The notes below the pieces were generated by a model. That model had not been told where the DNA came from and made no database searches. It saw only the letters and a program-made list of their open reading frames with translations. 64,000 bases of DNA from Gulosibacter molinativorax. GTDB taxonomy: Bacteria; Actinomycetota; Actinomycetes; Actinomycetales; Microbacteriaceae. Within the stretch, counting starts at the first letter, position 1. Each line of letters opens with the position of its first letter. The stretch spans positions 1,488,001 through 1,552,000 of the forward strand of contig NZ_CP028426.1 of NCBI RefSeq assembly GCF_003010915.2, read 5' to 3'. The position numbers were made by a program, and so were the translations under genes. Positions 1-64,000 of this stretch are shown here, one piece after another.

Positions 1-1
1 C

Positions 2-232
2 GCATCCCGCCCCGTCGAGGAGCTGAGTTTCGAGGAGGCTCGCGACGAACTCGCGGGCATTGTGCAGGCTCTCGAGCAGGGCTCGCAGACTCTCGAGACG
101 TCGCTCCAGCTGTGGGAGCGGGGCGAGGCCCTCGCCGCCCGCTGTGAGCAGTGGCTCAAGGGTGCACGCGAGCGGCTCGAGCGAGCTCGCGAACAGCAAT
201 CATCACCGGCCGAATCGGCCGACAAGGAGTAA
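2..232 (+). CDS. xseB: Exodeoxyribonuclease VII small subunit (3' end of gene)
   Basis: The last 76 residues of the small subunit of exodeoxyribonuclease VII are present; the start lies before the window. The frame opens into PVEELSFEEARDELAGIV and continues LEQGSQTLETSLQLWERGEAL, the conserved two-helix core of XseB, with the acidic and charged tail usual in the family. XseB binds XseA to form the single-strand nuclease. Its stop codon region also carries the AAGGAG (224-229) that serves the next gene, so the two genes are probably co-transcribed. XseA would be expected just upstream, outside the window. Confidence 0.9.
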   Translation, partial: ASRPVEELSFEEARDELAGIVQALEQGSQTLETSLQLWERGEALAARCEQWLKGARERLERAREQQSSPAESADKE

Positions 233-238
233 GAGAAC

Positions 239-877
239 TTGGCTAAGCGCCCTAAGAAACCCGCAGTCGTCGCCGAGCTCGGTCGCCCCGAGACCCCGGA
301 GGAGACCGCGGCCCGCAAGGCGGAGAGCTCTCGCCTGTATCGCGCGCGGAAGACGATCAACAACCTCGCCGCAGCGCTCGGAGTCTCACTCCTCGCCGTG
401 GCGGTGATCGTGTTTATGGTGCCGCGCGACGACTCCGAGAAGCTCCGCGACGTCGATTTCCACCAGGTCGCGAGCGAGGCACAGCCGGGGTACGAGGTCG
501 AGCTGCTGAACCCGGAGGTACCGTCGAACTGGCAGTCGAACCAGGCCGAAATTCGTCACGGTGCCGACGGTGTCTCCGAGTGGTACATCGGCTTCATGCT
601 GCTCGACGGGGACCAGGCAACCGAGTTTGTCGGCCTCAGCCAGGGCATCAACGCGAACGACACGTGGACCTACGAGAAGGTCGATCGCCGCAGCCCAACC
701 GGATCGATTTCGATCGATGGCAACGAGTGGATTGAGTACGACTACACCGACCTGCCGACGACTGAGGCGGGGAACACTCGCTACTCGCTGGTACGCGAGG
801 ATGCGGGGTCGACCATCGTGCTCTACGGCTCGCACACCGCCGAAGCCGTGCAGGAGCTCGCTTCCCGCATCCAGTAG
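239..877 (+). CDS. DUF4245 family membrane-anchored protein
   Basis: A 212-residue protein starting with TTG at 239, nine bases after AAGGAG at 224-229. The first 40 residues are basic and cytosolic (MAKRPKKPAVV). One membrane helix follows at about residues 42-60 (LAAALGVSLLAVAVIVF), then an outside domain of about 150 residues with a conserved end (YSLVREDAGSTIVLYGSHTAEAV split across the domain). This matches the actinobacterial DUF4245 family, whose function is unknown. Position directly after xseB and facing fumC is common in Actinobacteria. No catalytic motif is visible. Confidence 0.75.
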   Translation: MAKRPKKPAVVAELGRPETPEETAARKAESSRLYRARKTINNLAAALGVSLLAVAVIVFMVPRDDSEKLRDVDFHQVASEAQPGYEVELLNPEVPSNWQSNQAEIRHGADGVSEWYIGFMLLDGDQATEFVGLSQGINANDTWTYEKVDRRSPTGSISIDGNEWIEYDYTDLPTTEAGNTRYSLVREDAGSTIVLYGSHTAEAVQELASRIQ

Positions 878-892
878 GTCCACGATCCCGGA

Positions 893-941
893 GCAGGCGC
901 GCGAAGCGAGCCGTATCGACGGGTAGCTGACGGTTCGATAC
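893..941. repeat. REP-like palindromic element between genes
   Basis: Just past the DUF4245 stop. A hairpin has arms 896-902 and 906-912 (six of seven pairs) around a GAA loop and is followed at once by GTATCGA (913-919). An inverted TTCGATAC follows at 934-941. The same plan of hairpin plus GTATCGA recurs inside two genes of this window (36455-36532 and 63749-63830), so this appears to be a dispersed repeat family. Confidence 0.6.
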
Positions 942-973
942 ACGGCTGCACCGCACTCACCGACCGCAATGAG

Positions 974-1010
974 AAACCGCGGTGGTCACTTCGTGACCAC
1001 CGCGGTTTTT
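974..1010. terminator. Bidirectional transcription terminator
   Basis: A perfect 16-base-pair stem (974-989 with 993-1008) with a three-base loop, ending in a T run on the + strand and an A run on the left flank. It lies between two convergent genes, the DUF4245 gene and fumC, and can serve both. Confidence 0.9.
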
Positions 1011-1023
1011 CATGTGCCGAAAC

Positions 1024-2430
1024 CTAGAGGTTCGGGCTCGTCATCTTGAGGACGTCGAGCTTCGCGTCGAGGTCAGCCTCGGTGATCTCGCCGCGCTCGA
1101 CGAAACCGAGGTCGATCACGGCCTGGCGAACAGTGATCTTGTTCGCAACGGCGTGCTTCGCGACCTTCGCGGCCGACTCGTAGCCGATCACGCGGTTGAG
1201 CGGGGTCACGATCGACGGCGAGGACTCGGCGAGTTCGCGAGCGCGCTCGACGTTCGCCTCGAGGCCATCGATGGTCTTCTCCGCGAGGACCTTCGAAGAG
1301 TTCGCGAGCAGGCGGATCGACTCGAGCAGCGCGGTACCCATGAGCGGGATCTGCACGTTCAGCTCGAACGCGCCGGATGCGCCACCGAAGGCAATCGCAG
1401 CGTCGTTACCGATGATGCGCGAGCAAACCATGAGCACGGCCTCGGGAACGACCGGGTTGACCTTACCCGGCATGATCGACGAGCCCGGCTGGAGGTCCGG
1501 GAGCGCAATCTCGCCGAGACCCGTGTTCGGGCCCGAGCCCATCCACCGGATGTCGTTGTTGATCTTGACGAGCGACACGGCGATGGTGCGCAGCGCACCC
1601 GAGGCCTCGACAAGGCCGTCACGAGCCGACTGTGCCTCGAAGTGGTCTGCGGCCTCGTGCAGGGGCAGGCCCGTGTTCTGCGCGAGCTCGGCGATGACCT
1701 GCTCCGAAAAACCCTTGGGCGTGTTGATGCCGGTACCCGTCGCGGTACCACCGAGCGGCACTTCGGCGACACGCTCGATCGTCGCGTTGACGCGGTCGAT
1801 GCCGAGGCGGATCTGGCGAGCGTAGCCGCCGAACTCCTGGCCGAGGGTGACCGGGGTCGCATCCATGAGGTGGGTACGACCCGACTTCACGACCGTCTTC
1901 CAGGCGTCGGCCTTGGCCTCGAGCGAGGTCGCGAGCTGGTCCAGGGCCGGGATGAGGTCTTCGAGTAGCGCGCCGGTCACGGCAACGTGGACCGAGGTCG
2001 GGAAGACGTCGTTCGACGACTGCGATGCGTTCACGTGGTCGTTCGGGTGAACCGTCTCGCCGAGCGACTCGGTCGCGATGTGGGCGATGACCTCGTTGGT
2101 GTTCATGTTGGAGGAGGTTCCGGAACCGGTCTGGTAGACGTCGATCGGGAACTGGTCGAGGTGCTGACCCGCAACGATCTCTTCGGCTGCGGCGACGATG
2201 GCCTTCGAGCGGCCCTCGTCGATGATGCCGAGTTTCGCGTTCACGATCGCGGCCGCGCGCTTGATCTGTGCGAGAGCAATGATCTGGCGGTCCTCGAGCC
2301 CCTGGCCCGAGATGGGGAAGTTTTCGACTGCACGCTGCGTCTGCGCCGCATACAGGGCGTTCTTCGGAACGCGAACCTCGCCCATAGTGTCGTGTTCAAT
2401 GCGGAACTCGGAATCCTGATTTTCCACCAC
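1024..2430 (-). CDS. fumC: Class II fumarate hydratase
   Basis: Fumarase of the class II (non iron-sulfur) type, interconverting fumarate and malate in the TCA cycle. From the GTG at 2430 the protein is 468 residues, the usual length. The family signature [11 protein letters not shown] is present, as are the substrate-site stretches [17 protein letters not shown] and [14 protein letters not shown]. The start is GTG 2430 or the adjacent GTG 2427; AAAGG at 2438-2442 fits either. The open frame runs further upstream but that part is antisense to the peptidase gene region and has no family similarity. Gene ends against the terminator at 974-1010. Confidence 0.95.
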
Positions 2431-2470
2431 TGTGAAACCTTTCGATGAGGGGATGCGGATCCCCACCAGG

Positions 2471-2926
2471 TTACGCGAAATAGCCAGCCCAGTAGCCGAG
2501 CAGCAGGAAGGGCCCGAACGGGATCTTCGTTCCGCGACGCCGGTGGCGGATGAGCGTGACCGCCGCGACAATGCCTCCCGAGATGATCGCCACCAGCGCG
2601 GCGAGGAGGGCGGCCTCAATGGCGAGCAGCCCCAGGCCGACTCCCAGCGGGAAGAGCAACTTGACATCGCCCATCCCGAGCCAACCCGTGAGCGCGCCGA
2701 GAAACGCGATTGCAAACGCGACGAGACCGCAGACGAGCGCCGCGGCAGGGAACGTGCCGTCGAGTAGCCATGCCGTGACGAGGCCAATCGCGGCGATGCC
2801 CCAACCCGGCATGACGATGCGGTTGGGCAGACGGTGCTCGGTGATGTCGGCGTGCATGAGCTGCGGGGTCACGAGCGCGACCCAGCAGGCGACGAAGACG
2901 GCGGCAAACAACTCCACCCGGCACAC
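2471..2926 (-). CDS. A24 family prepilin peptidase, small form
   Basis: A 151-residue, strongly hydrophobic protein that looks like only the membrane catalytic half of type IV prepilin peptidases (PilD/TadV type). The two aspartates expected for this aspartyl protease family are visible: one in [12 protein letters not shown] near residue 27 and one in [10 protein letters not shown] near residue 86. It lacks the N-terminal methylase domain with its cysteines, as TadV-type enzymes do. The start is GTG 2926 or possibly GTG 2917; no strong ribosome site was found. No pilin or Tad/Flp genes occur in the window, so its substrate is unknown. Confidence 0.75.
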
Positions 2927-2984
2927 GCTAGCGACTTGCGTGAACCGGGCGGAGAGTTATTCACATGCTTCGATGGGCGGCCGC

Positions 2985-4346
2985 CTACACGATGTTGTAG
3001 TCCTCGAGCAGGTCGGTGACGAGCGCGGCGATATCGCTACGCTCTGAGCGCGCGAGGGTGATGTGCCCGAACAGCTCGTGTCCCTTGAGCGTCTCGATGA
3101 CGGATGCAATGCCATCGTGGCGACCGACGCGCAGGTTGTCGCGCTGGGCCACGTCGTGGGTCAGCACGACGCGGGAGTTGATGCCGATGCGCGAAAGCAT
3201 CGTCAGCAGCACGTTGCGCTCGAGCGACTGCGCCTCGTCCACGATCACATACGCGTCGTGCAGCGAGCGCCCGCGGATGTGCGTAAGTGGCAGGATCTCG
3301 ATGATGTCGCGATCCATGACCTCGTCGATCACGTTGTCCGACACGATCGAGCTGAGGGTGTCGAAGACCGCTTGGCCCCACGGGTTCATCTTCTCGTCCT
3401 GGTCGCCCGGCAGGTAGCCCAGTTCCTGCCCACCAACCGCGTAGAGCGGGCGGAAGATCATGATCTTCCGGTGCAGGCGACGCTCGAGCACACTCTCGAG
3501 ACCTGCGGCGAGCGCAAGCGCCGACTTACCGGTACCCGCACGGCCGCCAAGCGAGACGATGCCCACGGTCGGGTCGAGCAGGAGGTCGATCGCGAGGCGC
3601 TGCTCGGCGGAGCGGCCGTGCACACCAAACACCTCGCGGTCGCCGCGAACGAGGCGCACCGTTTCCGGGGCGATCACGCGGCCCAGCGCCGAGCCACGCT
3701 CGGACTGGATCACGAGCGAGGTGTTCACGGGCAGCCCGTCCACCGCGAAGGTCTCGAGCTGTTCGTTGTCGTAAAGCTCAGCCATCTCGTCGGCTGCGAG
3801 GCTAACCTGGGCGTAGCCGGTGTAGCCAGCGTCGACCGCGAGTTCGTGCCGATACTCGTCGGCGTCGAGGCCGATCGAGGATGCCTTGATGCGCATCGGA
3901 AGGTCCTTCGACACCACCGTGACACTGTTGCCCTCGGCCTTGAGGTTGGCTGCGACGGCGAGGATTCGCGAGTCGTTGTCGCCAAGCTGCATGCCTCGCG
4001 GGAGCACCTCCTGATTCGAGTGGTTCAGCTCGACGCGGAGGGTGCCTCCCTCGTCGCCGACCGGCACGGGGTCAGAGAGCTGACCGTGCTTGACGCGGAG
4101 CTTGTCGAGCAGACGCAGCGCCTGGCGCGCGAAGTAGCCGATCTCAGGATCGTGGCGCTTCTTCTCCAATTCGATGACGACGGTGATCGGCAACACCACT
4201 TCGTGTTCCTCAAACCGATAAATGGCCCGCGGGTCACTCAACAAAACGGAGGTATCGAGTACGTAAACCACCAGATCAGTTGGGGTTTCCGTCGATACCT
4301 CCGAATTGGAAGACTGCAGCGGATTTTGGATGCTTGTGCTTGTCAC
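2985..4346 (-). CDS. PIN domain-PhoH family ATPase (YlaK type)
   Basis: A 453-residue fusion of an N-terminal PIN nuclease-like domain (about 25-160, with D31 in YVLDTS, E59 and the acidic LGDNDSR at 122-127) and a C-terminal PhoH ATPase domain. The Walker A is GRAGTGKS at 268-275 and the Walker B is VIVDEAQSL near 365. This is the PhoH2/YlaK arrangement, tied in other bacteria to RNA helicase and RNase activity. The start ATG at 4346 begins MTSTSIQN. A 22-bp palindrome lies 20 bases before the start (separate entry), so the gene is probably regulated. It is monocistronic as far as can be seen. Confidence 0.9.
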
Positions 4347-4365
4347 GACGCTCGCGCTCCTCTCG

Positions 4366-4387
4366 ATCGAAACATAGTTGTTTCGAT
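4366..4387. promoter_or_regulatory. Candidate operator upstream of the PhoH gene
   Basis: Perfect inverted repeat: ATCGAAACA (4366-4374), a four-base centre, TGTTTCGAT (4379-4387). It sits 20 bases before the PhoH start codon, where repressor binding could block transcription. It is longer than the actinobacterial SOS box and does not match it. The cognate regulator is unknown. Confidence 0.5.
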
Positions 4388-4571
4388 GCGAGCAACGTAA
4401 CGCTCATCCACTCCCCGAACGCTGTACGGAAGGCGGTGTTACCGAAGATTAACCCCGCGTTTAGGCACTCTCAGGTGCCAGTGTGACTGATGTGAAAAGA
4501 GTTAATCAGTGAGGGCGAAAAACACGCCAAACCCTCATCCACCACTTGAGGTCGACACGCTGAACCGCGCC

Positions 4572-4622
4572 GGTCGGCGTGTCAGAGCGTGCTGCGTGTC
4601 GGACAGTGCTGCGTGTCGGACA
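4572..4622. repeat. Three tandem 17-bp repeats
   Basis: Two identical 17-bp copies abut at 4589-4605 and 4606-4622 (GTGCTGCGTGTCGGACA). A degenerate copy at 4572-4588 shares 11 of 17 positions, keeping the GCGTGTC core at the same 17-base phase. An inverted partial core (TCGACACGC) lies at 4552-4560. Phased cores like this suggest repeated protein binding sites, but chance duplication is possible. Confidence 0.55.
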
Positions 4623-4658
4623 TTGCCGCGCGCCAAACAGACTTGCTTGTCGAAGTAC

Positions 4659-5447
4659 CTACTGGCCGTACCGACGCGATCGACTCGCGTAATCGCGCAA
4701 CGCGCGCAAGAAATCGACCTCGCGCAGGTCCGGGCCAAGCGCCTCCACGAAGTAAAACTCCGAGTGCGCCGATTGCCACAGCATGAAGTCGCTCAGCCGC
4801 TGTTCTCCCGATGTACGGATCACGAGGTCCGGATCGGGTTGACCGCCGGTGTACAGGTGCTCCCCGATCAGCTCAGGCGTGAGGATTTCAGCGAGTTCCT
4901 CGAGCGACCCACCCTTATCCGCGTGCGAGCGCACGATGCTGCGCATCGCATCCACAATCTCTTTGCGGCCGCCGTAGCCAACCGCGAGGTTCACGTGCGG
5001 CCCACTCCCCGCACTCGTGTCTTGGGAGATTTCCTCGAGCGTCTCCGCAAGCGCCGGGTCGAGTCCCTCCGTCGAACCGACGTGCTGGACCTGCCAGCGC
5101 TCGTTACTCGCCAGGTCGCGGGCGAGTTCCGCGATGATTCCCATGAGGTCCTTGAGTTCTTCCGGCGTGCGTCCCCGTAGATTGTCCTGCGACAGCAGGT
5201 ACAGGGTGACCGTGCCTATCCCGGCCCGATCGCACCAGGAAATGAACTCGATCATCTTCGCGGCGCCCGCGCGATGCCCGGCCGCCGCATCCTGCAGCCC
5301 AAGCTGTTTCGCCCAGCGTCGGTTGCCGTCAATGATCATCGCCACGTGCTGTGGGCGTGCGTGCGTCCGCTGCAAGGAACGCCAAAGGTTCCGCGCATAG
5401 AGCTTGTAGAGCCACGCGGGAGCGCGGAAACTCAGTCGACGCCTCAC
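4659..5447 (-). CDS. uppS: Cis-prenyltransferase (isoprenyl/undecaprenyl diphosphate synthase)
   Basis: A 262-residue cis-prenyltransferase that condenses isopentenyl diphosphate onto an allylic diphosphate to make the polyprenyl carrier for cell-wall synthesis. Signatures: HVAMIIDGNRRWAK near residue 35 with the catalytic aspartate and Arg pair, and RTSGEQRLSDFMLWQ plus SEFYF near the C-terminus. Actinobacteria often have two paralogues, one making short-chain Z,E-farnesyl diphosphate and one decaprenyl diphosphate; the sequence alone does not tell which this is. A small membrane-protein gene lies 9 bases upstream, after mca. Confidence 0.92.
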   Translation of the reverse strand: MRRRLSFRAPAWLYKLYARNLWRSLQRTHARPQHVAMIIDGNRRWAKQLGLQDAAAGHRAGAAKMIEFISWCDRAGIGTVTLYLLSQDNLRGRTPEELKDLMGIIAELARDLASNERWQVQHVGSTEGLDPALAETLEEISQDTSAGSGPHVNLAVGYGGRKEIVDAMRSIVRSHADKGGSLEELAEILTPELIGEHLYTGGQPDPDLVIRTSGEQRLSDFMLWQSAHSEFYFVEALGPDLREVDFLRALRDYASRSRRYGQ

Positions 5448-5456
5448 TCGGGTGAC

Positions 5457-5825
5457 CTACTTCCCGGCTTTCGGTGGTCGGGAGCCGCTCTCGCCGGCAC
5501 CGGCATCCTGAGTGCCGTTTACCCCAGAGGAATCCGCACGGGTATCCCGGCCATCCGCCGACGCAGCGGCCGCCGCATCCTCGGCCGCCGCCTCCGCCTC
5601 GAGCTGCTCGCGAATCGCCCACCGCTCCTGCACACGCGCCGAGCGGCGCATGAGGCTCATCGCGATGAGCCCCACCGCGACAAAGAGGAACACCGTCGCA
5701 AAGAAGCCGATCGGCCCCGGGGTCACGTCATTGGGGTCGAACGATTCCTCGGGCGTCGGGGTTGGCGTCACCGAAGCGAGCCAAATCATCCCGCGCTCGA
5801 GCGCGGCCACATCAAGGAGCTGCAA
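5457..5825 (-). CDS. Small single-pass membrane protein
   Basis: A 122-residue protein with a short outside N-terminus rich in Thr-Pro (SVTPTPTPEES), one membrane helix near residues 38-58 (GPIGFFATVFLFVAVGLIAMSL), then a charged and Ala-rich cytosolic tail. Small proteins of this layout commonly sit beside mca in Actinobacteria; function is unknown. The TTG start at 5825 directly follows the mca stop and has GAAGGG nine bases upstream. An ATG at 5789 (MIWLASV) is the alternative start. Confidence 0.6.
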   Translation of the reverse strand: MQLLDVAALERGMIWLASVTPTPTPEESFDPNDVTPGPIGFFATVFLFVAVGLIAMSLMRRSARVQERWAIREQLEAEAAAEDAAAAASADGRDTRADSSGVNGTQDAGAGESGSRPPKAGK

Positions 5826-6698
5826 TTAGTTGATCCCTTCGAGTTTCACTCCGGCGAACAGGTCGGTCTCCGGAAGCTGCGTCGGTACCCGGCTCTCGAC
5901 GAGCTCGTACGCGTCGTACGGATACGCGACCAATTCGAGGTCGCGCGGGTAACCGAAGAAGAATTCGTTGTCCGGGGCCACCTGGCTCGCGTGCGCGCGC
6001 AGCGCGTCGTCGCGCTGGTTCAGGTACTTGGAGATCTCGATCTTGGTGGTCCGCTTGCGGTGCTGCTGCATCATCCGAGTCAGCGCCATTTCCATGCGGT
6101 CCTTGAGGTGCTCGAGCTCCGGGTGATCCTTGAGGTGGTCGAGCATCGACTTCGCGCGCTCGTCGTTCATCGTGCGATCGAAGTAGAGCTTCTGCGGGGT
6201 CCAGGGCGCGCCCAATTCGGGGTACAGGTCGCTCCCTGCTTGTTCCCACGCGAGCATCGACACCTCGTGGGTGCGGATGTGGTCAGGATGCGGGTATCCG
6301 CCGGTTTCGTCGTAGGTGACGAGCACGTGGGGCTGGAACTCGCGGATGAGCTGCACGAGCGGCCGCACGCTCACCTCGACGGGAATCGCGGCGAAGGATC
6401 CGGCGGGCAGCGAACCGTCCTCTCGCGCCATACCGGAGTCGCGGTAGCCGAGCCAGCGGTGCTCGATGCCAAGTACGCGCTGCGCCTCTGCCATCTCGAC
6501 ACGCCGCAGCCCAGGCAGGTCTCTCTCGGCGTGCGCGCGCGACGGGATGGCCGTGTTCAGCACATCCCCCGCCTCGCCGCCGGTGCAGCTCACGACCATG
6601 ACCTCGTCGCCACGGTCTTCATAGGCCGCATACGTACCCGCCCCCTTGCTCGATTCATCGTCGGGATGCGCGTGAACGGCGAGAAGTCGAAAACTCAT
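5826..6698 (-). CDS. mca: Mycothiol S-conjugate amidase
   Basis: A 290-residue LmbE-type zinc hydrolase that cleaves mycothiol S-conjugates during detoxification of electrophiles and antibiotics, releasing a mercapturic acid for export. The zinc-site motif HAHPDDESS is at residues 9-17, and the second motif GGYPHPDHIRTHE holds the other ligand histidine. Length and the conserved KLYFDRTMN segment favour Mca over the related deacetylase MshB. It is a strong marker that the host makes mycothiol. A small membrane-protein gene and uppS follow on the same strand. Confidence 0.93.
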   Translation of the reverse strand: MSFRLLAVHAHPDDESSKGAGTYAAYEDRGDEVMVVSCTGGEAGDVLNTAIPSRAHAERDLPGLRRVEMAEAQRVLGIEHRWLGYRDSGMAREDGSLPAGSFAAIPVEVSVRPLVQLIREFQPHVLVTYDETGGYPHPDHIRTHEVSMLAWEQAGSDLYPELGAPWTPQKLYFDRTMNDERAKSMLDHLKDHPELEHLKDRMEMALTRMMQQHRKRTTKIEISKYLNQRDDALRAHASQVAPDNEFFFGYPRDLELVAYPYDAYELVESRVPTQLPETDLFAGVKLEGIN

Positions 6699-6798
6699 CG
6701 AGTACTCCTGTCGGGGCGGGCCAAATCGCTCGGCTTGATCGTGACTCAGATACGCTAGATCAAGCCAAGAAATAATCTTATCGCGAGAGAGTTGGTCG

Positions 6799-7212
6799 TT
6801 GTCCGATCTTGCAGCGCGTTACGGGACATCCCGGCGCCAGTCCCCCAAACCACCAAGCGCCAAAACCACGAAGTGGGTCTCGATCGGCTTCGTTATCGCA
6901 CTGACACTTGGCACGATTGGGTTCTGGGCACTGACCTTCAACAACGCGGACACCACGATCGAGTCGCAGACCGCACGCTTCTCACCAATATCTGACACCG
7001 AGGCGTCGATCCAGGCGCGAGTCTCGGTGCAGCCAGGCACACCGCTCGCGTGCGCGTTCGAGGCGCAGAATGACATGAAGGCCGTCGTCGGCTACGAGGT
7101 CGTCGAGCTTCCGCCCAGCGCCGAACCCCACCAGGTGGTCAACCTCACGCTTCGCACGACGCAGCGCGCCGACAACGTCAGCGTTCGCGAGTGCTGGATC
7201 CCGGGAGCCTAA
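6799..7212 (+). CDS. DUF4307 domain membrane protein
   Basis: A 137-residue protein starting with TTG at 6799 (MSDLAARYG). One membrane helix spans about 28-48 (VSIGFVIALTLGTIGFWAL); the rest is an outside beta-type domain with two cysteines (LACAFEAQN and VRECWIP). This fits the actinobacterial DUF4307 family, whose function is unknown. It diverges from mca, and greA follows 114 bases downstream, an arrangement seen in many Actinobacteria. Confidence 0.75.
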   Translation: MSDLAARYGTSRRQSPKPPSAKTTKWVSIGFVIALTLGTIGFWALTFNNADTTIESQTARFSPISDTEASIQARVSVQPGTPLACAFEAQNDMKAVVGYEVVELPPSAEPHQVVNLTLRTTQRADNVSVRECWIPGA

Positions 7213-7266
7213 CTGCAGCATGCCTGCCGGGACGGCGCGCATCCATGCCCCGTCACATCGATTGGG

Positions 7267-7272
7267 TATAAT
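7267..7272 (+). promoter_or_regulatory. Probable -10 box of the greA promoter
   Basis: TATAAT at 7267-7272, 55 bases before the greA start, in an otherwise GC-rich gap. No good -35 hexamer lies 17 bases upstream, so strength is uncertain. Confidence 0.45.
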
Positions 7273-7326
7273 GCCCTTTTAGCCCTGACAGTGGTCGGGG
7301 CTTCCGTCTTATATGAGGAGATGTTC

Positions 7327-7815
7327 ATGACCGCCCAGTCCGACTCAACTTGGCTTACCCAGGAGGCGTACGACCGCCTGAAGGACGAGCACGAGTGGCT
7401 GACGACGACACGGCGTCAGGAGATAACCAAGGAGATTCAGGAAGCCCGCGAGGATGGCGACCTGAAGGAGAACGCAGGTTACCACGCGGCTCGGGAAGAG
7501 CAGGGACGCATCGAAGCTCGGATCACCGAGATCGAGTACACCCTCAAGCACTCCGTGGTCACGGAGGCGCCTGAGGCGGACGGTACGGTCGTGCTCGGCA
7601 CCGTCGTCACCGCCAAGATCGGCCCGCGCGAGCAGAAGTTCCTCTTCGCGAGCACCGAGCTCGAGAGCCAGACCGACCTTCGCGTGTTCTCCCCCGACAG
7701 CCCGCTCGGCCAGGCCATCGACGGCCTCAAGGTCGGCGACAAGGCGTCCTACGAAGCACCGAACGGTTCGAGCATCGAGGTCGAGGTCCAGAACGTCGAG
7801 ACCTTCCGCGGCTAA
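7327..7815 (+). CDS. greA: Transcription elongation factor GreA
   Basis: A 162-residue GreA that rescues backtracked RNA polymerase by stimulating transcript cleavage. The N-terminal coiled coil carries the acidic tip EAREDGDLKENAGYHAA (about 37-53) with the two conserved acidic residues. The C-terminal FKBP-like domain ends VGDKASYEAPNGSSIEVEV. ATG 7327 was chosen because GAGGAG at 7315-7320 is six bases away; the in-frame ATG at 7321 is too close. Followed by a strong bidirectional terminator. Confidence 0.95.
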   Translation: MTAQSDSTWLTQEAYDRLKDEHEWLTTTRRQEITKEIQEAREDGDLKENAGYHAAREEQGRIEARITEIEYTLKHSVVTEAPEADGTVVLGTVVTAKIGPREQKFLFASTELESQTDLRVFSPDSPLGQAIDGLKVGDKASYEAPNGSSIEVEVQNVETFRG

Positions 7816-7836
7816 CGCGCGCAAGGTACTCACAGC

Positions 7837-7886
7837 AACAAGGATGCGCTGCCCAGCCTCTCTAGGCCGGGCAGCGCATCCTTGTT
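7837..7886. terminator. Bidirectional terminator between greA and ilvA
   Basis: An 18-bp perfect stem (7837-7854 with 7869-7886) extended inside by a GCC/GGC pair block, with T-rich 3' ends on both strands. It lies between two convergent genes. Confidence 0.92.
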
Positions 7887-7896
7887 CGTATGGAAG

Positions 7897-9153
7897 TTAG
7901 AGCGACGCGTTCGGGTCGACGCGCGGGTTGTAGCCCGCCTCCCGCAGCCGCTCGAGCACCTGTTGCGCGTGATCGGTGCCGCGCGTCTCGACGGCGATCT
8001 CGAGCTCGACCTCCTGGATCTGCAGGCCCTTGTTGTGGCGCGTGTGCAGCACCTCGATGACGTTGGCGTTGATCTCGGCGAGGATCGCCGCAATGCGCGC
8101 GAGGTGGCCAGGGGTGTCACGTAAGCCGATGTTGAGCTTCATGTATCGCTCGGAGGCGGTGAGACCGGATGCGATCACCTTTTCGAGCATCATCGGGTCG
8201 ATGTTGCCGCCCGACAGCACCGCGACGGTCGTGCCTGGCTCCTTGATCTTCCCAGCCATGATCGCCGCGACGGGCGTCGCGCCAGCGGCCTCCACGACGA
8301 GCTTCGCGCGCTCGAGCAGGAGCAGGATCGCACGCGAGATGTCGTCTTCGGAGACCGTGACGACCTCATCCACGTACTTCCGGACGAGCTCGAACGAAAG
8401 CGAGCCCGGCACATCCACCGCGATACCGTCCGCAATCGTCGGCTTCGCGTCGATCTTGACCGGGTAGCCCTCGGCAATCGAGACGGGGAACGGCGCCGAG
8501 TTCTCGGCCTGCACGCCGATAACACGCACTTCGCGGCCCGACTTTGCGGCGAGCTGCTTCGCGGCCGCGCCGACGCCCGCGGCGAGCCCGCCCCCGCCGA
8601 TCGGCACGATAATCGTGTCGATCTCAGGCTGCTGCTCAAACAGGTCGAGCGCGAGTGTCCCCTGGCCCGTGATGATGTCGGGATGGTTATAGGGGTGGAT
8701 GAAGACCGCACCGGTCTCTTCGGCGAACGTCTGCGCGCCGAGGAGCGCCGCGGCGACGTCCTCCCCCTCGAGGACGACGTCCGCGCCATAGTTACGCGTC
8801 GCCTCCAGCTTCGGGATGGGCACCCCTGTCGGCATGAAAATGGTCGCCTTGATGCCGAGCTCGCGGGCTGCGAAGGCAACGCCCTGGGCGTGGTTGCCGG
8901 CGGAGGCTGCGACGACGCCGCGGGCGCGCTGTTCCTCGGTCAGCTGCGAGAGGCGGTAGGTCGCGCCCCGGATCTTGTACGAACCCGTGCGCTGCATGTT
9001 TTCGCATTTGAGGTACACCTGGCCGTCGGTGAATTTCTGCAAAAACTTCGCGGAGTCGAGCAGCGTGACGCGCGTGGTGCGGTGCACAATGTCCCGAGCA
9101 CGCTCGATCGACTCGAGTGTGGGTTCAAAGTTGATGTCAACGGGATCTATCAC
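7897..9153 (-). CDS. ilvA: Threonine ammonia-lyase with ACT domain
   Basis: A 418-residue PLP enzyme converting threonine to 2-oxobutanoate, the first step of isoleucine synthesis. The PLP lysine lies in TGSYKIRGA near residue 58; the phosphate loop is IGGGGLAAG near 187. A single ACT domain fills about 335-410 (LNIGLRDTPGHLARIAAIL). One ACT rather than two is typical of the short form found in many Actinobacteria. The GTG start overlaps the stop of the upstream membrane-protein gene by four bases, so translation is probably coupled. AGGAA lies nine bases upstream. Confidence 0.93.
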   Translation of the reverse strand: MIDPVDINFEPTLESIERARDIVHRTTRVTLLDSAKFLQKFTDGQVYLKCENMQRTGSYKIRGATYRLSQLTEEQRARGVVAASAGNHAQGVAFAARELGIKATIFMPTGVPIPKLEATRNYGADVVLEGEDVAAALLGAQTFAEETGAVFIHPYNHPDIITGQGTLALDLFEQQPEIDTIIVPIGGGGLAAGVGAAAKQLAAKSGREVRVIGVQAENSAPFPVSIAEGYPVKIDAKPTIADGIAVDVPGSLSFELVRKYVDEVVTVSEDDISRAILLLLERAKLVVEAAGATPVAAIMAGKIKEPGTTVAVLSGGNIDPMMLEKVIASGLTASERYMKLNIGLRDTPGHLARIAAILAEINANVIEVLHTRHNKGLQIQEVELEIAVETRGTDHAQQVLERLREAGYNPRVDPNASL

Positions 9154-10370
9154 GCTGCAGTTTCCTTCCGTTTTCTTCGTCGTATCACGAGCGGGCGTCG
9201 AGCGGGAACCTTCAATGAGTCATCGTCATCGTCGGGATCGTCAAGTCCCGCGGTCGGGTCGGGTTGGCCGCGCCAACGACCCGAGGCAATGTATTTCACC
9301 ATGGTTTTCGTCGCCGCGACGAGCGGTACCGCAAAAACCGCGCCGCCAATGCCAGCAAAGAGCGATCCGGCGCTCACCGAGATGAGCACCGCAAGCGGAT
9401 GCAGCTTCATCGCCGGTCCCATGATCAGCGGTTGAAGCACGTTCGACTCGATCGCCATCACGGCGACGACGATGACCAGCATAATGACGGCGTTCCAGAA
9501 GCCGTTCGCAAGGAGCGCCACAATGACGGCGAGCGCGCCGGACAGGAACGCACCGACGAGCGGTACAAACGCGGCGAGGAACACGATGATGCCGATCGCG
9601 AGGGCATACGGCACTTGCAGAATCACGGCACCCAGGAAAATGCCGACGGCGTCAATGAGCGCGACAACGACCTGCACACGAACGTAGTGACCGGTGGAGA
9701 TCCAGGCGCGCTCTCCTGCCCCGTCGACTGCCGCGCGGACGTTTCGAGGAAAGAGCGAGACGATAAACAGCCAGATTCGGCGACCGTCGAAGAGATAAAA
9801 GACGACCGCGAGCAGCGTAAAAATTGTGCCTGTCAGCACCGCTGCAATGGCGCCACCGGCCGACAGCGTGCTCTGGATGAGCGTGGTTGCGTTTGCTTGC
9901 AGCCACGACACGGCTTCGGCAAGCGCGTTGTCGAGCAGCTCTTGGCTGATCTCAAGTGGCGTGGATTCGAGCCACGCGAGGAACTCCCGGTAGCGCCGCA
10001 GCAAGTCGTTGACATCGAATTGCTGGCCGCTGCGGAACGCGAGCACCGCCAGCAGGACCAGCGCAGTGATGGATGCGAACAGCACCAGCATGCCGACGAT
10101 CATCGCGAGCCATTTGGGCCAGTTGAATTCGTTCGTCAGCTTATTCGTCAGGGGGACGAGCAAGGCCGTAAGCAGTAAGGCAATGAGCAGCGGGACGACG
10201 ATGATCGCTGCCTTGCCGATGAGCCAGATGATGGGCAGCACGGCGAGCACGATGACGATGCCTCGCCAGCTCCAGGCCGCGGCAATCCGTACAGGTCGGG
10301 AGACGAAGTCCGCTTCAGTTTCTCGCTCCGGCAGGTTCCCCGGCCGAGGCACGCGTGTCGAGCCCGACAT
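9150..10370 (-). CDS. AI-2E family transporter (permease-like)
   Basis: A 406-residue polytopic membrane protein of the AI-2 exporter/TqsA-YdiK family. Hydrophobic pairs fall near 35-75, 85-110, 175-200, 235-265 and 275-345, with the family's central soluble loop (FRSGQQFDVNDLLRRYREFLAWLES) and conserved ends GIGGAVFAVPLVAA. Members export small molecules or exchange ions; the substrate here is unknown. It precedes ilvA with a four-base overlap, which may mean a role in amino-acid export, but that is only inference. A basic, proline-containing tail ends the protein. Confidence 0.85.
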   Translation of the reverse strand: MSGSTRVPRPGNLPERETEADFVSRPVRIAAAWSWRGIVIVLAVLPIIWLIGKAAIIVVPLLIALLLTALLVPLTNKLTNEFNWPKWLAMIVGMLVLFASITALVLLAVLAFRSGQQFDVNDLLRRYREFLAWLESTPLEISQELLDNALAEAVSWLQANATTLIQSTLSAGGAIAAVLTGTIFTLLAVVFYLFDGRRIWLFIVSLFPRNVRAAVDGAGERAWISTGHYVRVQVVVALIDAVGIFLGAVILQVPYALAIGIIVFLAAFVPLVGAFLSGALAVIVALLANGFWNAVIMLVIVVAVMAIESNVLQPLIMGPAMKLHPLAVLISVSAGSLFAGIGGAVFAVPLVAATKTMVKYIASGRWRGQPDPTAGLDDPDDDDDSLKVPARRPLVIRRRKRKETAA

Positions 10371-10375
10371 ACGGG

Positions 10376-10951
10376 CTAGAACTGAACTCGGGGTGGCTCC
10401 GAGATCGCGGCACGGTCGGCGACCTCAAAGAACTCGCGGTTGTGGAAGCCGAGCGGGCCCGCAACCAAGTTGTTCGGGAACGACTTCACAGATGTGTTGA
10501 GCTGGCGGACGCTGCCGTTGTAATAGCGACGCGAGGCCTGGATCTTGTTCTCGGTCTGGACGAGGTCGCTCTGCAGTTGCGAGAAGTTCGAGGATGCCTG
10601 CAGCTGCGGGTATGCCTCCGCGACCGCGAACAGGCTGCGCAGTGCGCCCTGGACATGGTTCTCGGCTGTGGATGCCTCGGACGGCGACTGTGCGCTCAGC
10701 GTCTCGCTCCGAGCCTGCGTGACGTCATCGAACACTTTCGATTCGTGCTTCGCGTAGGACTTCACTGTCTCGACGATGTTCGGGATGAGGTCGGCCCGGC
10801 GCTTGAGCTGCACCGTAATATCGCTCCACGCCTCGTCAACGCGAACGTTGAACTTCGTGAGTTTGTTATACGTGATCCAAACCCACACCAAAAGCGCAAT
10901 AAGGAGGACGACAACGATTCCTACCGGGATTATCCAACCGAGCTGATCCAT
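10376..10951 (-). CDS. LemA family protein
   Basis: A 191-residue protein with one N-terminal membrane helix (about 4-26, IIPVGIVVVLLIALLVWVWI) followed by the LemA helical domain: YNKLTKFNVRVDEAWSDITVQLKRRADLIPNIVETVKSYA and the conserved end NTSVKSFPNNLVAGPLGF...EFFEV. LemA proteins are membrane-tethered helical bundles of unknown function. ATG 10951 was preferred over the upstream GTG codons. The AI-2E gene follows five bases later on the same strand, so the order lemA-permease-ilvA may be one operon. Confidence 0.88.
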   Translation of the reverse strand: MDQLGWIIPVGIVVVLLIALLVWVWITYNKLTKFNVRVDEAWSDITVQLKRRADLIPNIVETVKSYAKHESKVFDDVTQARSETLSAQSPSEASTAENHVQGALRSLFAVAEAYPQLQASSNFSQLQSDLVQTENKIQASRRYYNGSVRQLNTSVKSFPNNLVAGPLGFHNREFFEVADRAAISEPPRVQF

Positions 10952-11022
10952 AGGCACCACTCTAGCGACGGCTGATTACGACTAGCGGCGTATCTCGCGT
11001 TCGAATTGCTCGTGAGCGATGC

Positions 11023-11646
11023 CTATTCTCGGGTCGTCTGCCGCAGGATTCCGGCGAGCTCCTCTACCGCGCTCGCGGCGGCCCCTCGATGCCCTTCAAT
11101 TGTGGATGCGAGGACGCTGCCATCGAGCACTGCCGTGACGAGACTCGGCGCGACGTTCGAGAACCCACACCGGCGTAGGAGGACGCGCAACTGGTCGTGC
11201 GACGCCTGCCGCTGTTCAGCCAATAGCTGCGCAAGACGACTGCCCTCGCGCGAACAATCCAGATAGGTCGCAAGCATCCCCGTGACCGTATCGTCAGCGG
11301 TGTCGGCACCGTAATACACGCTGAGTGCCCACGACGCGGTCTGCTCCGGGGATTGCTTACCAGCGGATACCTCGTCGAGCACGCGCTCAGCCTGCGCCGA
11401 TCTCGCCTCTTCGAGGGAGTTCAAGCATTCGACGAGCAGGTCTTCGCGCGTACGAAAGTAATACCGGACCGCCCCGGGAGAGGAATTGCTCGCGTCGGCA
11501 ACTCGGCGATGCGTGACGCCCGCACTGCCGCTCGAAACGAGAAGCGAGACGGCGGCATCCAGCAGCTGCCCCTTTCGCTCAATCGACCGTTTCTGCTCGG
11601 GTGCGATTGGGGAACTCCCCTGGCCGGCGCGCTCGTTCATTCCCAT
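11023..11646 (-). CDS. TetR family transcriptional regulator
   Basis: A 207-residue regulator with a TetR helix-turn-helix at about 25-75 (LLDAAVSLLVSSGSAGVTHRRVADASNSSPGAVRYYFRTREDLL split in two) and a C-terminal ligand domain. It is transcribed away from a drug-type MFS exporter, the classic layout of a repressor controlling an efflux pump. ATG 11646 follows GGAGG; ATG 11640 is an alternative. A 24-bp inverted repeat in the shared gap is the likely operator. The inducer is unknown. Confidence 0.9.
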   Translation of the reverse strand: MGMNERAGQGSSPIAPEQKRSIERKGQLLDAAVSLLVSSGSAGVTHRRVADASNSSPGAVRYYFRTREDLLVECLNSLEEARSAQAERVLDEVSAGKQSPEQTASWALSVYYGADTADDTVTGMLATYLDCSREGSRLAQLLAEQRQASHDQLRVLLRRCGFSNVAPSLVTAVLDGSVLASTIEGHRGAAASAVEELAGILRQTTRE

Positions 11647-11675
11647 ACCGAGATTGTCCTCCAAACATTTACCAA

Positions 11676-11699
11676 AAACTAATGCAGGTGCATCAGTTT
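11676..11699. promoter_or_regulatory. Likely TetR operator between regulator and exporter
   Basis: Inverted repeat with 11-base arms, AAACTAATGCA and TGCATCAGTTT, around a GG centre; ten of eleven positions match. It lies in the 140-base gap between the divergent TetR and MFS genes, 30 bases before the TetR start and 88 before the MFS start, as expected for a repressor of both. Confidence 0.7.
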
Positions 11700-11786
11700 A
11701 CGCGCAGACTCTCGAGGTCGATGCCACGAGCATCCGAAGATCTCCCCTATTTCGGGGCTGCACCAACCCAAAGGTTGACGCCAACC

Positions 11787-13295
11787 ATGACGAATCAGTC
11801 CGCAAACGCTGCCGAACAGCCAGCTACCGCCAACACCCCAACAACCGCGCGCCAGGGCGCAATCCCGCGCTCCACGATGACGGTGCTCGCCGTCCTCGTC
11901 ATCACCGCGTTCGTGATGATGCTCAACGAGACCACGGTTTCGGTCGCCCTGCCGTCCATCATGGAAGATTTCGCGATTTCCGCGACGACCGGGCAGTGGC
12001 TCCTCACCGGCTTCATGCTCACGATGGCAGTGGTGATGCCCATCACCGGATGGATGCTCGAGCGATTCACAACGCGGTCCGTGTTCATTTTCGCGACGGT
12101 CATCTTCCTCATTGGCACGATTGCAGCAGCGGTATCGCCAAACTTCACCGTAATGCTGCTCGCGCGAGTGGGGCAGGCCCTCGGCACGGCCGTCATCATG
12201 CCCCTGCTCATGACCGTCTCGATGACGCTCGTGCCCGCGAACCGGCGCGGCACCGTGATGGGCCTCATCGCCGTCGTCATGGCAGTCGGCCCCGCGCTCG
12301 GCCCGACCGTCGCAGGTGTCGTCCTCAGTTTCACGAACTGGCACGGCATCTTTTGGGTCATGGTGCCGCTCGTGGCAGTCGCCGCGGTGATCGGCGGCAT
12401 CAAGCTCACCAACATTGGCACTGTCCGCAAGGCCCCCTTCGACGTTCTGTCGCTCGTCCTGTCCGTACTCGCGTTCGGAGGCCTGGTCTACGGCCTCAGC
12501 TCGATCGGGATCATCTTGGCGGGCGGCACGGATGCGCTTATCGCCATCATCGTCTCGGCCGTCGGTGTGGTCGGACTAGCACTGTTCGTTTGGCGCCAGA
12601 TCGTGCGCGGCAAGGAGGATAAGGCACTGCTCGATCTGCGCCCGCTTGGGGTCCGCAATTTCACGTTCTCGCTCATCGTGCTCATGACCCTGATGGGCGC
12701 GATGCTCGGAGTCATGAACACGCTGCCGCTGTATCTCCAGGGATCCCTGCTGGTCTCGGCCCTCGTCACCGGCCTCGTGCTCTTGCCAGGCGGCCTGTTC
12801 GAAGGCGTCCTATCCCCGTTCATGGGACGAATCTTTGACCAGTACGGCCCTCGTCCGCTCATCATCCCGGGCATGCTTGTCATCGTTGCGAGCCTGTTCT
12901 GGCTGGCGACGGTGGATCAGAATACGAGCGTCTGGCTGATCGTCGCGATTCACGTGATCTTCTCGATCGGCCTCGCCGCCCTGATCACGCCACTCATGAC
13001 GACCGCACTCGGTTCGCTTCCCAAGAACCTCTACGGCCACGGCTCGGCAATTCTCAACACGCTGCAGCAGCTCGCCGGCGCTGCCGGCACCGCGGTGCTG
13101 ATTGCGGTGTACAGCGGCGTGAGTGCGGCGGCCATGGCCGGCGGTGCTGCCGAAACGGCGGCCCTCGGCTCGGGCGCTGGCGCCGCGTTTCTCACCGCAG
13201 CGATCCTGTCGATCGTTGCGTTCGTATTCGCGCTGTTTATCAAGCGCGTACCAACTGGAACCGAGACCGGCACCGTCAAAGTGGACACTAAGTGA
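11787..13295 (+). CDS. DHA2-type MFS multidrug exporter
   Basis: A 502-residue, 14-helix proton-driven exporter of the EmrB/QacA (DHA2) group. Visible marks: LNETTVSVALPSI in helix 1, WLLTGFMLTMAVVMPITGWM, motif C-like GPALGPTVAGVV in helix 5, and NTLQQLAGAAGTAV near helix 13. ATG 11787 starts MTNQSAN, with AAGG 12 bases upstream; the open frame extends further up but into the operator region. Divergent TetR regulator upstream. Substrate cannot be inferred. It is followed by a tRNA gene on the other strand. Confidence 0.9.
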   Translation: MTNQSANAAEQPATANTPTTARQGAIPRSTMTVLAVLVITAFVMMLNETTVSVALPSIMEDFAISATTGQWLLTGFMLTMAVVMPITGWMLERFTTRSVFIFATVIFLIGTIAAAVSPNFTVMLLARVGQALGTAVIMPLLMTVSMTLVPANRRGTVMGLIAVVMAVGPALGPTVAGVVLSFTNWHGIFWVMVPLVAVAAVIGGIKLTNIGTVRKAPFDVLSLVLSVLAFGGLVYGLSSIGIILAGGTDALIAIIVSAVGVVGLALFVWRQIVRGKEDKALLDLRPLGVRNFTFSLIVLMTLMGAMLGVMNTLPLYLQGSLLVSALVTGLVLLPGGLFEGVLSPFMGRIFDQYGPRPLIIPGMLVIVASLFWLATVDQNTSVWLIVAIHVIFSIGLAALITPLMTTALGSLPKNLYGHGSAILNTLQQLAGAAGTAVLIAVYSGVSAAAMAGGAAETAALGSGAGAAFLTAAILSIVAFVFALFIKRVPTGTETGTVKVDTK

Positions 13296-13357
13296 CGAGT
13301 AAGTGCTGAGTTGGCGGCTTAGTTTCAGGTGAAACCTAGGTAATTACTGGCCAACAG

Positions 13358-13430
13358 TCCCCTCGGCGGGACTCGAACCCGCACTGAATCGATTTTAAGT
13401 CGACTGCCTCTGCCATTGGGCTACGAGGGG
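13358..13430 (-). tRNA. Class I tRNA with UAA anticodon (reads UUA), atypical
   Basis: A 73-base cloverleaf reads on the - strand from 13430. Acceptor CCCCTCG/CGAGGGG, D stem GCC/GGC with a GG-bearing loop, anticodon stem GTCGA/TCGAT, loop CTTAAAA giving anticodon UAA, five-base variable loop, T arm GCGGG-TTCGAGT-CCCGC, discriminator A; CCA is not encoded. UAA reads the leucine codon UUA, but bacterial leucine tRNAs are class II with a long variable arm, and this one is class I. The C1-G72 pair is also unusual and is typical of proline tRNAs. Its charging identity is therefore open; it may be a rare or degenerate tRNA. Confidence 0.75.
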
Positions 13431-13443
13431 AAGCACGAACACG

Positions 13444-13489
13444 AACGCGTCGCTGCCGTACCTACTCGAGGATACGGCAGCGACGCGTT
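13444..13489. terminator. Long inverted repeat, probable terminator of the NADH dehydrogenase gene
   Basis: A perfect 17-bp stem (13444-13460 with 13473-13489) and 12-base loop lies 16 bases past the stop of the NADH dehydrogenase gene, between it and the tRNA. There is only a short T run, on the + strand side, so efficiency on the - strand is uncertain. Confidence 0.65.
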
Positions 13490-13505
13490 TATGCGTTAGC
13501 TGCGA

Positions 13506-14864
13506 CTACTTCGCGGCGGCGGGCTCAGGCTTTGCCTCGGCTGCCGGACGCGGGCGTGCCGCGTAGCGCTCGAAGAATGCCTTCGGCTCGTCGACGTCGG
13601 GGAGCGACACGAAGTCGCGGCCAAGCGCGAGCTGGCCAGCCCAGTCACCGAACACGCGAACCTTGCGCTCGATGGTCGGGATCGCCATGCCGTGGTAGCC
13701 GCGGTGCATCGCCCAGGCGGGGAAGCCGGTGATGCCGGTCGCACCCGACTGGAATGCGCCAACACCCATGCCGAGGCCAGCGACCGCGCCGAGGTTCTCG
13801 TGGTAGTAGTCGGTCGGGGTGTCACCGCGCAGGGTCGCCACGATGTTCTCGGCGAGAACTGCCGCCTGACGAACCGCGTGCTGGGCGTTGGGTACGCAGT
13901 ACCCGGCAACCCCACCGCCCGATAGGTCGGGTACCGCAGCGACATCGCCGGCGCCCCATGCATCCTTGACGACGCCCTCGTCACCTTCCACGCGCAGGTC
14001 TGCGCGGGTGCGCAGGTTGCCGCGCTCGTTGACGGGGAGGTCGGTGAAGCCCTTGACGAAGGGGTTCGCCATCTGACCGGCGGTCCAGACGAGAACGTCG
14101 GTCGGGAACACGTCACCAGCCGAGGTCTCGACGTTGCCGTCGACGGCCGACGAGCACTGGGTGTTGAGGTGCACGGTCGCGCCGCGCTCAGCGAGGTTCT
14201 TGATGACCCACAGCGCGGTCTCTTCCGAAACCTCGGGCATGATGCGGCCAGCAGCCTCGATGAGATGGAACTGCACGTCATCGAATTGCAGCGACGGGTA
14301 GTCGGCCAGCAGTGCGGTCGCGAGCGAACGCATCTCGGCGAAAGCCTCAATACCGGCGAAGCCGCCGCCGACGACCACGAAGGTCAGCAAGCGCGAGCGC
14401 TCGGGGCCAGGTGCCATGGTCGAGGCACGGTTGAAGTTGTCGATGATCTTGTCGCGAATCCAGATCGCCTCTTCGACGCGCTTCACGCCGATGGCGTTGT
14501 CAGCGACTCCCGCGATCGGGAACGTACGGCTGACGGCACCGGCCGTCACCACGACGATGTCGTAACCGAGCGTGTACTCGTCGGCGTCCTTCGGCTGGAT
14601 CGTTGCGGTCTTCGACGCGTGGTCGATCTTCGTCACCTCGGCCGTGATCACGCGGGTGCGCTTCAGGTGGCGGCGGTGCGAAACAACAGCGTGGCGGGCC
14701 TCAATCGAGCCGCCGATCACTTCGGGAAGGAAGGGCTGGTAAGTCATGTAGGGCAGCGGGTCGACAAGGGTCACCTGTGCTTCACCCGGGTTGAGCTGCT
14801 TTTCCAGCTGGCGTGCAGTCGTAAATCCTGCGTAGCCACCACCAACAATCAAAATCTTGGTCAC
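13506..14864 (-). CDS. ndh: Type II NADH dehydrogenase (NAD(P)/FAD oxidoreductase)
   Basis: A 452-residue flavoprotein of the NDH-2 family, passing electrons from NADH to quinone without pumping protons. The N-terminal FAD site ILIVGGGYAGFTTA is at 4-17 and the NADH site FVVVGGGFAGIEAFAE near 168. The conserved WTAGQMANP and the FAD-site WGAGDVAAVPD follow. The C-terminal part (GYHGMAIPTIERKVRVFGDWAGQLALGRDFVSL split) matches the membrane-associating end. The GTG start at 14864 has AGGAG seven bases upstream. An Ala/Pro-rich tail ends the protein. Confidence 0.9.
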   Translation of the reverse strand: MTKILIVGGGYAGFTTARQLEKQLNPGEAQVTLVDPLPYMTYQPFLPEVIGGSIEARHAVVSHRRHLKRTRVITAEVTKIDHASKTATIQPKDADEYTLGYDIVVVTAGAVSRTFPIAGVADNAIGVKRVEEAIWIRDKIIDNFNRASTMAPGPERSRLLTFVVVGGGFAGIEAFAEMRSLATALLADYPSLQFDDVQFHLIEAAGRIMPEVSEETALWVIKNLAERGATVHLNTQCSSAVDGNVETSAGDVFPTDVLVWTAGQMANPFVKGFTDLPVNERGNLRTRADLRVEGDEGVVKDAWGAGDVAAVPDLSGGGVAGYCVPNAQHAVRQAAVLAENIVATLRGDTPTDYYHENLGAVAGLGMGVGAFQSGATGITGFPAWAMHRGYHGMAIPTIERKVRVFGDWAGQLALGRDFVSLPDVDEPKAFFERYAARPRPAAEAKPEPAAAK

Positions 14865-14968
14865 GCGTCCACTCCTCACTGTGGGTATTCTCAAATGAGA
14901 TCAACCTAATCGTAGTCGTCTCAAGGTTTCGCTTCCTGGCTCGTTCTCGGCCAGCGATCTTGCGATCC

Positions 14969-15496
14969 CTATGCGGGGCTCGCGGGTAAATCTGCACCGG
15001 GGTTGGTGCACTGACAAACGGTTGGGCTCCAGGAAGATTCATGCAGCGCCCAATCGCCGATGGGGTTCACACCCGGGCCGGCGGCGAGCGCGTGTGCCGA
15101 TAGGGCGTGCAGGCACTTCACCCGGGTCGGCATCCCGCCCGCGGTCACGTGGGCGATCTCCTCGACGTGCTCGACCTGCTCTCGGTCGGCCAGGTACTGC
15201 TCGTGCGCACGCTGGTACTGGGCCTGTAGCTCCTCATCCTGGGCGAGCGCATCCTGCATCTCGACCATGAGGTGCGCGCCTTCGAGTCGCGACATTTCTG
15301 CCGTCGCCTCGGGATGTGTCAGGTAGTAGAGCGTCGGGAACGGCGTGCCGTCCTCGAGCCGCGGCGCCGTAATCACGACGGTCGGGTTGCCGCACACGCA
15401 ACGCGCACCGATCCCGAGCACACCGCGGGCCTGCCGCCCGAGCTGTTCCGTGACCACCGCGATGTCGTGTTCGCTTGCGGGTGGGAATGTCGTCAC
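14969..15496 (-). CDS. DUF501 domain protein
   Basis: A 175-residue soluble protein of the actinobacterial DUF501 family. Visible conserved stretches: GVLGIGARCVCGNPTVV, TPFPTLYYLTHPEAT with the following acidic helix, and GGMPTRVKCLHALSAHALAAGPG...NPIGDWAL. Cysteines C33, C35 and C128 with histidines could bind metal, but this is inference. It sits between the FtsB-like gene (four-base overlap) and the NADH dehydrogenase gene; the block eno, ftsB-like, DUF501 is widely conserved in Actinobacteria. Function unknown. Confidence 0.85.
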   Translation of the reverse strand: MTTFPPASEHDIAVVTEQLGRQARGVLGIGARCVCGNPTVVITAPRLEDGTPFPTLYYLTHPEATAEMSRLEGAHLMVEMQDALAQDEELQAQYQRAHEQYLADREQVEHVEEIAHVTAGGMPTRVKCLHALSAHALAAGPGVNPIGDWALHESSWSPTVCQCTNPGADLPASPA

Positions 15497-15915
15497 GGGG
15501 TCTCCTGCGGGGCGTTGGCGGTGGATGCTCGGATGAGCGAGTCGAGATAGAGCTGACCGGAATCGGTCTTCGTTTCGTGCACTTCTACCGCGACTTCGAC
15601 CGGCTCATACGGTGCCTGCGGCGTCGACTCATCGACGACGACGTAGGTCGTATCTCCCGGCTCAACAAAGAGTAGTCGCCCTCGGGCCTGGGCCCTGACA
15701 TAAGCGGGGTCGTCCCAGCGCGCCTGCGCCTGCTCGAGCGCGTCGATATCCTCCGAAGTCGTCGCGATGTCTTCCTCGAGCTGGGCGATGTGCTGCCGCT
15801 GGCCGATGAGTTGTTGGACTGTCGGGCTCAGCGTCGCGACGGCAACAACGAGCGCGACGAGGATGAGCACCGACCCACCCGTGGGACGGTGCTCATTCCT
15901 TCGCCGCTTACTCAA
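15493..15915 (-). CDS. Septum formation initiator (FtsB/DivIC family)
   Basis: A 140-residue bitopic cell-division protein. A basic N-terminus precedes one membrane helix (about 15-34, VLILVALVVAVATLSPTV), then a coiled coil (about 35-65, QLIGQRQHIAQLEEDIATT) and the family's conserved DDPAYVRAQARGRLLFVEPGDT motif. FtsB/DivIC proteins join FtsL and FtsQ/DivIB in the divisome. It lies just downstream of eno and overlaps the DUF501 gene by four bases, as in most Actinobacteria. Confidence 0.9.
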   Translation of the reverse strand: MSKRRRNEHRPTGGSVLILVALVVAVATLSPTVQQLIGQRQHIAQLEEDIATTSEDIDALEQAQARWDDPAYVRAQARGRLLFVEPGDTTYVVVDESTPQAPYEPVEVAVEVHETKTDSGQLYLDSLIRASTANAPQETP

Positions 15916-15933
15916 CGTAGACAGGTTCCTCGA

Positions 15934-17222
<1,289 letters not shown>

Positions 17223-17316
17223 GGGTGCTCCTCCGATGTGGAATGTTTTGCGGTAGCGGAATGAGTCTAGCGAGGGTCCCGAAACTCTCGATTCAGGATG
17301 GCCGGGATTCTGGCAG

Positions 17317-18633
17317 TTACGCGCTCTCGCCGAGGGGTTCGAGCGTGATTGTCGACGGATCTGCCACCTGTTCGTCGCGAATCTGCGCGACGTGGGTGAA
17401 GCCTTCCGCGGTCGCCCGGTCGAGCAGATTGCGCACATTCTTGGGGCGGCGCTCGATGCGCACTCGACGGCCAGGGATAAGCAGCTCGCGCTTGACGCGC
17501 ATCACGTCGGCCACGGGTAGCTTCTTGTCGACGAGCACCACGACGGCCTCGTGCTCGGCCTCGGGCAGCTCGGCGACGAGGTCGACGATGCGCTCGAACC
17601 CGATCGAAAAGCCGCAGGCTGGCACATCCTGCCCGAGGAATCGACCGATCATGCCGTCGTAACGACCGCCACCGCCCACCGAAGAACCAGACTCGGGGTG
17701 AGCGACCTCAAAAATTGTGCCGGTGTAATAGCCCATGCCGCGCACGAGCGTCGGGTCGAACACGAGCGCGAGGGCGCCTCCGCCCGCCTCGACCGCTTCC
17801 GCGACCTCGCCGAGCGATCCGGCGGCCTCGATCACGCCGGGACGCTCGCGCAAGCCCTCGGGCAGCGATGCGAGGATGCTCTCGGTCGACAGCGGGATCC
17901 CCGCCTTGATGCCCTCGGCCCAGTTGTTCAGCGCCTGGTGGATGCGCTCGGCGGCCTGCGGGTCCGACTCGGCGAGCTCGGAGACGACGCCGTTCGTGCC
18001 GATCTTGTCGAGCTTGTCGATCGAGATGAGCGCCTGCGGCTGCCGCTCTGGCTCGAAGCCGCACCAGTCGAGCAGCTCATTGAGCAGGCGACGATCGTTG
18101 ACCCGGATCGTGCACGTGTCGAGGCCGAGCGAGACGAGGGCCGCGGAACCGGCGAGTAGCAGCTCTGCCTCCGCGAGCTGCGAGGGCTCCCCCAGGATGT
18201 CGATGTCGCACTGCACGAACTGGCGATAGCGCCCCTTCTGCGGGCGCTCGGCACGCCAGACCGGACCGATCTGCAGGCTTCGGAATACGTTCGGCAGCGT
18301 GCCCTTGTGCGTCGCCATGAAGCGCGCGAGCGGCACCGTCAGGTCGAAGCGCAACCCGAGGTCGCTCAGCGCGAGCGGGTCGCCCGAGTCTGCCGCGGCC
18401 TGAAGGTCGGAGGCTTCGAGTCCGCGACGCATGATCGCAAACGAGAGCTTCTCGTTGTCGCCACCCATCCCCGAGTGCAGCCGCTCGGAATCCTCGACGA
18501 CCGGTGTCTCGATCTCCTCAAACCCATGGGCTGCATACGATTCGCGAATCTTCGACAGCACGCGCTCACGGCGACGCTTATCGGCGGGCACAAAATCGCG
18601 CATTCCGCGCGGAGGGTTAATCTGAGTGGCCAT
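17317..18633 (-). CDS. hisS: Histidyl-tRNA synthetase
   Basis: A 438-residue class II synthetase charging tRNA-His. Motif 1-2 region: [13 protein letters not shown] near 83, and [21 protein letters not shown] near 115-135. The histidine-specific motifs appear as [15 protein letters not shown] and [11 protein letters not shown], and motif 3 as [13 protein letters not shown]. The C-terminal anticodon-binding domain covers about 345-438. ATG 18633 ([16 protein letters not shown]) is the natural family start; the longer open frame above it overlaps mazG. mazG lies 7 bases upstream on the same strand. Confidence 0.95.
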
Positions 18634-18640
18634 CAGTCCA

Positions 18641-19375
18641 TTATGACTGCTCGCGGCTTGTCCCGGCCTCGTGTTCCCGGATGCGGTATTCGAGTCGGCG
18701 AACCGCGCCCCGCAGCGCCCGTTCCGAGTCGAAGGCAGCCGCGCGCGCGGCTGAGACAGTCGCGAGTAGCGAGCCACCGAACTTGTCCTCTTGCTCCTCC
18801 TCACCTACCGCTAGGGCGGCCAGCTGCTCTGGCGATACATCCATCCCGAGTTCTTCGGCGCGGCCGAGCACCTTGGCTGCGAGCGCGAGCGCGGGCATTG
18901 CGTGTGAAATCCCGTCGAGCACTGAAGTGCGATGGCGCTTCTGCTCCGCTTTGCGTTCGTGCCACAACCGGATGATCTCATCGACATCGCGCGTCGGGGT
19001 ATCGCCGAACACGTGTGGATTGCGGTGCCGGAGCTTCGCGGCCTGCTCGCGCGCGACATCCTCGAGCGTGAACTCCCCCGCGGCTTCGGCGATGTCCGAG
19101 TGAAAGAGCACCTGAAACAGCAGGTCACCGAGCTCCTCACGAAGGTCCGCGGGAGTGCCGGTCTCGATCGCGTCGATGACCTCGGCCGATTCCTCCGTGA
19201 GGTAGGGCACGAGAGATTCGTGCGTCTGTTGTTCGTGCCACGCACAGCCGTGCTCGCCGCGGAAGTCACGCATCAGCTCCGCGAGGGCAACGAGCTCCGG
19301 GTGACTTACCGGATCGGGCTCGCGATCCTGTTCCGCTCGTGGACTGGATTCCTTGTCCGTACGCTCTGTCTGCAT
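18641..19375 (-). CDS. mazG: MazG-family nucleoside triphosphate pyrophosphohydrolase
   Basis: A 244-residue MazG-type enzyme that hydrolyses (d)NTPs to NMP and PPi, guarding against aberrant nucleotides. The core motif is EESAEVIDAIE (the EExxE metal site) followed by EELGDLLFQVLFHSDIAEAAG near 85-105. The C-terminus holds a partial second module (DFRGEHG and the E-rich stretch FDSERALRGAVRRLEYRIRE), shorter than the two-domain E. coli MazG. ATG 19375 (MQTERTDK) was chosen. hisS follows directly. Confidence 0.88.
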   Translation of the reverse strand: MQTERTDKESSPRAEQDREPDPVSHPELVALAELMRDFRGEHGCAWHEQQTHESLVPYLTEESAEVIDAIETGTPADLREELGDLLFQVLFHSDIAEAAGEFTLEDVAREQAAKLRHRNPHVFGDTPTRDVDEIIRLWHERKAEQKRHRTSVLDGISHAMPALALAAKVLGRAEELGMDVSPEQLAALAVGEEEQEDKFGGSLLATVSAARAAAFDSERALRGAVRRLEYRIREHEAGTSREQS

Positions 19376-19426
19376 GCGCACCAGGCTAGCGCCCGACCGC
19401 ATCCTGCCGGGGGCTAGCCTTGAGGC

Positions 19427-19963
19427 ATGCCCAAGCTCCGTCGCGTCCCGAACTCAGTCTTTCTCGTCATGGCCATCACCGCCGTGCTCGTCGCACTCAG
19501 CATCGGTGCAGCTCTGTGGATCGAGGCGAGTGAAAATCAGCGCGTCGCGGATGGTGGCGCCGCCGATCTGCAGACCGGCATCGGGTACTCAATATTCGCC
19601 GGATTCATCCCAGTGATGGTGATGATCGCGGCATGCATCTATTCCGGCATTGCGCTCACCAAACGCACGCGGCAGCGGCAAGATGCGGGACTCACTCCCG
19701 CAGGCTGGGGCACGCGGGCGGGCACCTCGCTCGGCACGCTCATCGTGCTTCTCGCGGGAGTCTTGCTTGTCGTCTGGCTGCTCTGGTTCGGCTTGCACGT
19801 GCTGCTGCTGCAGGTCTATGACGACCAAGTGATTGATGGCGCACGGATGGCGGGGAGCTTCACTACCGTACTCGGGCTCGTGTTTGGCCCCGGCCTGACC
19901 GGCGGGCTGCCCGCGATCCTGATGACCGCGAGCGCGCCGACCCCGGAAGAGGAAAACGCCTAG
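19427..19963 (+). CDS. Uncharacterised four-helix membrane protein
   Basis: A 178-residue hydrophobic protein with membrane helices near 12-32, 50-75, 100-125 and 145-165 and a short acidic tail (APTPEEENA). I do not recognise the family. It lies between divergent mazG and convergent mfd, whose last four bases overlap its stop region. No functional motif is visible. Confidence 0.6.
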   Translation: MPKLRRVPNSVFLVMAITAVLVALSIGAALWIEASENQRVADGGAADLQTGIGYSIFAGFIPVMVMIAACIYSGIALTKRTRQRQDAGLTPAGWGTRAGTSLGTLIVLLAGVLLVVWLLWFGLHVLLLQVYDDQVIDGARMAGSFTTVLGLVFGPGLTGGLPAILMTASAPTPEEENA

Positions 19964-22900
19964 CGTTCGATCGCCTCGTCAGCCTCGGCATCCTCGACCG
20001 ACTCCTCGGTCGCGTCGAACATCGCGCGGAACACGCCGCGCACCCACTCGATGATTTCCTCGTCGCTCGGCGATTCCCCCATCCTGCCCGCCGGAAGCGG
20101 CAGGTTGAGCACGTGTCCGGCCTCGAGGTACTTCGCGCCCGGGTACATCCGCCGCAGCCGCAGTTGCTTCGACTCGGCGAGCGTGACGGGCGTGATCCGC
20201 AGGTTCTTGCCCATCGCCACGACCTCCGAGAGGCCGAGCTTGACCGCCATTCGGCGGATGCGCGAGACCGCGAAGAGCATCTCGACCTCGGCCGGCGGCT
20301 CACCGTAGCGGTCGCGCAGCTCGTCGATCACGAGATCGATCTGGCCGGGCTTCGCGCCCGGCGAGGCCGCTGCCGAGAGCTTCTGATACGCCTCGAGGCG
20401 CAGCCGCTCGGAGTCGATATACGTGTCGGGGATGCGCGCATCCACCGGCAGCTCGAGCCGCAGCTCGGTCTGAGCCTCGGGTAGCTCGCCCTTGAACGCA
20501 TCCACCGCCTCGCCGATCATGCGCAGGTAGAGATCGAAGCCGACGCCAGCGATGTGACCCGACTGCTCGCCGCCGAGGACGTTACCCGCGCCGCGAATCT
20601 CGAGGTCCTTCATCGCGACCTGCATGCCCGAGCCGAGCTCGTTGTTCGCGGCAATCGTCTCGAGCCGATCGTGTGCGGTCTCGGTGAGTGGTCGGTTGCC
20701 GTCGTAGAGGAAGTACGCGTAGGCGCGCTCGCGGCCTCGGCCGACGCGGCCGCGTAACTGGTGCAGCTGGCTGAGCCCGTAGCGCTCGGCGTCGTCGATG
20801 ATGAGCGTGTTCGCGTTCGGAATATCAAGCCCGGTCTCGACGATCGTGGTCGTCACGAGCACGTCGAACTTCCGCTCCCAGAAGTCGACAATCACCTGCT
20901 CGAGGCTCTTCTCGGAGAGCCGCCCGTGAGCCACGGCGATACGGGCCTCGGGCACCAGTTCGGAGAGGTGTGCGGCGACCTTGTTAATCGTCGCCGTGCG
21001 ATTGTGCACGTAGAACACCTGTCCCTCGCGCAGCAGCTCGCGACGCACGGCGGCGGTGATCTGCTTGTCCGACTTCGGGCCCACGAAAGTGAGGATGGGG
21101 TGGCGATCCTCGGGAGGGGTGGCGAGCGTCGACATCTCGCGGATGCCCGTGACGGCCATCTCGAGCGTTCGCGGGATCGGCGTCGCGCTCATCGACAACA
21201 CGTCGACGTTCGTCTTGAGCGACTTCAGCTTCTCCTTGTGCTCGACACCGAAGCGCTGCTCCTCGTCGATGATGATGAGCCCGAGATCCTTGTAGGTAAA
21301 GGTGTCCGAGAGGATGCGGTGGGTACCGATCACGATGTCGACCGAGCCGTCGGCGAGCCCCTGCCGCGTGTCTTCAGTCTCCTTCGCCGTCTGGAAACGG
21401 CTCACCGCACGCACCTGCACGGGGAACCCCGCCATCCGGTCGGTGAAGGTCTCGTGGTGCTGGCGCACGAGCAGCGTCGTCGGCACGAGAATGACGACCT
21501 GCTTGCCGTCCTGCACTGCCTTGAACGCGGCACGCACCGCGACCTCGGTCTTGCCGAAGCCCACGTCGCCTGAGAGCAGTCGGTCCATCGGCAGCGGGCT
21601 CTCCATGTCCCGTTTGACCTCTTCGATGGTCTGCAGCTGATCGGGCGTCTCGACGAACGGGAACGCCTCCTCAAATTCGTGCTGCCAGGGCGTGTCCTGC
21701 GAGAACGCGTAGCCCTTCGAGGCCGCGCGCGCCGAGTAGAGCTTCACGAGGCCGACTGCGATGTCCTTCGTCGCCTTGCGGGCCTTCTGCTTCGTCGCCG
21801 CCCAGTCGCTGCCGCCCATCTTCGACAGCGACGGATCTTCGCCACCGACGTATCGGGTGAGCTGCGAGAGCTGATCGGTCGGCACGAGCAGTTTGTCGCC
21901 AGGGTGACCGCGCTTCGACGGCGCATACTCGATCACGAGATATTCGCGAACCGATTTCTTGCCGCGTGTGCCGGGCACCGGCACGTCGCGCTGCTCGAGG
22001 CGGAGGAATTTGCCGACGCCGTGCTGGTCGTGCACGACGTGATCGCCGGCCTTGAGCTGCAGCGGGTCGACCACGGCGTTCGCGCGCCTGCGCGCAAGCT
22101 TCTTCGGTGCGGATGCACCGTAACCGACGGCTCGGCCGTAGAAATCCGATTCGGTGACGAGCGCGATCTTCTCTTTCGGCAGTTGAACACCCGCGGTGAG
22201 CGGCGCCTTGACGAGATAGACCACGCCGGTCTCGAGCCCCTCTGCGGGAAGTTCGTCCACGGGGCGCCCTGCCGAGCCGCGCTCGGCGAGCACCTGCTGC
22301 GCGCGCTCCACCAGGCCCTGGCCGTTCGCGGCCATCACGACGGTCCAGCCGTCCTCCACGAGCCCCACCGTGTGATCGATCGCGCCGTCCGAGTTGCCGG
22401 CGAACGAGGGAACCGGGTCGCCGTTCACATGGAACGTCCCCGCCTCGTCAACGCCGAAGGGTGAGAACGTCCACCACGGCCGCTCCCCCTTGAGGTCCCG
22501 CAGCTCCTTGACGGAAACGTAGTCCCCGCCCGAGAGGTCGATCGGCGCATCCGCGCCCGCGGTCACCGCACTCCACGCCGCCTCGAGGAACTCGTGGTTC
22601 GTCTCTCGCAGATCGGATGCGCGGCTCGCCACCCGCTCCGGTGCGAGGACCCCGATGGCCGCGTCCTCGGGCAAGTAGTCGACGATCGGCACGAGCTTCT
22701 CGACGAGCGCGGGGGCGAGCGATTCCATGCCCTCAACCGGGATGCCTTCGGCGATCTTCGAGAGCAGTCCCTCGATATTCGGGAACTCCGGCGCCATTTC
22801 CCTCGCGCGATCGCGTACCGACTCGGTGAGGAGGAGCTCGCGGCTCGGCGTCAACACCGCCTCGTCGACAGTGTCCTCATACGTGCGCTGGTCGGCCACG

Positions 22901-23556
22901 CCGAATGGCCGGATCTCGTCGACCGCGTCGCCGAAGAAATCGACGCGCAGTGCGTGGCCCGCATCCGGCGGAAAGACGTCGAGAATGCCACCGCGCACCG
23001 CGAATTCGCCTCGCCGGGTGACCATGTCGACGCGCTGGTACGCGAGCTCAACCAGTCGATTCGCGATCCCCGTCAGGTCGTGCCCGCGCGAGCCGGCCTT
23101 GAGCGTGATGGTTGTGGGTTCATCGAGCCCCGGCATGAGCGGCTGCAGCGCCGCTCGGACCGAGGCGAACAGCACGAACGGCCGCTCCGGGCTCGTTTCT
23201 CGACGCCAGTTCCCGAGCTCGCGCATCGCCGCGAGGCGACGCCCCGTGGTGTCGGCCGAGGGGCTGAGCCGCTCGTGCGGGAGCGTCTCCCACGCTGGAA
23301 ACTCGACGATCTGCGCATCCGGGAGGAAAGCTGCGAGGTCGCTCGCGTACTGCTCGGCCTCGCGGCTCGTCGCCGTGATCGCGAGCACTATGGGCGAGTG
23401 CCCGAGGATGCTCTGACGCTCTTCAATGAGGGCCGCGATGAGCGGGGCTCGGAGGCCGTCAACGAGCGTAAAATCGGCATCCCGCCCGGCCCGTCTCGCA
23501 GCGTTCGCGAAGGTTGGAGACGTCTGAAGTGCAGCTACTAATCCGTGAAGACTCAC
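19960..23556 (-). CDS. mfd: Transcription-repair coupling factor
   Basis: A 1198-residue Mfd, full length. It removes RNA polymerase stalled at DNA lesions and recruits UvrA. The N-terminal UvrB-like domain (FPAWETLPHERLSPSAD) is followed by the RNA-polymerase interaction domain (about 490-560, GDHVVHDQHGVGKF). The helicase core carries LLSGDVGFGKTEVA (Walker A), IIDEEQRFGVEHKEKLK (Walker B) and SATPIPRTLEMA. The TRCF C-terminal domain follows (ELRDRYGEPP). The GTG start at 23556 gives the family N-terminus MSLHGLVAAL. Codon 6 is TTA, a very rare leucine codon in this genome. Confidence 0.96.
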   Translation of the reverse strand: MSLHGLVAALQTSPTFANAARRAGRDADFTLVDGLRAPLIAALIEERQSILGHSPIVLAITATSREAEQYASDLAAFLPDAQIVEFPAWETLPHERLSPSADTTGRRLAAMRELGNWRRETSPERPFVLFASVRAALQPLMPGLDEPTTITLKAGSRGHDLTGIANRLVELAYQRVDMVTRRGEFAVRGGILDVFPPDAGHALRVDFFGDAVDEIRPFGVADQRTYEDTVDEAVLTPSRELLLTESVRDRAREMAPEFPNIEGLLSKIAEGIPVEGMESLAPALVEKLVPIVDYLPEDAAIGVLAPERVASRASDLRETNHEFLEAAWSAVTAGADAPIDLSGGDYVSVKELRDLKGERPWWTFSPFGVDEAGTFHVNGDPVPSFAGNSDGAIDHTVGLVEDGWTVVMAANGQGLVERAQQVLAERGSAGRPVDELPAEGLETGVVYLVKAPLTAGVQLPKEKIALVTESDFYGRAVGYGASAPKKLARRRANAVVDPLQLKAGDHVVHDQHGVGKFLRLEQRDVPVPGTRGKKSVREYLVIEYAPSKRGHPGDKLLVPTDQLSQLTRYVGGEDPSLSKMGGSDWAATKQKARKATKDIAVGLVKLYSARAASKGYAFSQDTPWQHEFEEAFPFVETPDQLQTIEEVKRDMESPLPMDRLLSGDVGFGKTEVAVRAAFKAVQDGKQVVILVPTTLLVRQHHETFTDRMAGFPVQVRAVSRFQTAKETEDTRQGLADGSVDIVIGTHRILSDTFTYKDLGLIIIDEEQRFGVEHKEKLKSLKTNVDVLSMSATPIPRTLEMAVTGIREMSTLATPPEDRHPILTFVGPKSDKQITAAVRRELLREGQVFYVHNRTATINKVAAHLSELVPEARIAVAHGRLSEKSLEQVIVDFWERKFDVLVTTTIVETGLDIPNANTLIIDDAERYGLSQLHQLRGRVGRGRERAYAYFLYDGNRPLTETAHDRLETIAANNELGSGMQVAMKDLEIRGAGNVLGGEQSGHIAGVGFDLYLRMIGEAVDAFKGELPEAQTELRLELPVDARIPDTYIDSERLRLEAYQKLSAAASPGAKPGQIDLVIDELRDRYGEPPAEVEMLFAVSRIRRMAVKLGLSEVVAMGKNLRITPVTLAESKQLRLRRMYPGAKYLEAGHVLNLPLPAGRMGESPSDEEIIEWVRGVFRAMFDATEESVEDAEADEAIER

Positions 23557-23810
23557 CAGTAAAGTCTAGGCGATACGGGAGTCGGACCAGGGCGCTGGCA
23601 CCGCTGCGCGTTCCGAGGCGAGCGTTACCCGAGAACCACCCATCGCGCCTGGGCCCGGAATGGACTTCGCATCCGAACAATACTAAGAACTCTTAAGCAT
23701 CAGTCAATAACGGCTGCTCATTGGACATCATTACGGCGCAAACGTAGCGTGGCGAGAGCTGGCGCCATGACCGCCCCAACGATGTCGGCTCGTCACGAAT
23801 GGAGACCACT

Positions 23811-24632
23811 GTGTCACTGGAAGACCTCAACAGCAGCTTCGAAGCACTTCGACTCGAGATCGGTGCAGACCGCGTCGTTGCCGTGATGGATCGGCCGCAG
23901 TCGCGGAACGCGATCGATCAGCAGATGATCGACGAGTTCCACGCCCTGTGCGAGCACCTCGAGCGCGAACCGCGCATCCTCATCATCACCGGCACCGAAG
24001 TGGTCACCCCCGCGAAGGACGGCGGCGAGGAGAAGCGCCGCGGGATTTTCGCGTCCGGCGCCGACATCGGCCAGCTTCGCGAGCGTCGCCGCGAGGATGC
24101 GCTTCGCGGCGTCAACTCGAACGCGTTCGACCGCATCCATCGCCTCCCGATGCCCGTCATCGCGGCAATCGACGGCTTCGCCCTGGGCGGCGGCGCGGAA
24201 CTCGCCTACGCCGCGGATTTCCGCATCGCGACGCCGAGCCTGAAAATGGGTCAGCCCGAGGCCGGGCTCGGCATCACCGCGGCCGCTGGCGCTCAGTGGC
24301 GACTCAAGGAGCTCGTCGGCGAACCAATCGCGCTCGACCTGCTGCTCACCGGCCGCATCCTCGACGCCGAAGAGGCCCTCCGCCTCAACCTCGTCACCGA
24401 GCTGCACGAGCCCACCGAACTGCTCGGAGCGGCCCACGCCCTCGCCGATCGCATCGCGGCGCAGGACCCCCTCGCGATTCGGCTCTCGAAGCGCGTTTTC
24501 CACATGCCCCGCGAGGCGCACCCTGCCATCGACGACATTGCCCAGGCGATCACGTTCGAGTCGCAGGCGAAGTTCGACCGGATGCAGGCCTTCCTTGACC
24601 GTTCAAAGTCGCGGTCCAAGGGCGACAAGTAG
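23811..24632 (+). CDS. Enoyl-CoA hydratase/isomerase family protein
   Basis: A 273-residue crotonase-fold enzyme. The oxyanion-hole segments are visible: MDRPQSRNAID near the N-terminus and the second in FASGADIGQLRERR, then PVIAAIDGFALGGGAELAYAADFRIA and the active-site region MGQPEAGLGI. These support trans-2-enoyl-CoA hydration in beta-oxidation or a related CoA pathway. GTG 23811 has GGAG six bases upstream; the ATG at 23799 has none. A 3-hydroxyacyl-CoA dehydrogenase gene follows 27 bases later, forming two consecutive steps of one pathway. Confidence 0.85.
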   Translation: MSLEDLNSSFEALRLEIGADRVVAVMDRPQSRNAIDQQMIDEFHALCEHLEREPRILIITGTEVVTPAKDGGEEKRRGIFASGADIGQLRERRREDALRGVNSNAFDRIHRLPMPVIAAIDGFALGGGAELAYAADFRIATPSLKMGQPEAGLGITAAAGAQWRLKELVGEPIALDLLLTGRILDAEEALRLNLVTELHEPTELLGAAHALADRIAAQDPLAIRLSKRVFHMPREAHPAIDDIAQAITFESQAKFDRMQAFLDRSKSRSKGDK

Positions 24633-24659
24633 TCAGCACAACCTCAGGAGAGAAATTCG

Positions 24660-25544
24660 ATGACAACCACTGAATCGGCCGGAGCCGGATTCGTTCCCGA
24701 CAACGTTGGCGTGCTTGGCGGAGGGCGTATGGGCGCGGGTATCGCGCACGCGTTCCTCATCTCGGGCGCCACCGTCACGATCGTCGAGCGCGACGAGGCC
24801 GCAGCTGATGCCGCGCGCGAGCGGGTCGAGCGCGACATTGAGGCGTCGCTGAAGCGCGGCGTAATCACCGGCGAGGCCGAGGAGTGGCACGCGAAGCTCA
24901 TCGTCACGACCGACCAGGCGGCATTCGCCGGTTCGGACCTCGTGGTCGAGGCAGTCCCCGAGAACCTCGATCTCAAGATCTCCTCCCTCACCTCGGTCGA
25001 GTCGCACCTGCGCGAGGATGCGTGGCTCGCGTCGAACACCTCGTCGCTGTCGATCGACAAGATCGCCGAGAGCCTGAAACGCCCCGAGCGCTTCTGCGGC
25101 CTGCACTTCTTCAACCCGGTGCCCGCGTCCAAGCTCGTCGAGGTCGTCATCGGCGCCCAGACCGGCGAGGAACTTCGCGAGCTGTCGGCCCAGTGGGTCG
25201 CCGGCCTCGGGAAGACCCCGGTGGTCGTCAAGGACGCGCCGGGCTTCGCATCCTCGCGCCTCGGCGTCGCGATCGCGCTCGAGGCGATCCGCATGGTCGA
25301 AGAGGGTGTCGCAAGCCCCCAGGACATCGACAACGCCATGGTGCTCGGCTACAAGCACCCCGTCGGCCCGCTCGCGCTAACCGACATCGTCGGCCTGGAT
25401 GTGCGCCTCGGCATCGCGGAGTACCTCGAGTCCCAGCTCGGGCCCCGCTTTGCGCCGCCGCAGCTCATGCGCGACATGGTCGCGCGCGGCGAGCTCGGCC
25501 GGAAGACCGGCAAGGGTTTCTACGACTACTCGACTGAGCAGTAG
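24660..25544 (+). CDS. 3-hydroxyacyl-CoA (3-hydroxybutyryl-CoA) dehydrogenase
   Basis: A 294-residue NAD-dependent dehydrogenase that oxidises 3-hydroxyacyl-CoA. The Rossmann motif is GVLGGGRMGAGIAHAFL (15-31). The catalytic His/Glu region is CGLHFFNPVPASKLVEVV, with SNTSSLSI before it. The C-terminal domain has the family end GPLALTDIVGLD and GRKTGKGFYDY. It forms a two-gene operon with the upstream enoyl-CoA hydratase. Role may be beta-oxidation, phenylacetate or butyrate metabolism; the sequence does not decide. Confidence 0.9.
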   Translation: MTTTESAGAGFVPDNVGVLGGGRMGAGIAHAFLISGATVTIVERDEAAADAARERVERDIEASLKRGVITGEAEEWHAKLIVTTDQAAFAGSDLVVEAVPENLDLKISSLTSVESHLREDAWLASNTSSLSIDKIAESLKRPERFCGLHFFNPVPASKLVEVVIGAQTGEELRELSAQWVAGLGKTPVVVKDAPGFASSRLGVAIALEAIRMVEEGVASPQDIDNAMVLGYKHPVGPLALTDIVGLDVRLGIAEYLESQLGPRFAPPQLMRDMVARGELGRKTGKGFYDYSTEQ

Positions 25545-25599
25545 CCCGCTCGAGCGATGCCGCGCGCTGCGTGTGCCCCGGTTCGGCTGCCCGTTGCCG

Positions 25600-26037
25600 C
25601 TACGCGATTTCGGCGGAGTCGAGCAGCACCGTGAACGGCCCGTCGTTCACCGAGGCGACGCGCATCATCGCGCCAAAGACGCCAGACTCGACGTGCAGAC
25701 CGTAGCCTTCGAGCATCCCTTGCAGCCGATCAATCAGTGGCTCGGCGACTGCGCCAGATGCAGCGGCAGACCATGACGGCCGCCGACCCTTTCGCGCATC
25801 CCCGTAGAGCGTGAACTGACTCACCAACAACACCGGCGCGTTGAGATCAGTCGCGCTCTTCTCATCCTCAAGGATGCGCAAGCCGGCGATCTTGCGGGCG
25901 ATCTTCTCGCATTCACGCTCGTCGTCGGTATGCGTCACGCCGATGAGCGCGAGGAGCCCGGAACGTGGGAGCTCGCCAACGATTTCACCGTCGACCTCCA
26001 CCGAAGCCGACGAACAGCGAGTAACTACCGCTTTCAT
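25600..26037 (-). CDS. dtd: D-aminoacyl-tRNA deacylase
   Basis: A 145-residue DTD that frees tRNAs from D-amino acids and glycine mischarging. Both hallmark motifs are present: [17 protein letters not shown] (the SQxTL motif, residues about 75-91) and NDGPFTVLL (the NxGPxT motif, about 128-136). The gene is convergent with the beta-oxidation pair; pth follows upstream on the same strand. Confidence 0.93.
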
Positions 26038-26105
26038 GCAACCGCCCCTAGCAAACCATCGGAGCCAGAGAAAAACGCCATAACAAGGCCATCACCGCGA
26101 ACGCC

Positions 26106-26693
26106 CTAGCGAACCTTCGAGTGCACGACCTGCTGCGCGTCGACCAGGCCGCGCTCGGCAATGAGCTCGACGGCATCGGCGGCTTCCTGAACGAGCACGC
26201 CAACGGTGTCTCGCTGCGTGCTGTCGAAGGGCTTCAAGACGTAGTCGGCCGGGTCCTGACGACCAGGTGGGCGCCCGATGCCGACGCGCACCCGCAGATA
26301 GTCGGGGCCGAGCGCCGAAGAAATATCGCGCAGCCCGTTGTGGCCGCCATGGCCACCGCCGCGCTTGAGCTTAATGGTGTCGAACGGCAGGTCGAGTTCG
26401 TCGTGGATGACGATAACGCGATCGTTCGGCACCGAGTAATACTTGGCGAGCTGCGAAACCGGCCCGCCCGAAGTATTCATGTACCCGTGCGATTTCGCCA
26501 GCACGAGCTTCGGGCCGCCCGGAACCGGGCGACCCTCCACCACGCTGGCGTTTGCTCGCGGGTGGCGGCGGAATGACTCCCCCAACCGACCAGCGAGCTC
26601 GTCAACCACCATGTGGCCGACGTTGTGGCGGGTGGCTCGATAGCGGTCTCCGGGATTCCCGAGACCGACTGCGAGCCACACATCCGTTGCCAT
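26106..26693 (-). CDS. pth: Peptidyl-tRNA hydrolase
   Basis: A 195-residue bacterial Pth that recycles tRNA from peptidyl-tRNA dropped by ribosomes. The catalytic histidine lies in RATRHNVGHMVVD (about residue 23), the substrate-site Asn in YMNTSGGPV, and the aspartate in VIHDELDLPF. The glycine-rich GGGHGGHNGLRDI is conserved. It follows rplY by 12 bases on the same strand, the usual actinobacterial rplY-pth pair. Confidence 0.95.
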   Translation of the reverse strand: MATDVWLAVGLGNPGDRYRATRHNVGHMVVDELAGRLGESFRRHPRANASVVEGRPVPGGPKLVLAKSHGYMNTSGGPVSQLAKYYSVPNDRVIVIHDELDLPFDTIKLKRGGGHGGHNGLRDISSALGPDYLRVRVGIGRPPGRQDPADYVLKPFDSTQRDTVGVLVQEAADAVELIAERGLVDAQQVVHSKVR

Positions 26694-26705
26694 ACCTGAA
26701 GAAGA

Positions 26706-27314
26706 CTACTCTGCGTCCGCAGCTGCGTCTTCGCCCTCGGCAGCCTCGCCGGCCTCTTCCTCAACCTCTTCCTGCGGCTCCTGGATCGAGAGAAGGACGA
26801 TGTCGACCTCGGCGTCCGGCAGGGTCGAGCCAGCAGGCAGCTTCACGTCCTGGATCGCGAGCGACGAGCCAGCAACGAGACCCTCAACCGAAACCTCGAT
26901 GAACTCGGGGATCGAGGTTGCGTCTGCGAGGACGGCGATGGTGGTGGCGTCCTGCACAACGATGGTTCCGGGGTAAGGCTCGCCCACAACGTGAACCGGA
27001 ACCTCAACCTCAACCTGCTCGCCCTTCTTCACGAGGAGGAGGTCGACGTGCTCGATGATCTGGCGAACCGGGTCACGCTGGACGTCCTTCACGAGCGAGA
27101 GCTCCTTGGTTCCCTCGATGTTGAGCTCGATCAGCGCGTTGGCGCGACGGAGCAGAAGCATCGTCTCGTGGCCGGGGAGGATGATGTGCTGCGGGTCGGT
27201 GCCGTGACCGTAGAGCACTGCGGGGATCTGGTCGTTCGCGCGGATCTTGCGAGCCGCACCCTTGCCGAACGAGGTGCGAACCTGTGCGTCGAGCTTGTTC
27301 TCAACAGCAGCCAT
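26706..27314 (-). CDS. rplY: 50S ribosomal protein L25 (CTC/TL5 form)
   Basis: A 202-residue two-domain L25 that binds 5S rRNA. The N-terminal L25 domain (RTSFGKGAARKIRANDQIPAVLYGHG split, about 12-37) is followed by the CTC-type beta domain (VPVHVVGEPYPGTIVV and GSTLPDAEVDIVLLSI). A very acidic Glu/Ala tail ends it. ATG 27314 has AAAGGA eight bases upstream. Part of a two-gene unit with pth. The 144 bases upstream to the next gene should hold its promoter. Confidence 0.95.
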   Translation of the reverse strand: MAAVENKLDAQVRTSFGKGAARKIRANDQIPAVLYGHGTDPQHIILPGHETMLLLRRANALIELNIEGTKELSLVKDVQRDPVRQIIEHVDLLLVKKGEQVEVEVPVHVVGEPYPGTIVVQDATTIAVLADATSIPEFIEVSVEGLVAGSSLAIQDVKLPAGSTLPDAEVDIVLLSIQEPQEEVEEEAGEAAEGEDAAADAE

Positions 27315-27458
27315 GATGGTGTCCTTTCAATGGGATGAGTTCCCGTGTGAGTTGCGGCGCAACGCACGCGAACGCGTGGATGCGCCAGTTGAAAGGCTCC
27401 ACTCGACCGCGTCGATAACGGATGCGGTGCATCCCTCGCCGAAGTACAGCTACCTATC

Positions 27459-28424
27459 TTACATGCCTCGGGAGGATGCGCGAAGCGCCTTCCGTGCGCC
27501 CGCTCCCCTCGCGAAATGTGCGCCGATTCCAGCGCCAATCATGAGCAAGGAAAGAGGGAAGAGAACGGGAAGCGCAAAGCTGAGGAAGTTACCCATAGCA
27601 TTCAAGTTCGAGAACCAGGGAATCGTCGCGCCCGCCATGCTGAACAGGAACAGGAGCAGCCCCATAATCGTCATCCCCAACCCTGACAGCGACAGGGTGA
27701 GACCGGCGATGAGCGCCAACACACCGATGACGATCGGCACGACGTTGACCCTGAGCAGGAGGGGCAGATCGACTATCGTCGCGACCCAGCTGTAGACCAC
27801 AGACTCGCCCCGCGCCGAGACTGAGTAGTCCCACAGCAACACCACGATCCCGACCGCGAAGACGAGATTCAAGATGAGCGAGCCAAGTCGCGCACCCGCC
27901 GATGGTGACTTCTGTACGTAGGCCGGCTGTTCCTGGTACACCGGCAGCGGCTCATACGTGGGTTTTCGATGCGCGGATTGTTGCGGTTGCTGCTGGTACG
28001 CCGGCTGCTGATACTGCGTCGTCGGAGCTTCCTGCTGCCGCGACGCCTTGTCGCGCGAAGGGCGGTCGCCCGCGGGCTGGTCGGCCGCCGGATGCTCGGC
28101 CACGGGGTATGCACGAGTGGGTTCATCGCTGCTCGACACGGTCTGTTCGTAGCCGGGCGTCGGCGTGAAGGCTCGGGTCTTCGTATCGTCGGCGGACGAA
28201 CTGGAGTAGCTGCCTGCGCCATACGCGTAACCACCGCTCGACGTTCGGCCGCTTCGGCTGCCGTGGTCCTGGTCCTGCTCGGACGAAGTGACGGGCATCG
28301 CCCGCGTGCGGTCATTTTGTTGCGGGAGCTCGAGCTCATCGGTGGGAGCCTCGCCGCCGCTCGCCTGCGTCCAGTCGAATTTTGCAGTCTTCTCAGAGTC
28401 GAAATCTCCACCCGTATGACTCAT
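27459..28424 (-). CDS. Membrane protein with long disordered N-terminus
   Basis: A 321-residue protein. The first 180 residues are low-complexity, rich in Ser, Gln, Pro, Thr and Asp, with Tyr-Gln repeats (TTQYQQPAYQQQPQ). Four membrane helices follow near 182-205, 215-235, 240-265 and 280-305, then a basic tail. Recurrent TRAxP/TRAYPV Thr sites in the N-terminus (DRTRAMPV, TKTRAFTP, EPTRAYPV) resemble targets of actinobacterial Ser/Thr kinases, which is inference. ATG 28424 is preferred because AGGAGG lies seven bases away; ATG 28430 is too close. Confidence 0.65.
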   Translation of the reverse strand: MSHTGGDFDSEKTAKFDWTQASGGEAPTDELELPQQNDRTRAMPVTSSEQDQDHGSRSGRTSSGGYAYGAGSYSSSSADDTKTRAFTPTPGYEQTVSSSDEPTRAYPVAEHPAADQPAGDRPSRDKASRQQEAPTTQYQQPAYQQQPQQSAHRKPTYEPLPVYQEQPAYVQKSPSAGARLGSLILNLVFAVGIVVLLWDYSVSARGESVVYSWVATIVDLPLLLRVNVVPIVIGVLALIAGLTLSLSGLGMTIMGLLLFLFSMAGATIPWFSNLNAMGNFLSFALPVLFPLSLLMIGAGIGAHFARGAGARKALRASSRGM

Positions 28425-28539
28425 GTTCATGCCTCCTCAACTCGACTGCTCCTAGACTGAGACCTTATGTGGCCAGGCTAACCCCAGCTGCCGACATCAA
28501 CCGGATAATTGCACCCATTGGACTACCGAAAGGCCAAGA

Positions 28540-30003
28540 ATGACATCCACCGATTCTGTGCAGAGTAACGAAGCCACCGCCAATATCGGTGTCGTCGGCC
28601 TCGCCGTCATGGGCGCGAACCTTGCACGCAATCTGGCCTCCCGCGAGGGGAACACCGTCGCCGTCTACAACCGCTCCCCCGAGCGCACGCACACGCTCGT
28701 CACCGAGCATCCGGAAGCGGGTTTCGTCCCGTCCGAAACCATCGCGAACTTCGCCGCATCCCTCCAGCGCCCCCGCACCGCGATCATCATGGTGCAGGCG
28801 GGCAAGGGCACCGATGCCGTAATCGACCAGCTCACCGAGGTCTTCGAGCCCGGCGACATCATTGTTGACGGCGGCAACGCTCTGTTCACCGACACGATCC
28901 GCCGCGAGGCCGCGGTTCGAGCCCTCGGCATCCACTTCGTCGGCGCTGGCATCTCCGGCGGGGAGGAGGGCGCCCTCAATGGCCCCTCGATCATGCCCGG
29001 CGGTACCGTGGAATCCTACGAGACCCTCGGCCCCATCCTCGAGTCGATCGCGGCTCGGGCTCCCGAGGACGGCACTCCCTGCGTCACGCATATCGGCACC
29101 GACGGCGCGGGCCACTTCGTCAAGATGGTGCACAACGGCATCGAATACGCCGACATGCAGCTGATCGGCGAGGCCTACGACCTCCTGCGCCGCGTCGGCG
29201 GCCTCTCCCCCGCGCAGATCGCCGATGTCTTCACCGAGTGGAACGAGGGCGAGCTCGAGTCATACCTCATCGAGATCACCGCGGAGGTGCTCCGCCAGGT
29301 GGATGCGAAGACCGGCGAGCCGCTCGTCGACGTCATCCTCGACCGGGCGGGCATGAAGGGGACCGGCACCTGGACGGTGCAGAACGCGCTCTCCCTCGGC
29401 ATCCCTGTCTCGGGCATCGCGGAGGCGGTCTTCGCGCGCGGCGTTTCCGGACGCACCGCGCAGCGCGAGGCGGTTCGCCCGACCATCACGTCCCGTCCCG
29501 AGCCGGTCGCGATCGATGACGACTTCGTCGAGGACGTCCGCCGGGCGCTGTACTCGTCGAAGGTCATCGCCTACGCTCAGGGCTTCGACCTCATCCTGGC
29601 CGGTGCCGAGGAGTACAACTGGGACATCAACCCGGGCGCCGTCGCAAAGATCTGGCGCGCGGGCTGCATCATCCGCGCCCGTTTCCTCAACCGCATCGCG
29701 GAGGCGTACGACCGCAACCCTGAGCTGCAGTCGCTCATTGCTGACCCGTACTTCGCTGGCGAGGTAGCCGAGGGTGACGCGGCCTGGCGCCGCGTCGTCG
29801 CCGTCGCAGCTCAGTCCGGCGTGCCGGCACCTGCATTCGGCGCGACGCTCTCCTACTACGACTCGCTCGCGAGCGACCGCCTCCCCGCGGCGCTCATCCA
29901 GGGGCAGCGCGACTTCTTCGGCGCGCACACCTATGGTCGCATCGATCGCCCGGGCGTCTTCCACACCAACTGGTCGGGTGACCGAAACGAGGTCGAGCTG
30001 TGA
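28540..30003 (+). CDS. gnd: 6-phosphogluconate dehydrogenase (decarboxylating)
   Basis: A 487-residue oxidative pentose-phosphate enzyme making ribulose 5-phosphate, CO2 and NADPH. Motifs: GLAVMGANLARNLASREG (nucleotide site, about 16-33), the signature ISGGEEGALNGPSIMPGG and HFVKMVHNGIEYADMQLIGE with the catalytic Lys and Asn. The C-terminal half is all-helical. The stop overlaps the GTG start of an ankyrin-protein gene by four bases. Divergent from the disordered membrane-protein gene. Confidence 0.95.
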   Translation: MTSTDSVQSNEATANIGVVGLAVMGANLARNLASREGNTVAVYNRSPERTHTLVTEHPEAGFVPSETIANFAASLQRPRTAIIMVQAGKGTDAVIDQLTEVFEPGDIIVDGGNALFTDTIRREAAVRALGIHFVGAGISGGEEGALNGPSIMPGGTVESYETLGPILESIAARAPEDGTPCVTHIGTDGAGHFVKMVHNGIEYADMQLIGEAYDLLRRVGGLSPAQIADVFTEWNEGELESYLIEITAEVLRQVDAKTGEPLVDVILDRAGMKGTGTWTVQNALSLGIPVSGIAEAVFARGVSGRTAQREAVRPTITSRPEPVAIDDDFVEDVRRALYSSKVIAYAQGFDLILAGAEEYNWDINPGAVAKIWRAGCIIRARFLNRIAEAYDRNPELQSLIADPYFAGEVAEGDAAWRRVVAVAAQSGVPAPAFGATLSYYDSLASDRLPAALIQGQRDFFGAHTYGRIDRPGVFHTNWSGDRNEVEL

Positions 30004-30410
30004 CGAGCCCGTCCGACGACACCATCGAGCTCGCCAATCGGCTGTTTGATTACGCGCGCCAGGGGCGCACGGAAGAACTCGCCGCGTACCTCGACGCGGG
30101 CGCACCCGTCAACATGCGCAACGCATCCGGCGACACGTTCCTGACCCTCGCGGCATACCACGAGGCGCCCGCGACCGTGCAGATGCTCATCGAGCGCGGC
30201 ATTGACATCGAGGCGGCGAATGATCGCGGCCAGCGCGCCCTGACATGCGCCGTGTTCAAGCAGGATGCGGAGAGCACGCGAGTGCTTTTGGTCGCGGGCG
30301 CGGATCCGGATGCTGGCCAGCCCTCCGCACGCGGGACCGCCGAGGTCTTCGGCTGGCCCGCGTTCGCCGAGATCCTCGCCTCGGTCTCCGCTGGCAACGA
30401 ATCGACGTAG
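30000..30410 (+). CDS. Ankyrin repeat protein
   Basis: A 136-residue cytosolic protein with about three ankyrin repeats: TEELAAYLDAGAPVNMRNASGDTFLTLAAYHEAP, then ATVQMLIERGIDIEAANDRGQRALTCAVFKQDAES and STRVLLVAGADPDAG (each split here). Start GTG 30000 overlaps the gnd stop. Small ankyrin proteins next to gnd recur in Actinobacteria, but their partner is unknown. Overlap suggests translation coupled to gnd. Confidence 0.85.
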   Translation: MTSPSDDTIELANRLFDYARQGRTEELAAYLDAGAPVNMRNASGDTFLTLAAYHEAPATVQMLIERGIDIEAANDRGQRALTCAVFKQDAESTRVLLVAGADPDAGQPSARGTAEVFGWPAFAEILASVSAGNEST

Positions 30411-30497
30411 CGGCGGAAACGGAGCCTGTCGCGGAGTGAACCGCACAGCTCACAGCCCATCACCAGGCCAATACACGGAAGAGAAAGCAAACCGCTC

Positions 30498-31526
30498 ATG
30501 ACAGCAACGCGCGCACCCGAGCGACTGGGATTCATCCACCTCGTGCCCACCTCGCGGAATAACCCGCGCCAGGGTCTCGAGGACGCCATCGAGCTCTTCA
30601 AGTTCGCCGAGGAGCTCGGCCTCGACAGCGGTTGGATTCGCACCCGCCACATGCAGTACGGCCTCGCGTCGCCGGCGGTCCTCCAGGGCGCGCTCGCGCA
30701 GCACACCGAGCGCATCCGCCTCGGCAACGCCGTGATCCCGGTCGGCTACGAGAATCCGTTCCGCCTCGCCGAAGACCTCGCGACGGCCGACCTCCTGGCG
30801 GGCGGTCGGCTCGAACCGGGACTGAGCGTGCATGGGCCGCGCTACCCGAGCGACGAGCTGAACGACCTCGTGTACGACTCGGGCTGGCGCGAGGAAGACT
30901 ACACGTACGGCCGCATTGAGCGGCTGCGCTCGTTCCTGCGCGGAGACCAGGTGCGCGAGAAGCCGCCGTACATCGGGTTCGGCGGCGACGTCGACTCAGA
31001 ACGCGTCGAGCCCCACAGCCCGGGGCTGCACGAGCGCCTCTGGTACGGCGGCGGCTCGTTGCGCTCGGCCGAGTGGGCGGGTGCAAATCGCTTCAATTGG
31101 CTGATGAGCAATATCTCGTCGACCGAGAACGGCGTGCGTGAGTTCGGGCTCGCCCAGAAGCAACAGATCGACACGTATCACGCCGCGGCACCCGAGGGAT
31201 ACGCGGGGCGCGTCTCGGTCGCGCGCGTCATCGTGCCGACGGACGGCGCGACCGATCACCAGATCGCCCGCTACCGTGAGTACGTCGAGGGGCGCACGCC
31301 CCGCACGAAGCGCATCCACGGCGAGAACACGATCATCGCGATGGACGTACTCGGCTCGATGGACGAGATCCTCGAGTTCATCGCGGCGGATGCTGCGTTC
31401 CAGTCCGGCGACGACTACCTCTTCGAGCTGCCCTTCGAGCTCGAGCTGGATGAGTGGAAGCAGATGCTGACGCAGCTCGCGACGCGCATCGGCCCGGCCC
31501 TCGGCTGGGAGCCCGGCAAGGCGTAG
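30498..31526 (+). CDS. LLM class flavin-dependent oxidoreductase
   Basis: A 342-residue luciferase-like monooxygenase. The N-terminus (GFIHLVPTSRNNP), the ELGLDSGWIRTRHMQYG loop with ERIRLGNAVIPVGYENPFRLAEDLATADLLAGGRLEPGL (split) match the TIM-barrel flavin-binding family. It would oxidise an unknown substrate with FMN or F420. The gene is followed by a strong terminator. A GGAAGAGAAAG stretch 12 bases upstream is a weak ribosome site. Confidence 0.85.
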   Translation: MTATRAPERLGFIHLVPTSRNNPRQGLEDAIELFKFAEELGLDSGWIRTRHMQYGLASPAVLQGALAQHTERIRLGNAVIPVGYENPFRLAEDLATADLLAGGRLEPGLSVHGPRYPSDELNDLVYDSGWREEDYTYGRIERLRSFLRGDQVREKPPYIGFGGDVDSERVEPHSPGLHERLWYGGGSLRSAEWAGANRFNWLMSNISSTENGVREFGLAQKQQIDTYHAAAPEGYAGRVSVARVIVPTDGATDHQIARYREYVEGRTPRTKRIHGENTIIAMDVLGSMDEILEFIAADAAFQSGDDYLFELPFELELDEWKQMLTQLATRIGPALGWEPGKA

Positions 31527-31573
31527 CCGCGCGCGACTCCTCCAACGCCAAGTAGCGCCGTACGAGGCAACGC

Positions 31574-31629
31574 AAATCGGTCGCTCCCTGCATCCCAACG
31601 AAGGTTGGATTGCAGGGAGCGACCGATTT
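31574..31629. terminator. Bidirectional terminator
   Basis: A 19-bp perfect stem (31574-31592 with 31611-31629) with inner pairing, between the convergent LLM oxidoreductase gene and prs. A-rich and T-rich flanks lie on either side. Confidence 0.9.
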
Positions 31630-31641
31630 AGCGGGGTGGGT

Positions 31642-32622
31642 TTAGGCTGCGCCGTCGAACATCGAGGTCACGGAGCCGTCTTCGAAGACCTCGTGAATGG
31701 CGCGCGCGAGCAGCGGCGCGATCGAGAGCACCGTGAGCGTCTCGAAGCGCTTCTCCGCCGGCACGGGCAGCGTGTCGGTGACGACGACCTCGTCGATCGC
31801 GTCACAGTGGAGTCGTTCCTTGGCAGGTCCCGAGAACACGGCGTGGGTCGCGGCGACGATCACCTTGGATGCGCCGCTCGCCTTGAGCGCCTCGGCCGCC
31901 TTCTGGATGGTCCCACCGGTGTCGATGAGGTCATCCACCATGAGGCACGTGCGGCCCTCGACGCTACCAACGATCTCGTGCACCGAGACCTGATTGGCGA
32001 CCTTCGGGTCACGACGCTTGTGGATGATCGCGAGCGGCGAGCCGAGTTGGTCCGACCAGCGGTCGGCGACGCGGACGCGACCCATGTCGGGCGAGACAAC
32101 CGTGAGGTTCGGGTCGTCGCCGACCTTCTCCTTGAAGTAGTTCATGAGCACAGGCATCGCGAACAGGTGGTCGACGGGGCCGTCGAAGAAGCCCTGAATC
32201 TGCGAAGCGTGCAGGTCAACCGACATGATGCGGTCGGCACCAGCGACCTTGAACAGGTCTGCCATGAGGCGTGCCGAGATGGGCTCGCGGCCGCGACCCT
32301 TCTTGTCCTGGCGCGCGTAGGGGTAGCACGGCATCACGACGGTGATGCGCTTGGCCGAGGCTCGCTTGAGCGCGTCGACCATGATGAGCTGCTCCATGAT
32401 CCACTCGTTGATGCCGTCGGTGTGCGACTGCAACACGAAGGCATCCGCACCGCGAACCGACTCGCTGTACCGGGCGTACAGTTCCCCGTTCGCGAAGGTA
32501 CGAGTCTCGGTCTCCAGCACCTCGGTGCCGAGGTGCTCCGCGACATCTGCAGCCAGCTGCGGATGCGCGCGCCCCGATACAAGAACCATTCGCTTTTCAC
32601 CGGGGTGAGAAATTCCAGACAC
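31642..32622 (-). CDS. prs: Ribose-phosphate diphosphokinase
   Basis: A 326-residue class I PRPP synthetase making phosphoribosyl pyrophosphate for nucleotides, His and Trp. The Mg-ATP site VDLHASQIQGFF and the PRPP-binding loop LMVDDLIDTGGTI are visible, with the flexible YARQDKKGRGREPISAR segment. GTG 32622 has AAGG nine bases upstream. glmU lies upstream on the same strand, a conserved glmU-prs pair. Confidence 0.95.
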   Translation of the reverse strand: MSGISHPGEKRMVLVSGRAHPQLAADVAEHLGTEVLETETRTFANGELYARYSESVRGADAFVLQSHTDGINEWIMEQLIMVDALKRASAKRITVVMPCYPYARQDKKGRGREPISARLMADLFKVAGADRIMSVDLHASQIQGFFDGPVDHLFAMPVLMNYFKEKVGDDPNLTVVSPDMGRVRVADRWSDQLGSPLAIIHKRRDPKVANQVSVHEIVGSVEGRTCLMVDDLIDTGGTIQKAAEALKASGASKVIVAATHAVFSGPAKERLHCDAIDEVVVTDTLPVPAEKRFETLTVLSIAPLLARAIHEVFEDGSVTSMFDGAA

Positions 32623-32704
32623 CTAGAACCGCCTTTTTGCTGATCGCGTCTTGAGAGAAGGGAGGGAAGAATAATTCACGAAAAATTCAGATTCCAGCGT
32701 ACTC

Positions 32705-34180
32705 TTACTCGCCGGTCGCGGCCGACTCTTCGGCCGTTTTGTCCTCGGCCGGCAGGGATGCGCCAGCAGCCTCAGCGGCCTCGGCGGCGGGAGTGCCGGG
32801 ACGGTTCTTGAGCGTCCAGCCTTCGATGTTGCGTTGCGGCGCGACGTTCAGTGCGAGCGCACCGGCGGGCACATCCTTGCGGATCGAGGTGCCGGCACCC
32901 GAGTAGACGCCGTCGCCGATCGTGACCGGGGCGACCAGCACGTTGTCGGAGCCGATCTTGGCCCAGCGGCCCACAACGGTACGGTGCTTGTTCTGGCCGT
33001 CGTAGTTCGCCGTGATCGTGCCGGCACCGAGGTTGGTGCCGTCGCCGATCTCCGCGTCTCCGACATAGGCGAGGTGCGGGACCTTCGCGCCCTTTCCGAG
33101 CGTCGAGTTCTTCGTCTCCACGAACGTGCCGACCTTTCCGCCCTCGCCAATTACCGAGTTCGGGCGGAGGTAACTCCACGGGCCGATCGTCGCGTTCGCG
33201 CCGATCACCGAGAGCGTCGCGTCGGTGCGCTTGACGGTCGCGCCCTGGCCGACCTCGCAGTCGACGAGCGTCGTGTCGGGCCCGATCACCGCATCCTCGG
33301 CGATCGTCGTGGCGCCACGAAGCTGGGTGCCCGGAAGGATCTCGACATCCTGGCCGATCGTGACGTCGGCATCGATGATCGTGGTGTCGGGGTCGACAAT
33401 CGTCACGCCGTCCCTCATCCACTGAATCAGAATGCGGCGGTTGTACTCGCGGGCGGTCGCGCCGAGCTGCGCGCGGTCATTGATGCCCTGCACAAGCCAC
33501 GGGTCGGTCACGCCGATTGCCTCGATGCGGCCGCCGTCGCGTTTGATGACCTCGGCAGTGTCGGTGAGATACTTCTCGCCCTGCGCGTTCGCCTGCTCGA
33601 TCTGCGCGAGCGCCGTGCGGCACGCGCGTACCGAGAAGGCGTACACGCCCGCGTTGATCTCGTTAATGAGTCGCTGGTCATCGGTGGCGTCCTTGTGCTC
33701 GACGATCGAGTCAAACGAGCCGGATGCGCCACGCACGATTCGGCCGAAGCCGGTCGGGTCGTCGTAGAACGCGCTGAGCAGCGTCAGGTCATCCTGCTGC
33801 TCGCGGTGCGTGTCGATGAGGCGACGGAGCGTCACCGAGTCGAGCAGCGGCACGTCTCCGGAGAGTACGACAACGTCGCCGTCGAAGTCCCCGGGCAGCG
33901 CGTCCAGGCCAACCTCAACGGCGCGGCCGGTACCGGGAACGTCGTCCTGGTCGGCGATCAGGACATCGGGTGCGAGCGACGAGATCGCGTCTACCACCTT
34001 GGTGCGCTCGTGACGCACCACCGCGACGGTGTGCGTGGGGTCGAGCGCCGCCGCCGTCCGAAGCACGTGCCCGATGAGCGGGATTCCGCCGAGCGAGTGA
34101 AGCACCTTCGGTGTCTTCGACTTCATGCGCGTGCCTTGGCCTGCGGCCAGGATGATAATTGCGAGATTACTGTCGTTCAC
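32705..34180 (-). CDS. glmU: Bifunctional UDP-GlcNAc pyrophosphorylase/GlcN-1-P acetyltransferase
   Basis: A 491-residue GlmU supplying UDP-GlcNAc for peptidoglycan. The N-terminal nucleotidyltransferase begins LAAGQGTRMKSKTPKVLHSLGG (11-32, split by the family spacing). The C-terminal left-handed beta-helix runs from about 255 with hexapeptide repeats and the acetyltransferase site RPNSVIGEGGKVGTFVE and GAGTITANYDG. A disordered Ala/Glu tail follows. GTG 34180 has GGAGG four bases upstream. tRNA-Gln lies 32 bases upstream and prs downstream. Confidence 0.95.
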   Translation of the reverse strand: MNDSNLAIIILAAGQGTRMKSKTPKVLHSLGGIPLIGHVLRTAAALDPTHTVAVVRHERTKVVDAISSLAPDVLIADQDDVPGTGRAVEVGLDALPGDFDGDVVVLSGDVPLLDSVTLRRLIDTHREQQDDLTLLSAFYDDPTGFGRIVRGASGSFDSIVEHKDATDDQRLINEINAGVYAFSVRACRTALAQIEQANAQGEKYLTDTAEVIKRDGGRIEAIGVTDPWLVQGINDRAQLGATAREYNRRILIQWMRDGVTIVDPDTTIIDADVTIGQDVEILPGTQLRGATTIAEDAVIGPDTTLVDCEVGQGATVKRTDATLSVIGANATIGPWSYLRPNSVIGEGGKVGTFVETKNSTLGKGAKVPHLAYVGDAEIGDGTNLGAGTITANYDGQNKHRTVVGRWAKIGSDNVLVAPVTIGDGVYSGAGTSIRKDVPAGALALNVAPQRNIEGWTLKNRPGTPAAEAAEAAGASLPAEDKTAEESAATGE

Positions 34181-34212
34181 AAGTCCTCCAGTTCAGCGGC
34201 CGCATGGTCGCG

Positions 34213-34284
34213 CTCCTCCCCCAGGATTCGAACCTGGACCTAACAGCTCCAAAGGCTGTCGTGCTGCCGTTACACCAAGGAGGA
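34213..34284 (-). tRNA. tRNA-Gln (anticodon UUG)
   Basis: A 72-base cloverleaf reading from 34284. Acceptor TCCTCCT/GGGAGGA, anticodon stem ACAGC/GCTGT with loop CTTTGGA, giving UUG, T arm CCAGG-TTCGAAT-CCTGG, discriminator G. CCA is not encoded. It lies just before glmU on the same strand. Confidence 0.93.
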
Positions 34285-34362
34285 ATAAATTGACGCCCAC
34301 TAGTCTGCCATGAGTTTAAGTCTGACATTCCTGAATTGCGTATCTGCGCCATAATGAAAGGT

Positions 34363-34878
34363 ATGTCTACGCCAGAAAACGATGTGGTCGATGCCATCGT
34401 CCGCGAGTGGTCAACCGTCCGCTCCGACATCGATGCGACCCCGCTTGCCGTTTTCTCGCGCATTAAACGCATCTCGAAGCAGCTCGATCTGCTGCGTCGG
34501 CAGTGCTTCGCGAAAGCCGGTCTGGAGCCGAGCGAGTTCGATGTGCTCTCCGCACTCCGCCGCTCGGATGACCCGCTGGGCCTCACCCCGAAGCAGCTCC
34601 TCGCGTCCAACCTCGTGTCCTCCGGCACGATGACGAACCGCATCGACCGCCTCGTACGCCGCGGACTGGTAACGCGCGAGCACGACCCGACCGATGGTCG
34701 CAGCATCCTGGTGCGCATCACCCCGCTCGGTATCGAGCTGGTCGACGAAGCCATCACCCTCCTGCTGCGCGAGGAAGAGGCGCTCCTCGGCGGCGTCGAT
34801 TCCGACGACGTGGAGGCGCTCGCGCGCGGGCTGCGCATCCTTGCCCTTCACATGGGCGAATCAGAAATCGAAATTTAG
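34363..34878 (+). CDS. MarR family transcriptional regulator
   Basis: A 171-residue winged-helix regulator. The DNA-binding core runs LEPSEFDVLSALRRSDDPLG, TPKQLLASNLVSSGTMTNRIDRLVRRGLV and the wing TREHDPTDGRSILVRITPLG. The start is uncertain: ATG 34363 (MSTPEND) and ATG 34354 are both possible; CATAAT at 34350-34355 sits where a -10 box would for leaderless transcription from 34363. It precedes the ABC-F gene by 16 bases, so it may regulate it. Confidence 0.88.
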   Translation: MSTPENDVVDAIVREWSTVRSDIDATPLAVFSRIKRISKQLDLLRRQCFAKAGLEPSEFDVLSALRRSDDPLGLTPKQLLASNLVSSGTMTNRIDRLVRRGLVTREHDPTDGRSILVRITPLGIELVDEAITLLLREEEALLGGVDSDDVEALARGLRILALHMGESEIEI

Positions 34879-34894
34879 GTAGAACCGCACTTTT

Positions 34895-36772
<1,878 letters not shown>

Positions 36773-36779
36773 TCGCCGG

Positions 36780-36804
36780 GCTGCTCGGCCCCGGGCTCAG
36801 CAGC
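36780..36804. terminator. Weak hairpin between convergent genes
   Basis: An imperfect 12-bp stem (10 of 12 pairs) between the ABC-F stop and the aquaporin stop. No T run follows, so it may be only a partial terminator. Confidence 0.4.
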
Positions 36805-37568
36805 TACTTGGCCGACCGGTCGACTTTCGTCGGGTCTCCAGCAGCCGTAGTCAACGCATCCTGCTTGCTCGGAAACAGCGCAACCGTCAGCAGGACCGCG
36901 AGGGCAGCTCCAACGAGCTGCGCGAGGATGAACGGCAACACCGATGAAGGCGCGATGCCCGCAAAGGTATCGCTAAAGATTCGGCCGATGGTTACCGCAG
37001 GGTTCGCAAAGGAAGTCGAACTCGTGAACCAGTAGGCCGCGCCGATGTACGCGCCAACCGCGGGTCCGATCACGATCGCTGGTTGCCCCTGTCGCACGAG
37101 TCCGTTGATCAGCAGCACGAGGCCTGCGGTCGCGACGACCTCGGCGAGCAACACTGCGGGAGTTGCGCGTTCGTTCGTCGCGATTGTGGTGGCGACACCG
37201 AACATCGCGTTTGCAAGTACCGCACCGCCAATACCGCCTAGGATCTGCGCGACCACATAGATCCCGACCTCCCCCACCGATAGCCCTGTGCCGCGTCGGC
37301 GGCCGAGCACCGCATCCGCGAGCGAGACCACCGGATTGAAGTGGGCCCCTGAAACGGGCGCGAGCAGCACGATCAGCACCGCGAGCCCGAGCGTCGTGGC
37401 GAGCGAGTTCTCGAGGAGCTGCAGGCCCGCATCCGCCGACAGCCGCTCCGCGAAGATACCGGACCCGACGACGATCGCGACGAGAAGCCCGGTGCCGAGG
37501 AATTCCGCCAGCGCACGCCGCCAGGCGCCGGGGCGGATCCCCGACGCCTGGCTTGTGCTTGCGGTCAC
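36804..37568 (-). CDS. Aquaglyceroporin-type channel (MIP family)
   Basis: A 254-residue channel with six hydrophobic helices and two half-helices. The two NPA boxes read HFNPVVSLAD (first box changed to NPV) and FANPAVTIGR. It overlaps the arsenate-reductase gene by four bases, the last gene of the arsenic operon. Channels of this type next to arsC (AqpS in Sinorhizobium) let As(III) leave the cell down its gradient, replacing a pump, which is the likely role here. No ArsB or Acr3 pump gene is in the window. Confidence 0.85.
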   Translation of the reverse strand: MTASTSQASGIRPGAWRRALAEFLGTGLLVAIVVGSGIFAERLSADAGLQLLENSLATTLGLAVLIVLLAPVSGAHFNPVVSLADAVLGRRRGTGLSVGEVGIYVVAQILGGIGGAVLANAMFGVATTIATNERATPAVLLAEVVATAGLVLLINGLVRQGQPAIVIGPAVGAYIGAAYWFTSSTSFANPAVTIGRIFSDTFAGIAPSSVLPFILAQLVGAALAVLLTVALFPSKQDALTTAAGDPTKVDRSAK

Positions 37569-38242
37569 GAATTCGCTTCCGCGACGTCCCCGAGCTTCGA
37601 CTCTTGACCAAGCTCAGCGAGGAGGTGCTCGATTTGCCGCTGAATCTCGTCGCGAACCTTGCGAGTGCCATCGAGGTCGAGGCCCGCCGGGTCGGCGAGA
37701 TCCCAGTCGAGGTACCGCTTCCCGGGGTAGAGCGGGCACGCGTCGCCGCAGCCCATGGTGACCACGGCATCCGCCGCGCGCACGACGTCATCCGTCAGTG
37801 GCTTCGGGAAGGCCTCGTCCATCGGAATGCCGATCTCGGCAAGTGCCTCGACGACGTTCGGCAGCAGGCTCGCTGCGGGCTGCGAACCCGCCGAGCGCAC
37901 GTGGACCCGGTCGCCCGCAATGTGCTTCGTGAGGGCGGCGGCCATCTGCGAACGGCCCGAGTTCTGCACGCAGACATAGAGGATCTCGGGCACCGTCTTC
38001 GTCACGAGCCCCTGCGACTGTGCGAGCGCGGTAAGGCGATCGCGCGCGAACTTCTCGGCTAGCGATGGCAGGTGTGTGGTCACGGTCGCCGTGCGGGCGA
38101 GCGCCGTGTAGGACTCGAAGACCACTCGTTCAACGGTCTCCGGGCTGAAGATGCCTTCGAATTTATCCGTGAATCGCGCGGCCACACGATTCAGCACTGG
38201 TTCTGGGGAAGCAATCGCTTCTTGTCCCGGTCGCTCATTCAT
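37565..38242 (-). CDS. Arsenate reductase-like low-MW phosphatase with N-terminal helical domain
   Basis: A 225-residue protein. The first 85 residues form a helical domain (VAARFTDKFEGIFSPETVERVV) seen fused to LMW-phosphatase-type arsenate reductases in Actinobacteria. The catalytic domain has ILYVCVQNSGRSQMAAAL (CX5R loop, with QNSG in place of the common HNAG), the second Cys pair in TMGCGDACPLYPG and the aspartate in DWDLADPAG. Likely a mycothiol/mycoredoxin-dependent arsenate reductase; the host makes mycothiol (mca). It overlaps both neighbours by four bases. Confidence 0.88.
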   Translation of the reverse strand: MNERPGQEAIASPEPVLNRVAARFTDKFEGIFSPETVERVVFESYTALARTATVTTHLPSLAEKFARDRLTALAQSQGLVTKTVPEILYVCVQNSGRSQMAAALTKHIAGDRVHVRSAGSQPAASLLPNVVEALAEIGIPMDEAFPKPLTDDVVRAADAVVTMGCGDACPLYPGKRYLDWDLADPAGLDLDGTRKVRDEIQRQIEHLLAELGQESKLGDVAEANS

Positions 38243-38655
38243 GATGCCCTCCCCGCGGGCAGCAGCTCACCAATCAGGGTCTGCACCCGCTGCTTAATGT
38301 CGTCGCGGATCACGCGAACGGACTCGATGCCCTGACCGGCCGGGTCGTCGAGTTTCCAGTCTTCGTAACGCTTGCCGGGGAAGATCGGGCAGGCGTCACC
38401 GCAGCCCATCGTGATCACCACGTCGGATTCCTTGACAGCCTCCGTCGTGAGAATCTTTGGCGTGTTGCCTGCGATGTCGATGCCTTCTTCCGACATCGCC
38501 TCGACCGCGACGGGATTGATCTGGTCCTTCGGTTCGGAGCCTGCCGAGAGCACCTCGACCTGGTCGCCGGCGAGTTCCCGCAGGTAGCCCGCGGCCATCT
38601 GCGATCGTCCGGCGTTGTGGACGCAAACAAAGAGAACGGTGGGTTTTTCGGTCAT
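38239..38655 (-). CDS. arsC: Arsenate reductase (LMW phosphatase type)
   Basis: A 138-residue reductase turning arsenate into arsenite. Motifs: VLFVCVHNAGRSQMAAGYL (active Cys near residue 11), the second and third cysteines in TMGCGDACPIFPG near 83-88 and the aspartate in DWKLDDPAG. It is the first gene of a three-gene operon with a second reductase and a channel. Its promoter carries an ArsR-type inverted repeat. The regulator gene itself is not in the window. Confidence 0.93.
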   Translation of the reverse strand: MTEKPTVLFVCVHNAGRSQMAAGYLRELAGDQVEVLSAGSEPKDQINPVAVEAMSEEGIDIAGNTPKILTTEAVKESDVVITMGCGDACPIFPGKRYEDWKLDDPAGQGIESVRVIRDDIKQRVQTLIGELLPAGRAS

Positions 38656-38681
38656 GGTTGCGCTCGCTTTCTCGTTTTCTT

Positions 38682-38710
38682 AAAGCATAGATGATTGTCT
38701 ATGTTTTCAA
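38682..38710 (-). promoter_or_regulatory. ArsR-type operator and promoter of the arsenic operon
   Basis: Inverted repeat CATAGA-N6-TCTATG at 38686-38703, extended by matching A and T flanks to 38682-38707. On the - strand it sits between a -35-like TTGAAA (38710-38705) and a -10-like TATGCT (38689-38684) with 15 bases between, so binding would block polymerase. The layout fits ArsR/SmtB operators; it is 31 bases upstream of arsC. Confidence 0.75.
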
Positions 38711-38725
38711 GAGGGTTTGGAGCTG

Positions 38726-39346
38726 CTATTCCCCCGAGTCTTTCGCCTCCGATGCGGCGCGGGCCGCCGCGACAAAACGATGGATGCGCTCGTGGTCCTT
38801 CACGCCCCGCGTCGCCTCGACGCCGCTCGAGACATCGACGCCCCAGGGCCTCGCCGACGCAATCGCCGCACCGACGTTGTCGGGGTTGAGTCCCCCCGCC
38901 AGGATCCAGTGCCCCTCGGGCCGAGCGTCGAGCGACTCGAGATCCCAGGTCTCGCCCGAGCCGGGCGTATGCGCATCCAACAGCAGCGCATCCTCACCGA
39001 ACGCCCCAACGACCGACGAGCCCCGCGACGCCGAAGTCGCCCGCCAGACTTCCATCCCCGAAACCGAAGCGGCCTTGCGCGTGTCCGCCTCGCTGTAGTC
39101 GTGGAGCTGAAGCACGTCGACACCAGCCTGCTTCGCCGCGGCAATCGCGTCATCGATCGAAAGGTCGTGGACGACGAGGACCGTCTTCAACTCTCCCGCG
39201 GCCGCACGCACGAGTTCGGCGGCCTGCTCAACCGGGATCGCGCGGACGCTCGTGTCACTCATGACCATGCCCATCGCATCCGCCCCCGCGGCCTTCACCG
39301 CCTCGACATCGGCAACTGTCTTGAGCCCGCAGATCTTCACTAGCAT
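38726..39346 (-). CDS. trpF: Phosphoribosylanthranilate isomerase
   Basis: A 206-residue TIM barrel for the third step of tryptophan synthesis. Motifs: MLVKICGLKT at the N-terminus with the catalytic Cys, LLLDAHTPGSGETWD with the aspartate near 122, LAGGLNPDNV and GVDVSSGVE for phosphate binding. It is not next to other trp genes. The arsenic promoter follows its stop. Confidence 0.92.
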   Translation of the reverse strand: MLVKICGLKTVADVEAVKAAGADAMGMVMSDTSVRAIPVEQAAELVRAAAGELKTVLVVHDLSIDDAIAAAKQAGVDVLQLHDYSEADTRKAASVSGMEVWRATSASRGSSVVGAFGEDALLLDAHTPGSGETWDLESLDARPEGHWILAGGLNPDNVGAAIASARPWGVDVSSGVEATRGVKDHERIHRFVAAARAASEAKDSGE

Positions 39347-39428
39347 GTGGCGATCCTAGCGAGCGTTCAAGGACGGATCCGGTCAATTTCTATACTGGAA
39401 GTCCGAGGTCCGCTGCCCCAGGAAGCGA

Positions 39429-42104
39429 GTGATCACCGTGACCTCCCCGGTGTCTAGCCCACTGCCCACCTCCGACTCGACGCCCGAACCCCAATGGCAC
39501 GCCCTGACGCCTGCCAAAACCCGCGCCGCGCTCGACGTCACGAAAGACGGGCTCAGCGCCGCCGAGGTGGATGCGCGACTCGAGCGATTTGGCCCGAACG
39601 AACTCGAGGCTACCGAACCGGATTCGTGGATCGTCGTCTTGCTCAGGCAGTTCCGCTCGCCCATGGTGCTGTTCCTCCTCATCGCCGCGGTGATCACCGC
39701 GCTCCAACGCGAGTGGTTCGACACCGCGGTGATCGCACTCACGCTGCTGCTCAATGCCTCGATTGGGTTCTGGCAGGAGCGAAAATCTGATTCGGATGTG
39801 CGCGCCCTCCAACAGCTCACGCTCACCGAGGCGACGGTGGTTCGTGACGGCACGGCCCACCGAATTCCCGCATCCGGGCTCGTCCCCGGCGACACGATTC
39901 GACTCGAGTCGGGTGATCAGGTCCCCGCCGACGCGCGGCTCGACGAGGTCAACGGGCTCCAGATCGACGAATCGATGCTGACGGGCGAGGCGCTGCCCAC
40001 GCTGAAATCCGCCGACCCGCTCGACGAAGCAACCGTGATTGGCGACCGCGAGAATATGGCGTTCTCGGGCACGCTCGTCGTCTCGGGACGCGCGAGCGCG
40101 ATCGTCGTCGACACCGGCACGAACACCGAGATCGGCGAAATCGCCGAATCCGTCCAGGGCGAATCGGGAAAGACCCCGCTGCAGCACCTCACGGATCGGC
40201 TCGAGAAATTCATCGCGGTCGCCGTGGTCGGCATGGCCCTGCTGATCTCAGTCGCCGCGGTGTTCATAGGTGCGCCGCTGTCCGAGGCCTTCCGCACGAT
40301 GGTGGCGCTCATCGTCTCCGCGCTCCCCGAGGCGCTCCCGATCGTGTTGACCGTCGCGCTGGGCGTCGGCGTGTCACGGATGGCGAAGCATCACGCCGTG
40401 GTCCGCCGCCTCCCGAGTGTCGAGACGCTTGGGTCGACCACCGTCATCGGGTCGGACAAGACCGGCACGCTCACGATCAATCGGATGACCGTCGAGCAGC
40501 TTTGGACGCCGGACGGCGAAACCCTCGACGTCCTCGCCGCGGCCGACGACGGCCGGGATCTCGATCGTGGCCAGATCGCGAGCCTTCGCACCGGCTCGCG
40601 CACGAATGAGTCGGTGCACCGCCCGGATCACGAGGTCGAGCTCCTCGGCGACGCGGTCGATGTCGCGATGGCAGCGGCAGCCCTGTCCACCGGCGCAACT
40701 ACGGCGGAGGAGCTCGCCGAACGCCCGGTCGCCGACATGCCGTACGAGCCGGAGCACGCCTACTCGCAGAGCGTCTATCGCGAGGGCAACCGCTACATCC
40801 TGCACGTGAAGGGCGCGCCCGACACGATCCTCCGCTTCTGCCACGACATGGCGGCCGGGAACGAACGCGTGGCGCTCGACCCCAAAAAGGTTCGGGATGC
40901 GAACCTTGCGATGGCCCGCAACGGCCTGCGCGTGATCGCCACGGCCACCGCCGAGGTTCCCGAACCGGCTCAGGATGCGCCGCTCCCCACCCCTCGCGGC
41001 CTCACCTTCACGGGGCTGCAGGGAATGATGGATCCGCCCCGCCCGGGCGTCGCGCAGGCCATCGCCGACTGTAAGAGCGCCGGTATCCACGTGATGATGA
41101 TCACTGGCGATCACCCGGCGACCGCCGAGTCCATTGGCAAACGCCTCGGCCTCGAGGGAGGCGCTCCCCCGCTGACGGGCGCCGAGATGGCCGAGCTCGA
41201 TGATTTCGATCTCATCGACCGCCTCCACGAAACCTCGGTCGCGGCCCGGATGAGTCCCCAGGACAAGCTGCGCATCGTGCGCGTGCTGCAGAGTGACGAC
41301 GAGATCGTCGCCGTAACCGGTGACGGGGTGAACGATGCGCCCGCGCTCAAGGCCGCATCCATCGGCGTCGCGATGGGGGCATCCGGAACCGACGTCGCGC
41401 GTGAGGCCGCCGACGTCGTGCTCACCGACGACAATTTCGTGACGATCGTCGAGGCGGTGAAGCAGGGGCGCGTCACGTTCAGCTCGATCCGCAAGGCCAC
41501 CTATTTCCTCCTCGCGAACGGGCTCGCGGCGCTGCTCGCGGTCGCGGTCAATACCTTCACCGACCTGCCGCTCATCTTCCTGCCCGCCACGCTCATCTTC
41601 ATGAACGTCGTGACGAACGGCGTGCAAGATATCGCGCTCGCGTTCGAGCCTGGCGAGGGCGACGAACTCAAGCAGAAGCCGCGCCCGCAGTCGGAGGGCA
41701 TTCTCGGCACGACGATGTGGCTGCGCACCGTCATCACGGGCATCTGGATGGCCGCGGGCACGCTCGTGGTCTACCACGGTGCCTTCGCGATGAATCTCAG
41801 CGTCGACCACGCGCGCACCCTCGCGCTCATCACGATGGTGATGTTCAACTTCTTCAATGTCTTCAACGCGCGCGCCGAGCGCCGCTCGGTCTTCTCGCTC
41901 AACCCGCTCGGCAATCCGCTGCTGTTCTTTTCGGCGATCGTGGCGCTGCTGCTGCAGTGGGGCGCGACCGTGTGGCCGGTGTCGGCAAACCTCATCGGCC
42001 TCGAGCCGCTCAGCGCCGCCGAGTGGCTCATGTGCACACTCGTCGGTGCGACCGTGATGGTGATCGTCGAGCTCGAGAAGCTCGTGCGCCGGCTGCGCGG
42101 CTAG
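39429..42104 (+). CDS. P2-type cation-transporting P-type ATPase
   Basis: An 891-residue ion pump of the P2A-like group, ten helices. N-terminal LSAAEVDARLERFGPNEL, TGEALPT, the phosphorylation site SDKTGTLTINRM near 345, KGAPDTIL, and the hinge GDGVNDAPALKAA. Helix 4 reads SALPEALPIVL; helix 5-6 reads LANGLAALL and MNVVTNGVQD. Compared with the SERCA Ca2+ sites, the helix-4 Glu and the two Asn/Thr positions remain, but the helix-5 Glu is Ala and the helix-6 Asp is Asn, so Ca2+ specificity is doubtful. GTG 39429 or 39438 is the start. Its stop overlaps the sigma-factor stop by four bases. Confidence 0.85.
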   Translation: MITVTSPVSSPLPTSDSTPEPQWHALTPAKTRAALDVTKDGLSAAEVDARLERFGPNELEATEPDSWIVVLLRQFRSPMVLFLLIAAVITALQREWFDTAVIALTLLLNASIGFWQERKSDSDVRALQQLTLTEATVVRDGTAHRIPASGLVPGDTIRLESGDQVPADARLDEVNGLQIDESMLTGEALPTLKSADPLDEATVIGDRENMAFSGTLVVSGRASAIVVDTGTNTEIGEIAESVQGESGKTPLQHLTDRLEKFIAVAVVGMALLISVAAVFIGAPLSEAFRTMVALIVSALPEALPIVLTVALGVGVSRMAKHHAVVRRLPSVETLGSTTVIGSDKTGTLTINRMTVEQLWTPDGETLDVLAAADDGRDLDRGQIASLRTGSRTNESVHRPDHEVELLGDAVDVAMAAAALSTGATTAEELAERPVADMPYEPEHAYSQSVYREGNRYILHVKGAPDTILRFCHDMAAGNERVALDPKKVRDANLAMARNGLRVIATATAEVPEPAQDAPLPTPRGLTFTGLQGMMDPPRPGVAQAIADCKSAGIHVMMITGDHPATAESIGKRLGLEGGAPPLTGAEMAELDDFDLIDRLHETSVAARMSPQDKLRIVRVLQSDDEIVAVTGDGVNDAPALKAASIGVAMGASGTDVAREAADVVLTDDNFVTIVEAVKQGRVTFSSIRKATYFLLANGLAALLAVAVNTFTDLPLIFLPATLIFMNVVTNGVQDIALAFEPGEGDELKQKPRPQSEGILGTTMWLRTVITGIWMAAGTLVVYHGAFAMNLSVDHARTLALITMVMFNFFNVFNARAERRSVFSLNPLGNPLLFFSAIVALLLQWGATVWPVSANLIGLEPLSAAEWLMCTLVGATVMVIVELEKLVRRLRG

Positions 42105-42706
42105 GCGCCGGCCTGCTGCAGCTCGAGCACGGCCTCTTTGAACTGCTTGCGGGCGCGATTCAGCCGAGAACGCACCGTCTGCACGGGAACCTTTTGATAC
42201 TCCGCAATTTGTTCGTACGTGTAGTCACCGTATTCGCGCAGGACGAGCGCGACGCGGAAGTCCTCACCAAGCTTGGCGAGCGCGAGCTGCACCGTGTCGC
42301 GCATTTCATGGTCGGATGCGAAATCGTTCCCCGGCTCGTCCGGCTCGAACACTGACTGCGACTGCTCGTCGTCGCCAACCGTGATCTCGCGGCGCTTGCG
42401 AATCACCGCGAGCGCCGCGTTCGTCGCAATGCGGAACGCCCACGTGCCGATGGAGGCTTCGCCCCGGAACTTCGGCAGGTTTTGCCAGATCGCAATTAGC
42501 GCGTTCTGGAGCGCATCCTCGGCATCGGCCCGATGCTCGGTCGTGCGCAGACACGTTGCCCAGAGTCGGTCTCGGTAGGGCTGCAACAGCGCATCGAACG
42601 CCCGGCGGTCGCCTGACTTTGCTCTCGCGAGTAGGTCTCGTTCGTCGGCGAATGGTGCCACATCGCCTCCAGGTGGATGCGTGGAAGTCCGGTCATGCGC
42701 GCTCAC
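42101..42706 (-). CDS. ECF-type RNA polymerase sigma factor
   Basis: A 201-residue sigma factor with regions 2 and 4 only. Region 2: FDALLQPYRDRLWATCLRTTEHRADAEDALQNALIAIWQ and FRGEASIGTWAFRIATNAAL (split by the family spacing). Region 4: LREYGDYTYEQIAEYQKVPVQTVRSRLNRARKQ, which reads the -35. No anti-sigma gene is next to it; the neighbour downstream is convergent. The gene diverges from three repeat-protein genes that share an ECF-like promoter, making it the natural candidate regulator. Start GTG 42706. Confidence 0.9.
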   Translation of the reverse strand: MSAHDRTSTHPPGGDVAPFADERDLLARAKSGDRRAFDALLQPYRDRLWATCLRTTEHRADAEDALQNALIAIWQNLPKFRGEASIGTWAFRIATNAALAVIRKRREITVGDDEQSQSVFEPDEPGNDFASDHEMRDTVQLALAKLGEDFRVALVLREYGDYTYEQIAEYQKVPVQTVRSRLNRARKQFKEAVLELQQAGA

Positions 42707-42808
42707 GGCGCGCGTCTTCTGGATGCTATCCCCTGCGCCTTAAAGGGACGGCACTGGGACTGCGGGAATACTGCCAGAGGATGACCCGAAAAAAACTTTT
42801 CTCGGCCC

Positions 42809-42840
42809 GGGAACTTTTCGTAACCCCGACGCATCCAATC
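42809..42840 (+). promoter_or_regulatory. ECF-type promoter of first repeat-protein gene (P1)
   Basis: GGGAACTTT (42809-42817), 13 bases, then GCATCCAATC (42831-42840), 42 bases before the start codon. The same two boxes at the same spacing precede both paralogous genes. A GGAACTT -35 with a TCYAA -10 resembles the sigma-E type consensus. Confidence 0.75.
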
Positions 42841-42881
42841 ATCGACCGCAGGAACGATGCACCGGAAGGAACATTCGAACA

Positions 42882-43784
42882 ATGACTACGAACCAGCCCG
42901 CAACGAACGACGCACCGGCCAACGACGCAAATCAGGGCTACTCGTCGGCGGAGGCATTCGACCTCGACGGTGACGGCCTCATTGACGTTGTCGAGTACGA
43001 CACCGATGGCGACGGCGTCGCCGACGAATTCCACTACGACGCAGACGGTGACGGCCAGATCGACAACGTCTACACCGACCTCGACGGTGACGGATACCTC
43101 GACGCGCGTTTCATCGACACCGACGGCGACGGCGTGCTCGACTACGCCGACGTCGACACGGACGGCGACGGCATCATCGACACCACGATGTACGACACCG
43201 ACGGCGACGGCAAGCTCGACCAGGCCAACATCGACACCGACGGCGACACCTACGCGGACACCTTCTCGAGCGCCGACGGCGACTACTACGCTACGCAGGT
43301 CGATCCTGGCAACGCGATGGATGCACCCGTCGGCGACGCAGGCGACGCCGAAAGCACGGATGTGCCGCACACCGATGACCCCGCTGGTGACGGCCAGCCG
43401 ATCGGTGGCGAAGGCCAGGGCAACAGCGAAAGCATCCCGCCCACCGGCGACAGCTCGACCGGCGACACCGCAACTGACGGCGATGAGATCGACTACAGCG
43501 ACGCGGAGTCCGCGGACTCCTATGTCGAAGGCGAAGCCACGGTGGACAGCGACGGCGACGGCATCAACGACTCCGCCGTGCTCGACCTCGACGGCGACGG
43601 CGTGGACGACGCCCTGCTCACCGACCTCGACGGCGACGGCATTGGCGAATCGCTCTCGGTCGACACCGACGGTGACGGCGTGTACGACGTCTTCGGCACG
43701 GATGCCGATGGCGACGGTGTCATCGAGGACTTCCAGGCCGACACCGACGGTGACGGCATCGGCGACACCGCGATCGACTACTAA
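42882..43784 (+). CDS. Acidic DxDGDGxxD repeat protein, copy 1
   Basis: A 300-residue, extremely acidic protein without signal peptide or membrane helix (MTTNQPATNDAPAND). It consists of two blocks of strict 13-residue repeats, consensus DxDGDGxxDxxxx: eight in residues about 27-130 and six in about 222-300, joined by a Gly/Ser/Asp linker. Acidic residues at positions 1, 3, 5 and 9 fit EF-hand/thrombospondin type 3 Ca2+ loops. Function unknown; buffering or Ca2+-triggered assembly is inference. It is preceded by promoter P1, with AAGGAA upstream of the ATG, and diverges from the sigma gene. Confidence 0.8.
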   Translation: MTTNQPATNDAPANDANQGYSSAEAFDLDGDGLIDVVEYDTDGDGVADEFHYDADGDGQIDNVYTDLDGDGYLDARFIDTDGDGVLDYADVDTDGDGIIDTTMYDTDGDGKLDQANIDTDGDTYADTFSSADGDYYATQVDPGNAMDAPVGDAGDAESTDVPHTDDPAGDGQPIGGEGQGNSESIPPTGDSSTGDTATDGDEIDYSDAESADSYVEGEATVDSDGDGINDSAVLDLDGDGVDDALLTDLDGDGIGESLSVDTDGDGVYDVFGTDADGDGVIEDFQADTDGDGIGDTAIDY

Positions 43785-43804
43785 GGAAATCCGCGAGCCG
43801 GTTC

Positions 43805-43836
43805 GGGAACTTTCTGGCAGGCCGCGGCATCTAATC
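43805..43836 (+). promoter_or_regulatory. ECF-type promoter of second repeat-protein gene (P2)
   Basis: GGGAACTTT (43805-43813), 13 bases, GCATCTAATC (43827-43836); the start codon is 50 bases further on. Identical spacing to P1 and P3, with one base different in the -10 box. Confidence 0.75.
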
Positions 43837-43885
43837 ACTGAACCTCACGAAAACAACCACCACCCACTCCCGAAAGGCCGCAGCC

Positions 43886-44785
43886 ATGAGCACCAACGAC
43901 AGCCCGTTCCAGTTCCAGACCACCGACGGCGTCCCGCAGGAAGAGCTGCAGGACGACACCACGACCCAGGACGACACGACCGAATCGGAAGCGATTCCCG
44001 AGAGCAACGACTCGACCGAGCCAGCCCCCACCGAAACCGAGACCGACACTGAAACCGAGTCGGAGACCGGCACCGGCCAGGCAACCGACTCGACCCAGAG
44101 CGTCGACACGAACGAGTATGGTTCGACCGAAGCCGAGCCGATCTACGCATCCGACACGACCCCGACGAGCTACGACTCCTCGGTCGCCTACGACGTCGAC
44201 GGCGACGGCGTCGCCGAGATCATCGACTACGACACCGACGGCGACGGCTACGTCGACCAGTCGAACGTCGACAACGACGGCGACGGCCTCACCGACCAGG
44301 TCTTCATCGACGTCGACGGCGACGGCTACACCGACATCGTCGCCACCGACACGGACCTCGACGGCGTTATCGACTACATCGAGGCTGACACCGACGGTGA
44401 CGGGTACGTCGACACGACGCTGCGCGACACCGACGGCGACGGTGTGCTCGACACCGCCCTGATTGACACCGACGGTGACGGCGTTGCCGACACCGAGGTT
44501 GACCTCACCGAGGAGCCCACGATCCCAAGCCCGGCCATGGGCAACCAGTTCGACCTCGACGGCGACGGCGTCTACGAATCGAACTACGTCGACCTCGACG
44601 GCGACGGCGTCGTGGATGCGCTCGGAAGCGACTGGGACGGCGATGGTCTCGCCGAAGAGGTCTACCAGGACACCGACGGTGACGGCGTGTACGACACTGT
44701 CTACGTCGACAGCGACGGCGACGGCGAGCTCGACACGGCCTACACCGGGGACGACACCTCCGGCGCTGCCGACGCGGCTCTCTAA
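43886..44785 (+). CDS. Acidic DxDGDGxxD repeat protein, copy 2
   Basis: A 299-residue paralogue of the preceding protein. The first 100 residues are disordered Thr/Glu/Asp (TESEAIPESNDSTEPAPTE), then 13-residue repeats in two blocks, seven at about 104-200 and five at about 217-290 (FDLDGDGVYESNYV style), separated by a TEEPTIPSPAMG hinge. No secretion signal or membrane helix is seen. Own promoter P2 and a GAAAGG site before ATG. It ends against a large hairpin that overlaps the next promoter. Confidence 0.8.
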   Translation: MSTNDSPFQFQTTDGVPQEELQDDTTTQDDTTESEAIPESNDSTEPAPTETETDTETESETGTGQATDSTQSVDTNEYGSTEAEPIYASDTTPTSYDSSVAYDVDGDGVAEIIDYDTDGDGYVDQSNVDNDGDGLTDQVFIDVDGDGYTDIVATDTDLDGVIDYIEADTDGDGYVDTTLRDTDGDGVLDTALIDTDGDGVADTEVDLTEEPTIPSPAMGNQFDLDGDGVYESNYVDLDGDGVVDALGSDWDGDGLAEEVYQDTDGDGVYDTVYVDSDGDGELDTAYTGDDTSGAADAAL

Positions 44786-44797
44786 ATCCGCAAAAAA

Positions 44798-44838
44798 GGA
44801 TGCGCGGGGCGGGAACTTTCTTCCCGCCCCGCGCATCC
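44798..44838. terminator. Perfect 18-bp inverted repeat overlapping promoter P3
   Basis: Arms 44798-44815 and 44821-44838 pair perfectly around a five-base loop, 13 bases after the stop of copy 2. An A run precedes it but no T run follows, so it is an atypical + strand terminator. It contains the -35 box and most of the -10 box of P3. Confidence 0.65.
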
Positions 44839-44842
44839 AATC
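44811..44842 (+). promoter_or_regulatory. ECF-type promoter of third repeat-protein gene (P3)
   Basis: GGGAACTTT (44811-44819), 13 bases, GCATCCAATC (44833-44842), 48 bases before the ATG. Same boxes and spacing as P1 and P2, here embedded in an 18-bp inverted repeat. Confidence 0.7.
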
Positions 44843-44889
44843 TATGAACACACCACGCGGAACATTCCTCCTCAGCAAAGGATTTCGAC

Positions 44890-46197
44890 ATGACCACGAA
44901 CCAGCCCAACGAGTACCTCGACCTGAACAACGACGGCATCTCTGACGCCCAGACCGTTGATGTCGACGGCGACGGCGTCGTCGACGGCATGAAGGTCGAC
45001 CAGGACAGCGACGGAGTGACCGACTACGCCGTCTACGACGCGGACGGTGACGGGTACGCCGAATCCACCATTCTCGACACTGACGGCGACGGCAACCCCG
45101 ACACCCTCCTCGTCGATGAGGACGGCGACGGTTACGCCGACAGCTCCGCGGCGATCAACCCCGATGGCTCGCTCGCCGATGGCGGCAGCGAGGCCGGAGA
45201 CACCGGCACGAACGACGCCACCGAGCCAGTCACGAACACCAACTCAACCACCAACACCACCACCGAGACCGAGGGCGTCACGACCGAAGACCTCGACGGC
45301 GACGGCTACGCCGAGACGGTCTTCATCGACGAGGACGGCGACGGCTACGCCGAGACGATTGCAATCGACTCGAACGCTGACGGCGAGATTGACATGGTCG
45401 ACTACGACTACGACCAGGACGGCACCTCAGACGAGATCTACGTCGACTCGGACTTCGACGGCGACTTCGATACCGTCTACACGGACGCCGACGGCGACGG
45501 TCAGTACGAGGCCTCGACAGACGGCACCACGCCTGACCCGGTCGGCACCCCAGGCGGTGGCACACCACCGGCAGACACCAACTCGCAGCAGGTCGACACC
45601 TCGGGCACCGGCGAGACCGTGAGTGACACCGGCGAATTCACTTACGACTCGGACGGCGACGGGGTGAATGACTCCGGCTACTTCGACATCGACGGCGACG
45701 GCGTGGACGACACGTTCGGCACCGACTCGAACGGTGACGGCTACGTCGACTCGGCGATCATCGATCTCGATGGCGACGGTACCTACGACGTGTACGCCGA
45801 AGACACCGACGGCGACGGCATCCTCGACACCGAGACTGACATGTCCGGCGGCAGCTCTTCCTCGGCAACGCCCGTCAGCGACACCGGCACGTCGACCAGC
45901 GACGGCTCATCCTCGTACAGCGACCTCGGCACCCCCACCGTCGACGTCGACGGGGACGGCGTGATCGAGTCGGTCGAGTTCGACGTCGATGGCAACGGCG
46001 TGACCGACACGCTCGTTTCGGACCTCAACGGCGACGGTGTGGCCGACGCTGTCTTCATGGACACCAACAACGACGGACACTTCGACGTCACGGGTGCCGA
46101 CACCGACGGCGACGGCTACCTCGACTCCTATGACACCGACGGCGACGGCGAGTTCGACACCTTCGACTTCGACGGCGACGGCGTCGCCGACGCCTAG
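44890..46197 (+). CDS. Acidic DxDGDGxxD repeat protein, copy 3
   Basis: The largest paralogue, 435 residues, starting MTTNQPNEYLDLNNDGISD like copy 1. Four blocks of 13-residue acidic repeats are separated by Thr/Ser/Gly-rich linkers (TNTNSTTNTTTETEG, TPGGGTPPADTNSQQ, SGGSSSSATPVSDT). Some repeats vary the loop (DQDSDG, DYDQDG, DTNNDG), still keeping the acid pattern. It has no signal peptide. Promoter P3 and AAAGGA seven bases before ATG. A terminator hairpin follows. Confidence 0.8.
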   Translation: MTTNQPNEYLDLNNDGISDAQTVDVDGDGVVDGMKVDQDSDGVTDYAVYDADGDGYAESTILDTDGDGNPDTLLVDEDGDGYADSSAAINPDGSLADGGSEAGDTGTNDATEPVTNTNSTTNTTTETEGVTTEDLDGDGYAETVFIDEDGDGYAETIAIDSNADGEIDMVDYDYDQDGTSDEIYVDSDFDGDFDTVYTDADGDGQYEASTDGTTPDPVGTPGGGTPPADTNSQQVDTSGTGETVSDTGEFTYDSDGDGVNDSGYFDIDGDGVDDTFGTDSNGDGYVDSAIIDLDGDGTYDVYAEDTDGDGILDTETDMSGGSSSSATPVSDTGTSTSDGSSSYSDLGTPTVDVDGDGVIESVEFDVDGNGVTDTLVSDLNGDGVADAVFMDTNNDGHFDVTGADTDGDGYLDSYDTDGDGEFDTFDFDGDGVADA

Positions 46198-46224
46198 ACC
46201 GGCCAAACCCAACTCCTCCCCACG

Positions 46225-46265
46225 GTGTGCTGTCGGGTGACCACGACATTCACCCGACAGCACAC
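46225..46265 (+). terminator. Terminator after third repeat-protein gene
   Basis: A perfect 15-bp stem (46225-46239 with 46251-46265), followed about ten bases later by a T run. It lies between copy 3 and the next gene and could also act as an attenuator for that gene. Confidence 0.85.
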
Positions 46266-46300
46266 ACCCCCACTCTTTTTACTCACAAGGAGCCTCGAAC

Positions 46301-46870
46301 ATGGTTAGCGAAAACAGCAGCCCTAGTGCCTCGGAAGAGCCGCTGCTCGGCGCCGCCCCCACACTTCCCGATGAGCAGTGGGGCCAGCTGCTTGACTCGG
46401 TATTCGAGGCACCTCCCGGCTACGCCGACGACATCGTGGATGCGTTCAATGCACCAGAGAGCGCGGACGAAACCGTCGACACGGATGACCACACGATCGA
46501 CTTTGACGCCGTCGCCGGTGGCGCTGGGGAAACCGGAAGTGCAGGCGCAACCGGCGGCGCGAGCGACGCTACTTCCGTCGACGACGACTCCCTCATCGAC
46601 GTGGACGCGGCCGAGGAAGACAGCAATGCGGCCGCTGGTACGCAAACCGCAACAGCGAACGGTTTTGCCGCCGAGGCCGAATCCGGATTTTCGGTCGACA
46701 CTGCGTTTACGGTCGACACTGCGGCCGCCACCGAGGACGACCTCGGCTTCGAAGACACGGGCGCCGATGCGGACTCGGAGTTCTCGATCGACACGGCCGA
46801 TCTCGATGCCGAGGACCTCGGCGACGGGCTCGATGGCGACACCTTCGACACGGGCGAATACTTCGTGTAG
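46301..46870 (+). CDS. Acidic disordered protein
   Basis: A 189-residue acidic protein. The first 50 residues could fold (LPDEQWGQLLDSVFEAPPGYADDIVDAF); the rest is disordered Asp/Glu/Ala/Thr with repeated FSVDTA/FTVDTA/FSIDTA segments and an aromatic end, EYFV. It lacks the DGDGD loops of its neighbours but shares their charge. No signal peptide. AAGGAG precedes ATG. It faces the dynamin-like operon; a role with it is inference. I do not recognise the family. Confidence 0.6.
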   Translation: MVSENSSPSASEEPLLGAAPTLPDEQWGQLLDSVFEAPPGYADDIVDAFNAPESADETVDTDDHTIDFDAVAGGAGETGSAGATGGASDATSVDDDSLIDVDAAEEDSNAAAGTQTATANGFAAEAESGFSVDTAFTVDTAAATEDDLGFEDTGADADSEFSIDTADLDAEDLGDGLDGDTFDTGEYFV

Positions 46871-46916
46871 GCCGGTGGAGTTGAGGCCGGTTGCGCCGAG
46901 GCAGGAAGGGTCGGAC

Positions 46917-48377
46917 CTAGCGTCCGGCCCTTCCGAGTTTCATCGCCAACAGCGTGAACGAACGGTCGAGCACGTTGTACGCGTTCTGCCGCTCGGGGTA
47001 CGGCTCGACGACTGAGGCGCGCCGTGCCTCCATACTCCACGTGAGGGCCTGCTGTCGCAGCTGATCGGGCGTGCTTGCCGGCGAGAGCGCGAGCCGCTCG
47101 GCATCGTTTCGACCCGACAGCTGGCGGTCCAGCATCCCGACGAGCGGGTGGTTGGGCTCGATCGCAGCCAGCCGCTCAAGCGCATCCAGCTCTTGCAGCG
47201 GATGCAACTCCGGCTTGAGCTTCGCCTCGGCCACGAACCCGCGCAGCGGCGGTGGCGCGCCGTTGGCCCACGCAAGGCGCTGCAGCCGCTCCATCGCGCG
47301 GCGCGTCTTGACGTGCACGTAGCGGCCCACGTAGCGCACCGCCAGTGCGCGGCGCAGCTCGTCGATGCCGGAAGATTTCTCGAGCCAGTGGCTCAGTGCC
47401 CGCGCGCCGTTTCGCGCCGGCTCGCGACCGAAGCGGATGCCGTACTCGCCGATGAGCTCGGCAAGCCGCGACACCTCGAGGTTCAGGATGCCGGGGGCGA
47501 GTTCGCCGAGATAGTTGGGGTCACGCAGCTCCAGGTCGAGCTCGTCGACGCCGCCGAGCTGACCGAGCATCGCCGCGTCATGCTCGCGCACGAGACCCGC
47601 TCGCGCGGCCTGCGCCATGTTACCGGCGACCGCGACGACATTGCCGAGGAGCGCACCGTGCTGCTGGGCAAACTTCGCGGCGCCCTGCCGGGCCATTTCG
47701 ATCGGGTCGTCCCCGCCCCACGGCGAGCCGCCGAACGTGTCGGCGTGCGTAAGCACACCGATCGCGTGCGAGGCCGCCTCGGCTGGCGTATTCGTCACCG
47801 ACGCCCACTCGCGCAGGAAATCGACATCATCCCGCATTGGCATGTCGTGGAACACCACGAGCAGCGCATCCGCCGCCCGAACGCCCTCGTGGCCGAGCAC
47901 GGTGCGCCGGGTCGCGTCCTCGTTCGAGGTCGTGGTGGTCGCGAGGCCCGGGGTATCGATAAGCGTCATGTCGCGCAACACCTCGGACTGCAGGTACACC
48001 ACCGCGTGCTGCACGTGCTCGGGTGGGACGGGCAGCCGCTCGGGCAGGCAGCCGTTGTACAGGTCGAACGGGATGCGCCGACCGTCGCGCGTGAAGACCT
48101 CGCCACGCTCTGGGCCGCCGAACGTGTAATGCGTCGTGACCTTCGTGCACTCGACCGCTGCGGTCGGCGCGACGACGCGGCCGACGAGGGCGTTTACGAG
48201 CGTGGACTTACCTGCCTTCACGCGCCCCACCACCGCGAGCCGGATCGTCTCGTCAAGCGAGCGCCGCACCATGTCGGTGACGCGGCCCGTGCCGGGGCGA
48301 TCGACGCGGTCAAAGGCATCGCAGAGCTCGAAAATGGCCCTGCGCATCCCCTGACTAGTTTCGATCGACCCGCTCAT
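46917..48377 (-). CDS. Dynamin-like GTPase, second copy
   Basis: A 486-residue large GTPase. G1: VVGRVKAGKSTLVNALVG near 50-67; G2-type threonine in ECTKVTTHYTFG; G3: LIDTPGLATTT; G4: LTHADT in place of NKxD. A helical region follows to the C-terminus without an obvious membrane helix. It is the last gene of the operon and overlaps the Hsp70-like gene by four bases. Pairs of dynamin-like GTPases act together in other Actinobacteria (IniA/IniC, DynA/DynB), so it may hetero-assemble with the protein at 50673-52532. Confidence 0.85.
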   Translation of the reverse strand: MSGSIETSQGMRRAIFELCDAFDRVDRPGTGRVTDMVRRSLDETIRLAVVGRVKAGKSTLVNALVGRVVAPTAAVECTKVTTHYTFGGPERGEVFTRDGRRIPFDLYNGCLPERLPVPPEHVQHAVVYLQSEVLRDMTLIDTPGLATTTTSNEDATRRTVLGHEGVRAADALLVVFHDMPMRDDVDFLREWASVTNTPAEAASHAIGVLTHADTFGGSPWGGDDPIEMARQGAAKFAQQHGALLGNVVAVAGNMAQAARAGLVREHDAAMLGQLGGVDELDLELRDPNYLGELAPGILNLEVSRLAELIGEYGIRFGREPARNGARALSHWLEKSSGIDELRRALAVRYVGRYVHVKTRRAMERLQRLAWANGAPPPLRGFVAEAKLKPELHPLQELDALERLAAIEPNHPLVGMLDRQLSGRNDAERLALSPASTPDQLRQQALTWSMEARRASVVEPYPERQNAYNVLDRSFTLLAMKLGRAGR

Positions 48378-50608
48378 ACGCGCTCGGTGGTGGCCACTGC
48401 GTAGGCGACCTCGCTGAGCGGGCGCATGGTGAATCGATTGCTGAAGTCGTTGAGGTTGTCGTGGTTGCCGTGCGACGGGTCATTGTCGAGCCGCACGAAC
48501 AGCCCGAAGGGCTGGCCCTCATACAGATAGACGTGCGAGTAGCCGCCGCTGCCGTCGGTGAATTCGCCTTCCCAATGCGGGCCGGCAGGCTCGCCGTTTA
48601 CCTCCCACGTGCCGGGATCCTCGTTGTAGAGGCTCTCGGCGTAACCGACCGCATCGTCATAGGAGTTGAACTCCATGACGTAGACGAAGCTGTTCGGGCG
48701 GTCGTACCAGGAGCACTCCTTCTGCATCGAGTCGCCCGCAACCTCCTGGCAGGAGGCGCCGTCAAAGGACACGAGCCAGTCGAGCGCTGCCTGACCGGTC
48801 AACCGGTTGCAGTTCTCCTTCGCACCGGCGGATGCCCCATCCCAGCACTCGATCTCGCCTTCGGCCACCACGATCTCTTCGACCGTCGGGGTGTCGGTGG
48901 GGTCGCCCGTCGCGATCGAGGAGCCACCGCCACCGAAGATCGAGGTTGCGCCCCAAATGACGCCGACGACGACTACGATCGCCGCGAGGATGCCGAGGAC
49001 GAGCTTGAGCGGGCTCTTCTTCTTGCCGCCCAGCGCTCCGGCCGACTGACTGACGGCCTGCCCGCCCGCCGGGCCCTTACCGTAGCTGCCGCCCCCGGCC
49101 TGGGTGGCAGGGCGCGCCGCGCCCATGATGCCAAACGGCTGCGTTTGCGCGGGCGATTGATTCGGTGCCGGGCGCTGCCCCGGTGCTACTGGTCGGGACT
49201 GCGCGGGTGGTCGAGACTGCCCGGGCGACTGTGCCGGCGGTCGTGCGGGCCCCTGCCCCTGAGGCGGGCGCTGCACCTGGCTCGGCGAACCGGTCGCGGA
49301 TGCACTCCCCTGCGCGCCCTGGAAAAGGCCCGGCTGCGCGACCGCGGGGCGCTGCTGGCCGGGATGCGCGGGCTGGCCCGGTCGGGTCATCCCGGCTACC
49401 GGCCCAGTCGCGCCCGCAGGCGGCGAGAACGGAGCGCTCGCCGGCGGATTCTGCGAGGGCTGCGCGGACACTGGCGCCTGCGTCGGCGCCGGCGTGGAAG
49501 GCTTGAGTGGCTGGGCGGCGCGGACGGCACCGAGCGGCGCGACGTGCAGCGCGCCCTCCGCGACGACCAGCTTCGGGTCGTCGAGGGTCGCAATGCGGAT
49601 GCCGGTTCGCTCCCGAATCATGTGACTGATCGCCGGTGTCCGCGAGGAACCACCGGTCAGGTACAGCACCTCGGGTGGCGGGCCGCTGACCTGGGCGAAG
49701 ACGTCGGTGAGGAGCTTGCCCGCGCGATCGAGGTCATCCGCGATGAGCTTCTCGTATTCCTTGCGGGTGATGGTGACCACGGCATCCTCTTCGCCGAGAC
49801 TCACTGCGATATCGGCGTCGGGACGGGTAGAAAGCTCGATCTTGGCAGAGGTCACGGCGCGGCTCAACGTGGTCTGCGCGCGCAGCTCAGACATCGTCTT
49901 GGGGCGGTGGAGGCGGTCGGCGAGCTCCGAGTGGCCGCGGCGCGCGAGCGTCTCGAGGGCCCAGTCGAGCAGGCGAGCATCAAACGTGCGACCGCCGAGC
50001 ACGGGGTCGCCGCCGTAGGCGAGGACGCGATAGCCCTCGGGCAGCTGGGGCGCGCGCTCGAGGACCGCGAGGTCGAGAGTGCCGCCACCAAAGTCGAACA
50101 CCGCAACGCGCGAGCCGGGGGCTGCGCGGTGGTTTCGGGCGTAGTGCGCCGCCGCCGCGATCGGCTCGTTCACGGTCCGGATGGTCTCGGCGGCGAATCC
50201 CGCCGCAACGGCGCCCTCGCGGAGCGCCTCGATCTGCGACGGTGCCCAAGCGACCGGGTGCGTCAGCCAGACCTCGGCCGGGGATGAACCGTCCTGGCGG
50301 CGCAGCGCCGCTGCTCGCACGTACGAATAAATCTCCCGCACGATGTCATTCGGGCTGACGATCTCGCCGGCAAGCACGACCTCGCCGCGGCCGACGAGCA
50401 TCTTCGGCGAGCGTTCGAAGCCGTCGGGGTGACGCAGCTGGGCGTTGACGGCCTCCTCGCCGACGCGGAATCCGCTGGGAGTCAGCACGATCGCGGAGGG
50501 CATTGAGGTGCCGCTCTCGCTGAGCGAAATGGGTCGGACGGCTCCCTGCGCATCGATGGCAGCGGCGGTATTCGACGTGCCGAAGTCGATTGAGAGGCGC
50601 CAGGCCAT
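48374..50608 (-). CDS. Membrane-anchored Hsp70-like ATPase
   Basis: A 744-residue protein. The N-terminal 370 residues are an actin/Hsp70 ATPase domain: LSIDFGTSNTAAAID, FDFGGGTLDLAVLE and LTGGSSRTPAI. No substrate-binding domain follows; instead there is a Pro/Gln/Ala-rich linker of about 160 residues, one membrane helix (about 528-550, LKLVLGILAAIVVVVGVIWG) and an outside domain of about 170 residues with four cysteines (ECWDG, ENCNR, ASCQE, KECSW). ATG 50608 follows AGGAA by eight bases. It lies between two dynamin-like GTPase genes. Inference: an ATP-driven membrane adaptor or sensor for the GTPases. Confidence 0.85.
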   Translation of the reverse strand: MAWRLSIDFGTSNTAAAIDAQGAVRPISLSESGTSMPSAIVLTPSGFRVGEEAVNAQLRHPDGFERSPKMLVGRGEVVLAGEIVSPNDIVREIYSYVRAAALRRQDGSSPAEVWLTHPVAWAPSQIEALREGAVAAGFAAETIRTVNEPIAAAAHYARNHRAAPGSRVAVFDFGGGTLDLAVLERAPQLPEGYRVLAYGGDPVLGGRTFDARLLDWALETLARRGHSELADRLHRPKTMSELRAQTTLSRAVTSAKIELSTRPDADIAVSLGEEDAVVTITRKEYEKLIADDLDRAGKLLTDVFAQVSGPPPEVLYLTGGSSRTPAISHMIRERTGIRIATLDDPKLVVAEGALHVAPLGAVRAAQPLKPSTPAPTQAPVSAQPSQNPPASAPFSPPAGATGPVAGMTRPGQPAHPGQQRPAVAQPGLFQGAQGSASATGSPSQVQRPPQGQGPARPPAQSPGQSRPPAQSRPVAPGQRPAPNQSPAQTQPFGIMGAARPATQAGGGSYGKGPAGGQAVSQSAGALGGKKKSPLKLVLGILAAIVVVVGVIWGATSIFGGGGSSIATGDPTDTPTVEEIVVAEGEIECWDGASAGAKENCNRLTGQAALDWLVSFDGASCQEVAGDSMQKECSWYDRPNSFVYVMEFNSYDDAVGYAESLYNEDPGTWEVNGEPAGPHWEGEFTDGSGGYSHVYLYEGQPFGLFVRLDNDPSHGNHDNLNDFSNRFTMRPLSEVAYAVATTERV

Positions 50609-50672
50609 ATGAAGCATTCCTATCTTGCGGGTTCAGAATCTCGAGACTGCAAACTGATACGAGGATACGTGG

Positions 50673-52532
50673 TTAGGGACCTGGTGCCGAAGCGCGGTCC
50701 GTAAGTCGCAAGATTTCGTCGTGCGCGGCCGCCATGGCGGATTCGATTTGCTCTATCTTCGGGTCGATTTGCGCGAGCCGACGCTCCCGCTCCGACTCGC
50801 TCGCGCGCTTGGCCGATTCGAGCCGCGCAAGCTCCGTTTTCGCATCCGTCACCGACTGCCGCAGGTCGCGGTCGAATACCTTGCGCGCATCCGTCGAGAC
50901 GACGCCGAGGACGCCCCGCACCGCGCGATCGAGGGTCTCGCGCAGCTCGATCGTGGCGTCATTCGCCGTCTGCATCACCGACTGCCGCTTCGCCTGCCGC
51001 CGCGCCAGGATGATGCTGAAACTGCCCATCACCGCAACGCCGATCACCGGCATGAACACGACCGAGGTGATCGCGGTGAGCATGCCGCCGATACCCGAGC
51101 CCATCAGCACGCCCGAGACCATCATGCGCGGATCGATCGAGGCCGTGCCACGATCGAGCCCACCGCGAGGCCCCGCATCCGCCTCGAGCGCCCGCCGCTC
51201 GACCTCCTGCAGGAGCCCCTGCTGGGGATCCATGCCCGCCGCGGCATACAGCTCGGAGAGCAGGCTCGTGCCGCGCTGCACGATCCCTCGCAGCGCGCGG
51301 CCGACCTGCACCTCAATATCAGCCGCCATCTCGTTCATGAGCGCGACGCTCTGCTTCTCGCTAATGCCCGCGCCGTATTTTTGCAGCCGGTCCTTCCAGT
51401 GCGCCCCGAATTCGCGGGACAGCCGGGCATTGGCGGCCGTGAGCTCGACTCGCACGCGGTCGACCTGCGCGTTCCAGTCGTACTTCGAATCCTCGAAGGT
51501 GCGCAGCAGCTTTTCGCGGTGATCGCGCACGGCAAGCAGATTGTCGTGCTTCTCGACGATCCCGCCCAGCGCCTCGCGCTCGGTCTCCAGCTGGATGAGC
51601 GGCTTCTCGAGCATCGCGATCCCCTGCCGGAGCGCGTTGAGCGTCGGCAGCTTCGAGCCGCGCTCGAGCGGGGCCCGCAGTGCGCGAATCAGCTCGTGGA
51701 CATTGCTCGACCCGTAGAGCTTGCGGCGTCGCGCCTCGTCGGGCTCGGCGGCCGCGCGCTCGCCCCAGGCGCCCGAAACAGGGATGATCGGGATGTTCGC
51801 GAGCCGCGGGTCGCGCGCCGCGAGAACCTGCCGATTCTCTTCCAGCACGGCCTGCCAGTGCCCGCGATAGAGGTCGATCTTCGTGACGGCGAGGACGACT
51901 GACTCGACCATCGTGCTGCAGTGCACGAGAAACTCGAGCGCGGGCTTCGTGATCCGGCCGGCGGCGTCGGTGACCATGAGCAGCACCGATGCATCCTGCG
52001 CGCGGGCGATCGCGCGCATCACATACGCCTCGCTGAGCCCGCCCGAGCCGGGCGTATCGACGATCGTGACGCGACCTAGCGGTGACTTCTTCACGGCGCG
52101 GGATGCCTGCAGGGGCGGCTCCTCCGCATCCAGCAGGGTCGGCGAGTCGATCCGCACCCACTGCGGCAGCTCCTCGGCGGGGATGCGGCGCAGCCGCGGC
52201 TCGGATGCGTACTCCAGCTCCGCCTGCCCGAACGGGAAGTTCTCGCTCTCGGGCACGTAGCTCACCGAAAGCCCCGTGGTCTCCGTCGGCCCGACCGGCG
52301 AGGTTCCGGGGGCGCCGAGGATCGCGTTGATGAGCGTGGACTTGCCGCGATTCATCTCACCGACCACGACCACGCTCGGCTGTCGGCCCTGCGAATCCTT
52401 GATCATCCGAGCGATCGCCGCGAATTGCTCGCTGCGATCATTGGCCTTCGCCGCGGCGCCGAGTTGCCGGAACGCAAGCGTCGCCGAGTTCGGCTTTGGC
52501 TTGGTCTCGGTTTTCGGGGCCTCTGACGTCAT
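50673..52532 (-). CDS. Dynamin-like GTPase with membrane segment, first copy
   Basis: A 619-residue dynamin-family GTPase. G1: VVVVGEMNRGKSTLINAIL near 54-72; a G2-type TGLSVSY; G3: IVDTPGSGGLSEAY; G4: VTKIDLYRG. A helical stalk follows (about 290-470), then a hydrophobic hairpin (about 480-530, MVSGVLMGSGIGGMLTAITS and VFMPVIGVAVMGSFSII) for membrane contact, and a final coiled coil. ATG 52532 (MTSEAPKTE) was chosen over the longer frame. First gene of a three-gene operon with the Hsp70-like gene and the second GTPase. Confidence 0.87.
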   Translation of the reverse strand: MTSEAPKTETKPKPNSATLAFRQLGAAAKANDRSEQFAAIARMIKDSQGRQPSVVVVGEMNRGKSTLINAILGAPGTSPVGPTETTGLSVSYVPESENFPFGQAELEYASEPRLRRIPAEELPQWVRIDSPTLLDAEEPPLQASRAVKKSPLGRVTIVDTPGSGGLSEAYVMRAIARAQDASVLLMVTDAAGRITKPALEFLVHCSTMVESVVLAVTKIDLYRGHWQAVLEENRQVLAARDPRLANIPIIPVSGAWGERAAAEPDEARRRKLYGSSNVHELIRALRAPLERGSKLPTLNALRQGIAMLEKPLIQLETEREALGGIVEKHDNLLAVRDHREKLLRTFEDSKYDWNAQVDRVRVELTAANARLSREFGAHWKDRLQKYGAGISEKQSVALMNEMAADIEVQVGRALRGIVQRGTSLLSELYAAAGMDPQQGLLQEVERRALEADAGPRGGLDRGTASIDPRMMVSGVLMGSGIGGMLTAITSVVFMPVIGVAVMGSFSIILARRQAKRQSVMQTANDATIELRETLDRAVRGVLGVVSTDARKVFDRDLRQSVTDAKTELARLESAKRASESERERRLAQIDPKIEQIESAMAAAHDEILRLTDRASAPGP

Positions 52533-52685
52533 GCCATTACCGTAGTGCGTTTGCGCGACGGCCCACCACCTCCCGGCGGCGCAACACGCGTACATCCCTG
52601 CGCCGACTCGCAGGCCACGGCGTCGGCGCCGGACGCGTCGACACAGGACGGGTCGGCGCGGGGCTGGTCGGCGCGGCGCTGCGCG

Positions 52686-53750
52686 TTAGGCGTTCTGCTG
52701 CGCGATGAGCTCTTCGATCGAGTGACCGGGCTCGAGCGGCTCGCGGACCGGTCCGGGAGCCGTGCCCGTGCCGAACGGGGAGCCGCCCATTTCCTCGCGG
52801 TGATGCGCGGTGAGCCAGTTCGCGAAGTTCGGGCCCTTGGGGACGATCTTCGTCGGGTTGATGTCCTCGTGCACCTCGTAGTAGTGCCGCTTGATGTCGA
52901 CGAAGTCGGTCGAGTCACCGAACCCCGGCGTCTGGAACAGGTCTCGGGCGTAGGCCCACAGCACCGGCATCTCGCTGAGCTTCTGGCGATTGCACTTGAA
53001 GTGTCCGTGGTAGACCGCATCGAAGCGAGCGAGCGTCGTGAACAGCCGCACGTCGGCCTCGGTGATCGTGTCGCCCATGAGGTAGCGGCGCGTCTCAAGC
53101 CGTTCCGAGACCTTGTCGAGCGCGGTGAAGAGGCGGTCATACGCCTTGTCGTACGCATCCTGCGAACCGGCGAAACCGCAGCGGTACACGCCGTTGTTGA
53201 TCTCGGTGTAGATGTGCCGCATGACCGACTCCATCTCGTCCCGCAGCGGCTCCGGGTAGAGGTCGGGTGCACCGTCGCGGTGGAATTCGGTCCACTCGGT
53301 CGAGAAGTCGAGGGTGATCCACGGGAAGTCGTTCGTCACGACGGCCTTCGTCGGCACGTCGACGATCGCCGGGACCGTGATGCCCTTCGGGTAATCCGAG
53401 AAGCGAGCGAAGTATGCCTCCTGAAGCCGCTCGTAACCGAGCACCGAGTCACGGCCGTCCGGATCCTTGTCGAAGGTCCACGAGCGAACATCGTGGGTCG
53501 GTCCGCAGATCGCCATCGAGATCGCGTCCTCGAGGCCGAGCAGCCGGCGCACGATCGTCGCGCGGTTGGCCCACGGGCACGCCCGCGAGACAACAAGTCG
53601 GTAGCGGCCCGCCTCGACGGGCCAGGTCTGGATGCCCTCGCCAACCGGGCGGGCATCCTTCGTAATGCGATCGGTGATGTAGGCGGTGTCGCGGGTGTAT
53701 TCCTCACCCGTCTTGGTGTAGGCACCCTTGGTCGAATTCTCGTCGCTCAT
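52686..53750 (-). CDS. Glutathionyl-hydroquinone reductase-like protein (Xi-class GST)
   Basis: A 354-residue Xi-class GST fold. The active-site motif SRACPWANRATIVRRL (about 57-72) has the redox Cys; C-terminal Tyr-rich YHGHFKCN and IKRHYYEVHEDINPTKIVPKGP are hallmarks. These enzymes reduce thiol-hydroquinone adducts; in an actinobacterium with mycothiol, mycothiol conjugates are the likely substrate, which is inference. ATG 53750 (MSDENSTKG) was chosen. The 150 bases towards the dynamin gene hold GC-rich short direct repeats only. Confidence 0.88.
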   Translation of the reverse strand: MSDENSTKGAYTKTGEEYTRDTAYITDRITKDARPVGEGIQTWPVEAGRYRLVVSRACPWANRATIVRRLLGLEDAISMAICGPTHDVRSWTFDKDPDGRDSVLGYERLQEAYFARFSDYPKGITVPAIVDVPTKAVVTNDFPWITLDFSTEWTEFHRDGAPDLYPEPLRDEMESVMRHIYTEINNGVYRCGFAGSQDAYDKAYDRLFTALDKVSERLETRRYLMGDTITEADVRLFTTLARFDAVYHGHFKCNRQKLSEMPVLWAYARDLFQTPGFGDSTDFVDIKRHYYEVHEDINPTKIVPKGPNFANWLTAHHREEMGGSPFGTGTAPGPVREPLEPGHSIEELIAQQNA

Positions 53751-53857
53751 GCCGTCAGTGTAGACGGGCGCGTGATTAATCATCCTGATCGCACCTCTTA
53801 AGCCGCGGATCGCAGGATGCGAGGCCGACGCACTGGCTGCAGAGTAGCGGAGTCGGT

Positions 53858-54775
53858 TCAGTGCGCGAGCGCGCCCGCCGTGGGACCGCTCGCTCGCAGG
53901 GCACGGTGGCCGTCGGCGAGGAACGCGCGGTGCAGGGCATCCGCGGCCGCCGCATCCTCCGCGAGAAACGCGAGGGTCGGGCCGGAGCCGGAGACGATCC
54001 CCGCGAGGGCGCCGTGCGTCTCGCCGAATTCGAGCACCTCGGCGAGGTCGGGGCGCAGCCGCAGCGCGGGCGCCTGCAGGTCGTTTTCGAGGAGGTCCGC
54101 GAGCGCCCGCACGTCGCCGCCTCGAAGCGCGGTCAGCACTACCTCGGGCACCTCGGGCTCGTGAATCGGCCCCAAGGATGCGGCGTGCTTGTCGCGGTGC
54201 TCGTCAAGCGCCCGGTAGGTGGCCGGGGTCGACATGCCCTCGTCGCTGAACCGCAGCACCCACTCGAAGCGGCCCTCGGCGAGCGCACTCGTGAGCTCGT
54301 CGCCGCGCCCGGTACCGACCGCGACGCCCCCGCACATCGCGAACGGCACGTCGCTGCCGAGCTTCGCGCCGAGCGCACGGAGATCCTCGGCGGTGAGGTT
54401 CGTCTCCCACAGCGCGTCGCACGCGACGAGCGTGGCGGCCGCATCGGCCGAGCCGCCGCCCATGCCGCCCGCGATCGGCACGCGCTTCGTGATTTCGAGC
54501 GCCGCCTCGGCCGGATGACCGGTGGCCTCGGCAAGCAGGCGCGCAGCTCGGATCGCGAGGTTCGCCTCCCCCGTGTCGAGCCCGGATGCATCCACCGGGC
54601 CGTCGGTGTAGACGAGCGAGAGACCCGCGGCGGCGGTCGCCACGACGTCCTCGTAGAGGTCGAGCGCCATGAACGTCGTCGCGAGCGGGTGATAGCCATC
54701 CGCGCCGACCGGGCCCACCGCGAGCGTGAGATTGACCTTGCCCGGGGCACGGACCGCCACCCGCTTCGTCGTCAT
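53858..54775 (-). CDS. ispE: 4-diphosphocytidyl-2-C-methyl-D-erythritol kinase
   Basis: A 305-residue GHMP kinase of the non-mevalonate isoprenoid pathway. The N-terminal VRAPGKVNLTLAVGP and the ATP loop VPIAGGMGGGSADAAATL near 100-117 are diagnostic, with the C-terminal GIVSGSGPTLAFL. It supplies the precursors used by UppS. rsmA lies upstream, 11 bases away, in the common rsmA-ispE order. Confidence 0.95.
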   Translation of the reverse strand: MTTKRVAVRAPGKVNLTLAVGPVGADGYHPLATTFMALDLYEDVVATAAAGLSLVYTDGPVDASGLDTGEANLAIRAARLLAEATGHPAEAALEITKRVPIAGGMGGGSADAAATLVACDALWETNLTAEDLRALGAKLGSDVPFAMCGGVAVGTGRGDELTSALAEGRFEWVLRFSDEGMSTPATYRALDEHRDKHAASLGPIHEPEVPEVVLTALRGGDVRALADLLENDLQAPALRLRPDLAEVLEFGETHGALAGIVSGSGPTLAFLAEDAAAADALHRAFLADGHRALRASGPTAGALAH

Positions 54776-54786
54776 GTCAGCCGACC

Positions 54787-55626
54787 CTATCGGGCGAGCC
54801 GGATGAATTCCTCAATACCGAGCGCCTCGCCGCGCGCCGTCGGGTCGATTCCCACCTCTTCGAGCGCCGCGCTCGCCTCGGCCGCCGAGCCGTAGACGCT
54901 CGAGAGCGCCTGACGAAGCATTTTCCGGCGCTGACCGAAGGCGGCATCCACGATTCTGAACAGACGATCGCGCATCGATGTGTCGCCGGGTAGCTCGTCG
55001 TGTGCCGCGAAGCCCACGAGCACCGAGTCGACGTTGGGCACCGGCCAGAAGACCTTCCGGCCCACGAGGCCCGAGGTTTTCCACGTGCCGTACCAGGCCG
55101 CCTTAACGCTCGGCGAGCCGTAGACCTTCGAGCCCGGCCTCGCCGCGAGCCGCTCGCCGACCTCGTTCTGCACCATCACGACGCCGCGCTGCAACGACGG
55201 CAGCTGCGCGAGCAGGTGCAGCAGCACGGGCACCGACACGTTATACGGCAGGTTGGCGACGAGCGCGACCGGCTCCCCCGGCACATCCTGCACCTTGAGC
55301 GCATCCTCGTGAATCACCGTGAGGCGATCCGCGACAGGCGCGGCGAACTCAGCGGCGGTGTGCGGCAGCTGCTCGGCGAGGCGGCCGTCAATCTCGATCG
55401 CGGTGACGCGCGCATCCGCCTCGAGGATGGCTAGCGTGAGCGAGCCGAGCCCCGGCCCGACCTCGAGGATGTGTTCCCCCGGCTGGACCTTCGCGGTCGC
55501 GACGATGCGGCGGACCGTGCCGTGGTCGTGCACGAAGTTCTGGCCTAGCTTCTTCGTCGGCTGCACGTCGAGCTTTTCTGCGAGGGCGCGGATCTCGTTC
55601 GGGCCGAGCAGTCGCACGTCAGCCAC
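54787..55626 (-). CDS. rsmA: 16S rRNA (adenine(1518)/(1519)-N6)-dimethyltransferase
   Basis: A 279-residue KsgA-type methyltransferase that dimethylates two adjacent adenines near the 3' end of 16S rRNA. Motifs: [10 protein letters not shown], the SAM site [15 protein letters not shown] near 51-65, and the catalytic [13 protein letters not shown] near 130. The end has [13 protein letters not shown]. The GTG start at 55626 overlaps the tatD end by eight bases; the open frame above it is a shadow of tatD. Confidence 0.95.
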
Positions 55627-56566
55627 GGCGGGCCTCCAGCCATGCGGTGCGTTCGGTCGGGTCGAACGGGCCGTAGAGGCCGAGCGTGTTCTCGGCGACG
55701 CGGGTCGCGAACTCGTCGACCTCGACGCCGAGGTGATCCGCCATGAAACGAATCGTGTTCGGGATGACGTAGGGCGCGTTCGGGCGCCCGCGCAGCGGCA
55801 CCGGGGTGAGGAACGGCGCGTCCGTCTCGACGAGCACGAGCTCGGGCGGGAGCACCTCGAGCGCGTCGCGCAGGTTCTGCGCGTTCTTGAACGTGACGTT
55901 GCCGGCGAACGAGCAGTACCAGCCCTCGGCAGCGGCGATCCGTGCCAGCTCCGCATCCCCCGAGAAGCAGTGAAACACCGTGCCCGCGGGTGCGCCGACG
56001 CGCCGAAGAGTCTCGACGACCGCGTCGTGCGCATCCCGATCGTGGATCTGCATCGGCAGCCCGCACGCCTTCGCGATCGCGATGTGCGCCTCGAAGGATT
56101 CGTATTGGGCCGCGATCGCCTCATCGCCCGAGGTGCGGAAGAAGTCGAGGCCGGTCTCGCCGACGGCCGCGACCCGCGCATCCTGTGCCAGCTCGGCGAT
56201 CTGCGCGAGGTGGGCATCGAGGTTCCCGGCCGCCGCGACATGCGGCGCCTCATTCGGGTGGATCGCGACGGCGGCGAGGAGGCGAGCATCCTCGTTCGCG
56301 GCCCACACCTGCCAGCGGCTCGAGGCGACATCCCCGCCGACCGTGATGGCGCCGAGGATGTTCACCTGCTCGGCAAGGTCCATGTGCTCGCCGATCTCGA
56401 GGCCGGTCTCGCCGTCCTCGATCTCGAGGTGGGTGTGATTGTCGTAGCAGGGCACCGCGAGCGGCTCGGGCAGATCCGGGTACTTCAAATCACGCCGCGC
56501 GCCGTTCTCGGCCTTCGCTTCGCGCTTGCGGGGATGCTGGCTATCCGTCGTCGAGAGATCGGCCAC
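55619..56566 (-). CDS. tatD: TatD family metal-dependent hydrolase
   Basis: A 315-residue TatD-type metal hydrolase (DNase). Metal-site motifs: YDNHTHLEI (the HxH), [10 protein letters not shown] with the Glu, [17 protein letters not shown] and [10 protein letters not shown] with the last Asp. The first 40 residues are a charged extension. It lies between metG and rsmA, the conserved metG-tatD-rsmA-ispE order, with short gaps or overlaps. Confidence 0.93.
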
Positions 56567-56573
56567 GACTTGA

Positions 56574-58133
56574 TTAGTTTTCTTGCTCGATGCGCGGGAA
56601 CAGCGACGCGAGGTCGCTCACGCGGCCGTTCGTGCGCCACTCGAGCGCGGTCTTCGGGGTGACGTCGCCGAGCGCGCCCTCGCCACCGATCGCAGCCCAG
56701 AGCTTCTCGGTTGCGATCGGGGTGATCGGGTTGAGGAGCACGGCGAGGACGCCGAGGCCCCGGACCGCGGTCGCGAGCACGGCGGCGAGCCGGTCACGGT
56801 TCGCGTCATCCTTCGCGAGCACCCACGGCTGCTGATCGGTGATGTAGAGGTTCAGGGCATCGACGAGCTTCCACACGGCGGCGATCGCCTGGTCGATAGC
56901 GAACCGGTCGACGGCCTCCTCCGAGTCGCGGATCGCCGTACGGGCGATCTCAAAGATCGCCTCGTCATCAACGTGCGACTGCACGTCGGCCGGGATCTCC
57001 CCGTCGAAGTACTTCTTGACCATGCTGATCACGCGCGAGGCGAGGTTGCCGAAACCGTTCGCGAGCTCGGCGTGGTAGCGCGCGCTCAAGTCCTCCCACG
57101 AGAACGAGCCGTCCTGGCCGAGGTGAATCGCGCGCATAAAGTAGTAGCGGAACGCATCCGAGCCGAACACATCCGTGATCTCGGTCGGCTCAATACCCGT
57201 GAGCTTCGACTTCGACATCTTCTCGCCCCCGACGAGCAGCCAGCCGGTCGCGAACACGCGCTTCGGTGGCTCGATGCCCACCGCGAGCAGCATCGCGGGC
57301 CAGATCACCGCGTGGAAGCGCAGGATGTCCTTGCCGACAATGTGGTTCGCGGGCCAGCGACGCTCGAACTGGCCGTCGCCATCGCCGTAGCCGATCGCGG
57401 TGAAGTAGTTGAGCAACGCATCCACCCAGACGTAGACGACGTGGGACTCGTCCCAAGGCACCTTGATGCCCCAGTCGAAGCTCGTGCGCGAGATCGACAG
57501 GTCGTGGAGGCCCGACTGCACGAAGCTGACCACCTCGTTGCGGGCCGAGGTTGGCATGATGAAATCGGGGTGCGCCTCGTAATAGTCGAGCAGCGGCTGC
57601 TGCATCGCCGAGAGCTTGAAGAAATAGTTGCGCTCCTTGAGCAGCTCCAGCGGCTTCGAATGGATCGCGCAGACCTTCTGCCCCTCGTACTGGCCCTCGC
57701 CCATGACGATCTCCGACTCGGGCTTGAACTCCTCACAGCCCACGCAGTACAGCGCCTCGAACTCGTCCTCGTAAATGAAGCCGGCCTCGTAGAGCTGCGT
57801 CAGGAACTTCTGCACGCGCGTCTCGTGGCGCTCTTCCGTGGTGCGAATGAAGTCATCGTTCGAGAGGTTCAGCGTCTTGAGCAGCGGTCGCCACGCCTCA
57901 TTAACGAGCTTGTCCGCCCACTCCTGCGGCTGCATGTTGTTCGCCACCGCGGACCGCATGATTTTCTGCCCATGCTCGTCGGTTCCGGTGAGGAACCAGG
58001 TGTCGTCCCCACGCTGACGGTGCCAGCGCGCGAGCACATCCGCAGCCACCTCCGCGTACGCGTGACCGATGTGGGGCACGTCGTTGACGTAGAAGATGGG
58101 AGTAGTGACGTAGAAAGATTCGCCAGAAGCCAT
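56574..58133 (-). CDS. metG: Methionyl-tRNA synthetase
   Basis: A 519-residue class I synthetase. The HIGH motif reads HIGHAYAEVAADVLARW near residue 20 (split here); KMSKS reads GEKMSKSKLTGIEP near 300. A CVGCEEFKPE Cys pair marks the zinc knuckle of one class. ATG 58133 (MASGESFYVTTPIFYVND) is the family start. Immediately upstream lie the 72-bp repeats before rsmI. Confidence 0.95.
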   Translation of the reverse strand: MASGESFYVTTPIFYVNDVPHIGHAYAEVAADVLARWHRQRGDDTWFLTGTDEHGQKIMRSAVANNMQPQEWADKLVNEAWRPLLKTLNLSNDDFIRTTEERHETRVQKFLTQLYEAGFIYEDEFEALYCVGCEEFKPESEIVMGEGQYEGQKVCAIHSKPLELLKERNYFFKLSAMQQPLLDYYEAHPDFIMPTSARNEVVSFVQSGLHDLSISRTSFDWGIKVPWDESHVVYVWVDALLNYFTAIGYGDGDGQFERRWPANHIVGKDILRFHAVIWPAMLLAVGIEPPKRVFATGWLLVGGEKMSKSKLTGIEPTEITDVFGSDAFRYYFMRAIHLGQDGSFSWEDLSARYHAELANGFGNLASRVISMVKKYFDGEIPADVQSHVDDEAIFEIARTAIRDSEEAVDRFAIDQAIAAVWKLVDALNLYITDQQPWVLAKDDANRDRLAAVLATAVRGLGVLAVLLNPITPIATEKLWAAIGGEGALGDVTPKTALEWRTNGRVSDLASLFPRIEQEN

Positions 58134-58220
58134 GCGGATCAGTCTAATGCTTGCGCTCTCACGCAATTACCACGTTACGAGGGTGGTGTGGGTGTGTTGG
58201 CTGGCGCGTTGTTGCCGCCC

Positions 58221-58387
58221 TCCGCAAAGCCGTCACTCGATGCACTCCGGGGCCTGCAGAATGCATCCAGCGACGGGCCTGCGCGGGAAGCCTCCGCAAA
58301 GCCGTCACTCGATGCACTCCGGGGCCTGCAGAATGCATCCAGCGACGGTCCTGCGCGGGAGGTCTCCGCAAAGCCGTCACTCGATGC
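58221..58387. repeat. 72-bp tandem repeat between metG and rsmI
   Basis: Two 72-bp copies (58221-58292, 58293-58364), identical at 69 positions, and 23 bases of a third that runs into the end of rsmI (58365-58387). Each full copy contains an imperfect palindrome, arms near 58231-58245 and 58260-58275 in copy 1, that could fold as a hairpin. The unit repeats the sequence around the rsmI stop codon, as if made by local duplication. Confidence 0.85.
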
Positions 58388-59198
58388 GATCGGCGGCGAG
58401 GGCAGCCTCGTAGAGGTCGCGCTTGCGCAGGCCCGTCGCCGTCGCGACTTCGGCCGCCGCGTCCTTGAGCCGCATCCCCTTGGACTGCAGCTCGAGCACC
58501 CGGACGAGCGCCGCATCCTCATCGACGGCACCGGGCTCGGCGCCGGCAACGAGCAGCACGATCTCGCCGCGCACTCCTTCGCGCGCCCATTCGGCAAGCT
58601 CGGATGCGCTGCCCCGCACGGTTTCCTCGTGGAGCTTCGTGAGTTCGCGGCATACGACCACCTGGCGGTCAGGATGCGCGGCAGCGAGACCTTCGAGCGT
58701 CGCGGCAAGGCGATGCGGCGATTCGTAGAAGATGCTCGTGCGCGGCTCGTCGCCGAGCGCCGCAACCACGGCAGCGCGCTCCCCCGCTTTCCGCGGCATG
58801 AATCCCTCGAACGTGAATCGGTCGGTCGGCAGGCCCGACACCGCGAGCGCGGTGATCACGGCACTCGGCCCGGGAACCGAGGTCACCGCCACATCCGCCT
58901 CGATGCACGCGCGCACAACGGGGTACCCCGGATCGGAGATCGCCGGCATGCCCGCATCCGACACGAGCACGACATCCTGCGTCGACGCGAGCTGCGCAAT
59001 CTCGGCGGCGAGCTCGCGCTCGTTGTGCTCGTGCAGCGCGATGAGTCGCGGCCGCGACTCGATCTCGAGGAGGTTCAGCAGCTTCGCGGTAGTGCGAGTG
59101 TCCTCGCACGCCACAATCTCGGCCGCGCGCAGCGTCTCGATGAGGCGCGTCGAAGCATCGCCGAGATTTCCGATCGGAGTGCCAGCGAGGATGAGCAT
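58377..59198 (-). CDS. rsmI: 16S rRNA (cytidine(1402)-2'-O)-methyltransferase
   Basis: A 273-residue tetrapyrrole-methylase-fold enzyme methylating C1402 of 16S rRNA. Motifs: LAGTPIGNLGDAS at the N-terminus, EDTRTTAKLLN, VSDAGMPAISDPGY near 83, VTSVPGPSAVITAL, and FYESPHRL. The family Cys/His pattern is not needed for function. The 72-bp repeats start within its last codons. Confidence 0.94.
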   Translation of the reverse strand: MLILAGTPIGNLGDASTRLIETLRAAEIVACEDTRTTAKLLNLLEIESRPRLIALHEHNERELAAEIAQLASTQDVVLVSDAGMPAISDPGYPVVRACIEADVAVTSVPGPSAVITALAVSGLPTDRFTFEGFMPRKAGERAAVVAALGDEPRTSIFYESPHRLAATLEGLAAAHPDRQVVVCRELTKLHEETVRGSASELAEWAREGVRGEIVLLVAGAEPGAVDEDAALVRVLELQSKGMRLKDAAAEVATATGLRKRDLYEAALAADRIE

Positions 59199-59258
59199 GA
59201 GGTCGTCTTTCTGAGGTGGAGCCGAAAAATATGGAGGCGGAGATGAGGAGACCCGCCC

Positions 59259-60965
59259 CTACTCCCACCCCGGCAGCCAGTGTGTGAGATGCCAGTACCA
59301 CGTGGGAATCTGGATGCCGCTCCAGACCGGGTAGAACATGAAGGACACGAGTACCCCGAGCCCGAGGAAGATCGCGACGGCCGTGACCGCGGGCGTGCGG
59401 CTGCGTCGATCATCCTGCGGCGAACCCGCGAGCGTCTGCAGCGCGAGCGCCGCGGCGAGGAACATGAACGGCAGCCACGCGATCACGTAGAAGTGGTAGA
59501 CCGCGGTGCGCCCGGTAATGAGCCACGGCAGGTAGCCCGCCGCGTAACCGATGACCGGCGCGACCGTCTGCCAGCGCCGATGCACGAATAGCATCATGAT
59601 GAGGAACACGATCGCGATCGTGCCGAGCCAATAGAACAGCGGATTCGACAGCGAGGTGATCGCCTCGACGCACTGTGTCGATGCGCAACCGTGCTCACCA
59701 TACGAGTAGTAGTCGTAGGAAAATGCCGTGGGCCGCAACAAGAACGGCCACTGGACCGGGGCGGATGCGTATGGATGGTCGGCGCCGAGGCCCGAGTGGA
59801 ACTTCAAGACCTCGGACTGGTAGTGCCAGAAGTTCTGGAACGACAGCGGCACCCATTCGAGCATCCCGCCCCACGCGCGCGACGCCTCCTCCTGCACCCA
59901 GTTCGCGTAGTAGCCGGCGCCGGTGCGGAACCAGCCGAGGAACGTCACGAGGTACAGCACGATCGAGATCGGAATCGTGAGCAGGAACGAGGCCCAACCC
60001 TGCTTCAGCACCGCGCCCGAGAGCCAGAACGTGATGCCGGCTTCCTTGCGCGTCGCCGCATCGATGCCGATGGTCACGACGCAGAAGATCGCGAGGAAGT
60101 AGGCGCCCGACCACTTGATGCTCGCGGCGGCCGCGAGCGAGAGCGCCATCGCGACGAGCCAGGGCCGATTCCACAGGATCGGTCCCCAGTCGGGCCCCGG
60201 CACGCGGTCCGCGCGCGGTCGAATCGTGAGCGACCATTTGCTCCGCGGCGCCTCGAGCGGGATGCGCGGGTCCTTCGCGTGCTCTCGCTCGCGCCACGCC
60301 TTGGTCCAGCCCAAGATCTGTCGCCGCTGATCGTCGCGGTCATAGAGCAGGAAGAGGAATCCCAGCAGCACGAAGAACATGAGCAGGCCATCGAGAATCG
60401 AGATCCGACTCGTGGCGATCGCGTGGCCGTCGAGCGCGAGGAACCCCGCCGCGATCGCGGCGAGTCCGATCGAGCCGAACAACTTCTTCCCGACGAGGTA
60501 CAGCAGCGGCACTGCAAGCGAGCCGAATACTGCGACGGCGATGCGCCACGCGAACGCGTTCTCCGCGCCGAAGATGAGCATCCCCCAGCCGATGAGATAT
60601 TTACCGAGGGGTGGATGCACGACATACGACGGGTCGGTCGTATAAGCATTGACGTCTCCCGCGGCAAACAGGTCGCGACCGTTCTCGGGCCACTCCGCCT
60701 CGTAGCCGAGGTTCGCGAGCGTCCAGCCGTCGAGCACGTAGTAGACCTCGTCGAACACGAGGTTTGCGGGATGCCCGAGGCGGATGAACCGCGCGAGCGC
60801 CCCGATGAGCGTGATGATGCCAACGAGGATCCATTCGGTTCGTCGTTGCAACTGCGGGGTCGCCGTCCACCGCTGCCAGAGATCGTCGGCCCAGGAACCG
60901 GTCGGCGGCTTGATGCGCCGTGATCCGGTCCGCTGTAGATTCGAGGTCGCGCTCACCCGCCCCAT
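59259..60965 (-). CDS. Protein O-mannosyltransferase (PMT family)
   Basis: A 568-residue polytopic enzyme using polyprenyl-phosphate mannose to glycosylate exported proteins. The first loop has FDEVYYVLDGWTLANLG with the conserved DE pair near 65, and VVHPPLGKYLIGWGM. About ten helices follow, with KWSGAYFL and the C-terminal FYVIAWLPFMFLAA. ATG 60965 has GAGGAA eight bases upstream. The gene diverges from hrpA. Actinobacterial Pmt works with a Ppm1-type polyprenol-phosphate mannose synthase, which is not seen here. Confidence 0.9.
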   Translation of the reverse strand: MGRVSATSNLQRTGSRRIKPPTGSWADDLWQRWTATPQLQRRTEWILVGIITLIGALARFIRLGHPANLVFDEVYYVLDGWTLANLGYEAEWPENGRDLFAAGDVNAYTTDPSYVVHPPLGKYLIGWGMLIFGAENAFAWRIAVAVFGSLAVPLLYLVGKKLFGSIGLAAIAAGFLALDGHAIATSRISILDGLLMFFVLLGFLFLLYDRDDQRRQILGWTKAWREREHAKDPRIPLEAPRSKWSLTIRPRADRVPGPDWGPILWNRPWLVAMALSLAAAASIKWSGAYFLAIFCVVTIGIDAATRKEAGITFWLSGAVLKQGWASFLLTIPISIVLYLVTFLGWFRTGAGYYANWVQEEASRAWGGMLEWVPLSFQNFWHYQSEVLKFHSGLGADHPYASAPVQWPFLLRPTAFSYDYYSYGEHGCASTQCVEAITSLSNPLFYWLGTIAIVFLIMMLFVHRRWQTVAPVIGYAAGYLPWLITGRTAVYHFYVIAWLPFMFLAAALALQTLAGSPQDDRRSRTPAVTAVAIFLGLGVLVSFMFYPVWSGIQIPTWYWHLTHWLPGWE

Positions 60966-61053
60966 CGTAGGCGTTCCTCGTATTGAGGCGAGTCCGACGC
61001 GAGTGCGACGCCGTACCCGCGCGACGTACCCCGCGACGTAAGATTGAACATCC

Positions 61054-64000
61054 ATGCTTGAGATCACGTACCCGCCCGAGCTCCCCGTCTCGCAGCGCCG
61101 CGAAGAGATTGCCGCGGCCATTCGCGACCACCAGGTCGTCATCGTCGCGGGCGAGACCGGCTCCGGCAAGACGACGCAGCTGCCGAAGATCTGCCTCGAG
61201 CTCGGCCGCGAGTCGATCGGGCACACCCAGCCCCGCCGAATCGCGGCGCGCACGATCGCGGAGCGCGTCGCCGAGGAACTCGATACCGAAGTCGGCGACC
61301 TCGTCGGCTACCAGGTGCGCTTCACCGATGAATCCTCGAAGGCGACCAAGGTCAAGCTCATGACCGACGGCATCCTGCTCGCGGAGCTGCGTGGCGACCG
61401 CAACCTGAGTCGTTACGACACGATCATCATCGACGAGGCGCACGAGCGCTCCCTCAACGTCGATTTCCTCCTCGGCTACCTCAAACGGCTGCTGCCGAAG
61501 CGCCCGGATCTTAAGGTGATCATCACCTCGGCGACGATCGACCCCGAGTCGTTCTCGAAGCATTTCTCGGATGCGCCGATCATCGAGGTCTCAGGCCGCA
61601 CCTACCCCGTCGACGTGCGCTATCGGCCGCTGCTTGCCGATGCCGAAGACCCGGATGCGCCCGGTCAGGACCGCGACGTGTTCGAGGGCATCGTCGCGGC
61701 GCTCGATGAGCTCGAGGGCGAGGCGCCGGGCGATGTGCTCGTCTTCCTGCCCGGCGAGCGAGAGATTCGGGATGCGGAGGATGCAATCCGCGGGTCGCTC
61801 ACTGGCCGTCGCCGCGCGGCAACCGAGGTGCTCCCGCTCTACGGCCGGCTGAGCGCACGGGATCAGCATCGCGTGTTCGAGAAGGGCCGCGCGCCAGGGG
61901 TGCGCCGGCGCGTCGTGCTCGCGACGAACGTCGCGGAGACCTCGCTGACAGTGCCCGGCATCGCATACGTGATCGACACCGGTGAGGCGCGCATCTCGCG
62001 GTACTCGACTCGCGCGAAGGTGCAGCGGCTGCCGATCGAGCCGATCTCGCAGGCATCGGCGAACCAGCGCTCGGGTCGGTCGGGTCGTACTCGCGACGGC
62101 ATCGCGATTCGGCTGTACGGCGAGGATGATTTCAACTCGCGTCCCGAATTCACCGACCCGGAAATTCTGCGCACGAACCTCGCGAGCGTACTGCTGCAGA
62201 TGCTCGAGCTCGGCCTCGGCGCGATCGAGGACTTCCCATTCCTCACTCCGCCCGACAGCCGGGGTGTGAAGGATGGCGTGGACCTCCTTCGCGAGCTCGG
62301 CGCGATTCGTGGCGGCACTCGGGCTTCGCGCGCCGTCCCCAAGCTCACCCGCATCGGCCGCGACCTCGCCCGCCTGCCGATCGACCCGCGCTACGGCCGC
62401 ATGGTGCTCGCCTCCAAAGAACTCGATGTCGCACGCGAGATTCTCATCATCGTCTCTGGCCTCACGATTCAGGACATCCGCGAGCGCCCGCTCGAGCATC
62501 GTCAGCAGGCCGACCAACTCCACGCGCGCTTCCGCGATCCGACGAGCGACTTCTTCACACTGCTGAACCTCTGGAACTACCTCGAGGCGCAGTCGCACGC
62601 CCTCGGCTCAAGCGCCTTCCGCCGCCTGTGCAAAAAGGAATTCCTCAACTTCGTGCGCTTCCGCGAGTGGCAGGACCTCTTCCGGCAGCTGCGCGAGGCG
62701 ACCCGGGGACTCGGGTTGCGCATCCAGAGGCCGAAGCACGAAACCGCCCCCGGCGCCGAGATCGCGCCGAACGCCGAGCCCGGCGCGAACGCAGATGCGG
62801 TGCATAAGGCGATGCTGACGGGCCTCCTCAGCCACATTGGTGTCTACGACCAGGTCAAGCGCGACTACAAGGGCGCGCGCAACACGCGCTTCCGCATCTT
62901 CCCCGGCTCGGGCCTCGCGAAGTCGAACCCGGATGCGGTCATGGCGGCCGAGCTCGTCGAGACCTCGGCGCTGTTCGCGCGAACGGTCGCAAAGATCGAC
63001 CCGGCGTGGGCCGAGGAGTTCGCGGGCGATCTCGTAAAGCGCCAGCACGCCGAACCGCACTGGGAGCGAAAGCAGGGCCAGGCCGTCGCGCTCGAGACCG
63101 TGACGCTGTACGGCGTACCGCTGGTGAAGGGTCGCCGCGTTGGATTCGCGAAGATCGACCCGGTCTGGAGCCGCGACCTGTTCATCCGCCACGCGCTCGT
63201 CGAGGGTGACTGGACCGGACACTATCCGTTCGAGCGGAAGAACCGGCAGCTGCGGCGGGAGCTCGAGGAACTTGAGGAACGGACTCGCCAGCGCGGGCTC
63301 ATCGAGGACGACGAGGTGCTCATGGAGTTCTTCTCCGAGCGCATCCCCGATGACGTCGTCTCGCAGGCGACGTTCGATAAGTGGTGGCGCGAAGCGCAAA
63401 AAACGCAGCCGGACCTGCTCACCCTCACCCGCGCGGACCTCCTCGGCGAGGACGTCGACGAGGCCGACGACGCGCAGTTCCCGCGCGTGTGGAAGCAGGG
63501 CGAGCAGCAGCTCAAGCTCCGGTACAAGTTCGACCCGAACTCCGCCGACGACGGCGTGACGGCGACGATTCCCTTGCCGCTACTCGCCATGTTGCAGCCG
63601 GATGGCTTCGACTGGCTCGTGCCGGGTTTGCGCGCCGAGCTCGTGACCGCGCTGTTGCGGTCGCTGCCGAAGGTCATCCGCCGCAACTTCGTGGCCGCCG
63701 CCGACTGGGCCGCGAAGCTCCTCGAGGAGTCCGCGAACGAACGCTCCCTGAGTGCGGGCGGAGCCCGTGTATCGAAGGGTGCGGACGCATCCAACCGCAC
63801 GTTGAGTAGTCGCGATAGCGACGTATCGAAACGCACCATCGCGACCGCCCGCCCAGACCTCGCCGAACCTGTCGACGGCACCCTCACCGAGGTCCTGCGT
63901 GTTCACATGCAGCGCGCGGCGGGCATCCGCTTCGACGTCGAGGAGTTCGATCTCGCGAAGATCCCCTCGCACCTGCTCATGCGGTTCCGCGTGGTGGATG
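61054..64000 (+). CDS. hrpA: ATP-dependent RNA helicase HrpA (5' part)
   Basis: A DEAH-box helicase open to the window end (982 codons seen). Motif I AGETGSGKTTQLPK (about 29-42), motif II IIDEAHERS near 128, motif III TSATID near 154, then TNVAETSLTVPGIAYVIDTG and QRSGRSGRTRDGIAIRLY. The C-terminal helicase-associated region and HrpA-specific domain follow. Residues about 899-926 (ARVSKG and SDVSKRT) are encoded by two REP-like units in frame. The 3' end lies beyond the window. Start MLEITYPPELPVSQRR. Confidence 0.93.
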   Translation, partial: MLEITYPPELPVSQRREEIAAAIRDHQVVIVAGETGSGKTTQLPKICLELGRESIGHTQPRRIAARTIAERVAEELDTEVGDLVGYQVRFTDESSKATKVKLMTDGILLAELRGDRNLSRYDTIIIDEAHERSLNVDFLLGYLKRLLPKRPDLKVIITSATIDPESFSKHFSDAPIIEVSGRTYPVDVRYRPLLADAEDPDAPGQDRDVFEGIVAALDELEGEAPGDVLVFLPGEREIRDAEDAIRGSLTGRRRAATEVLPLYGRLSARDQHRVFEKGRAPGVRRRVVLATNVAETSLTVPGIAYVIDTGEARISRYSTRAKVQRLPIEPISQASANQRSGRSGRTRDGIAIRLYGEDDFNSRPEFTDPEILRTNLASVLLQMLELGLGAIEDFPFLTPPDSRGVKDGVDLLRELGAIRGGTRASRAVPKLTRIGRDLARLPIDPRYGRMVLASKELDVAREILIIVSGLTIQDIRERPLEHRQQADQLHARFRDPTSDFFTLLNLWNYLEAQSHALGSSAFRRLCKKEFLNFVRFREWQDLFRQLREATRGLGLRIQRPKHETAPGAEIAPNAEPGANADAVHKAMLTGLLSHIGVYDQVKRDYKGARNTRFRIFPGSGLAKSNPDAVMAAELVETSALFARTVAKIDPAWAEEFAGDLVKRQHAEPHWERKQGQAVALETVTLYGVPLVKGRRVGFAKIDPVWSRDLFIRHALVEGDWTGHYPFERKNRQLRRELEELEERTRQRGLIEDDEVLMEFFSERIPDDVVSQATFDKWWREAQKTQPDLLTLTRADLLGEDVDEADDAQFPRVWKQGEQQLKLRYKFDPNSADDGVTATIPLPLLAMLQPDGFDWLVPGLRAELVTALLRSLPKVIRRNFVAAADWAAKLLEESANERSLSAGGARVSKGADASNRTLSSRDSDVSKRTIATARPDLAEPVDGTLTEVLRVHMQRAAGIRFDVEEFDLAKIPSHLLMRFRVVD
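63749..63830. repeat. Two REP-like units inside hrpA
   Basis: Two 28-bp units, 63749-63776 and 63803-63830. Each starts TGAGT and ends GTATCGAA, with a hairpin between: 63754-63759/63763-63768 with GGA loop, and GTCGC/GCGAC with GATA loop. They encode LSAGGARVSK and LSSRDSDVSK. Same plan as the pair in the ABC-F gene. Confidence 0.8.

Follow-up and report, generated by a model that had tools for sequence, protein, structure and literature searches.

A block coupling an ECF sigma factor and acidic DxDGDG repeat proteins to a dynamin-Hsp70-type operon, a probable iniBAC-type membrane-maintenance module of actinobacteria

Within the window, the 64,000-nucleotide stretch of a Gulosibacter genome analysed here (Microbacteriaceae; 3.50 Mb, two contigs; G000:C1:1488001-1552000), there is a block of genes that is probably a conserved actinobacterial module for membrane maintenance of the iniBAC type, in which a dedicated ECF sigma factor controls at least the repeat genes. 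The block comprises the sigma gene on the reverse strand, three repeat genes and an acidic gene on the forward strand, and an opposing GTPase/ATPase operon, and it lies between a P-type ATPase gene on one side and a GST/ispE cluster on the other (Table 1). Genome comparison shows that the IniA/IniC pair and the Hsp70-type ATPase travel with the sigma clade and the repeat proteins, a linkage beyond what chance would produce. An earlier note on this DNA had listed the sigma gene, three repeat proteins, an acidic protein and the facing operon, and all of these lie where it placed them; the same reading frames are chosen by a custom GC3-based gene caller. We found no description of this gene set as a system in the open-access literature, so that the note's remark to this effect holds for that literature.

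Table 1. Coordinates in the window of the genes and sites discussed in the text.
Feature	Position	Strand	Remarks
P-type ATPase	39429-42104	+	meets sigma gene tail to tail
Lone ECF sigma factor	42101-42706	-	Pfam Sigma70_r2 3e-14, r4_2 6e-13; diverges from rep1
Putative ECF-type promoter of rep1	42810-42840	+	GGAACTTT-N13-GCATCCAATC; 0 mismatches
rep1	42882-43784	+	300 aa, 13 DxDGDGxxD motifs
Putative ECF-type promoter of rep2	43806-43836	+	1 mismatch
rep2	43886-44785	+	299 aa, 13 motifs
Putative ECF-type promoter of rep3	44812-44842	+	0 mismatches
rep3	44890-46197	+	435 aa, 24 motifs
Hairpin then T-run, terminator-like	46225-46280	+	between rep3 and acidic gene, by eye
Small acidic protein	46301-46870	+	50 D/E, 0 K/R; conserved N-terminal stretch
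IniC-like dynamin-family GTPase	46917-48377	-	Dynamin_N 4e-13, G1/G3 motifs; last operon gene
Hsp70-type ATPase	48374-50617	-	PF00012 4e-30; middle operon gene
IniA-like dynamin-family GTPase	50673-52532	-	frame open to 52595; first operon gene

The sigma factor matches the Pfam models for regions 2 and 4 and no model for region 3, and therefore has the features of the ECF class. A cognate anti-sigma gene adjacent to an ECF sigma gene is usual, if not universal. None is found directly beside this one, whose neighbours are rep1 and the P-type ATPase. Upstream of each repeat gene we find GGAACTTT-N13-GCATCYAATC (a GGAAC-N18-ATCYAAT core), ending 41 (rep1), 49 (rep2) and 47 (rep3) bases before the ATG, and we take this to resemble the -35/-10 pair of an ECF-type promoter. 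When the 3.5-Mb genome is searched allowing one mismatch there are three sites only, all before the repeat genes. Allowing three mismatches gives four matches, the fourth having all three mismatches and lying inside a coding frame. By the latter criterion the regulon of the sigma factor in this genome would be the three repeat genes. The reversed control pattern also gave one match in this genome with up to three mismatches, a point that counts against the proposed module.

In this genome neither the GTPase operon nor the fourth acidic gene is preceded by a site of the sigma type. As regards the operon this counts against its inclusion in a single sigma-controlled module, and co-transcription of the whole island by the sigma factor appears unlikely here because its type of promoter precedes the repeat genes only. 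Among 60 relatives, with a control count of 0 throughout, the exact pattern is present in nine of the 11 genus genomes (our own included) and in 0 of the 49 others. Twenty of the 24 exact matches in the genus are inside the sigma-repeat block, the remaining four lying before an open frame of 36-38 codons in four congeners, and the two genus genomes that lack it show variants of one or two bases before their repeat genes. The repeat genes are thus marked by a promoter almost confined to the block, which supports the earlier proposal that the gene types belong together.

All 11 Gulosibacter genomes have an ortholog of the sigma factor (69-86% identity in 10/10 congeners, E 1.7e-76 or better), and the best match by E-value in 49 relatives outside the genus has 40% identity (E 9e-25). 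Repeat proteins (E 1e-10) are likewise found in 11/11 genus genomes and in 0/49 other relatives, and each of the 11 has the sigma gene next to a divergently oriented repeat gene. The operon directly faces the sigma-repeat block in eight of the 11. Two further genomes are compatible with this arrangement; in one the block would span both ends of a single 2.0-Mb contig, and in the other both contigs end within repeat genes. In Gulosibacter sp. 10 the sigma and repeat genes and the operon are unlinked, on different contigs, with the operon located at 79.7-81.2 kb on a contig of 119 kb, and this separation counts against a single module. The P-type ATPase does abut the sigma gene as previously described, sharing 4 bases with its 3' end. 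It is not a conserved neighbour, as tblastn gave no match to it in the sigma-block stretches of ten congeners (of differing flank lengths), and by this comparison it is outside the conserved block.

The association extends well beyond the genus. Using an alignment of 31 IniC-like proteins as query we took the nearest 80 loci, each of up to 21 kb and some cut by the end of a contig. Among these 80, the nearest 28 (L088-L115) contain a sigma ortholog in 26 cases with 44-75% identity, the two misses being the Gulosibacter sp. 10 locus and one cut by the end of its contig, and in the next 52 there is none at 40% identity or above (one of 33% and one of 25%). Repeat proteins (E <1e-9) follow the same division, at 20/28 against 0/52. 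Two of the nearest loci (L099 and L105) have weaker repeat matches, and in two others (L108 and L110) DxDG repeats occur within a C39-type protein. The eight of 28 nearest loci without a strong repeat match, and the five of 28 without an Hsp70 gene within reach, count against the proposed module. The other genes are found in both groups; Hsp70 in 23/28 and 37/52, and an IniA-like protein in 26/28 and 49/52. By these counts the dynamin pair with Hsp70 is general, while the sigma factor and repeats mark one branch. A quick tree of IniC proteins places the 28 nearest rows, L183 and the window on the same side of a branch with SH-aLRT 99.7.

The genera with a sigma-bearing locus include Pseudoclavibacter, Herbiconiux, Leifsonia, Leucobacter, Nakamurella, Jidongwangia, Spirilliplanes, Actinoplanes, Nocardioides, Aeromicrobium, Pseudonocardia and Williamsia, and in their loci the gene order is changed. 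The gene types are thus linked in most Gulosibacter genomes and in many other actinobacterial genera, in agreement with the earlier proposal, for which the adverse finding would have been genes lying apart in most related genomes. The linkage is also supported from the side of the sigma factor. Sigma-only searches at E 1e-30, in which up to eight candidates per genome were scored so that misses are possible, gave matches in at least 2/396 genomes of the order (our own and G321, at 45%) and in at least 15/396 of the phylum, own included. The 20 kb around the G321 sigma gene contain repeat, IniA-like, IniC-like and Hsp70 genes. Around the 14 phylum matches, the 15-20 kb examined contain no repeat or dynamin genes, and 13 of the 14, together with L039, fall outside the sigma clade. 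In the sigma tree this clade, with support 99/95, contains all 28 system sigmas that were entered and one outsider, L184. The sigma gene of L184 has an in-frame stop, and a search of its genome for IniC-like proteins gave no match at E 1e-10; a clade member of this kind counts against the proposed module.

The promoter can be followed through the same loci. Inspection by eye of 20 repeat genes from other genera reveals GGAAC-N18(19)-[AC]TCNNA before 17, and the three without it are second genes of tandem pairs. We then take as system loci the nearest 28 together with L183 and the window (n=30), and count sites up to 150 bp from a start. On this basis a site precedes 33/44 repeat ORFs, spread over 22 loci, 11/20 acidic, 5/11 C39-type and 6/28 IniA-like genes, 3/24 Hsp70, 1/8 GrpE and 1/30 IniC-like genes, and 0/28 sigma genes. 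The spacer is 18 in 55 of 60 sites. There is consequently no indication in these counts that the sigma factor would drive its own gene (0/28). Control loci contain 20 sites in 888 kb (dynA 4/47, Hsp70 1/39, dynC 1/52), and the loose count for the dynA gene (6/28 against 4/47) is weak. A stricter motif in which GCATC is required, built like the loose one from these same loci and chosen after the sites had been seen, finds 22 sites in the 449 kb of system loci outside Gulosibacter and 2 in the 888 kb of control loci. As a check of specificity, in eight genomes of other genera (~50 Mb) the pattern GGGAACAT-N16-MTCNNA has 16 matches, of which 13 fall within the system locus, which makes up ~0.34% of the sequence, and the control gives 0. 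In a ninth such genome, G321, this pattern was not found.

These data bear directly on an alternative in which two units are mere neighbours, one a sigma-repeat regulon and the other a general actinobacterial IniA/IniC-Hsp70 operon that is regulated separately. The bare operon promoter in our own genome, the unlinked parts in Gulosibacter sp. 10, and the Hsp70 genes in 37 of the 52 lower loci, where IniA/IniC-like pairs occur without sigma or repeats, are all consistent with it. Against it, linkage is kept across genera despite the rearranged gene order, the IniC-like proteins from loci with the sigma gene fall together on one side of a branch, and the stricter motif occurs before the IniA-like gene, or before an acidic gene paired with it, in five loci of other genera (Leucobacter, one; Micromonosporaceae and Nocardioides, two each). 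We regard two independent neighbours as rather unlikely.

The repeat unit is D-x-D-G-D-G-x-x-D-xxxx, of 13 residues, and the interval between motifs is exactly 13 residues in 11/12 cases for rep1, 11/12 for rep2 and 18/23 for rep3. The ratio of acidic to basic residues is extreme, at 89:2, 89:1 and 122:1, respectively. In neither the repeat nor the acidic proteins did a hydropathy scan detect a signal peptide or transmembrane segment, and we take them to be cytosolic for this reason. The small acidic protein has relatives in the system loci of other genera. At E 0.01 none of the four acidic proteins has a match in Pfam or NCBIfam, apart from a sub-cut-off DUF6802 on rep3, and models of the EF-hand, TSP3 and dockerin types do not match the three repeat proteins; a Nocardioides relative has sub-cut-off matches to EF-hand_5 and TSP_3. 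Searching the sequences of solved structures with rep1 (E up to 1) returned only lanmodulin and another EF-hand protein (3.2e-4 and 4.5e-4), matches that are weak and prone to arise from composition. The chemistry of the DxDxDGxxD loop is common to thrombospondin type 3, EF-hand and dockerin-type repeats. The repeats of the island differ from all three in forming long runs with a period of 13 residues. The predicted structure of rep1, made with a 14-row alignment, reaches a pLDDT of mostly 82-91 over the repeats and drops below 50 in most of residues 134-211. One beta strand is modelled per 13 residues, with DxDGDG at the turns; the model shows strands where EF-hands have helices, and its structural matches are modest single-layer sheets.

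The operon encodes two of the three Dynamin_N matches in the genome, the third being partial and located elsewhere. The nearest named relative of the IniC-like GTPase outside Gulosibacter is called IniC (57%), and two relatives, P0132 and P0168, carry that name in their sources. For the IniA-like GTPase the best solved relative is IniA itself (6j72, E 3.4e-18 over residues 27-589). Its sequence shows the motifs of a GTPase and, around residues 475-493, a hydrophobic segment in the region, near residue 480, where bacterial dynamins insert into the membrane.

Between the two GTPases, the Hsp70-type ATPase contains the phosphate and adenosine motifs and therefore has the ATPase domain of Hsp70. 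The PF00012 match covers only profile positions 103-368 of 599, and no substrate-binding domain is recognised. The ATPase domain is followed by a proline-rich linker, a transmembrane-like segment at residues 539-557, and an outer domain of 157 residues with four conserved cysteines. The outer domain is modelled with pLDDT 86.6 and pTM 0.82, and comparison of that structure gave no clear relative. The four named proteins among the best 27 relatives of the ATPase are all from Gulosibacter, the top being that of G. chungangensis at 77%. The island protein thus resembles Hsp70/DnaK in its actin-like domain with phosphate motifs, and a GrpE-like gene is present in eight system loci outside Gulosibacter (with weak matches in four control loci; Pfam GrpE in 2/2 proteins tested). 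It differs in the linker, the transmembrane-like segment, the outer domain and the lack of a recognised substrate-binding domain. The transmembrane ATPase is a candidate for holding the sigma factor back. In three database proteins (P0040, P0048 and P0050) an Hsp70-type domain and a dynamin domain are joined in one chain. This points to direct cooperation of ATPase and GTPase and backs the earlier suggestion that the two work together.

The closest comparison is with mycobacterial iniBAC, a partial precedent that is already described. IniB has a conserved N-terminal part and Gly-rich repeats, and paired bacterial dynamins include DynA/DynB and a Campylobacter pair. Like the latter, the island has two dynamin-family genes in an operon; what it has in addition is the membrane Hsp70-type ATPase encoded between the two and the sigma-repeat unit linked to them. 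In the published account, iniBAC has the IniA and IniC GTPases side by side with a size-variable IniB in the unit, RNA-seq suggests bulk production of IniB, and in M. smegmatis, a species without iniB, iniR is followed directly by a dnaK-like gene (PMC5760070). Two other papers describe membrane fission by IniA in vitro, with a proposed role in the cell (PMC6715688), and say that two dynamin-family genes per operon are usual in bacteria (PMC6104087). Our island shares with iniBAC both an IniA-type and an IniC-type GTPase and, with the M. smegmatis locus, an Hsp70-type gene. It differs in that the neighbouring regulator is an ECF sigma factor where iniBAC has the ATPase IniR, acidic DxDGDG proteins would take the place of the Gly-rich IniB, and a transmembrane Hsp70-type ATPase is encoded between the GTPase genes. 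No IniR-like protein is found among the block proteins. Plain membership of iniBAC was rejected, as there is no IniR neighbour.

By analogy, we infer that the repeat proteins hold the position of IniB. In the membrane-maintenance module that we favour, envelope stress would activate the sigma factor, which would read the promoter of the neighbouring repeat genes and lead to large amounts of cytosolic polyanionic repeat protein, a bulk synthesis like that suggested for IniB. The GTPase pair would remodel or reseal the plasma membrane, as with IniA, and the membrane-spanning ATPase, with its outer cysteine-bearing domain, would couple the state outside to the GTPases. The least supported step is that the repeats might bind Ca2+ and stiffen to an extended single-layer beta-sheet on a leak of Ca2+; entry of Ca2+ as the trigger is speculative. 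Such a module would provide a non-mycobacterial setting in which to find the partners and the switch of IniA/IniC-type dynamins. With a candidate dedicated sigma factor, a sharp promoter (three good sites in this genome) and unusual partners, the regulon, the signal and the partner become directly testable.

A more specific reading, to which we give a small but real chance, is Ca2+-triggered repair of the bacterial membrane. The polyanionic repeat proteins would be largely unfolded at resting Ca2+, and influx of the ion at a lesion would fold them into stiff beta-sheets there. The folded repeats would gather the dynamin pair, with the transmembrane actin-like ATPase tuning pinching off or resealing, and the dedicated sigma factor would restock the repeats. 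If the repeats do respond to Ca2+, bacteria would have their own equivalent of calcium-triggered membrane repair.

An anti-phage defence island, in which patchily distributed dynamin-like GTPases seal or abort and the sigma factor raises the dose, seems improbable. Rarity of the sigma ortholog in the order (at least 2/396 genomes, one of them our own, with up to eight candidates scored per genome) is in its favour. The PADLOC models for LeoA and LeoBC, which have no curated cut-off, score 65 and 36 bits with the IniA-like protein and 33 and 19 bits with the IniC-like protein, but the LeoA likeness may be common to dynamins generally and no other defence model matched among seven block proteins. 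The C39-peptidase-like protein of 11 system loci outside Gulosibacter (Pfam Peptidase_C39_2 in 4/4 proteins tested) would also fit defence, although it is found in two control loci as well. Finally, since every one of the 11 genus genomes has the sigma factor and repeats, and since the operon is mostly beside ispE, the block is core rather than mobile in Gulosibacter.

Very improbable is the proposal that the repeat proteins are stores of metal (Ca2+ or another) or polyanion, with a sigma factor sensing metal or osmotic state and GTPases that are secondary: their extreme acidity, EF-hand-like loops and weak, composition-prone lanmodulin and EF-hand matches are consistent with this, but the adjoining P-type ATPase is no conserved companion of the block, and the repeat genes remain with the dynamin operon across genera.

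A sigma-type promoter, of the ECF type (GGAAC-N18-ATCYAAT), also stands before a small open frame of 36-38 codons in four other Gulosibacter genomes (L083 to L086). The promoter is the one that precedes the repeat genes, the frames have an AL-x-WY motif in common, and the adjoining gene is presumably that of PEP carboxykinase. The frame is a possible small-protein member of the sigma regulon in these four congeners. A genome-wide motif search of the window's own genome found no such site with one mismatch or fewer outside the block. In Leifsonia the gene of a lipoprotein-like zinc metallopeptidase, preceded at 24 bp by a sigma-type site, adjoins the repeat gene.

In several genera the system loci hold C39-peptidase-like proteins bearing one to five DxDG repeats, frequently with a W-x-LLPV-like C-terminal end. 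No match to these was found in the fetched Gulosibacter stretches.

Coordinates of the features
Feature	Position	Strand	Family
C39-peptidase-like protein with DxDG repeats	L098:6079-7440		
As above	L099:13810-15036		
As above	L102:5920-6843		
As above	L105:326-1495		
As above	L108:8154-9473		
Zinc metallopeptidase, Leifsonia	L098:12317-13030		PF04228
Sigma-type site before small frame	L083 near 6737	+	
As above	L085 near 7064	+	
As above	L084, site at 7077	minus	
As above	L086, site at 7350	minus	
Long hairpin between rep3 and small acidic gene	window 46225-46280		

The hairpin in the window is followed by a T-run. In a congener (L073) a hairpin lies at the equivalent place (near 10412-10530, minus strand), with different letters.

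The one sigma-clade gene from outside the system (L184) has an in-frame stop, and its genome (G710) is without an IniC-like match; this gene may be a relic of a lost module. At one system locus (L100:6851-11377) a single open frame of 1509 aa begins with an Hsp70-type N-terminus and also contains an IniC-like GTPase, along with sequence that looks out of frame and another ATPase-like stretch, this one degenerate. This arrangement could reflect a frame error together with a true ATPase-GTPase fusion.
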